Below, one piece after another: positions 1 through 32,141 of a stretch of 32,141 nucleotides of DNA (the stretch's first letter is position 1; each line of letters begins with the position of its first letter). The DNA is from Planctomycetaceae bacterium. Lineage in GTDB: Bacteria; Planctomycetota; Planctomycetia; Pirellulales; Pirellulaceae. Location of the stretch: positions 1 to 32,141 of the forward strand of contig JAAEMV010000448.1 of the NCBI GenBank assembly GCA_024225195.1, in the 5' to 3' direction. A program made the translations under genes and the position numbers. Below the pieces are notes generated by a model, which did not search any database, was not told where the DNA came from, and saw only the letters and a list, made by a program, of their open reading frames with translations.

Positions 1-1605
1 ACTGATGGCGGAAAAACATGGCAGCCGATCAATCAGGGATTACCGGCGGCCAAGTTTCGCGGTCGCATCGGGATTGATTTGTGCCTGACCAAGCCGGATG
101 TCTTGTATGCGTTTGTCGATAATTATGACTTGTCAGAAAAGCAGCCCAAAGGTGATTCGTTTGATTCGTACGGGCGTCCTCGCACAAAAACAATTAAAGG
201 GGCGGAGGTTTATCGGTCGGATGATGCTGGAAAAAATTGGCGAAAAGTTAGCCAGTCGAATGATTATATGCGGGGCTTAAGCTCCACTTACGGGTGGGTG
301 TTTGGCCAAATTCGAGTTGATCCCAATGACCCGGAGACGATCTATGTGATGGGGTTAGCGCTCAACGTATCCAACGATGGCGGGAAGACGTTCCGTCGCT
401 TAAGAGGAATGCATGGTGATCATCATGCCCTTTGGATTAACCCAGAAGACTCGAACTATTTAATCAATGGAAACGACGGCGGCATCAACATGTCGTACGA
501 TGCCGGAAAAAACTGGAGGCTGTTCACGAAACAAATACCGGCTGTCCAGTTTTTCAATGTCATGCATGACATGGATTCGCCATTCAATGTTTACGGATCG
601 ATTCAAGATCACGGCAGCATGCGAGGTGTCGTCAATATTCGTGAAAACCGCGATGGCAGTCGTCAAATGCGACCGGTTGAATGGGAGTGGGCTCCCGGCG
701 GCGAAGGCAGCAGTCATGCGATTGATCCGACGGACGCCAATACGGTCTACTCGGCAGGATTCTACGGTCAAATTTCTCGCACGGAATTAGATCAAGGAAT
801 GCGTGGCAAACGGTTATTGCCTCCGTTGGAGAAAGGTGCAAATCCAATACGCGGGCAGTGGATTGCTCCATTCATAATTTCCCCGCACAATCCGCGCGTA
901 CTCTATCACGGCATGAACTTCCTTTATCGGTCGATGAATCGCGGAGACGATTTGCAAAAAATCAGTCCTGATTTGACGAACAACAACATCGAGGAAATCG
1001 GGGACATTTCCTATCAGACCATTTCCAGTATTTCTGAATCTCCGTTTAAGTTTGGAGTGCTCTATGTTGGAACCGATGACGGAAATGTTTACATGAGTCC
1101 GGATGGTGGCGGGCAGTGGGTCAAGAAGGATAAGGGGATTGCCTCTAACCGTTGGATCTCGCAGATCGTAGCCTCCCAGCATCGGGATGGAACGGTATTT
1201 ATGGCGCAAAACGGAAAACGAAATGACGACATGAAACCTTACTTATGGAAGTCAGATGATTCGGGAAACACCTGGAAGAGCATCGTGGCGAACATTCCCT
1301 CGGGTCCCATTAATGTCATTCGAGAAGATCCTAAGAATAAAGATGTCCTTTATGTTGGGACGGATCTGGGGGTCTACGTTTCCACGGATGGAGGAGCGAA
1401 GTGGAACGTGCTGGCCAATCAACTTCCTACGACGTTCGTCTCAGACTTAGTCATCCATCCCCGAGATGACATTATGGTGATTTCAACCCATGGCCGGGGA
1501 ATGTGGGCGATGGATGTTCGCAGCCTTCAGGATCCTGAAGGCAAGATGAAGCGAGAGTCCGCTGAAACGGTGCCCGATCGACGAAGGCGGCGAAGTGGAT
1601 TTTAG
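1..1605 (+). CDS. Asp-box (BNR/sortilin-like) beta-propeller protein, 5' end missing
   Basis: The frame is already open at base 1 and encodes an Asp-box (TDGGKTW) there, so the gene begins upstream of the window; 534 codons remain. Repeated Asp-box motifs (S-x-D-x-G-x-T-W type) are visible: SDDAGKNW, SNDGGKTF, SYDAGKNW, SPDGGGQW, SDDSGNTW and STDGGAKW, each in a repeat that also has a V-L-Y-V-G-T or similar strand. This is the pattern of the WD40/YVTN/BNR propellers related to sortilin/VPS10 and to BNR glycosyl hydrolases. Planctomycete members are usually large exported proteins of about 1000 residues. The C-terminus ends in a basic DRRRRRSGF tail with no anchor. No catalytic residues can be assigned, so glycosidase activity is only a possibility. 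A sulfatase gene follows after 38 bp in the same direction, so co-transcription is likely. Confidence 0.85.
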   Translation, partial: TDGGKTWQPINQGLPAAKFRGRIGIDLCLTKPDVLYAFVDNYDLSEKQPKGDSFDSYGRPRTKTIKGAEVYRSDDAGKNWRKVSQSNDYMRGLSSTYGWVFGQIRVDPNDPETIYVMGLALNVSNDGGKTFRRLRGMHGDHHALWINPEDSNYLINGNDGGINMSYDAGKNWRLFTKQIPAVQFFNVMHDMDSPFNVYGSIQDHGSMRGVVNIRENRDGSRQMRPVEWEWAPGGEGSSHAIDPTDANTVYSAGFYGQISRTELDQGMRGKRLLPPLEKGANPIRGQWIAPFIISPHNPRVLYHGMNFLYRSMNRGDDLQKISPDLTNNNIEEIGDISYQTISSISESPFKFGVLYVGTDDGNVYMSPDGGGQWVKKDKGIASNRWISQIVASQHRDGTVFMAQNGKRNDDMKPYLWKSDDSGNTWKSIVANIPSGPINVIREDPKNKDVLYVGTDLGVYVSTDGGAKWNVLANQLPTTFVSDLVIHPRDDIMVISTHGRGMWAMDVRSLQDPEGKMKRESAETVPDRRRRRSGF

Positions 1606-1643
1606 GGTTCGATAATGTTGTTCCAGAAGATCGTGAGTGCAAA

Positions 1644-3158
1644 ATGAATTTTTATTTGCTGGGTCGTGCTTCCGTTTTGACCGTGGCTATGCTGTTGGCT
1701 CATGGCTTGGGCGTAACCGTTGATACTTGTGATGCGGATGGTTTAAAAGGTAAGCGACCTAATATCATTCTTGTGATGACGGATGATCAGGGGATGGGGG
1801 ATCTTTCCTGCCTGGGGAATCAGGTTTTAAGAACTCCCAATCTCGATCGGCTCTATGCGATGTCGACTCGATTTACAGACTTCCATGTAAGCCCTACGTG
1901 TGCGCCGTCGCGTTCGTCAATTTTTAGTGGTCGACACGAGTTTCGAAATGGTGTGACTCACACCATCAAAGAGCGTGAGCGAATGGCATTGAGCACCACT
2001 ACCTTTCCTGAGTTGTTGAATAAAGCAGGTTATGCGACAGGAATTTTTGGCAAGTGGCATCTCGGGGATGAAGAACCTTATCAGCCAGGGAATCGTGGTT
2101 TTAGCGAAGTGTTTACCCATGGTGCAGGTGGGATCGGGCAGGCTTTTCCGGGAAGTTGCGCTGACTATCCACCTAATCGTGAGAAAGCTGGGCGTTACTT
2201 CGATAACGTCATTCGGCACAACGATACACTGGTTAAGACAAATGGATTTTGTACTGATGTCTTTTTTCAAGCTGCGTTGGGTTGGACCAAAGCTCAGCAC
2301 GATGCTGGTCGACCATTTTTTACGTACATCACCACCAACGCGCCTCACGGTCCGATGTTAGCGCCTAAGAAAAATAAACAACGGTTTGTAGACTTGGGCT
2401 GGGATGAAAATACTGCGGGCCGTTACGGAATGATTGAGAATATTGATGAAAATATGGGAACCCTGATTCAGAAAATGGATGATTGGAATCTGTGGGACAA
2501 CACTTTATTAATTTTCATGACCGACAACGGGCAGGCGGGGAAAAGAGGAAAGTTAAACGGAAAATCGACGCCAATATTTACGGCAGGTTTCAAGTCGGGT
2601 AAGGGGTCGGCCTATGAAGGAGGCACTCACGTCCCAGCTTTTTGGTGTTGGAAGGGTGTTCTCGGGGCCGGAGTGGATACTCCTGCTCTCGCGGCTCACA
2701 TTGATATGTACAAAACCTTTTGTGAGTTGGCGGGAGTTGAGATTCCAGAGACGGTTCAAGCGATTGATGGACGGTCACTCGTTCCTGTTTTGGAAAATAC
2801 TGAAGTTGAATGGCCGGATAGGCAGTTGTTTGTTCATGTTGGCCGGTGGGATAAAGGAGCGGATCCCAACTTGAGTAAGTTTAAGAAATGTGCAGTGCGG
2901 ACGAAGAGATGGCGATGGGTTGGGAATAAGGAGTTGTACGATATTTCCGTTGATCCATTTGAAAAAACTAACGTTGCGGCTGATCACCCTGAAGTCGTTA
3001 CGAAACTTCGAAAAGCTTATGATCGATGGTGGGAAGAAACGCTTCCGTTGATGGTCAACGAGAATGCTCCCTACGCAAAGACGCATCCCGCGACTGAAAT
3101 GTACGAAGCTCAATTAAAAGCAAGTGGAATTCCTGACTGGGTTGTTCCTGAATTTTAA
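1644..3158 (+). CDS. Sulfatase (formylglycine-dependent, secreted)
   Basis: This 504-residue protein has a hydrophobic N-terminal signal segment (residues 8-24). The alkaline-phosphatase-superfamily sulfatase core starts at PNIILVMTDDQG, where D47 and D48 are the expected calcium ligands. The sulfatase signature C-A-P-S-R lies at residues 86-90 and continues into SSIFSGRH; C86 would be converted to formylglycine by a formylglycine-generating enzyme. FGKWHLG and FMTDNGQ match further conserved metal- and substrate-binding segments, and the length is normal for the family. It should hydrolyse sulfate esters, plausibly on algal polysaccharides, in the periplasm or outside the cell; the actual substrate cannot be told. 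The start ATG comes 38 bp after the propeller gene and only a weak ribosome site (GTGAG) precedes it. Confidence 0.93.
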   Translation: MNFYLLGRASVLTVAMLLAHGLGVTVDTCDADGLKGKRPNIILVMTDDQGMGDLSCLGNQVLRTPNLDRLYAMSTRFTDFHVSPTCAPSRSSIFSGRHEFRNGVTHTIKERERMALSTTTFPELLNKAGYATGIFGKWHLGDEEPYQPGNRGFSEVFTHGAGGIGQAFPGSCADYPPNREKAGRYFDNVIRHNDTLVKTNGFCTDVFFQAALGWTKAQHDAGRPFFTYITTNAPHGPMLAPKKNKQRFVDLGWDENTAGRYGMIENIDENMGTLIQKMDDWNLWDNTLLIFMTDNGQAGKRGKLNGKSTPIFTAGFKSGKGSAYEGGTHVPAFWCWKGVLGAGVDTPALAAHIDMYKTFCELAGVEIPETVQAIDGRSLVPVLENTEVEWPDRQLFVHVGRWDKGADPNLSKFKKCAVRTKRWRWVGNKELYDISVDPFEKTNVAADHPEVVTKLRKAYDRWWEETLPLMVNENAPYAKTHPATEMYEAQLKASGIPDWVVPEF

Positions 3159-3380
3159 TAAACATTCTTGCTACAGGTTGTTTTTCCTGACGCAACGCCA
3201 GGACTCTGTTTTTACTCGACCCCTGCCCTGCTCCCATTGAGCGGGCTGAAAGACCGTAAACCCCCGTATTTTCTGGGTTTGCTGTCGTGTTCTGATTCCT
3301 CTATTATCCCGCGTTCGAAATCGTCGGGATTGAGGTGCCGGCTCATTGCGATTCCCGGCCGGGGTTGGAGGAGAGAAACA

Positions 3381-4697
3381 GTGTCAGAATGGAATTTAAA
3401 TTTTAGGAACACGGGCTTTGCGGGATTGAAATTGGTGCTGCTGATTTCAGTTTTGGCTGTCGTGGGTTGCATGACAACAAGTCGCCCCTCTCGGGAGCTG
3501 ATGCCGACTCCTCTCGCGCTTTCCCTCGGTCTCTCGCATCCGGGAAGCAATTGCCTGGATTCATTAACTGAATCTTTAGTGCCGGTATTTATCATAAGCG
3601 GTCGCAATGTAGAGTCTGAGTCTGGGCAGTTAGATCCATTTGGGAGCAAGCGGAGCCATACACCGACTTTGGGAATTGCCAAGGTGCAAATTGGGAAAGG
3701 GCTTACTAAAGATGAGTTGTATGAGGAGACCATCAAAGCCTGTAACAAGAAAAAAGCATTGGTCGAATTTGAGAGGATGGAGCTAAATGAAACGCCAATC
3801 GAGATAGATCCATGGCATGTGAAGGATGACCTGATCAGGCATCGGGAAAACCCTTGGGTTCAGGCGCTCAACCGGCAGTTAAGCGAGAGCGAGCAACGCA
3901 ATGTTTGTATTTTTGTTCATGGATACAATACAAGTTTCATTGATAACACTTTATTGGCTGCAGAGATTTTTCATTACTCCGGTCGGCAAGGTGCGATGAT
4001 TTCGTTTGAGTGGCCTTCCGAGTCAAGCGTGCTTGGTTATTTGGCAGATAAGGGAAACGCGACGTTTAGCACTCGTCATTTCCGTCGATTGATTACAAAT
4101 CTGGCAAAAGAGTGTGATATTGATTCGATCACGATTATTGGACACAGCGCCGGAACGCCGATTGTAGTTAATGCAATGCGGGAGCTTCGCCTTTTAGAAA
4201 ATGATTTAACGCCTGAGCAGGTGCAGGAAAAATACCAAATAGATCGAGTCGTATTGGCGGCTCCCGATATGGATTTGATGGCCTTTGTTAACGCGATCCA
4301 TGACCGCTTTTTTTTTTTTTTTTATGGTGTAGCGGTTTATGCTTCTCCCAACGATAAAGCTTTGGGACTGTCTCAATTGCTGTACAGCGAAAAGCGGCTT
4401 GGCCGATCCGTAGGTGGCCTTGAGGAGTGGGAACGTCAGGTCTTGATGAAGGTGGATAGCATTGAAATGATCGATGCTTCACGAATGGATAAAGACGCCA
4501 ATAGTTTCCTAGGACACAGTTATTTCCATCGAGATCCCTGGGTGAGCTCTGACATCGGATCGTTCATTCTTGGACAGTCACCAGAAGACAGGAAGCTAGT
4601 CCGGGAGGATGACGATGTGTTTTGGGCATTCCCGGAAGATTATCCCGACCGGCTTTTGAAGGATCTTCCCGAGGTAGTTTCCACGGCGAAAAAGTGA
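3381..4697 (+). CDS. DUF900-family alpha/beta-hydrolase lipoprotein with a T16 tract
   Basis: I start the protein at GTG 3381 because GGAGGAGAG (3367-3375) lies at good spacing and because it gives a proper lipoprotein signal, with hydrophobic residues 16-29 ending in VVG-C30. The open frame extends further upstream but has no such features there. The mature part contains IFVHGYN (178-183 region), the nucleophile elbow G-H-S256-A-G, then LAAPDMD with a likely catalytic Asp and a late GHSYF likely to hold the catalytic His. This is the arrangement of the DUF900/COG4782 esterase-like hydrolases. It should sit on a membrane facing the periplasm; the substrate is unknown. Residues 310-314 are five Phe encoded by part of a run of 16 T (4308-4323). 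One T fewer gives TAG three codons after the run, and one more gives TAA about 12 codons on, so the tract decides whether the C-terminal quarter is made. Confidence 0.8.
   Translation: MSEWNLNFRNTGFAGLKLVLLISVLAVVGCMTTSRPSRELMPTPLALSLGLSHPGSNCLDSLTESLVPVFIISGRNVESESGQLDPFGSKRSHTPTLGIAKVQIGKGLTKDELYEETIKACNKKKALVEFERMELNETPIEIDPWHVKDDLIRHRENPWVQALNRQLSESEQRNVCIFVHGYNTSFIDNTLLAAEIFHYSGRQGAMISFEWPSESSVLGYLADKGNATFSTRHFRRLITNLAKECDIDSITIIGHSAGTPIVVNAMRELRLLENDLTPEQVQEKYQIDRVVLAAPDMDLMAFVNAIHDRFFFFFYGVAVYASPNDKALGLSQLLYSEKRLGRSVGGLEEWERQVLMKVDSIEMIDASRMDKDANSFLGHSYFHRDPWVSSDIGSFILGQSPEDRKLVREDDDVFWAFPEDYPDRLLKDLPEVVSTAKK
4308..4323 (+). repeat. T16 homopolymer inside a coding sequence
   Basis: Sixteen consecutive T residues encode Phe-310 to Phe-314 and the first base of Tyr-315 of the DUF900-like lipoprotein. 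The frame is intact on both sides, with YASPNDKAL directly after it matching the family. Confidence 0.95.
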
Positions 4698-4833
4698 GCG
4701 TCGCCACCGATTCGTTCCAAAAAATAGTTGGAAATTAGTGATTCTGTTGCGGATCGTGCAAATTGTTTCATTGAAAGAATGATTTATGAGCCGCCACGCA
4801 TTAAGATTGGGTTAAACCACCCAGGGGCGAGCC

Positions 4834-7800
4834 ATGAAATACATTCTGTTTGTTGTCGCGTTTTTAATCTATCCCAGTCTTGGCCTTGCCCAGCAATGGG
4901 ACACCTTTCGGGCTAATAACGCGAGATCGGGGAGTACCGATGTCGTATTTAAGCCCGACTGTTTAGAGTTAAGTTGGGAGTGGAAGTCTCCCTCTCCACC
5001 AACGCCTGCATGGGATGGTCCTGCTCGATGGGATGCGTTCAGTCAGATTCGTGACCTGCCAGCGATGCGTCAATACGACGCTTGTTTTCATCCGGTGAGC
5101 GACGGCGAAACACTCTTTTTTGGTTCCTCCAGTCAAGATTTATTAAGAGCGCTTGACCTATCCAATGGGAAATTGAAGTGGACCTACGTGGCGGGTGGTC
5201 CAATTCGCTTAGCTCCGACCATTGATGGTGAACGCATTTTATTTGGAAGTGACGACGGTTACGTTTACTGTCTCAATCGAAATTCGGGCGAGCTAATTTG
5301 GAAATTCAATCCTTCGATCCACATTGGCGATGAACAGCGGCGGTTGATCAATAACGATCGTTTGATTAGTTATTTTCCTATTCGCACTGGGATTGTCGTT
5401 CGGGACGAGGTCGCTTATTTCGGAGCTTCGTTGCTGCCTTGGCGGGAATCATTTATTTGTGCCGTCGATGTGGCAACTGGGGAAATCCAGAACCCGGACA
5501 AACATTATTTGGTGCCACATGCCAAATCAACTCTCGAAGGAAATTTATTAATAGCCGAAGGAAGATTAATCGTACCTCAGGGACGCGTAGCGCCCCGGCT
5601 ATTTGAAAGGGCCAGCGGTAAGGACCTTGGAACATTGCCAGGCGGTGGGGGCGTGACGATTGTACTTACCGATACGGGAAAGATCGTCCGGACAGAGGGA
5701 GGGCGTGCTTCCCGTCCCGGGCAAGTTGGCGTATTCGAAGGAAAAGAAAGAGTCGCGTCTTTTCCCAGAGGACGGTCGATTGTTGTTGCGGGGGACGATT
5801 TCTATGTGATTGACGGACAAAAGTTATTCGCCGCGGCGCGGATGACAAATGAATTGAAGTGGTCATGTGAAGTCGATGAGCCACTGGAATTGGTGATGGC
5901 CGGAAATACGTTGTTTGTTGGCGGTCGCGATCATGTAACCGCAGTCCGAGCTAGTGATGGTCAGGTTCTCTGGTCATCTCCAACCGATGGCCGAGTGTTT
6001 GGATTGGCGTTGGCCGGAGGCCGCTTGATTGCCTCGACTGATGCTGGTGCAATCCATGTTTTTTCTCAAACAGCCGATCCTAAAGTTCACCAACCAGTCG
6101 CGGAGGGAGCAGTTGCAGATTCGCCTCCGGTGAGTCCTGTCCGCGATAAAAACTTGGTGCATCGTTGGGTGTTTCATCGATCGGCAATGTCGAATCGAAA
6201 TGGTAAACCTGTCAAAACCGAATCGATTCGGCAGGCGATTGTGCAAGATCAAGCATCCAACGTCCCGTTAAATCTCGACGGAAGTGGGCGTGTCATTTCT
6301 ATTCCAGGAACCGATCGGTTAGAAGCGGCTGAAATGAACGGCGGGAGGTTTCTCGTTAATGAAGAAAGCGCTGCAAACTTGCCAACGGAGGCAATTGCAA
6401 TTGAAGCCTGGGTGCGAGTGGATCAAAGTCAGCAATGGGGCGGTATTGCGGGATGTATTCAGGATGACGGAGCGACCGAACACGGTTGGTTATTGGGGTA
6501 CAATGACGACCATTTCTGTTTGGCAATTGCCGGTGGTGGAAATGGTCTAACCTACCTTAAGTCACCGCGTGCTTTTACATTGAAATCTTGGAATCACGTT
6601 GTGGGAACCTACAACGGTCGCGAGATGAGATTGTATGTCAACGGCTCGCTTGCCGCCTCAAGTGAACAGGAAAAAGGCGCGATCAGTTACGCCCAGAAAC
6701 GATACTTTTCGGTGGGGGTTTATCGAGATGCGAATGAGTCGTTTCCGCTGAAGGGCGCATTGCACGAAGTCCGCATCTATTCCACCGCGATTGATGGACC
6801 TGCGGTTGCTCGCCGATTTGAATCCGCTCAGGCTGATTTTCCAAACGAAGTCATTCCGGACGTGCAACTTCCCCAATTTATTTCTTACGGCCCCTATGTC
6901 CAATACGTCGCTCCGAGAGAAGTAGAAGTCACTTATGGCACCGATCAGAAGTGCCCAACTGTTGTCGACTTGATTACCGAAGCTGGTATTAAAAGATCGG
7001 GTTCCAGCGAGTTGACCCAAACCCATAAAGCACGTTTTAAGGATTTGCCGTATCGGCGGATTTTGCAGTACCAAATTCGAACTGGTGACAGTGAGGATTC
7101 CGAAGTATCGGAGAGTTATTCACTGGATACGCATTTTGACTGGACAGCAGATGATCGTCAGAAGCCATCGGCTTGGACGGCGGATTTGATTGCAGAAAGT
7201 CCCAATCCAAGAGGACTTGCGTTTGTGGTGGGAAGCCAGAATCTTGAGAAAGCAAAAAAGCTTTCGTCAGAAAGTCAATTTAACGTTGTGTTAGTCGTTG
7301 ATAATGAAGCTGACGCTGTGGTGATTCGTCGGCAATTGGTTGAGGATTCCGAAGTAGTTTATGGGCAGGGGTTGAGTGTTTCTGATATGCCAATTCAGTT
7401 TCTACCTGCCGCAAGTGCGTCGGTGGTTATTGGAGATCCCAAGAGTGAGCAAATGCGTCGATTGGTTCGTCCTCAGGGGGGAGTCTTTCACGACGGTGAA
7501 CAAGTCGCTTGGAAGCGGAACGCGTTAAAGGGGTCTGGGGTTTGGAGTCATATGTATGGCCAGGCAGACAATAGTGCTTTTGGTGGCGAAGAACTTTCTA
7601 ACGCTTCGGATCGAGCGGACTTGGTGACTCAGTGGATTGGCCGTCCCGGCCCACGGTATCAGACCGATCGCCAGAATCGTAAGCCTGCCCCGCTGGCGGC
7701 TGGTGGTCGTTTGTTCCTGCAAGGGCAGCAACGGATGATTGCCCTCGACAGTTACAGTGGCGTGGTACTCTGGAGCGTCGAATCGCCGTCGGTAATGCGT

Positions 7801-8880
7801 TGGAATGTCCCGCATGACTGTTCGAATTGGTGTGCCGATGAAAATGGTGTGTTCGTTGCGAGCGAAAATCAGGCTTGGTTCGTCGACGGTAAAACTGGCA
7901 AGGTAGCCCGTCGATTTAATCTCCCAAGTCAGGCAAGCGTGGGGGACGCTCAGGCAAAGGATCGAAGCTGGGGATTCATTAGTCGCTACAATGATCAATT
8001 GATTGGTACGGAAGTTAAGTCTTCGGCGATCTATAAAAAATGGTGGGGCAGCAGTCAGTGGTTTGACTCCACTGGTGGGTCGGACACCCATGTCGTTGCA
8101 GGCGATAGTATTTTTTCGATGGCTCCAACTAGTGGAGAATTACAGTGGGAATACAAAGGTCTTGTGTTGCATCCGACAATTACGATTATGGACGACCGAA
8201 TTTTCTTTGTGGAAGATAAAAATCCAGCTCACATTGCCTCGGACGAACGGAGAATTTCCCTCGATCATTCCCAGTCTTATGAATTGGTGTGCCTTGATGC
8301 TGCTGACGGTGAACTTCAATGGAGGCAACCGATTGATCCTTTTGCGGGGCATTTGGCTAGTTTCTATCTGGCTGGCGGTGGTGATGAAGACAATCGCTGT
8401 CTCGTTACGGTGGCTTCGGAATCAACCAAAAAACATTTTTCAGTTGCGGCATTTGATCGCGATAATGGAAAGAAAAAATGGAGCAAGGAAGTGGTTTGGG
8501 AATCAAACCACCATGGGAAACATATCTCGCGGCCTGCTATTCAAGGTGAGTTAATGTATCTTCGCCCCGAAGTTCTTTCTTTGGTCGACGGTTCAACGAT
8601 TCAACGCGGTTTTCCGGGCGGACATGGATGCGCCAGTTATACGCTTACGACCAATGGTATGTTCTCTCGGCTAGGCGAAACGACCTGGTGGGATGTGCGC
8701 ACGCAAAAGGTGAATCGGTTTGATCGAATTCGGACTGATTGCTGGATTAGTGTGGTCCCTGCACAGGGAATGTTGCTTTCGGCCGAAGGTGGAGGAGGTT
8801 GTTCGTGTGGATCGTGGCTCGAAACCTCTCTTGGATTTCTGCCGCGAAGCGTTGACGAAAGCCTTCCCGAACAAGAATGA
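4834..8880 (+). CDS. Secreted PQQ-like beta-propeller / LamG protein with a degenerate methyltransferase-like insert
   Basis: A 1348-residue exported protein starting at ATG 4834, preceded by AGGGGCGAG; a signal peptide (residues 1-19, LGLAQQ end) is clear. Residues about 25-420 carry PQQ/BamB-type propeller repeats such as GSDDGYVYCLNRNSGELIWKF. Residues about 519-665 form a LamG/concanavalin-like domain (AIAIEAWVRV, SWNHVVGTYNG, LYVNGSLAA). Residues about 790-890 resemble a Rossmann methyltransferase (FNVVLVVDNE, then RRLVRPQGGVF), but the glycine-rich SAM loop is missing. A second propeller runs from about 900 to the end (GVVLWSVESP, GELQWEYKG, GELQWRQP) and closes with a GGGCSCGSW motif. 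This layout recurs in planctomycete proteins of unknown role; carbohydrate or surface binding is an inference from LamG. The stop overlaps the next start by ATGA, so the two products are probably translated together. Confidence 0.85.
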   Translation: MKYILFVVAFLIYPSLGLAQQWDTFRANNARSGSTDVVFKPDCLELSWEWKSPSPPTPAWDGPARWDAFSQIRDLPAMRQYDACFHPVSDGETLFFGSSSQDLLRALDLSNGKLKWTYVAGGPIRLAPTIDGERILFGSDDGYVYCLNRNSGELIWKFNPSIHIGDEQRRLINNDRLISYFPIRTGIVVRDEVAYFGASLLPWRESFICAVDVATGEIQNPDKHYLVPHAKSTLEGNLLIAEGRLIVPQGRVAPRLFERASGKDLGTLPGGGGVTIVLTDTGKIVRTEGGRASRPGQVGVFEGKERVASFPRGRSIVVAGDDFYVIDGQKLFAAARMTNELKWSCEVDEPLELVMAGNTLFVGGRDHVTAVRASDGQVLWSSPTDGRVFGLALAGGRLIASTDAGAIHVFSQTADPKVHQPVAEGAVADSPPVSPVRDKNLVHRWVFHRSAMSNRNGKPVKTESIRQAIVQDQASNVPLNLDGSGRVISIPGTDRLEAAEMNGGRFLVNEESAANLPTEAIAIEAWVRVDQSQQWGGIAGCIQDDGATEHGWLLGYNDDHFCLAIAGGGNGLTYLKSPRAFTLKSWNHVVGTYNGREMRLYVNGSLAASSEQEKGAISYAQKRYFSVGVYRDANESFPLKGALHEVRIYSTAIDGPAVARRFESAQADFPNEVIPDVQLPQFISYGPYVQYVAPREVEVTYGTDQKCPTVVDLITEAGIKRSGSSELTQTHKARFKDLPYRRILQYQIRTGDSEDSEVSESYSLDTHFDWTADDRQKPSAWTADLIAESPNPRGLAFVVGSQNLEKAKKLSSESQFNVVLVVDNEADAVVIRRQLVEDSEVVYGQGLSVSDMPIQFLPAASASVVIGDPKSEQMRRLVRPQGGVFHDGEQVAWKRNALKGSGVWSHMYGQADNSAFGGEELSNASDRADLVTQWIGRPGPRYQTDRQNRKPAPLAAGGRLFLQGQQRMIALDSYSGVVLWSVESPSVMRWNVPHDCSNWCADENGVFVASENQAWFVDGKTGKVARRFNLPSQASVGDAQAKDRSWGFISRYNDQLIGTEVKSSAIYKKWWGSSQWFDSTGGSDTHVVAGDSIFSMAPTSGELQWEYKGLVLHPTITIMDDRIFFVEDKNPAHIASDERRISLDHSQSYELVCLDAADGELQWRQPIDPFAGHLASFYLAGGGDEDNRCLVTVASESTKKHFSVAAFDRDNGKKKWSKEVVWESNHHGKHISRPAIQGELMYLRPEVLSLVDGSTIQRGFPGGHGCASYTLTTNGMFSRLGETTWWDVRTQKVNRFDRIRTDCWISVVPAQGMLLSAEGGGGCSCGSWLETSLGFLPRSVDESLPEQE

Positions 8881-10220
8881 GTTTAGACATCGTCATGAAC
8901 ACTTATCCTATTTTTGAAATCGATCGGCTATCGCCGGAAGCGGATGCGGAAGCGGAAGCGCGAAGCGATTGGATTTTAAAAACCTCAAGATGGATTTTCT
9001 TCGCGAGCATTGCATTCGGTTTTTTCCTGTGCATGCCGATTCAAGGTAACGCCGAAGAATGGGTGCGTTGTAAATACAGCGTGAGAGATGTTGCTTTTGT
9101 AAACGTGCATGGAAAATCCTGGCAATTGCGATTGGTAAAGCCGGTCGGCGTTTCGCCGGAAAGATTCGAGAAATGGAATCTCGCGTTGCGGAATCAATTA
9201 GCAGATTCCAACGTAGGTTACGCCTGGTATGATCCGGACTCGGATGTTGGAAAACAGATTCAACTGGCAAACCCTGATGCTGCTCAAATGCCTCTCATGG
9301 ACTTGGTTCGGTCAGGTGACGCCGGTAGTCCTCTCGCAGTTCCTTTCTCTTCACAACTAGAAGAGGGGTTGAGGTCGTTGGTGCAGTCTCCCACAAGGGA
9401 TGAGGTTTTTTCGAAGTTGGTCGACGACCTGTGCGTGTTTTTGCTGGTTCAGTCCGGAGATGAATCCAAAGATGCTAACGCCAAATCAGAATTGCTGGCC
9501 GCCGTAAAACGTGTCAACGATCAAATGTGGACACTAGAGAAACCGACTGATTCTGGACCTTCCATTGTGGTTGTTCCGGAGTCTCGTCGTTCAGCAGAAA
9601 AGTGGCTGGTCTCTTCGCTGGGGATTACGGACCACTCGCAGCCAGCAGTAGCAGTCCTTTATGGTCAGGGACGCCTTTTGGGCAAAGTACTTTCCGGCGA
9701 TGAGATAACGGTCGATGCGATTGTTACTCGGGCGAGTATTTGCGGGCAAGATTGTGAATGTTCTTTAAATCGGAACTGGCTGTATGGAGTTCAGGTGTTG
9801 CACCGATGGGATAAGACGCTGGAGCGAAAAGCGGAAGAAAGCCTTGATTTTGATCCCAATTCTGCATTTGTTATTGCAGAGGTGGCTCAGATTTTACAGA
9901 AAAATGCGGGGCAGATAACTCAAGCTCCACCAGTGATGCTGGGCGGTGGCTTGGTGATTCACGACCTTGCCGACTTGGATCCGAACAGCAATTTGGAAGC
10001 GGATGAGTCAGAGGCAACAGAGGCGAAAACCGTTGATCTGGAACTAGCGGTTGGAGAACTTAGTGAGGAAAGTGTCGAAAGCGATGCTGGAGCGAAACAA
10101 ACGAGCGAGGCGGTAAGTGAAGACGAACGCAAGTCAGTAATTGCGATGCCCTGGGCAATTTTGATTTTCTTTTCGGGGCTGGTCGTTGTCGGCGTTTTCT
10201 GGCTGTTTTCAAGATCGTAG
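8877..10220 (+). CDS. Membrane-anchored protein of unknown function, coupled to the PQQ/LamG gene
   Basis: I do not recognise a named family. The ATG overlaps the upstream TGA (ATGA), pointing to translational coupling; a second Met at residue 7 is an alternative start. Residues about 39-58 are hydrophobic and end in an AxA-like GNAEE, so they act as an internal signal or anchor. Residues 424-447 form a C-terminal transmembrane helix followed by only a few residues (FSRS). Between them is a soluble, probably periplasmic, domain with AVLYGQGRLLGKVLSGDEIT, followed by a cysteine-rich ICGQDCECSLNRNW segment near residues 287-300. An acidic linker (residues about 375-415) precedes the C-terminal helix. 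It may be a membrane partner of the PQQ/LamG protein. The last 12 bp overlap the 3' end of the convergent xylanase gene. Confidence 0.75.
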   Translation: MSLDIVMNTYPIFEIDRLSPEADAEAEARSDWILKTSRWIFFASIAFGFFLCMPIQGNAEEWVRCKYSVRDVAFVNVHGKSWQLRLVKPVGVSPERFEKWNLALRNQLADSNVGYAWYDPDSDVGKQIQLANPDAAQMPLMDLVRSGDAGSPLAVPFSSQLEEGLRSLVQSPTRDEVFSKLVDDLCVFLLVQSGDESKDANAKSELLAAVKRVNDQMWTLEKPTDSGPSIVVVPESRRSAEKWLVSSLGITDHSQPAVAVLYGQGRLLGKVLSGDEITVDAIVTRASICGQDCECSLNRNWLYGVQVLHRWDKTLERKAEESLDFDPNSAFVIAEVAQILQKNAGQITQAPPVMLGGGLVIHDLADLDPNSNLEADESEATEAKTVDLELAVGELSEESVESDAGAKQTSEAVSEDERKSVIAMPWAILIFFSGLVVVGVFWLFSRS

Positions 10221-11678
10221 CGGTGTCGATCGCCGTGTTCTCCGCAATAGTGGCAGGGCAATCAAGCTTAAGATTGCCATGCTGGAAGGCTCTGGAACGC
10301 TGACAATAATGTTTTTCCCGTCTGAGCCGAGTGAAATGTTCTGACGATAAGATTTCCCCTGATATTCGACTGTAATTTCATAGTCGCCAAGAAATCCCCG
10401 AGTGCCAAATTCGCCATCGGAATTTGACAGTCCATTTTCTTCTGTCCACCACTGGTTAAAAACGAGGTCGAGATATTCTTCCCCGTTGAGATTCGGGTTG
10501 AAGTCGATGTCGAATAAAGCTGCTTCGGCATGGTTTATTTTGCCTTCCCAAAATCCCCAAAGAATAAATGCTTCGACAGATTCGTGGGCAAAGACGGCTG
10601 TCATGAAGTCGCGGGTATAGTCAGCTTGGAGATCTTTATTGGTTGTGTTGTAGTCGAATTCGGTGATATGAACTGGCAAGTCATAGTCGGCTGCAAACTC
10701 ATCAAGTAGTTCCCATATTTTTGTTGGACTTGTTGGCAGGCGGTTCGTCTCGTTGAAATGAGATTGAAATCCAAGACCATCGATTGGTGTGTTAGCGGCC
10801 GTGAGATCAGTGAGGACGGTTCGATAATTATTTCGGATGGTGCTTTGAAGGTTATCGCCGCCAGCTACAATGCCGAAATCGTTTAAAAACATACTCGCGT
10901 TATCATCCACCGCTTGGGCAGCGTCAAACCAACGCTTGCGAATATCAGTCCGGCTAGTGATTGCAGATTGTCCCTGGGGGGTAAAGCCGACCAGCTTATC
11001 CTCGATATCAAAAGACGTACGAGGCTCGTTAAGCATGTCCCATGAAAACACTTTTCCTTTCACCGCGGCACCGATATCGGCGATGTGGTTGAATGATAGG
11101 TCGTACAGGTCTTGAAGGTTTTGTTGGCTTGGGTTGCTGATATCTAGAATCGCCCTGACCGAGTCCGGTACGCTCTGGTAACGAGGCCACATCATTGCAT
11201 GGCCGCGGACATCTATTTCGCGATCACCCAGCCAATCGAGTCCTGATTGCGTCACCGATTGATTGAAACTGTTTCCCCAGGCACCATCCCATGCGCGCCA
11301 TTTAAGATGATTCTCGAGCGTGGCGGCATTGAAGATTTCTGGGACCTTGGCGGCGTACCCGGCGTTGTACTGGCTCTGAGATTCGAGAAGGTATCTGGGG
11401 TCAACCGCGGATCCAAATTTAAACGCGTGTTTCTTCATCTGGATAGAAACAGCCGCGTTCTCGATTTTATTACCGTCAACGTCCTGCACTGTGATTTGCA
11501 AATCGGCTTTTCGGTTTTGATCGATTTTCTGAGCCGCCGTGGCACGCCAAGGAGCATCGTCTCCTCGCCCTGAATACTGAGCATGCGTTTGGACCGTAAA
11601 CAGGATGCAAATCGCAAAAGTTGCCGTAGAAAAGAAATGGCTGGCGTGAGCCAGTCGATTATTTAGTCGAGTTTTCAT
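10209..11678 (-). CDS. GH10 endo-1,4-beta-xylanase with PEP-CTERM sorting tail
   Basis: I start the protein at ATG 11678 (489 residues) because a normal signal peptide follows (FFSTATFAICILFTVQTHAQ); the frame is open to 11810 but the extra residues do not look like protein. The glycoside hydrolase family 10 barrel spans about residues 85-415. GHAMMWPR is the HxxxW substrate-binding strand, SWDMLNEP carries the acid/base E218, and VHITEFD carries the nucleophile E340; FILWGFWEGK is the conserved final strand. A small beta domain lies before the barrel (ADLQITVQDVDGNK) and another after it (FLGDYEITVEYQG). The C-terminus VPEPSSMAIL, then a hydrophobic stretch, then LLRRTRR is a PEP-CTERM signal for exosortase processing. 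It should cut xylan-type polysaccharides at or outside the cell surface. It has no same-strand neighbour and its 3' end overlaps the convergent gene. Confidence 0.93.
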   Translation of the reverse strand: MKTRLNNRLAHASHFFSTATFAICILFTVQTHAQYSGRGDDAPWRATAAQKIDQNRKADLQITVQDVDGNKIENAAVSIQMKKHAFKFGSAVDPRYLLESQSQYNAGYAAKVPEIFNAATLENHLKWRAWDGAWGNSFNQSVTQSGLDWLGDREIDVRGHAMMWPRYQSVPDSVRAILDISNPSQQNLQDLYDLSFNHIADIGAAVKGKVFSWDMLNEPRTSFDIEDKLVGFTPQGQSAITSRTDIRKRWFDAAQAVDDNASMFLNDFGIVAGGDNLQSTIRNNYRTVLTDLTAANTPIDGLGFQSHFNETNRLPTSPTKIWELLDEFAADYDLPVHITEFDYNTTNKDLQADYTRDFMTAVFAHESVEAFILWGFWEGKINHAEAALFDIDFNPNLNGEEYLDLVFNQWWTEENGLSNSDGEFGTRGFLGDYEITVEYQGKSYRQNISLGSDGKNIIVSVPEPSSMAILSLIALPLLRRTRRSTPLRS

Positions 11679-11960
11679 TGGCTTGATTTCGCACGCTGCG
11701 TTAAAGAGAGGGTAAGTTGGAGAGGGTGAGCTATTGGGGCCTCCCAAGGTTACCATAATCAAAATAAATACAAAATTAATCCTCAAACTTTCTAATCTGA
11801 TTGAGAACATCGAGATTTACTTGGATTGTTGAATATTCCAATTTGCTAGACTCGAAAAAAAATAGATTAAACCTAGAATAAGACATCAGCAGTTTTTAAG
11901 TTTACAATTCACAACGTGTGAAGCGTTTACATTGAATGAATGTTTGGAATTGTGGAATTC

Positions 11961-13136
11961 ATGAACCCGTTTTTTTTAGCCCTCCGAGAATTGCACTATC
12001 GCTGGAAAAGCGGTTTGGTTTTCGTTTTGGTTGTGGCTTCAGTGACGGGCGCACTCGCTTATTTTTCAGTAAACGATGCCAGTTTCCAAAAAGAAATTGG
12101 TCGGAATGTCCGAGACATCGGTTCCAACGTCGTGATTTTACCGTCGGCGGTTGATCAATATTCCTATCACCTCGAAGGTGGTTATTCGGAAATTACGATG
12201 GATGCTAATTTGGTTTCAAAGTTGATTGAGCACCGTGCTTCGCTAAATCATTTGATTCCAATGCTTGAGCGGCGAGCCAAATGCTCAACGGGCGATCGCC
12301 AGTCGATCGGACGGGTCGTTGGATTGTCGGCCTCGATCGCAATGCCCGATCGTCCCAAAGCTCCAATGCAGCGTTCGATTCCTGCAGGTGAACTACAGTT
12401 AGGGAGTGAACTAGCAAGAGAACTTGGTGTTGAGCGTGACGCGAAAGCGCAAGTGACGATCGCTGGAGAGGTGTATAAAGTTCAGCGCGTCAATCGGTCT
12501 TCGGGGACGTGGCAAGACTCTGCTGCATTTATTGATCTGGTGTCCGCTCAGGAAATTTTTGAATTGCCCGAGCGAATTAGTCGTATCGAAGCGATTGAAT
12601 GTACAAGCGAACAGTGTGAAGCCTCGGGTCTGCAGTCGTCTGTGATCTTAAACAATGAAATAGAAAAAATAACTGATAAGGCTTCTTTTCTTCGAAAAGA
12701 AGAAATGGCGGAAGCGCGTCTTAGTGTACGATCGGTTAGCCGCGAAAACTTTTTAGTGCTACAGAATGTTCTATGGGTGTTTTTAGGATTCACGGTACTT
12801 GGGTTGGCGATTTTAAATTCGTTAAGCCGGAAGTCAGAGATCGGTGTGTTACAAGCTGTGGGTTACGGGCGCTACCGCATAGCTGCGCTGTTTTTAGTGC
12901 GGTCTCTGTTGCTCGCTGGGATGGGTGCTGCGGTAGGGGTGACCGTGGGGATGCTGGTGTCCGTTGAACAGGCGAATGATTTATTCGTCATGACTGGACA
13001 AAAGAGTTCACTTGATTGGAATGCGGCGATGACGATTGGAGGTGTCGCATTTTTACTTGCTGTTTTGGGAGGCTGTATGCCAGCCTTGTGGGCCGCAGGT
13101 GAGAATCCAGCGGACTTAATTGGGAGGGATTCCTAA
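11961..13136 (+). CDS. ABC transporter permease, FtsX/MacB-LolC type
   Basis: I prefer ATG 11961 because MNPFFLALREL is the typical cytoplasmic N-terminus of this family; ATG 11940 would add seven residues and neither has a clear ribosome site. There is one N-terminal membrane helix (GLVFVLVVASVTGALAYF), a periplasmic domain of about 220 residues, then three C-terminal helices (VLWVFLGFTVLGLAILNS, FLVRSLLLAGMGAAVGV, AAMTIGGVAFLLAVLGG). The segment SRKSEIGVLQAVGYGR is the conserved FtsX loop that contacts the ATPase. Family members extract lipoproteins, export substrates or transmit force rather than import. The stop overlaps the next ATG (TAATG), so it pairs with the downstream ATPase. An AT-rich 260-bp region separates it from the divergent xylanase gene and should hold promoters for both. 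Confidence 0.85.
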   Translation: MNPFFLALRELHYRWKSGLVFVLVVASVTGALAYFSVNDASFQKEIGRNVRDIGSNVVILPSAVDQYSYHLEGGYSEITMDANLVSKLIEHRASLNHLIPMLERRAKCSTGDRQSIGRVVGLSASIAMPDRPKAPMQRSIPAGELQLGSELARELGVERDAKAQVTIAGEVYKVQRVNRSSGTWQDSAAFIDLVSAQEIFELPERISRIEAIECTSEQCEASGLQSSVILNNEIEKITDKASFLRKEEMAEARLSVRSVSRENFLVLQNVLWVFLGFTVLGLAILNSLSRKSEIGVLQAVGYGRYRIAALFLVRSLLLAGMGAAVGVTVGMLVSVEQANDLFVMTGQKSSLDWNAAMTIGGVAFLLAVLGGCMPALWAAGENPADLIGRDS

Positions 13137-13807
13137 TGAGTGAGCAAGCACCATTGCTCGTGGTAAATGATCTTGGGCACATGTTTTCGAATCGGGGACA
13201 AAAGGTTCGCGTTTTCGAAAAATGCAACTTTGAAATTGCTCCTACTCAGTTCGTGGCAGTTCAAGGGGCGAGTGGAAGCGGGAAAACTACTTTGCTCCTT
13301 GCTTGCGGAGGGATGCTCGAACCAAGTACTGGTCAAATTAGGTTCCAAGGGAATGATTTATTCAGTCTCCCATCCTCTCGGCGAACCAGGATAAGGGCTG
13401 TTTCAATCGGCTACTTATTCCAGACGCTAGAACTGGTTCCGTATTTAGATTTGACCGCCAATGTAAGGATTGCGACGGGTGTCAGTAGCTCAGTCGCCAA
13501 TCAGTGGCTTGATCGGCTTGGGCTGGGGGATCGCTGTCGAAGTTACCCAAGAGAATTAAGCCATGGCCAGCGTCAGCGGGTCGCTTTAGCCAGAGCGATC
13601 GCGCATGAACCGGCGTTGGTAATTGCGGATGAGCCGACGGGAAATTTAGACAGTCGTAATTCAGAATTGGTCTTTAGTGTTTTAAAAAAATATGCCGAGG
13701 ATGGAGGAGCCGTTCTGATGGCGACCCACGAGACACAACCCGCCGCATTTGCTGATTTTGTAATTGATATTGAAAATCTTGATTTGTTGAAGGCGACAGT
13801 TCGTTGA
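13136..13807 (+). CDS. ABC transporter ATP-binding protein, LolD/MacB type
   Basis: A 223-residue ATPase with all core motifs: Walker A GASGSGKT (44-51), Q-loop FQTLELVPYLD, signature LSHGQ (141-145, a variant of LSGGQ), Walker B LVIADE (161-166) with GNLD as D-loop, and H198 in the H-loop. The sequence TLELVPYLDLTANV is typical of the LolD/MacB/FtsE branch, matching the FtsX-type permease just upstream (1-bp overlap). Its stop is embedded in the start of the binding-protein gene (TTGA, 13804-13807), so permease, ATPase and binding protein are likely made in fixed proportion. Together with the permease it should form a transporter in the inner membrane; the cargo is unknown. Confidence 0.9.
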   Translation: MSEQAPLLVVNDLGHMFSNRGQKVRVFEKCNFEIAPTQFVAVQGASGSGKTTLLLACGGMLEPSTGQIRFQGNDLFSLPSSRRTRIRAVSIGYLFQTLELVPYLDLTANVRIATGVSSSVANQWLDRLGLGDRCRSYPRELSHGQRQRVALARAIAHEPALVIADEPTGNLDSRNSELVFSVLKKYAEDGGAVLMATHETQPAAFADFVIDIENLDLLKATVR

Positions 13808-15462
13808 AAATTTCATTGTCGAGTTTTGGGAAATCGAAATTTGCGAAGCGTTTTGGGAAAGTTTCGAATGTGCTGATCGCTTTCGTTTCATCCGGACTGT
13901 TGATACTGATCTTGCTGGTTCTCGCAATTCAACTGCGGCCAGATGCGTTGCTTGAGGCAAGCCGGCAAACCGTTCGAATCTATTGCGCTGCCGGAATCGC
14001 AAAACCAGTGGAGGACATTGTAAATGCGTACAATGCTCAATACGGAACGAATGTAGAAATCGTCCGAACGGGTGGTTCGGGGGAACTTGCCGGGCAAATT
14101 CAGACGGAGCACGAGACGGGGTTATTGGGGGGAGCCGATATCTATCTCACTGCCGATGACCGACTCTTGGATTTAGCCTATCAGGCCGGGGCGATTGCTG
14201 AGCGTTTTCCGGTGGCCGAGCAGCGTCCTGTAATTGCTGTGCCGATTTCAAGTGAAATTCCAATCGGCGGCCTGGAGGAAATGTTGTCGAATCCAGAAGT
14301 GAAGTTTGGGATTGCCTCAGAGCGAGCAGCGGTTGGGAAATTGGTGCGAGGAGTAGCCGCAGATTTGCAGATTCTTGATCAGTTGGAGCAGCGTAAAGCC
14401 ACGGATGCTGAAAATGTGATGACACTGGCGCAGGCTCTGGTTGCGGGTAGTCTTGATGCCGCTGTAATTTGGGATACGACAGTGAGCCAGTTAAATCAAA
14501 TTGGACCTGAGCCAGTTCTGAAAATTGCTGCATTGGTGGATGCACAGGACCAAACGAAAAGCGAAATTGCATTAGGAGTTGTGTCGACGACTCCGTCACC
14601 CACGGCCAGTTTGCAATTTGCACGATTTCTAACGGCGAACCAAACGGGTCAGTCAGCGTTTGAGAAATATGGATTTTCCTTTTTGGCGGGTGATGATTGG
14701 GAGCAGGTTCCAGAAATTCATCTTTATTGTGGTTCGATGTTTACACCCGTGATTGAAACGGCAATTCGAGAATTTGCAATTCGAGAGGGGGTAAATCTTT
14801 ATCCCCGCTGGGAAGGATGTGGGAAGCTCGTCGCCGCCATGCAAAGCATTGAAGATGAGAATCTCTTCCCGGACGCTTACCTTGCCTGTGACGAATCATT
14901 TTTGGTACAGGTCGAGGAGTATTTTTACGATCCCGTTGAGTTTAGCCGAAATGAAATTGTTTTGGCGGTGTCAAAAACTGCGCCATCAAAAGTCCAAAGT
15001 TCTGAAGCGTTAGCGAATTCGAATTTGCGAATTGGTATTTGCGACCCTGAGTTTTCGGCACTTGGGTTTCTTACTCGTGAACTTCTCAGTGGTATTTCGG
15101 GAGCAAATGGTAAACAGGCAGATGGTGCAACCGAAAAGGAAAGTTTGTATCAATCAATCGAACGTCAGGCGGTCGTTAAAGCGGATGTTGGGCCGACGTT
15201 AATTAGTCAATTGGTAGCCGGGGGACTCGACGCGGCGTTCGTATATCGTTCGAATCTAGCTGCAGATCCAAAAACACTTCAGGCAGTGAACGTATACTCG
15301 ATTGCCAATGGTAAGGCTGTCGGTGTGGCGACCCAACCTTGGGCGATTTCCAAGTCGACCCGCAATCCAGCCCTCATGCAAAGACTTTATGACTGGCTTG
15401 ATCGTGCTGAGATAAAATCGCAGTTTAAAAAGAACGGATTTTTAAATCCCGCGACGGACTGA
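13804..15462 (+). CDS. Tandem molybdate-type (ModA/WtpA-like) substrate-binding protein, membrane-anchored
   Basis: This 552-residue protein starts at TTG 13804, overlapping the previous stop, with GAAGG at 13789-13793. A signal-anchor helix spans residues 23-43. Two related periplasmic binding domains follow, about 57-295 and 304-550. Matching segments are YCAAGIAKPVEDI and YCGSMFTPVIETA, GGSGELAGQIQ and EGCGKLVAAMQ, ADIYLTADD and PDAYLACDE, LVAGSLDAAVIW and LVAGGLDAAFVY. Domain 1 resembles the ordinary ModA/WtpA fold. Domain 2 carries Cys 309, 339, 362 and 413, and C339 occupies the position of the oxyanion-contacting Ser of ModA. It likely captures molybdate, tungstate or a similar anion for the ModB/ModC-like proteins encoded after it. 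Internal duplication is directly visible; the ligand is inferred. Confidence 0.85.
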   Translation: MKISLSSFGKSKFAKRFGKVSNVLIAFVSSGLLILILLVLAIQLRPDALLEASRQTVRIYCAAGIAKPVEDIVNAYNAQYGTNVEIVRTGGSGELAGQIQTEHETGLLGGADIYLTADDRLLDLAYQAGAIAERFPVAEQRPVIAVPISSEIPIGGLEEMLSNPEVKFGIASERAAVGKLVRGVAADLQILDQLEQRKATDAENVMTLAQALVAGSLDAAVIWDTTVSQLNQIGPEPVLKIAALVDAQDQTKSEIALGVVSTTPSPTASLQFARFLTANQTGQSAFEKYGFSFLAGDDWEQVPEIHLYCGSMFTPVIETAIREFAIREGVNLYPRWEGCGKLVAAMQSIEDENLFPDAYLACDESFLVQVEEYFYDPVEFSRNEIVLAVSKTAPSKVQSSEALANSNLRIGICDPEFSALGFLTRELLSGISGANGKQADGATEKESLYQSIERQAVVKADVGPTLISQLVAGGLDAAFVYRSNLAADPKTLQAVNVYSIANGKAVGVATQPWAISKSTRNPALMQRLYDWLDRAEIKSQFKKNGFLNPATD

Positions 15463-15465
15463 TGA

Positions 15466-15550
15466 TTGGCAGTTGCCAAGATACCTCAATGAGTTTGTCG
15501 TAGAGTGTGTTTTCCGAGAGATCTTAATTGACCGAAGATGATAATTCGGT
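15466..15550. other. Two short inverted repeats between binding protein and permease genes
   Basis: Within the 210-bp gap lie TTGGCA-GT-TGCCAA (15466-15479) and ACCGAA-8 nt-TTCGGT (15531-15536 / 15545-15550). The first directly follows the stop codon. Neither is followed by a T-run, so they look more like operator sites or RNA processing hairpins than terminators. No protein is known to bind them. Confidence 0.35.
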
Positions 15551-15672
15551 GAAACTGTGTGAAGTGATTTATTCAATATGTGTATTAGCAGTAATGTGTT
15601 GATGGTAGTGGTCTTCGATCGCTCGGTTCGGTTTTCATTGCTCAACGTCATTCTCGGTGCATTTGAAACCCG

Positions 15673-16608
15673 ATGTCAAAAAACAAACCAAAATCGATTC
15701 GTCAGGCGCGAACTCAATGGGATGGTTTATTCTGGACGACGATGTCGGTTTTTGGGGTTTTTTATCTCGCTTTGATAATCGCAATGCTGGTGGCCGACTT
15801 TCAGTTTGCCAATTGGTCCGACATGTCGAGCTTGCTTTCCGACGAACGCGTCCGGTTTTCGATTTGGCTCAGTTTGATTTCCTGCACGATTGCGGCGATT
15901 CTTTCCTTGTGGGTTGCGATTCCAACGGGGTTCCTGCTTGCAAGATTAGGTTCGGAGTCGATGACGCAACGGCTAGGGCAGCGGTCTTCCGGTTGTCGTC
16001 GTTTATTTAATTGGGCACGTTACTTTATTGATACGCTTTTGGATATTCCGATCGTTTTGCCTCCTTTGGTGGTGGGGATTAGTTTATTGGTGTTGTTTCA
16101 AACCCCGGCGGGGCGTTGGCTTGATCAGTGGACTGGAGAGTTGTTTGCATCGCTTGGCTATACGGGGATACGTGGAATTACCTACGAGATTCCTGCGGTG
16201 ATTTTAGCGCAGTTTACGGTTGCTGCAGCGTTCGCTGTTCGCACGATGCGTAATACCTTTGAGCAAATCGACGATCGTCCTGAGCGGGTTGCCTTAACCC
16301 TCGGCGCGAGTCACTACCAGGCATTTTCGATGGTCGCTTTGCCCCAGGCATGGCGCGGTATCGTGGCAGCTTTTACGCTGGCCTGGGCTCGATCATTAGG
16401 AGAGTTTGGCCCGATATTAATTTTCGCGGGCACTGCCAGAATGAAGACCGAAGTGCTTTCGACAACGGTGTATCTGAATTTCCAATTTGGAAATCTGAGG
16501 GGTGCGGTTTCAGCGTCGCTAATTCTCGTGACCTTAGCAATTGTTGTTCTTATTTTAACACGTTTACTTACGCTGGGCGGGAGTTCAAAAAAAGGAGTCA
16601 TTGTATGA
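15673..16608 (+). CDS. modB: Molybdate/tungstate-type ABC permease (ModB/WtpB-like)
   Basis: A 311-residue multi-pass membrane protein starting at ATG 15673. The helices include SVFGVFYLALIIAMLVADF, LSLISCTIAAILSLWVAIPTG, a segment IPIVLPPLVVGISLLVLF that is characteristic of ModB/CysT/WtpB permeases, and a final LILVTLAIVVLILTRLL. The EAA loop that docks the ATPase is ERVALTLGASHYQAFSMVALP followed by AWRGI. It is longer than E. coli ModB (about 229 residues), with extra sequence around residues 95-115 (QRLGQRSSGCRRLFNWAR). Its stop overlaps the ATPase start by ATGA. Sulfate/thiosulfate permeases have the same fold; molybdate or tungstate is favoured because of the ModA-like protein upstream and the MoeB-like gene downstream. 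Confidence 0.85.
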   Translation: MSKNKPKSIRQARTQWDGLFWTTMSVFGVFYLALIIAMLVADFQFANWSDMSSLLSDERVRFSIWLSLISCTIAAILSLWVAIPTGFLLARLGSESMTQRLGQRSSGCRRLFNWARYFIDTLLDIPIVLPPLVVGISLLVLFQTPAGRWLDQWTGELFASLGYTGIRGITYEIPAVILAQFTVAAAFAVRTMRNTFEQIDDRPERVALTLGASHYQAFSMVALPQAWRGIVAAFTLAWARSLGEFGPILIFAGTARMKTEVLSTTVYLNFQFGNLRGAVSASLILVTLAIVVLILTRLLTLGGSSKKGVIV

Positions 16609-17276
16609 TCTCAGTTCAACAATTACTTCTTCGCCAAGGCGATTTCGAATTGAGTCAAATCAGTTTTGAAATACCTCTTAATTCCTACGCGATTTTGATG
16701 GGGGCGACCGGGAGCGGTAAGACAACATTGCTGGAATCGATCTGTGGATTAAGGGCAATTTCAGGTGGAAAGATCTGGATTGGCGGCGATGAGATTACAC
16801 GAACTCCACCGGCTCAACGGCAGATTGGCTACGTGCCGCAAGACTCTTCTTTGTTTCCAACGATGAAAGTGCATCGACAAATTGCATTTGGAATGGAAGT
16901 TCGCGGGTTCAGCCAAGCTGAACGAAATCAGCGGGTGGAGGAACTTGCTTCGAGTTTGGACATTACTGAAATCCTAGATCGTTATCCGCGCGGGCTTTCA
17001 GGCGGTGAGAAACAAAGAGTGGCTCTTGCGCGGGCGTTATCATTTCGCCCCCGGCTGCTGTGTCTCGATGAACCACTGAGTGCATTGGATGATGATACGC
17101 GAAGTAATTTGACGAGACTGCTGAAAAAGATCCAGCAATCCGAATCGGTTACCGTCTTGCATATTACACATAACGTTGAAGAGGGGATTGAGTTGGGAAC
17201 CGTTCATTTTCGATTGGACAAAGGCCAAGTGCGGTCGGTTGGTTGTGAAGATTTTGGTGATAAAAATACAGCGTGA
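16605..17276 (+). CDS. modC: Molybdate-type ABC ATP-binding protein (ModC-like, without TOBE domain)
   Basis: ATG 16605 is chosen because AAAGGAG precedes it at good spacing and it overlaps the permease stop; the frame is open far upstream but that is permease sequence in another frame. The 223-residue product has Walker A GATGSGKT (33-40), Q-loop GYVPQDSSLFP, signature LSGGE (131-135), Walker B LLCLDE (151-156) and H189. VPQDSSLFPTMKV and the KVHRQIAFGME region resemble the ModC/CysA/PotA importer group. It stops right after the ATPase core, so the C-terminal TOBE/MOP regulatory domain of E. coli ModC (about 350 residues) is absent. It should energise the ModB-like permease in the inner membrane. 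Confidence 0.87.
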   Translation: MISVQQLLLRQGDFELSQISFEIPLNSYAILMGATGSGKTTLLESICGLRAISGGKIWIGGDEITRTPPAQRQIGYVPQDSSLFPTMKVHRQIAFGMEVRGFSQAERNQRVEELASSLDITEILDRYPRGLSGGEKQRVALARALSFRPRLLCLDEPLSALDDDTRSNLTRLLKKIQQSESVTVLHITHNVEEGIELGTVHFRLDKGQVRSVGCEDFGDKNTA

Positions 17277-17331
17277 ACTCTTTGAAGAGATACGCATTTC
17301 AAGAGCAATTGCATTCCTTACTGGTTGAAAA

Positions 17332-18099
17332 ATGGAAAACGAAATTCCCAAGAGTCCTGCACCATCATTGACTGAAGTTGAACAGGCAACGTACCAATGG
17401 CAAATTTGGACGGATGGCTTTGGAGAAGAGGGGCAGCGTCGATTGAAGAACAGCACGGTTCTGATTTCACGGTGCGGTGGACTGGGAAGTGTAGTGGCGT
17501 ATGAATTGGCCGCTGCCGGGGTTGGCCGGCTGATTATCGCTCACGCTGGCAATGTGAAGCATTCAGATTTAAATCGTCAGTTATTAATGACCCATGACTG
17601 GCTTGGCAAGCCGCGGATCGAGACGATTGAGCGCCGTCTGAAGGAGTTGAACCCCCGGCTTGAAATTGTCCCTGTGGCTGCGAATTTAGATGATGAACTG
17701 GCTGAAAAATGGGTTCCAGAAGCGGATTTGTGTGTCGGTGCTGCACCGATGTTTCAAGAACGATTTGCCATGAACGATGCCTGTGTTCGTCATGGTAAGC
17801 CGCATGTAAATTGTGCGATGTACGATACCTCGGCAACCATCACAACGTTTCCTGCCGGGGGGAAACCATGTTTGCGATGTTTGACGCCTGAAGTCCCGGA
17901 GCATTGGAAGCGGGAGTTCCCTGTATTCGGGGCGACTTCGGGTACGGTTGCGTGCATGGGGGCATTGGAAGCTATTAAAGTGTTGGCCGGTTTTGGCGAG
18001 ACACTTGAGAAACGCGTGCTTCATTTTGATTTACGGCAAATGTCGTTTCACGAGGTCGCCCTCAACCCTCGGGAAGATTGCAAAATTTGCGGGAAATAG
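17332..18099 (+). CDS. MoeB/ThiF/HesA-family E1-like adenylyltransferase
   Basis: A 255-residue protein of the ThiF fold, which adenylates the C-terminal glycine of ubiquitin-like sulfur carriers (MoaD, ThiS). Visible are the nucleotide loop RCGGLGS (47-53), the SDLNRQLL motif (78-85) with the conserved Asn-Arg, and two CxxC pairs, C180/C183 and C250/C253, expected to bind zinc. The end of beta-strand 2 reads LIIAHAGNV, where MoeB has LLDFD; the ribose-binding Asp is thus replaced, placing it in a side branch of the family. The gene lies 55 bp after the ModC-like gene in the same direction, supporting a link to molybdenum cofactor synthesis. ThiS or another carrier partner is an alternative, and no carrier gene is present in the window. 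Confidence 0.85.
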   Translation: MENEIPKSPAPSLTEVEQATYQWQIWTDGFGEEGQRRLKNSTVLISRCGGLGSVVAYELAAAGVGRLIIAHAGNVKHSDLNRQLLMTHDWLGKPRIETIERRLKELNPRLEIVPVAANLDDELAEKWVPEADLCVGAAPMFQERFAMNDACVRHGKPHVNCAMYDTSATITTFPAGGKPCLRCLTPEVPEHWKREFPVFGATSGTVACMGALEAIKVLAGFGETLEKRVLHFDLRQMSFHEVALNPREDCKICGK

Positions 18100-18163
18100 T
18101 AATTGAATCATTAGTCGTTTGTGAGTTTTTCCCAATTTAGCCTATCTTGTGTGGCTAAGATTG

Positions 18164-18202
18164 ACTCGAAGAGAATTCAAGCAACAATCAATTCGAGTTT
18201 TT
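18164..18202 (+). terminator. Possible rho-independent terminator after the transport/E1 block
   Basis: ACTCGAA (18164-18170) and TTCGAGT (18192-18198) form a 7-bp stem with a 21-nt loop, followed at once by TTTTT. The loop is long, so the call is tentative. The position, between the E1 gene stop and the cyclophilin gene, fits. Confidence 0.4.
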
Positions 18203-18222
18203 AATTATTTATAGGTTTTGAT

Positions 18223-18912
18223 ATGTCAAAATATTGCACTCTGTTATTTATCGTTAGCCTCTGTGTTGGTTGTTTTCCAACCGAAAAAGAAGAAGTGGTT
18301 GAGCCCGTTACTCTTCCTACGATCAATTGGGAAGAAGGAGAGACTTCAGTCGAAGACGCGGCAACAGAGGGTGAGTATCGAGTCAAGTTCGAAACTACTG
18401 CCGGGGATTTTGTCCTATTAGTGCACCGGGATTGGGCGCCGCTCGGAGCCAAGCGATTGCACGAATTGGTGAAAAGTAAGTTTTATGATGGTGTCGTATT
18501 TCATCAAGTGAATCCCGGAATGATTCAATTTGGAATTAGTGGGGATCCAGAGGCGACCAAGTATTGGGACAAACCCATTGCGGATGAGCCTGTGAAGGAG
18601 AGTAATTATGCGGCGGTGGTTTCGTTTGCAAAGAAGGGCGAGGATTCGAGACGGACGCAAATCTGCATTAGTCTTGTTCAAAATTCGTATATGGACGGCG
18701 AGGGTTACTCCCCTTTGGCGGAGGTTGAAAGCGGTTGGGAAGTTGTCAAAAGTATTAATTCAGAGTACGGAATTAATGCAAGTGAAGAGGAAATTAAAGA
18801 GAAAGGGAACGAGTATATTTTTGAAAAGTTTCCCAATATGGATTATGTCATCAAGGCAACTATTGTCGCCGATGAATCCGATGCTGACAGTGCAGTAGAT
18901 ACACAAAAATAG
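18223..18912 (+). CDS. Divergent cyclophilin-type peptidyl-prolyl isomerase lipoprotein
   Basis: A 229-residue protein starting at ATG 18223. Residues 6-16 are hydrophobic and end in LCVG-C17, a lipobox with Cys at -3, so it is probably a lipoprotein. From residue 52 it follows the cyclophilin pattern: VKFETTAGDFVLLVHRDWAPLGAKRL, then KFYDGVVFHQVNPGMIQFGISGDP, then a final strand ending WEVVKSI. The catalytic Arg of the usual FHRVIPGF motif is Gln95 here, and the Q-GGDP segment is altered, so proline isomerase activity may be reduced or lost. The C-terminus adds about 50 residues rich in Glu and Lys. It could be a periplasmic chaperone-like protein. The stop codon lies inside the stem of the terminator that follows. 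Confidence 0.8.
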   Translation: MSKYCTLLFIVSLCVGCFPTEKEEVVEPVTLPTINWEEGETSVEDAATEGEYRVKFETTAGDFVLLVHRDWAPLGAKRLHELVKSKFYDGVVFHQVNPGMIQFGISGDPEATKYWDKPIADEPVKESNYAAVVSFAKKGEDSRRTQICISLVQNSYMDGEGYSPLAEVESGWEVVKSINSEYGINASEEEIKEKGNEYIFEKFPNMDYVIKATIVADESDADSAVDTQK

Positions 18913-18936
18913 CCGCCTTGGAAGGCGGCTATTTCG
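18909..18936. terminator. Bidirectional terminator between convergent genes
   Basis: An almost perfect inverted repeat, 11-bp arms at 18909-18919 and 18922-18932, is GC-rich (AGCCGCC/GGCGGCT). On the minus strand it is followed by TTTTTGTGT, a good U-tract for the convergent sulfatase gene. On the plus strand only ATTTC follows, so termination there may be weaker. It contains the cyclophilin stop codon. Confidence 0.8.
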
Positions 18937-18978
18937 GTGGTTCGCTCCCTGCCCGAAGAGGCAGGGGAATTGACCTAT

Positions 18979-20535
18979 TTATCGACTTCTGCCGTCCTTG
19001 ATAATTTGGTTAAGTTTAGCCTTCATTTTTTCGGCAACTTCCGGATTTTCTTTCAGCACATTTTCTTTTTCTCCGGGATCTGTTGCGAGATTAAAGAGTT
19101 GGAATTCGTCGACGGCTGTATTGGCTAGTTTTGCCTCGACGACGATATTTCTCGCTCGCTTTTTACCGTACCGCTGCAGTTTCCAATCTCCTTCTCTGAG
19201 GCCATATGTGCCGCTTGCACCGTTGTCCTGTTGGACGAGATGGTCGCGACCGGTTGCTCCTGATTTTCCCAGAAGGGCATCGATTACGTTATGGCTGTCA
19301 ACGCAATCTCCATCTTCGACTTTTTGACCGGCTAAGGCGGCAAGACTGCTTGGCAGGTCGATTGTGCATACCATTTCATCGCTGACACCGGGTTTAATTC
19401 GAGTTGGCCAGCGGGTGATAAATGGAGTTCGAGTACCTCCCTCGTACACACTGTATTTTCCTCCAGTGAATGGGCCGCCGGCACGGTGTTTGCCAATTTT
19501 CTCAATCGCACCGTCTGCGTAACCATCGTCCAGGACTGGTCCATTGTCGGAGCAGAATACGACGAGTGTTTTATCGGTAAGTTTCAGGCGATCAAGCGTT
19601 TTCATGATTTCGCCAACGCACCAATCGAGTTGGATAATCGCATCTCCTCGGAATCCTAGTTCAGTTTTTCCTTGAAACCTCTCGTGAGGAATTCGCGGCA
19701 CATGGATGTCATGTGAGGAAAAGAAAAGAAAGAAAGGATTGTCCTGGTTGGCTTCCATGAATTCGTTGGATTTCTCAACCCATTTATCAGCAAGATCTTC
19801 GTCCCGAAAGCGAGCAGCGTGTCCACCGGTGTAAAACCCAATTCGGCTGATGCCGTTATGTATGGTGGCATTGTGGCCGTGCGACCAGTCCATTTTCAAC
19901 GTGCTTCGATGAGTGATTCCTGTTGGGTGGTCAGGACTTGGCTTTTTCTTGCCGACCCAGAGAGGATCCTTCGGATCTAGATTGAGCACGCGATGATCCT
20001 CAACGTAAACCTGGGGAACGCGGTCGTTCGTCGTGGGAAGTAAAAAACAGTGATCAAATCCAATCTCGAGAGGACCGGGGTTTAATTCTCCGTTCCAGTC
20101 GGGACCACCCGGATCTGATTTAGTAGATTCTTTTCCTAATCCCAAATGCCATTTGCCAATGACTGCAGTTTTGTAACCTGCCTTTTGGAGTAGCGAGGCA
20201 ACGGTTTCGACGCCTGGTTTAATGATCGCCGGGGCACTTGGTGGTGCGATTCCAGTTCGTTTTGTACGGAACGCGTAATTGCCAGTTAGCATCGAGTAAC
20301 GCGTAGGTGTGCAAGTCGAAGCTGAGCAATACCCGCTGGTGAATCGCTGGCCTTCGGCGGCGAGGCGATCAATATTAGGGGTTTCCAGTTCCGTAGCGCC
20401 GTAGCAGGAAACGTCACCATACCCGAGGTCGTCCGCCATGATCACAATCACGTTCGGTTTGTCTTGGGCAGCGAGCGTCGCAGCCATCAGGGTGAGGCAG
20501 GAAAATAGAAAATAACGGAAACGGTTGAGAGGCAT
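18979..20535 (-). CDS. Sulfatase (arylsulfatase A-like, secreted)
   Basis: A 518-residue exported sulfatase from ATG 20535, with a signal peptide (residues 1-24, ending TLAAQD). The core begins PNVIVIMADDLGYGD, D35 and D36 being metal ligands. The formylglycine signature is C-T-P-T-R at residues 75-79, with C75 as the residue to be oxidised. Further family segments are VIGKWHLG, FFSSHDIHVPRIP and VVFCSDNGP, the last supplying metal ligands. The C-terminal part (ELFNLATDPGEKENV type, here QLFNLATDPGEKENV) is the usual sulfatase end. It differs clearly from the sulfatase at 1644-3158, so the two probably have different sulfated substrates. It lies 97 bp downstream of the oxidoreductase gene on the same strand. 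Confidence 0.93.
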   Translation of the reverse strand: MPLNRFRYFLFSCLTLMAATLAAQDKPNVIVIMADDLGYGDVSCYGATELETPNIDRLAAEGQRFTSGYCSASTCTPTRYSMLTGNYAFRTKRTGIAPPSAPAIIKPGVETVASLLQKAGYKTAVIGKWHLGLGKESTKSDPGGPDWNGELNPGPLEIGFDHCFLLPTTNDRVPQVYVEDHRVLNLDPKDPLWVGKKKPSPDHPTGITHRSTLKMDWSHGHNATIHNGISRIGFYTGGHAARFRDEDLADKWVEKSNEFMEANQDNPFFLFFSSHDIHVPRIPHERFQGKTELGFRGDAIIQLDWCVGEIMKTLDRLKLTDKTLVVFCSDNGPVLDDGYADGAIEKIGKHRAGGPFTGGKYSVYEGGTRTPFITRWPTRIKPGVSDEMVCTIDLPSSLAALAGQKVEDGDCVDSHNVIDALLGKSGATGRDHLVQQDNGASGTYGLREGDWKLQRYGKKRARNIVVEAKLANTAVDEFQLFNLATDPGEKENVLKENPEVAEKMKAKLNQIIKDGRSR

Positions 20536-20632
20536 GGTTTGGCGTCCAAAGGTCGAGAAGTTTTAAACTCGGAGCCTTAATTCTATCCAATACAACGTGC
20601 TCTGCGGGAGGTCGCTTCGAAAAAATATTGAT

Positions 20633-22192
20633 TTATCTGCCAACGTTGATCCGCAAAAGCCATTTCAAGATTTTCTGATTCAATGGCGTTAGTTTCGTCT
20701 TGTTAAATTGGTCACCAAGTTTTCGAATTGCATCGGCGTAGGTTGGATAGGGGTGTATGGTTGCCCCGATTTTCGAAAGTCCGATTTTATTGGTGATAGC
20801 AACTGATACCTCTGAAATTAGGTCACCAGCATGCTCCGCGACGATGGTCGCACCGATAATTTGGTCGGTGCCTTTTCGCGTGTGGATTTTGACAAACCCT
20901 TCTTCAGCGGATTCGAGGATGGCTCGGTCGACATGTTCAAAGGATTGGGTGAAGGTGTCAATTTCAATTGACTGTTCTTTCGCTTCTTGGGGGTACAGGC
21001 CAACGTGAGCAATCTCGGGCGATGTGTAGGTCGCCCGAGGGATAAGGAGTTGGCTTGCTTTTTTCCGGCCAAGAGGGCCGATTGAGAACAGAGCGTTTTG
21101 GATCACAATCCGTGCTTGAAAGTCCGCAGCATGCGTAAATTTATACTTCGAGCAAACATCCCCCGCCGCAAAAACCTTGGGGTTGCTGGTTTGCAGTGAA
21201 TCATTGACGACAATTCCGTGGGCATTGCATGCTACGTTGGCTGATTCGAGGTTTAAATTTTCAAGATTGGGTGTTCGCCCGACCGCAATCAATAATTTAT
21301 CGACCGTTGCTGCAAATGGCTTGCCAGTCTTGCCCTTGAGTCCGCGGACCAAGATGCCGTGTTCGGTTTTTTCGAGGGTTAGATCATTTGATTCAAGGAA
21401 TAAGCTCATGCCCTCTTTTTCAAATTGACTCTGTACAACCTTGGCTGCTTCCGAGTCCTCGCGACCGAGAACATTTGCTCCTCGTTCAAATAGAGAGACA
21501 TCGCTGCCAAATCTTGTGAAGCATTGAGCAATTTCACAACCGATCGGCCCTCCGCCGATAACGCCTAGTCGCGGTGGCAATTCTGTGAGCGAGAATAAAG
21601 TCTCATTGGTTAAGAAGTCAACTTGCCCCAGTCCTGGAATCTCGGGGATTTTGGCTCGAGCTCCCGATGCGACCACTGCTTTTTTGAATTTTAAATTTGT
21701 CGCTGGTTGGCTGGCTGATTGAACTGAGATTGTTTGATCGTTGACGAAACTGGCCTGTCCAAAAAATACATCAACCCCCAATTCCTTGAAACGCTTTGCT
21801 GAATCAACCGGGCTAATTTGAGCTCGTTGTTTTCGCATTCTCTCCATGACTTCTGGAAAGTGGATGCGTGGACTATCGGAACTCGCAAAGCCCATCTTTT
21901 TACCGTGCTGACCACTGGCGGCAAAGCGAGCTGCTGCGATAAGACTTTTGGAGGGAACGCAACCTACATTGAGGCAATCGCCTCCCATTAAATCGCGTTC
22001 AATCAACGCAACCCGAGCTCCGAGGCCTGCAGCTGCGGCGGCGGTTACAAGCCCGGCAGTGCCCGCGCCTATTACCACCAAATGGTAGTTGGAGGCGGGG
22101 TTGGGGTTTTTCCAATCTGGCGGATGTACATTGGATTCGAGGTCTCGATTGTGTTGATCGAAAGGAATTAATTGAGGGAGGTGGTGGACCAT
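20633..22192 (-). CDS. FAD-dependent disulfide oxidoreductase (mercuric reductase/lipoamide dehydrogenase family)
   Basis: A 519-residue class I pyridine nucleotide-disulfide oxidoreductase. The FAD-binding Rossmann loop is VVIGAGTAGLVTA (39-51). The redox pair is C73 and C78 in GGDCLNVGCVPSK. The NAD(P)H-binding loop LGVIGGGPIGCEIA lies in the middle, and the second FAD motif is VFAAGDVC. The C-terminal dimerisation domain has the HPYPTYADAI segment, where HxxxxE of lipoamide dehydrogenases is replaced by HPYPT. An extra 35-residue N-terminus (VHPPDWKNPNP) precedes the FAD domain. No N-terminal MerA metal-binding domain and no C-terminal Cys-Cys pair are present, so mercury reduction is unlikely despite the usual annotation. 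It is cytoplasmic with an unknown disulfide or quinone substrate. Confidence 0.88.
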   Translation of the reverse strand: MVHHLPQLIPFDQHNRDLESNVHPPDWKNPNPASNYHLVVIGAGTAGLVTAAAAAGLGARVALIERDLMGGDCLNVGCVPSKSLIAAARFAASGQHGKKMGFASSDSPRIHFPEVMERMRKQRAQISPVDSAKRFKELGVDVFFGQASFVNDQTISVQSASQPATNLKFKKAVVASGARAKIPEIPGLGQVDFLTNETLFSLTELPPRLGVIGGGPIGCEIAQCFTRFGSDVSLFERGANVLGREDSEAAKVVQSQFEKEGMSLFLESNDLTLEKTEHGILVRGLKGKTGKPFAATVDKLLIAVGRTPNLENLNLESANVACNAHGIVVNDSLQTSNPKVFAAGDVCSKYKFTHAADFQARIVIQNALFSIGPLGRKKASQLLIPRATYTSPEIAHVGLYPQEAKEQSIEIDTFTQSFEHVDRAILESAEEGFVKIHTRKGTDQIIGATIVAEHAGDLISEVSVAITNKIGLSKIGATIHPYPTYADAIRKLGDQFNKTKLTPLNQKILKWLLRINVGR

Positions 22193-22423
22193 GAATTAAC
22201 CTTGGGGATTGGGCATGGCACTAGTTTAACCAGTTTTGAGGAGACTCTACAGGACAGGGGGCGGGGATGGCTGCCACGGTGGGATGGCATGGGGGCTCTC
22301 AGTGCTTGGACTTTTCGGAAGCTGATTAGAAAATTAAAATAGACAAATCAAAAAATGGGAACGAAGTTTTTCTCGTGGTACGTTCCCTGTTTCTGGATTG
22401 TTTCATAACTGAATTCGTGCAAT

Positions 22424-23752
22424 ATGATTGAAAAACAAGAATTGCCGCGCCGAATCGGCGGAGTCGGCGCTGTCATGTTGGGGCTCGGGTCGATTTTAGG
22501 GACAGGCGTATTCGTCAGCATTGGTATTGGGAGTGGTGTTTGCGGCACAAATATAATCTGGGCAATCTTAATTGCAGGTGTGGTTGCTATTTGCAACGGC
22601 CTAAGCAGCGCTCAATTGGCTGCTGTTCACCCGGTAAGTGGTGGAACTTACGAGTACGGTTATCGATGGCTTTCCCCTGAAATGGGCTTTGCAGCTGGTT
22701 GGTTGTTTCTCTGCGCGAAATCAGCTTCGGCAGCGACGGCAGCCTTGGGATTGTCGGGATATTTAGCCGCTTTAGGTGGCCAGTCAATGATTCAAGGCGA
22801 AGGATTATCATATGCCGGCAATGTGTTGGGAGGGCTCCTTATTCTTGTCTGCATCACAGTCATTGTGTTAATTGGTATCCGTCGTACGGTCAGAATTAAT
22901 GCAGTGATTGTCTGTCTCACTCTTGTCTCATTGACGGTTCTTGTCGTCGCTGGTTTTTTAGTAAAGGGAGACTTGAGGTTCGTGAAGGCACCGGAGGCTG
23001 TTGAGATTTTTTCGTCGGGACAGGGAAGTGAATCGTGGTATTCACTGTTATCTGCCGCCGCTCTTATGTTTGTCGCCTATACCGGTTATGGGCGAATTGC
23101 AACGATGGGCGAAGAGGTCGTTGATCCGCGGAGGGTTATTCCTCGCGCGATGATCATCACTCTAGCACTTGCAATGGCCGTTTACGTGTCTGTAGCCTGG
23201 GTCGGCATGGCGACCATTGGGACTGTCGAACTGAGTGACGCGACCGGGAAATGGGCGGCGCCTCTTTTTCGAGTAGCGGAGTCAACGGGGATGCGATGGG
23301 TTGTTGTATTGGTGAGTGTCGGCGGGATTACCGCGATGCTTGGCGTTATGTTGAATCTCGTCTTAGGGCTGTCCCGTGTAGTGCTCGCAATGGCTCGCAG
23401 GTCTGATCTACCAGCGTCGCTGGCAGTCATTGACCGTCGGGGAGTGCCATTTCGTGCGACGGTGGTAGTTGCCGCGGTGGTTGGTACTTTGATTTTGATT
23501 GGTGACGTGAAGCTGGCGTGGTCGTTCAGCGCTACGACGGTTTTAATTTACTATGCGTTGACAAATTTGTGCGCTATTCGTGTTGAACCTGCTGAGCGAA
23601 TTTTTCCGGCAGGGTTTGCGTGGCTCGGTCTGATCGGATGTTGCGGATTGGTTTTATTCATCCCCTGGAAGATGCTGGCTGCAGTCACGGGTTTGATCGC
23701 ACTTGGGATCACAGTCCGGTGGGGGAGGCAATCCATTGTGAGCGATTCGTAA
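22424..23752 (+). CDS. APC-family amino acid permease
   Basis: A 442-residue polytopic membrane protein starting at ATG 22424. The N-terminal MLGLGSILGTGVFVSIGIGSG is the first unwound helix of the APC superfamily, where the carboxylate and amino groups of the substrate bind. About twelve hydrophobic segments can be counted. Helix 6 region reads MFVAYTGYGRIATMGEEVVDPRRVIPRA, the characteristic F/Y-x-G-x-x-x-x-x-x-x-E-E-x-x-x-P motif. Helix 8-10 region has a further RVVLAMARRSDLPASLAVIDRRGVPFRAT loop typical of the family. It should import or exchange an amino acid or amine across the inner membrane; the substrate cannot be told. It is divergent from the oxidoreductase gene (231 bp between) and convergent with the DinB-like gene (29 bp). 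Confidence 0.9.
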   Translation: MIEKQELPRRIGGVGAVMLGLGSILGTGVFVSIGIGSGVCGTNIIWAILIAGVVAICNGLSSAQLAAVHPVSGGTYEYGYRWLSPEMGFAAGWLFLCAKSASAATAALGLSGYLAALGGQSMIQGEGLSYAGNVLGGLLILVCITVIVLIGIRRTVRINAVIVCLTLVSLTVLVVAGFLVKGDLRFVKAPEAVEIFSSGQGSESWYSLLSAAALMFVAYTGYGRIATMGEEVVDPRRVIPRAMIITLALAMAVYVSVAWVGMATIGTVELSDATGKWAAPLFRVAESTGMRWVVVLVSVGGITAMLGVMLNLVLGLSRVVLAMARRSDLPASLAVIDRRGVPFRATVVVAAVVGTLILIGDVKLAWSFSATTVLIYYALTNLCAIRVEPAERIFPAGFAWLGLIGCCGLVLFIPWKMLAAVTGLIALGITVRWGRQSIVSDS

Positions 23753-23781
23753 TGCTGGCGAAAAAAATAACTCGCCTTCAA

Positions 23782-24303
23782 TTACGACTCGATTCGCTGT
23801 TGGATGATTTCTAGATGGTATCGTACGTGTCCCGCCAAAATAAAGAGATTGGCTCGGGCCGAAACAGGGTTGTCTGAAGCGATTCCCATGTTGGTCATCG
23901 AAGCGATTGATAGACGTTCGCAAAGTAAGCAATTGGCGATTCGAAGATGTTCGAATTCATCCAGAAGATTGGTCATGGGAACAGGCGAGTAATCGATTGC
24001 CGAAACATACTTATTTTGATCAATGCCAGGAATGGGTGTTTCGTCACCAACCGCAATTCGATTCAAGCGATGGCTGAAAATTCTTTCGCAATCAATCAGG
24101 TGACCAATTACCTGCTTGAGCGTCCATGTGTAGGGTTCGTGCAGGCAATTGACTTGGGAATCCGAGAGGTTGGCGAGCAGTTTTTTTAACTCGTCCGCTT
24201 GGCTAGTAAGTTCATCTGGCAACTTGTCGGGAGCAACCAGCGAAATGTACTTGCCGTAGAACTGGTGATACTCATTTGGTGTGGGAGCTGAATTGAATTG
24301 CAT
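23782..24303 (-). CDS. DinB-like four-helix metal-binding protein
   Basis: I start at ATG 24303 (173 residues); GTG 24315 is an alternative and neither has a strong ribosome site. The sequence matches the DinB superfamily (DinB_2/YfiT-like). The first helix ends near LTSQADELKKLLANL, followed by WTLKQVIGHLIDCERIFSHRL. The three histidines expected to bind a divalent metal are H68 (in IGHLID), H159 and H163 (in AGHVRYHLEII). There are no signal peptide or membrane segments, so it is cytoplasmic. Family members are often thiol-dependent transferases or stress proteins, but this one's reaction is unknown. It lies upstream of nothing on its own strand and faces the APC permease gene. Confidence 0.82.
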   Translation of the reverse strand: MQFNSAPTPNEYHQFYGKYISLVAPDKLPDELTSQADELKKLLANLSDSQVNCLHEPYTWTLKQVIGHLIDCERIFSHRLNRIAVGDETPIPGIDQNKYVSAIDYSPVPMTNLLDEFEHLRIANCLLCERLSIASMTNMGIASDNPVSARANLFILAGHVRYHLEIIQQRIES

Positions 24304-24448
24304 GAATGTTTCCACAGATAGATTTGCGAGATGGCAAACGCCCGTTGTTTAACTTGCGCAAAGGTCCACCACGTGAGGATCGAGGGTAAAGATTTAAATC
24401 AAGAGGTATCTGAGTGAACAGCGTTCAGACATTGACAACCCCAGGCAA

Positions 24449-25363
24449 TTACTTGACTTGAGCACAACCAAGTTTTTGCATGATCCGATCTCTACATTCT
24501 AGAAGTGGCTTCAAATACTCATCACGGTTTGTTTTGAGACGATAGATTGGCACACTAATGCTAACTCCAGCGGCCGGTTGTCCGTTGCGATCAAAAATAC
24601 AAGTTGCGAAACACTGGATCTCAAGATCGCTTTCCTGATGAGATGTTGCATAACCATGCTTGCGGATCTTTTCAAATTCCGCGAGCAAATCGTTGCGGTC
24701 GGTGATTGTGAAATCAGTCAGCCTGCGCATGTCCATCGAATCAACGACACGAATGCGTTCTTCTTCAGATAAAAATGCGATGAGGCATTTACCAACGGCG
24801 CTCGCGTGACAAGGAACTCGCGCGCCGACTGTTGAGGCAATGCGAACTGCATGGGGTGTATCTTTTTTGTAAATGTAAACAAGGTCGTTGCTACTTCGGA
24901 TTGCGAGGTGCACCGTTTCTTGCGTCTGAGCACTTAACAAGCTCATTTCGGGTGCAGCGATTTTAGCCAAGTCGTTTTGAGCCAGAGCGCGGCCGGCTAA
25001 CTGAAGCGTACGCGCACCAACGGCGTAGGTCTTGTTGGGTCTTAGCTCAACCATGTCCTCAGCAGCGAGCGCCTTTAAAAGACGATGGAGCGTGGGGCGA
25101 GGTAAATTGCTTTGCCGAACCAGCATTGAAATTGATGGAGGTTGTTCGGAATCCGCAATCATTTGCAAAATCGCAATGCTCTTCGAAAAAGCCGCCGCTC
25201 CTTTGACTGCATTCGTTGCCAGGCTTGTTTTAGGAGGTTCGGTTGTCTCTTTTACCGTGCCGTCGCTCAGGGAGTTGCCCCCTTTACTGGCTTCTAAATT
25301 GTCCGGCAATTGACCATCTAGTTTGGTCGGTTCAGTATCTTTGATTTGTGATGATTGGCTCAT
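24449..25363 (-). CDS. IclR-family transcriptional regulator
   Basis: A 304-residue regulator. The first 50 residues are polar and probably disordered. Residues about 55-115 form the winged helix-turn-helix (AAAFSKSIAILQMIADSEQPP, then SMLVRQSNLPRPTLHRLLKAL). Residues about 125-300 match the IclR effector-binding GAF-like domain: LAQNDLAKIAAPEMSLLSAQTQETVHLAI, then RVPCHASAVGKCLIAFL, and near the end QPAAGVSISVPIYR. Such proteins bind a small carboxylate or aromatic metabolite and control neighbouring catabolic genes. The divergent M1 peptidase gene starts 282 bp away. The intervening region contains a TGAAC-4 nt-GTTCA palindrome (25462-25475) that could be its operator. Confidence 0.92.
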   Translation of the reverse strand: MSQSSQIKDTEPTKLDGQLPDNLEASKGGNSLSDGTVKETTEPPKTSLATNAVKGAAAFSKSIAILQMIADSEQPPSISMLVRQSNLPRPTLHRLLKALAAEDMVELRPNKTYAVGARTLQLAGRALAQNDLAKIAAPEMSLLSAQTQETVHLAIRSSNDLVYIYKKDTPHAVRIASTVGARVPCHASAVGKCLIAFLSEEERIRVVDSMDMRRLTDFTITDRNDLLAEFEKIRKHGYATSHQESDLEIQCFATCIFDRNGQPAAGVSISVPIYRLKTNRDEYLKPLLECRDRIMQKLGCAQVK

Positions 25364-25453
25364 AATTTCACTTCACGAATGTTTAATGAAAGATATAGGG
25401 GCGTTAGTTGGGGAAGAGTCGCGATCCGATGGGGAATCAAGTTTACCCCTACG

Positions 25454-25488
25454 CCACCATCTGAACAACGGTTCAAATGGTGGAGTTT
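25454..25488 (+). terminator. Terminator-like hairpin in the iclR / M1 peptidase divergent region
   Basis: CCACCAT-C-TGAAC (25454-25466) pairs with GTTCA-A-ATGGTGG (25471-25483) around a 4-nt AACG loop, 12 bp with one mismatch. AG and six T follow. No plus-strand gene precedes it, so it would end a short non-coding transcript, act as an attenuator for the peptidase gene, or serve as an operator palindrome. Confidence 0.55.
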
Positions 25489-25645
25489 TTTAGTTTTTAG
25501 TCGATTCGGTAGTTAGGCGTGTAATTTGGTCAGGTTTTTTGGGCTGCAATCGGGCGGATGGTGATTTGCGGGGAGGGATATTGAAGGAGTGGCGTTACAA
25601 TTAAGACGTTAACGAACCTGAATCCATTCTGACGGATACTTTGTC

Positions 25646-27304
25646 ATGCACGCTTGTAGATTGTTGTTTTTGATGCTGTTTCTAAATTCGCTTCCTTTGG
25701 CAGTTTTTGCACAAACCGATACGACAGTGACTGACCAGCGGGCGGTCGAACTCCGGGGTACGGTAACTGCTGAACGGGCGTGGTGGGACCTTCAACGCTA
25801 TGACTTAAAGATAGAGGTTGACCCAGAAGCAAGGACGATTGAGGGCACGAACGAAATAACATTCATCCCTGTGAGTCCGGGCAGGCGGCTGCAAATTGAT
25901 TTACAGGCACCGCTTCAGATTGAGTGGGTCAAGTCGGGTGGGAGAGAGTTGAAATTTGTCCGAGAGGGCAACGCGTACTTCGTCGAATTTGATAACGACT
26001 TGAAAGTTGGTACTGCTAGTTCAATTATCGTTAAGTATGGTGGTAAACCAATTGTAGCTGAAAATCCTCCGTGGAGCGGAGGTGTGTCTTGGCAGAAAGA
26101 CATCAAAGGAAATCACTTTATTGCGACGTCCTGCCAAGGTATCGGAGCGAGTGTTTGGTGGCCTAATAAAGATCATGGATATGACGAACCTGACAGGGGA
26201 ATGTCGATTCAGGTTACGGTGCCTGAGGATTTAGTTGCGGTTTCCAACGGTCGTCTTAAGCAGAAGTCGCACGATCAAAAGAATCAGACCCGGACGTTTT
26301 TGTGGGAAGTCACTAATCCTATCAATAACTACGGCGTGAACATGAACATCGGAAACTATGTCAATTTTTCAGAAACCTTTTCTGGTGAAGGGGGCGATTT
26401 GGATGTTGATTATTGGGTTCTCGATCATCAACGCGAAACTGCTCAGAAACACTTTAAAGAAGCGCCGAGGACTTTACGAGCATTCGAACACTGGTTTGGA
26501 CCGTATCCATTTTATGAGGATAGCTACAAATTAGTGGTGGTTCCGTATTTGGGAATGGAGCACCAGAGTTCAGTAACTTACGGAAACGGATTTAAGAATG
26601 GTTATCGCGGTCGAGACCTCAGTGCGACGGGGGTTGGGTTAAAGTTTGATTTTATTATTGTTCATGAGTCAGGGCATGAATGGTTCGGTAACAACATCTC
26701 GATGAAGGATGCTGCGGACATGTGGATCCATGAAAGTTTTACAAACTACTCTGAGAATTTATTTGTTGAGTATCACTTCACTGAAAAAGAAGCGCAGGAC
26801 TACGTTCTTGGCTGTCGAAAATTGGTCAAGAATGACCAGCCCATTATTGGGGAATACGATGTCAATGGCCGTGGCTCATCCGGGGATATGTATTACAAGG
26901 GCGGCAATATGCTGCATTCAATTCGCCATACGATTAATGACGATAAAAAGTGGCGGAATATCCTGCGAGGGCTCAACAAGAAATTTCGGCATCAAACGGT
27001 GGGAACCGATAAAATTGAGTCTTATATTAGTCAGGAATCAGGTATTGATTTTGGCTTGTTTTTCGACCAATACCTCCGAACTACAAAAATACCAATCTTG
27101 GCCTATCAGATCGATGGAAATCGCCTTGAGTATCAGTATCAAAATGTGGTGTCAGGTTACGACTATCCCCTAAGAGTGCGGGTAAATGGTGAGGTCGTAT
27201 CGATTAAGCCAACAGAAGAAATGCAAGAATTGCATCAAAGCGAAGCGATTAAGACCTTCGAAGTGGATCGGAACTTTTTCATCGATTCCGAGGCACGCGA
27301 GTAG
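25646..27304 (+). CDS. M1-family zinc metallopeptidase (aminopeptidase-like), secreted
   Basis: A 552-residue protein starting at ATG 25646, with a signal peptide ending LAVFAQTD. An N-terminal beta-domain (RYDLKIEVDPEARTIEGTNEITF) is that of M1 peptidases. The zinc site is H340-E-S-G-H344 followed 18 residues later by E363 in WIHESF, exactly the HExxH-x18-E spacing, with E341 as the catalytic base. The exopeptidase motif GAMEN is present as LGMEHQ, a variant seen in bacterial M1 subgroups. The C-terminal domain is short. It should trim N-terminal residues from peptides in the periplasm or outside. It is divergent from the IclR gene, with no same-strand neighbour close downstream. Confidence 0.92.
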   Translation: MHACRLLFLMLFLNSLPLAVFAQTDTTVTDQRAVELRGTVTAERAWWDLQRYDLKIEVDPEARTIEGTNEITFIPVSPGRRLQIDLQAPLQIEWVKSGGRELKFVREGNAYFVEFDNDLKVGTASSIIVKYGGKPIVAENPPWSGGVSWQKDIKGNHFIATSCQGIGASVWWPNKDHGYDEPDRGMSIQVTVPEDLVAVSNGRLKQKSHDQKNQTRTFLWEVTNPINNYGVNMNIGNYVNFSETFSGEGGDLDVDYWVLDHQRETAQKHFKEAPRTLRAFEHWFGPYPFYEDSYKLVVVPYLGMEHQSSVTYGNGFKNGYRGRDLSATGVGLKFDFIIVHESGHEWFGNNISMKDAADMWIHESFTNYSENLFVEYHFTEKEAQDYVLGCRKLVKNDQPIIGEYDVNGRGSSGDMYYKGGNMLHSIRHTINDDKKWRNILRGLNKKFRHQTVGTDKIESYISQESGIDFGLFFDQYLRTTKIPILAYQIDGNRLEYQYQNVVSGYDYPLRVRVNGEVVSIKPTEEMQELHQSEAIKTFEVDRNFFIDSEARE

Positions 27305-27353
27305 AAGCCCATCGCAGAACGCTGAGATTCGCTGAAACCCGTTGCTTTATAAA

Positions 27354-27581
27354 CTAATTCAGAGAAGCAATCAGGGAAGAATTAATACTTTGCCCCTGAG
27401 CGCTGGCGAAGTCATGGGCCGTAAGTTCGTACGAGTCGCCGACTTCGCAGTAATCAGGCTGCAGTTTAAATTTTACGAACTGGTCAGTTGGTTCGCCGTT
27501 CAGTATCAATTCAAACACGACGTTTACGAGAAAACTTCCATCGGAAATCTGTTCGATTCGTTTGCACATGAGTTGAAGCAT
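27354..27581 (-). CDS. Small protein of unknown function
   Basis: I do not recognise a named family. From ATG 27581 the product is 75 residues; TTG 27608 (84 residues) and ATG 27569 (71 residues) are other starts. GGAAAG lies at a plausible distance before ATG 27581. The sequence CKRIEQISDGSFLVNVVFEL followed by QPDYCEVGDSYELTAHDFA has the alternating hydrophobic pattern of beta-strands and looks like real protein, with no signal peptide or membrane segment. The overlapping plus-strand frame looks less protein-like. It faces the M1 peptidase gene with a 49-bp gap. Confidence 0.45.
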   Translation of the reverse strand: MLQLMCKRIEQISDGSFLVNVVFELILNGEPTDQFVKFKLQPDYCEVGDSYELTAHDFASAQGQSINSSLIASLN

Positions 27582-27608
27582 GGAAGGACTTTCCGTTCGC
27601 GGTTGCAA

Positions 27609-28110
27609 GTTGTAATGGCAAGGTGTGGTTCAAAGATTGCAGTAGCTGTAGGTCGCTTCAGAATAAGGCCGTCACTTTGAGGGGGCGTGCAGCAAAATGA
27701 CTAAATTTATCGTTCGTCATTTTGAAATCTTAAATGCAATAAAAACCACTTGATGCTGAAATATGCAATAAAAAGGTCGAAGGGTCAAAGAATTGATTCA
27801 CACTCAAACCGTTTGTTACGCTTCGATACATTTCTGGGGAGCGATTCCTCGCACACTACGATTCGTAGGACGTGCTAACGGCACCTGTTGTCCTAAAAAA
27901 TTGCGACGGCGAACTCTGACGTTTCTGTTATTTGCGATGAGTTTCCCGATGAATAATCAGCAAAAAAATAAACGACCGCAGCAGAAGCCTCTTCATGCTG
28001 CAGCTAATCTCATTGATCGGGGAAGACCTAGGGAAGCCAATTCCTTTCCCTTCGATTGTTAAGGTTTGTTAAGATTTAGCTCCGCTGTATTGGGAGCAGA
28101 CGCAGAGGAA
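27609..28110. other. Gene-poor stretch with short direct repeats and a REP-like palindrome
   Basis: No convincing gene is seen. It contains a 12-bp direct repeat ATGCAATAAAAA (27734-27745 and 27763-27774) and a compound palindrome at 27857-27895. A frame at 27793-28062 (+) has no homology-like features and no ribosome site. Confidence 0.6.
27857..27895. repeat. REP-like compound palindrome
   Basis: CTACGA-T-TCGTAG (27857-27869) overlaps TAGGACGTGC (27866-27875), which pairs with GCAC (27881-27884) and GTCCTA (27890-27895) to give a 10-bp stem with a 5-nt bulge. An A-run follows, giving a T-run on the minus strand. It resembles REP or small palindromic elements. A minus-strand terminator is possible, but no minus-strand gene ends nearby. 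Confidence 0.4.
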
Positions 28111-28923
28111 TTAGCTCTGCAATCTCAGCGAGTCCGGGGCGACGGTTGCCGCTCGGATCCGTTGGTGCATCCCATCCCACAAGCATAAGCGAGCCTGCAG
28201 TGCGTCTTTTGCTGCTAGTTCAGCAACGTGCCAATTAACCGTACTGCTTCCGCAAATCGACTCTACCATTCGTTCGGCCATGGGGCCGTGTTCATCGGCA
28301 TCGAGCTCGATGTGACGATTTAGGTAGTAGCGAAAGTTATCGAGCTTGCCGTGGCTTCGCAAGTTCAGCCGGTCGACAATTTTTTCGAAAATCGCGGGAA
28401 GTAAATCCTCTCTGCCAAACGTAAAAGCAGCGGCAATTCGAACCGTTTGATTTGATTCAATTGTAGAGAACGTATTACCTACGAAGGTCTGCACTGACAA
28501 TGGAGCGTCTATTTCCGCGACGGCATCTCGGACTGCGACTTTATCACGAACGAGGTTTAAAAAATCATTGACCGGCGAGATGTTCGCACCGCAGTCAACC
28601 ATCGACTGCAGGTACATTTCAAAATGGCTACTAAATTCTCCATCGGTTGTGACATCGCTCTCTTCACCGAGCACAATCTCATTAATTAGCCGAGTTGCCG
28701 TTTTGTCGCTCGAAGGCAGCCACGGTATGGTTGAGCCAGTGATCTGCTGCTGCAGACTTTTTAACAACGACATAAAATCCCAGACCGCGTAAACATGGTA
28801 CTCCATGAAAATTCGAAGATCACAAAGAGTAGAAATATCTTCATAAATTGGATGGTTGACTAAGGCCATGCGCTGCGGCTCAAGGCTCGCATTGATTTTC
28901 GAAATTTTGCAGTCGTTCGTCAT
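28111..28923 (-). CDS. DUF3050 protein (heme-oxygenase-like fold, probable metal site)
   Basis: A 270-residue cytoplasmic protein matching DUF3050 over its length: NHPIYEDISTLCDLRIFMEYHVYAVWDFMSLLK at the start and a late RYYLNRHIELDADEHGPMAERM. E41 and H43, E87/E88 and H204/D208/H212 are placed on helices in the way carboxylate and histidine ligands are in heme-oxygenase-like diiron oxidases (HDO group, e.g. SznF and UndA), so a metal-dependent oxygenase is a reasonable inference. The length is usual for the family. There are no operon partners; the nearest plus-strand gene is divergent, 175 bp away. The substrate is unknown. Confidence 0.82.
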   Translation of the reverse strand: MTNDCKISKINASLEPQRMALVNHPIYEDISTLCDLRIFMEYHVYAVWDFMSLLKSLQQQITGSTIPWLPSSDKTATRLINEIVLGEESDVTTDGEFSSHFEMYLQSMVDCGANISPVNDFLNLVRDKVAVRDAVAEIDAPLSVQTFVGNTFSTIESNQTVRIAAAFTFGREDLLPAIFEKIVDRLNLRSHGKLDNFRYYLNRHIELDADEHGPMAERMVESICGSSTVNWHVAELAAKDALQARLCLWDGMHQRIRAATVAPDSLRLQS

Positions 28924-29050
28924 TTGTAATTGTTGGGAAAACGGTCGGTGGATTACCTTGAAACCCGAAATTATTTAGTGATTGTTAACCAGTTTCTGCG
29001 GGAAACCAGCAATGTTCGGGTAGCCAGCTATTTGTTTCGTTTTACGCAGG

Positions 29051-29068
29051 CCCACCTGATTTGGTGGG
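29051..29068 (+). promoter_or_regulatory. Leader hairpin upstream of the membrane methyltransferase gene
   Basis: CCACC-based arms CCCACC (29051-29056) and GGTGGG (29063-29068) form a perfect 6-bp stem with loop TGATTT, about 20 nt before the Shine-Dalgarno of the downstream gene. No T-run follows. It may affect translation or RNA stability. Confidence 0.35.
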
Positions 29069-29098
29069 TGCTTGAGGTCGCTTGCGAAGGAGGGGAAG

Positions 29099-29743
29099 TT
29101 GCAGTTTAGCATTTTTAAAATTGGGTATTTTAATGGTTGGCTCGTAGCGATTTACATCATAGTTGTTGGGGTTTTCCTGTTCGGGATATTGAGACCTCGG
29201 CGAAAGGTTGAGTGGAAGTCGGCGGGGGTTGCTCAGGCGTGGGTAATGGCTCTTTATGCAGAAATGTACGGAGTACCTCTCACCGCTTACTTTGTCATGA
29301 CGTGGGTTGGGCGTTCGCAAGCCGATGCAGAAAATCACTTCAACGGTCATCTCTGGCCAGTCATCCTCTCGATTCCCGATGAATATCTTCGTCCAACGCA
29401 AATTTGGTTGACCGTCATCGGTCAACTACTAATTGTGGCCGGTGGTCTGCTGGCGGTCCTTGGATGGCGGGAGATTCATCGTGCGGTCGCCTCAAATTCA
29501 ATGGCTCAAACAGGGCTTTATCGGTTTATCCGCCATCCGCAGTACACTGGGTTTTATCTATTTCTTATCGGCAGCGTCATCAACTGGCCAACTCTACTTA
29601 CCTTTTTCACACTTCCAGTCTTGTGCTGGGTGTATCGCAGGTTGGCGATTGCTGAGGAACAGGATGCGTTGGAGCTGTTCGGTGAAGACTACGAACGGTA
29701 CATGCAAGGAACGGGCCGGTTCCTCCCAAAATTGTTTGGTTAA
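29099..29743 (+). CDS. Membrane methyltransferase, ICMT/PEMT type
   Basis: TTG 29099 is the chosen start because GAAGGAGGGG lies just before it at good spacing; a TTG 27 bp earlier lacks this. The 214-residue product has about five membrane helices, including LVAIYIIVVGVFLFGIL, WLTVIGQLLIVAGGLLAVLGW and YLFLIGSVINWPTLLTFF. The SAM-binding signature of isoprenylcysteine carboxyl methyltransferase/phospholipid methyltransferases is present as GLYRFIRHPQYTGFYL (RHPQY at 145-149), with EEQDALELFGEDYERY near the C-terminus completing the cofactor site. It should methylate a lipid-linked or small hydrophobic substrate in the inner membrane; bacterial members are poorly characterised. It has no close same-strand partner; the cupin gene is 282 bp downstream. 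Confidence 0.85.
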   Translation: MQFSIFKIGYFNGWLVAIYIIVVGVFLFGILRPRRKVEWKSAGVAQAWVMALYAEMYGVPLTAYFVMTWVGRSQADAENHFNGHLWPVILSIPDEYLRPTQIWLTVIGQLLIVAGGLLAVLGWREIHRAVASNSMAQTGLYRFIRHPQYTGFYLFLIGSVINWPTLLTFFTLPVLCWVYRRLAIAEEQDALELFGEDYERYMQGTGRFLPKLFG

Positions 29744-30025
29744 CTGCTCTGAGCTTAGTTTAGTCCCAGTGCCGAAGGTGGGCGAGCATGGCCGCCGACA
29801 TTCGTATAACGCTGTGTTGAAGTGAGTTTGTGGATTCTTTCAAAGGCAGGGGGTCCGATTTTCATTCGACATTGGGACGAAAGGTGTCAAGCCAGAGTGA
29901 GTGGGCTAGAATCAGAACGCGGATCAGCCGACGGTTCTCGATTTCGTAAAGGTGCAAAAACTGGGATTCAGGTCTGTCGGGTGATCATCATTTTCAAAGT
30001 GAACTAATGGAAGACTGGAGATTAG

Positions 30026-30469
30026 ATGAAATATTTAATTGTGTTTGTTCTTGCCTGCGTGGCAGTGGGGCACCATGACGATCATAAAGTTCACGACACC
30101 AACATTAGAATTAAGGAGCTGGTCAAATCGACCAAGAGTTGGAATGGTGAACTACTTCCCGCCTATCCCAAGGGGCAACCGGAGATCACCATTTTGAAGA
30201 TAACGGTTCCGCCTAAAACAAAACTAGCGATGCATCGACATCCCTATATCAATGCCGGAGTCTTGCTCAAGGGCGAGTTAACTGTGGTGACCGATGATCA
30301 TCGAAAGTTAAAGATCAAAGCGGGGGATTCCATTGTTGAACTCGTCAACCAACTGCATTTTGGCGAAAATGCAACGGACGAGCCCGCAGAGATCGTTGTG
30401 TTCTATGCTGGCGTCGAGGGTAGACCGGTGACTGTGAAACAGGGATCTGCCAAAGTCGAAAGCAAATAG
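30026..30469 (+). CDS. Secreted single-domain cupin
   Basis: A 147-residue protein starting at ATG 30026 with GGAGATT before it. The N-terminus (MKYLIVFVLACVAVG) is a short signal sequence followed by a His-rich segment HHDDH. Residues about 50-130 form one cupin barrel. The first cupin motif is H70-R-H72 then E84 (MHRHPYINAGVLLKGE) and the second supplies H111 (QLHFGEN), together giving the usual metal-binding 3-His/1-Glu set. The sequence AGDSIVELVNQLHFGENATDEPAEIVVFY is typical of small stand-alone cupin_2 proteins. It is likely periplasmic; the ligand is unknown. Nothing suggests an operon: 282 bp precede it and 359 bp follow it. Confidence 0.83.
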   Translation: MKYLIVFVLACVAVGHHDDHKVHDTNIRIKELVKSTKSWNGELLPAYPKGQPEITILKITVPPKTKLAMHRHPYINAGVLLKGELTVVTDDHRKLKIKAGDSIVELVNQLHFGENATDEPAEIVVFYAGVEGRPVTVKQGSAKVESK

Positions 30470-30828
30470 AGACCGCGTCGGAAGGGCGTTCTCGTCTAGC
30501 AAAACTAAGAATAGAGATTCAGGAATTTGACCGGTGAGAGGTTTTTGGTTTCTCCTTTGCGTGAAGATCTTTCAGCCCGCTCGAGCTCCGCAAATTCTTT
30601 AATTTCTTCTAAATGGATGCCTGCTTTAGCATTGCCTATCCCTTTGTTGTGTGGGGTTGGGTAAAAAAACACTGGTTTTGATCGGGTTTTATATCTGGTG
30701 TCACAAGCATGTCTATTTTCGATGGGTTTGGCAGGAAAAGTCGAAATTCCTCGTGATTAACAAAGGTGCTGTTATACTGTGAGCGTTGGAAATATTGGTT
30801 TGCGGCTGTCCAAGCAGGGGAGTTCGAA
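30470..30828. other. Intergenic stretch with a short open minus-strand segment
   Basis: No gene can be supported. On the minus strand an open segment ends at 30505 and reads KAGIHLEEIKEFAELERAER, then SSRKGETKNLSPVKF. It looks protein-like but has no start codon context and is under 60 residues, so it may be a gene remnant. The region nearest 30829 holds the promoter of the lipoprotein gene and its GGGGAG ribosome site (30817-30822). Confidence 0.5.
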
Positions 30829-32034
30829 ATGAAAAAATTCGGAATATTAAATACATGTGCTGTTTTAATCGCAATGGTTAGCATGGCAGGTTGTGCTGAT
30901 CCGGAACCAGAGGTGGCTAAGACATCTGGCTCAGCAACCAATTCAGAACGTGAATCAGCCACTAGCCGTGGCCCTGCCAGGCCAGACACTCGCCCTGCGG
31001 CCGTCGAGAATCGAAACGGTCGAGACATGGCAGCGGTAGATAGCGAGCGTGCCAATTCGGAATCGCCCAATGTGCGTGATTCAAGACCCCCGGAGTCACG
31101 TGATTCAGGCTCATCCGAGTCGAGAGGTTCTCGACCTGACGGTCCTGGTATGGGAGTTGGATCCGGCATCGGGGGGACCGCGTTACCAGGCATTCGACCG
31201 CCTGGTGAAAACAACTTCAGCGATGCTTCGTCTGGAATAGGCATGGCGTCTCGAGACAATTCTTCACGAAATCCGGATGCTTCAAGAAATCCAGATGCTT
31301 CACGAAATCCAGCGTCAGGGCGTCAACCAGTGCCTCGGGAGTATAAGTTGGAGTTTGCTTCTGCTTCCGGTGCGAAGGGATTGGAAGTCGGTGACACGAT
31401 TCCAGAAGTCAGCGGTAAGGATTTGGACAACATCAAATTTAAGCTCTCGGATTATCAAGGCAAAGTTATCATGTTGGATTTCTGGGGGGATTGGTGACCG
31501 CCTTGCCGTGCGATGTACGGACACGAGCGGACGCTCGTCAATGAGATGAAAGGACGCCCCTTTGTGTTGTTAGGGGTTAACAGCGACAAAGAAAAAACGA
31601 AAGCCAAAGATGCAGTCAAGGATAATAATTTGAATTGGCGGAGCTGGTGGGATAAGAGTACGCAAGGTGACATTTCATCCAGTTTTCAAATTCGAGGTTG
31701 GCCGACGATATTTTTGATTGACCACGAGGGAGTTATTCAGGCTAAAAATTTGCGTGGTAGCCAATTAGATACAGCAATTGAACAATTGGTGGCTCGTGCT
31801 GAAGGAGCTGGGGCCGAAGGGGGCCCATTCATTAGTGAGTGGCGCACGTTCGAAGACTCAAATGGGAAATTTCAGGTGGAGGCACGGTTGGTTGGTATGG
31901 AAGGTGGGAATGTCATCCTGCTGAGAAGATCTGACCAGGTTGAAATCGACGTACCACTTTCGAGGTTGAGCAAGCGGGATCAATCGTTCACTCGGACAGA
32001 AATCAAACGTTTAAACGCGATGAATCGACTGTAA
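30829..32034 (+). CDS. Selenocysteine-type TlpA/thioredoxin-like lipoprotein with SHD1 domain (in-frame TGA at 31495)
   Basis: Read through TGA 31495-31497 as selenocysteine, the product is 401 residues. ATG 30829 follows GGGGAG and gives a lipoprotein signal ending SMAG-C22. Residues about 25-175 are a low-complexity Ser/Arg/Asp/Pro linker. The thioredoxin domain spans about 180-325: GLEVGDTIPEVSGKDL, KVIMLDFWGDW, then U223-P-P-C226, RAMYGHERTLV, LLGVNSD and the cis-Pro motif RGWPTIFLID. Planctomycete TlpA-like proteins have Cys at 223 in W-C-P-P-C. The C-terminal 60 residues (ISEWRTFEDSNGKFQVEARL, then VDVPL-like IDVPLSRLSKRDQ) form an SHD1 domain. It should be a membrane-tethered thiol-disulfide oxidoreductase outside the cytoplasm. 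Frame is continuous on both sides of the TGA, so only the stop itself argues for a broken gene. A nonsense mutation or base-call error remains possible. Confidence 0.75.
31264..31315 (+). repeat. 18-bp tandem repeat in the lipoprotein linker
   Basis: Two full copies and a partial third of TTCACGAAATCCRGATGC, differing at single bases, encode SRNPDA-SRNPDA-SRNPA in the linker before the thioredoxin domain. The unit is a multiple of three, so copy-number changes keep frame. Confidence 0.8.
31495..31538 (+). promoter_or_regulatory. Candidate Sec UGA and bacterial SECIS hairpin
   Basis: TGA at 31495-31497 is followed 25 nt later by a perfect 6-bp stem, ACGAGC (31523-31528) with GCTCGT (31533-31538), and apical loop GGAC (31529-31532). 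The loop begins 31 nt after TGA and has G at its first two positions, within the spacing and loop rules described for bacterial SECIS elements. A smaller 4-bp hairpin (CCGT 31506-31509 / ACGG 31517-31520) sits between. Confidence 0.6.
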
Positions 32035-32063
32035 TTCAGCACGTTGAGCGGTTGCTTCAACAG

Positions 32064-32111
32064 AACTCGATTCGGAAGAGGTAGGCTAGCCTCTTCCTTA
32101 TCGAGTTTTTT
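32064..32111 (+). terminator. Rho-independent terminator of the TlpA-like lipoprotein gene
   Basis: A two-part hairpin: outer arms AACTCGAT (32064-32071) with ATCGAGTT (32100-32107), inner arms GGAAGAGG (32074-32081) with CCTCTTCC (32090-32097), loop TAGGCTAG, and a T-run (32106-32111). It lies 30 bp after the stop TAA, which fits full-length expression of the gene through the TGA. Confidence 0.85.
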
Positions 32112-32141
32112 ATTAGATCCAGCCTTCCGTCTTAAGCGTCA

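Follow-up and report, generated by a model that had tools for sequence, protein, structure and literature searches.

A predicted selenocysteine-containing TlpA-like lipoprotein with a C-terminal SHD1 domain in Planctomycetota

Main finding

The gene at positions 30829-32034 (forward strand) of the window, by which we mean the whole analysed stretch of 32,141 nucleotides, is very likely a real selenoprotein gene, and the TGA at 31495-31497 is predicted to be read, very probably, as selenocysteine (Sec). With high confidence we regard its product as a tethered TlpA/ResA-like lipoprotein with an SHD1 domain, most likely a reductase, in which UGA would be translated by SelB and tRNA-Sec under the direction of a hairpin in the mRNA. 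The computed support consists of conservation of the UGA codon, the Sec machinery, a SECIS element, the domain structure and purifying selection. The protein has a new architecture and belongs to a large unmodelled clade within a known kind of selenoprotein.

Gene and domain architecture

The genome to which the window belongs, as contig C448, is that of a marine planctomycete (6.43 Mb in 1063 contigs, 94% complete), and several of the genus-level relatives of this genome are recorded as Mariniblastus or Pirellulaceae. Re-reading of the DNA confirmed what the earlier note had described: one frame at 30829-32034 with a single internal stop, the TGA at 31495-31497, located at the first active-site cysteine (W-U-P-P-C, in the motif FWGDW-U-PPCRAMYGHERTLV). 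The frame ends with TAA and encodes 401 amino acids, which comprise a lipoprotein signal, a disordered linker, a Trx/TlpA-like domain and SHD1. The signal peptide with lipobox MAGC (30829-30894) was read directly, and Cys22 is the predicted lipid attachment site according to the lipobox rule; in alignment A1 a Cys occupies this column in 11 of 14 rows, the remaining three having a gap. It is followed by a Ser/Arg/Pro/Asp-rich linker (30895-31374) which is predicted to be disordered (pLDDT of 28-39 in ten-residue blocks) and of which the dN of 0.06-0.29 is the highest among the gene parts in all six orthologue comparisons. The TlpA/ResA-like thioredoxin domain of approximately residues 183-326 (31375-31806) is recognized by Pfam, by sequence matches in the PDB, by AlphaFold and by Foldseek. 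It harbors residue 223, encoded by the TGA and forming the first position of UxxC according to site checks in homologues, the resolving Cys226 of this motif (31504-31506), which is invariant in alignments A1 and A2, and Pro292 in a W-P-T sequence (31702-31704), invariant in A2, which we take to be the cis-Pro of the thioredoxin fold. The SHD1 domain of residues 335-390 (31831-31998) belongs to PF03983, with E 2.9e-11 and 43.5 bits against a gathering score of 23.7. The Pfam models above cut-off are AhpC-TSA (187-305), Redoxin (187-310) and SHD1 (335-390), and the combination of a PF00578 domain with a UxxC active site, by which Prx-like selenoproteins are recognized, is present.

A cupin gene is located upstream at a distance of about 360 nt and is matched in six of the seven named genus orthologue loci, one of the six matches being a fragment at a contig end; this neighbourhood suggests no function. 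An Rfam gathering search of the window gave no matches. The proper terminator mentioned in the earlier note was recovered in part, with an inverted repeat at about 32066-32105 followed by T6 visible by eye, whereas a promoter and terminator consensus scan of 30470-32141 lists none. In a scan of both strands of the window, 14 TGA codons have 60 or more stop-free codons both before and after them; among these only the one at 31495 lies, as judged by eye, in a recognizable active-site motif.

Conservation of the UGA codon and selection

Sixty genomes, the source genome and its relatives, were searched by protein and the TGA site was then checked on the exact DNA. Position 223 is TGA in the window and in the seven closest orthologues, which are 78-95% identical over the matched part. 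The TGA is kept in the genus orthologue L018, 95% identical over residues 1-401, and is found in all orthologues from seven separately titled MAGs (L070-L076), which here stand in for the read-level check proposed in the earlier note. The TlpA-SHD1 protein occurs in 14 of the 28 genus genomes, each with one TGA at the site; in the copy of G022 (L024) a stretch of N takes the place of the SHD1 part. Three further SHD1-bearing proteins, from other MAGs titled Pirellulaceae or Planctomycetaceae (L077, L078, L081), likewise have TGA at this position. For the entire TlpA-SHD1 clade this amounts to TGA in 17 of the 17 sequences found, with SHD1 confirmed by Pfam in 16, and the question raised earlier, whether close homologues have TGA or a Cys codon here, is thereby answered in favor of TGA.

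Among 122 distinct homologous sites (loci up to L177; L031_3249 and L066_3895, which represent one gene, were counted once) the codon is TGA in 86, TGC in 25, TGT in 10 and GCC in one, proportions of TGA to Cys that are biased, as is the apparent link between GDW and Sec, because the related loci were chosen with M[LI]DFWGD and WCPPCRAM as peptide patterns and because A1, the query of the related-locus and phylum searches, contains Sec proteins only. The site checks refer to the fetched loci, a subset of the listed matches. The gene thus displays the arrangement by which selenoproteins are recognized, a single in-frame UGA where homologues have Cys.

The dN/dS values of codons 224-401 in comparisons with six orthologues were 0.00, 0.02, 0.02, 0.05, 0.07 and 0.08 (dS 0.1-1.1), and therefore the half of the protein beyond the TGA is most likely translated and needed. 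Together with the match to L018 these values show that the frame is no product of chance, and they support the earlier statement that the downstream half is not decaying. Seven of the 22 window ORFs examined end in TGA; the codon is an ordinary stop in the window, and therefore the recoding is site-specific and not the consequence of an altered code.

Selenocysteine machinery

The source genome encodes a tRNA-Sec with anticodon TCA (67.4 bits, cut-off 47), a SelB of 643 amino acids (365.9 bits, cut-off 242), SelA (489.8 bits) and SelD (257.4 bits, cut-off 125). The check for selA, selB, selC and selD proposed in the earlier note thus found all four in the same genome, and the machinery for selenoprotein synthesis is present. 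The other seven tRNA-Sec-like matches in this genome are ordinary tRNAs. SelD is encoded on contig C223 (L194:164-2386) in a frame of 740 amino acids which appears by eye to have an additional oxidoreductase-like N-terminal part and a Cys active site, CLGCGG; Ndh-SelD fusions with Cys are mentioned in excerpts of a marine survey (PMC2398784).

SelB scores above cut-off in 42 of the 60 genomes and in 25 of the 28 within the genus, with the genus genomes in which it was not detected (G002, G004 and G023) being 71-89% complete. A tRNA-Sec was found in 44 of the 60 genomes, although several of these matches score near 50 bits and may be other tRNAs. The TGA site was verified on DNA in 29 of the 60 genomes, 26 of which have SelB and 27 of which have SelB or tRNA-Sec; the genomes with TGA and neither component are G004 (80% complete) and G023 (71%). 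Outside the genus, TGA was verified in five of 17 SelB-positive and none of 15 SelB-negative genomes (one-sided Fisher p 0.03), a weak association in a comparison where six of the 15 SelB-negative genomes have no row among the matches listed and the matches were fetched in part only. For the other nine SelB-negative genomes the sole listed TGA-bearing row (G059) has Cys at the site.

The SECIS hairpin

The sequence ACGAGC-GGAC-GCUCGU at 31523-31538 forms a hairpin with a 6-bp stem and a tetraloop at 31529-31532 (dG −8.5 kcal/mol), the spacing from UGA to loop being 31 nt. This element is an addition to the observations of the earlier note. The sites align gap-free over 48 nt past the UGA and, with U of UGA as position 1, nucleotides 29-34 pair with 39-44 around a loop of 35-38. 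All six pairs can form at 81 of the 86 TGA sites versus none of the 35 Cys sites, which serve as a control sharing the protein fold (the GCC site was left out of these counts). At the remaining TGA sites five pairs (four sites) or four pairs (one site) are formed, and four Cys sites form five. Fisher's p of about 1e-25 overstates independence because the stem is part of the coding sequence and the sites are relatives of one another; the site sets share descent, were found with Sec-protein queries and do not represent independent events. A set of 25 fresh sites, obtained with a protein profile from the 29 loci of the phylum search described below, has TGA throughout, with six pairs in 24 and five pairs in one.

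Loops at the 86 TGA sites are GGUC (76), GGAC (7) and AGUU (3). The window clade has GGAC instead of the usual GGUC: among window-type orthologues GGAC, with Thr codon ACG, is found in seven of eight and GGUC, with a Ser codon, in L023. The A of the window loop is presumably the base matching U24 of E. coli fdhF, a loop base thought to be important for SelB, and the loop lies some 12-13 nt farther from the UGA than what we take to be the distance in the fdhF bSECIS. The bSECIS model in the excerpts of PMC13188914 specifies a loop of 3-9 nt, a stem of 4-16 bp, G in the first two loop positions, a spacing of 16-37 nt and an MFE of at most −7.5. The window hairpin lies within every one of these bounds, with its loop as the GGAC variant.

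Standard pairs occur in 97.5% of the alignment cells (40 distinct rows). A double change from G-C to A-U is found at pair 33-40 in five of the 40 distinct rows, at the cost of a Leu to Phe replacement in the protein (HERSLV to HERSFV), while changes at the other pairs are one-sided or the pairs are invariant. Counts of covarying pairs and pair types were reached by 275 of 500 shuffles, with two of five control measures no better, and this lack of a covariation signal arises because the stem is nearly invariant. RNAalifold, unprompted, returned the same hairpin and nothing else. Codon choice is frozen, with CGG at the Arg codon in 83 of 86 sites and UCG or ACG as the next codon, also in 83 of 86. 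When the MFE was compared with synonymous-codon shuffles over 16 codons, the mean z was −1.70 for 87 TGA sites (one of them a duplicate), −0.47 for 31 Cys sites and −0.17 to 0.12 in two flanking segments. The window hairpin itself gives z −3.2 over an 18-nt stretch, and longer segments of the window RNA give weak z-scores of −0.9, −1.3 and −1.5. A 51-nt segment alone favors an overlapping fold of −17.0 kcal/mol, and the SECIS hairpin takes over once approximately the first 12 nt, UGA included, are omitted, as they would be inside the ribosome.

The near-universal element is this distal hairpin. A hairpin directly following the UGA, CCGUGC-GAU-GUACGG, was considered as SECIS and rejected since it is not general; a variant of it at columns 14-16/24-26 is paired in 77.5% of cells. 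The pattern CGAGCGGTCGCTCG was used to search the 60 genomes for the same SECIS in unrelated genes, with the reversed pattern as control. Fourteen matches outside TlpA-like sites were examined, the rest coming mostly from order-level genomes with the control being about as common. A TGA lies 12-37 nt upstream in four of the 14. None of these four TGA codons has the 29-nt spacing seen in TlpA sites or is flanked on both sides by at least 60 open codons; in view of this spacing and these frames, the matches look like background. The TlpA-like SECIS, which constrains the protein sequence, represents a clean case of RNA constraint on a coding region. The earlier proposal of Sec at residue 223 is strongly supported by the machinery, by TGA in all clade sequences found, by the dN/dS values and by the SECIS, from which we infer the insertion itself.

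Fold and proposed mechanism

In an AlphaFold model built from the 14-row alignment the first 182 residues are disordered and are followed by a thioredoxin domain (about residues 183-326) and SHD1 (about 337-399). The overall scores of the model are modest (pLDDT 61.8, pTM 0.51), with pLDDT of 60 for the active-site block 221-230 and 92-95 for the SHD1 blocks of 341-390. U223 is positioned just before the helix of residues 224-239, which is where the nucleophile of such enzymes usually sits. Foldseek and phmmer searches of the PDB matched thiol-disulfide oxidoreductases including BVU-2223, ResA, DsbE/CcmG and TlpA, with Foldseek TM values normalised by target of 0.61-0.88 among the matches listed. 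The features of the broad TlpA/ResA-like fold, an active-site pair at the first long helix and a conserved Pro, are both found.

In the mechanism that we propose, the UGA at 31495-31497 would be decoded by SelB and tRNA-Sec, directed by the hairpin with its loop 31 nt downstream. The product would be a secreted lipoprotein in which a flexible tether of about 160 residues precedes the Trx domain and the C-terminal SHD1. With an active site of Sec223-x-x-Cys226 it most likely works outside the cytoplasm as a thiol-disulfide (selenenylsulfide) reductase. A substrate disulfide would be attacked by the Sec selenolate, the resulting mixed selenenylsulfide would be resolved by Cys226, and electrons from a membrane donor would return the Sec-Cys pair to its reduced state. 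The probable role of SHD1 is to dock a partner or substrate. In this proposal the reductase direction, the donor, the substrate and the role of SHD1 are inferred.

Alternative explanations

A genuine stop or a sequencing error at the TGA, with the gene truncated or decaying, appears to have a negligible probability; TGA does end seven of the 22 window ORFs, yet the same codon is found in orthologues from separately titled assemblies, the 178 downstream codons are strongly constrained and the SECIS is conserved. The same use of TGA as a stop elsewhere, which extends to the ends of the L029, L030 and L077 genes, argues against insertion of another residue, either Cys, through an opal tRNA-Cys or an allo-tRNA, or Trp or Gly, through a changed code. 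In principle a suppressor with a UCA anticodon could read UGA at a Cys position, but among the eight tRNA-Sec-like matches the sole UCA is that of tRNA-Sec, and tRNA-Cys has GCA. With SelA, SelB and SelD present and the full hairpin occurring at TGA sites only, such decoding is extremely unlikely.

It is also very unlikely that the UGA is primarily a regulated switch which at low selenium would give a 222-residue lipoprotein without redox domain and with a role of its own. Any Sec UGA competes with termination, and a full lipoprotein signal and long linker are encoded upstream; this linker, however, is fast-evolving (dN 0.06-0.29) and predicted to be disordered, which makes it unlikely that the short form has a conserved function. 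A Sec enzyme with peroxidase (Prx-like) or oxidase/isomerase activity, instead of disulfide reduction, is a lesser but serious possibility, as the top Pfam model of the protein, AhpC-TSA, describes a family that includes peroxiredoxins. The UxxC active site differs from the TxxU of Prx (motifs as given in the excerpted Table 1 of PMC13188914), and the nearest solved structures, ResA, CcmG and TlpA, are disulfide oxidoreductases, in agreement with the preferred assignment as a reductase.

Relation to known selenoprotein families

A 2026 catalogue of 119 families and subfamilies (PMC13188914, excerpts) includes in its Table 1 Prx-like PF00578 proteins with UxxC or UxxU, cd02966 UxxC, PF08534 UxxC and UGC-TlpA. 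Since UxxC TlpA/Prx-like selenoproteins are already catalogued, the kind is known. The Prx-like PF00578 selenoproteins share the Pfam domain and UxxC with the window protein, and UxxU relatives also occur here (L191-L193, see below), whereas the lipoprotein architecture with SHD1 is absent from the excerpted Table 1, a comparison made by description only. The cd02966 and PF08534 selenoproteins have UxxC and, by domain name, a related fold; an SHD1 fusion and long tether are not listed for them in the same excerpts, again compared by description. The UGC TlpA selenoproteins (NF041054, WAxxUGC) are likewise TlpA/ResA-like Sec proteins but have the motif UGC instead of UPPC, and the window protein scores 23.4 with this model against a cut-off of 300. 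ResA, TlpA and CcmG (DsbE) have the fold, the CxxC position and the cis-Pro region in common with the window protein, which differs in having Sec for the first Cys and in possessing SHD1. It also scores below the NCBIfam cut-offs for ResA (73.6 against 170), TlpA (48.4 against 230) and DsbE. The opinion in the earlier note that such a selenoprotein family had yet to be described therefore needs to be narrowed: it stands for the SHD1 fusion, which is unlisted, and does not stand for the UxxC proteins of PF00578, PF08534 and cd02966 in the excerpted catalogue. New are the SHD1 fusion on a lipoprotein tether, a clade that is widespread and has a single near-invariant SECIS, and, within the genus, an expansion of paralogues accompanied by a probable reversion from Sec to Cys.

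Excerpts of PMC4807772 describe selenoproteins in two planctomycetes from Porphyra, and these candidates may overlap with the window family. Similarly, the marine Prx-like 1 (pfam00578, UxxC) and Trx-like 1 (COG0526, UxxC) families in the excerpts of PMC2398784 may already contain relatives of the window gene. The excerpted main texts of PMC12013277, PMC2398784 and PMC5029168 do not mention the phylum Planctomycetota, those of PMC1242214 mention only a Pirellula peroxiredoxin, as a homologue, and those of PMC1794560 only the phylum name. A search of the open-licence literature linking selenoproteins with Mariniblastus, SHD1 or Planctomycetota gave nothing on the window family. According to excerpts of PMC13188914, selenoproteins are rarely retained by aerobic bacteria; excerpts of PMC5029168 report Sec users in aerobic and anaerobic conditions alike. 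The window protein does not reach the cut-off of any NCBIfam model, and genes of this type would for that reason be liable to annotation as two fragments or as a pseudogene. A model of the clade would reveal dozens of Planctomycetota selenoproteins.

Evolution and distribution

A tree of the Trx domains was calculated for 116 of 123 sites; left aside were the one site with GCC, four with Cys that score below 100, and two TGA sites on short fragments. The tree needs at least four U/C changes, against a mean of 27.5 for shuffled data. The SHD1 clade comprises 17 rows (support 98/91), all of them U. A Cys clade of 13 rows (100/98), including the C711 copy of the source genome, is nested in a group of 36 rows (99/97), 23 with U and 13 with C, and is most simply explained as a reversion from Sec to Cys, a direction that is left unproven because the tree is unrooted and its backbone weak. 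The C711 paralogue (G000:C711:1060-1494, L047) and its relatives have the sequence FWGHWCPPC, and the hairpin is absent. The source genome harbors at least four verified TGA copies (C448, C695, C621 and C156, the last with five of the six hairpin pairs) in addition to the Cys copy C711; such Sec and Cys paralogues in one genome provide a natural test of the benefit of Sec in a secreted thioredoxin-like enzyme. Genome G010 has six TGA copies, four on its own loci and two on the named loci L119 and L133, which were assigned to it by contig ranges overlapping protein-search matches. In G025, a genus member whose genome is a single contig, a TGA paralogue occurs together with SelB and tRNA-Sec.

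For the phylum search, 392 genomes from 267 genera were used, with four candidates scored per genome and a match defined as E ≤ 1e-50. Matches were found in 58 genomes from 42 of the 267 genera. At least one TGA is present in the matched stretch of 94 of the 95 rows listed, the exception being the Cys copy C711 of the source genome, and the site was verified as TGA in the 29 new loci that were fetched. Outside the source genome no match extends past model position 330 of 444, and the SHD1 fusion therefore looks confined, in this sample, to the genus and its near relatives. We lean slightly towards a history in which Planctomycetota possess an old and widespread Sec-TlpA clade whose SECIS dictates HER-S/T-L-V, with Sec being ancestral and Cys arising by reversion, an expansion in Mariniblastus, and one surface-tethered branch that carries SHD1.

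Several relatives have unusual arrangements. Two Trx domains in one frame, each with its own TGA and hairpin, are found in L118, L123 and L128 (two sites each) and in L093 (sites 759 and 1797), which appear to encode double selenoproteins with two UxxC domains. In L191 (G046), L192 (G044) and L193 (G014) TGA occupies both active-site positions (UxxU, as in HVULTU and GGUGPU), and ERSLV with the hairpin sequence still follows downstream. Two nearby TGA TlpA sites per contig occur in L062 (G010:C1), L066 (G045:C57), L199, L207 and L077. Among the 50 TlpA-like relatives of A2, one has a trypsin-like protease domain and one has leucine-rich repeats. TGA homologues with the hairpin are also found on contigs titled Verrucomicrobia and Proteobacteria (L139, L122), possibly as a result of transfer or of misassigned MAGs.
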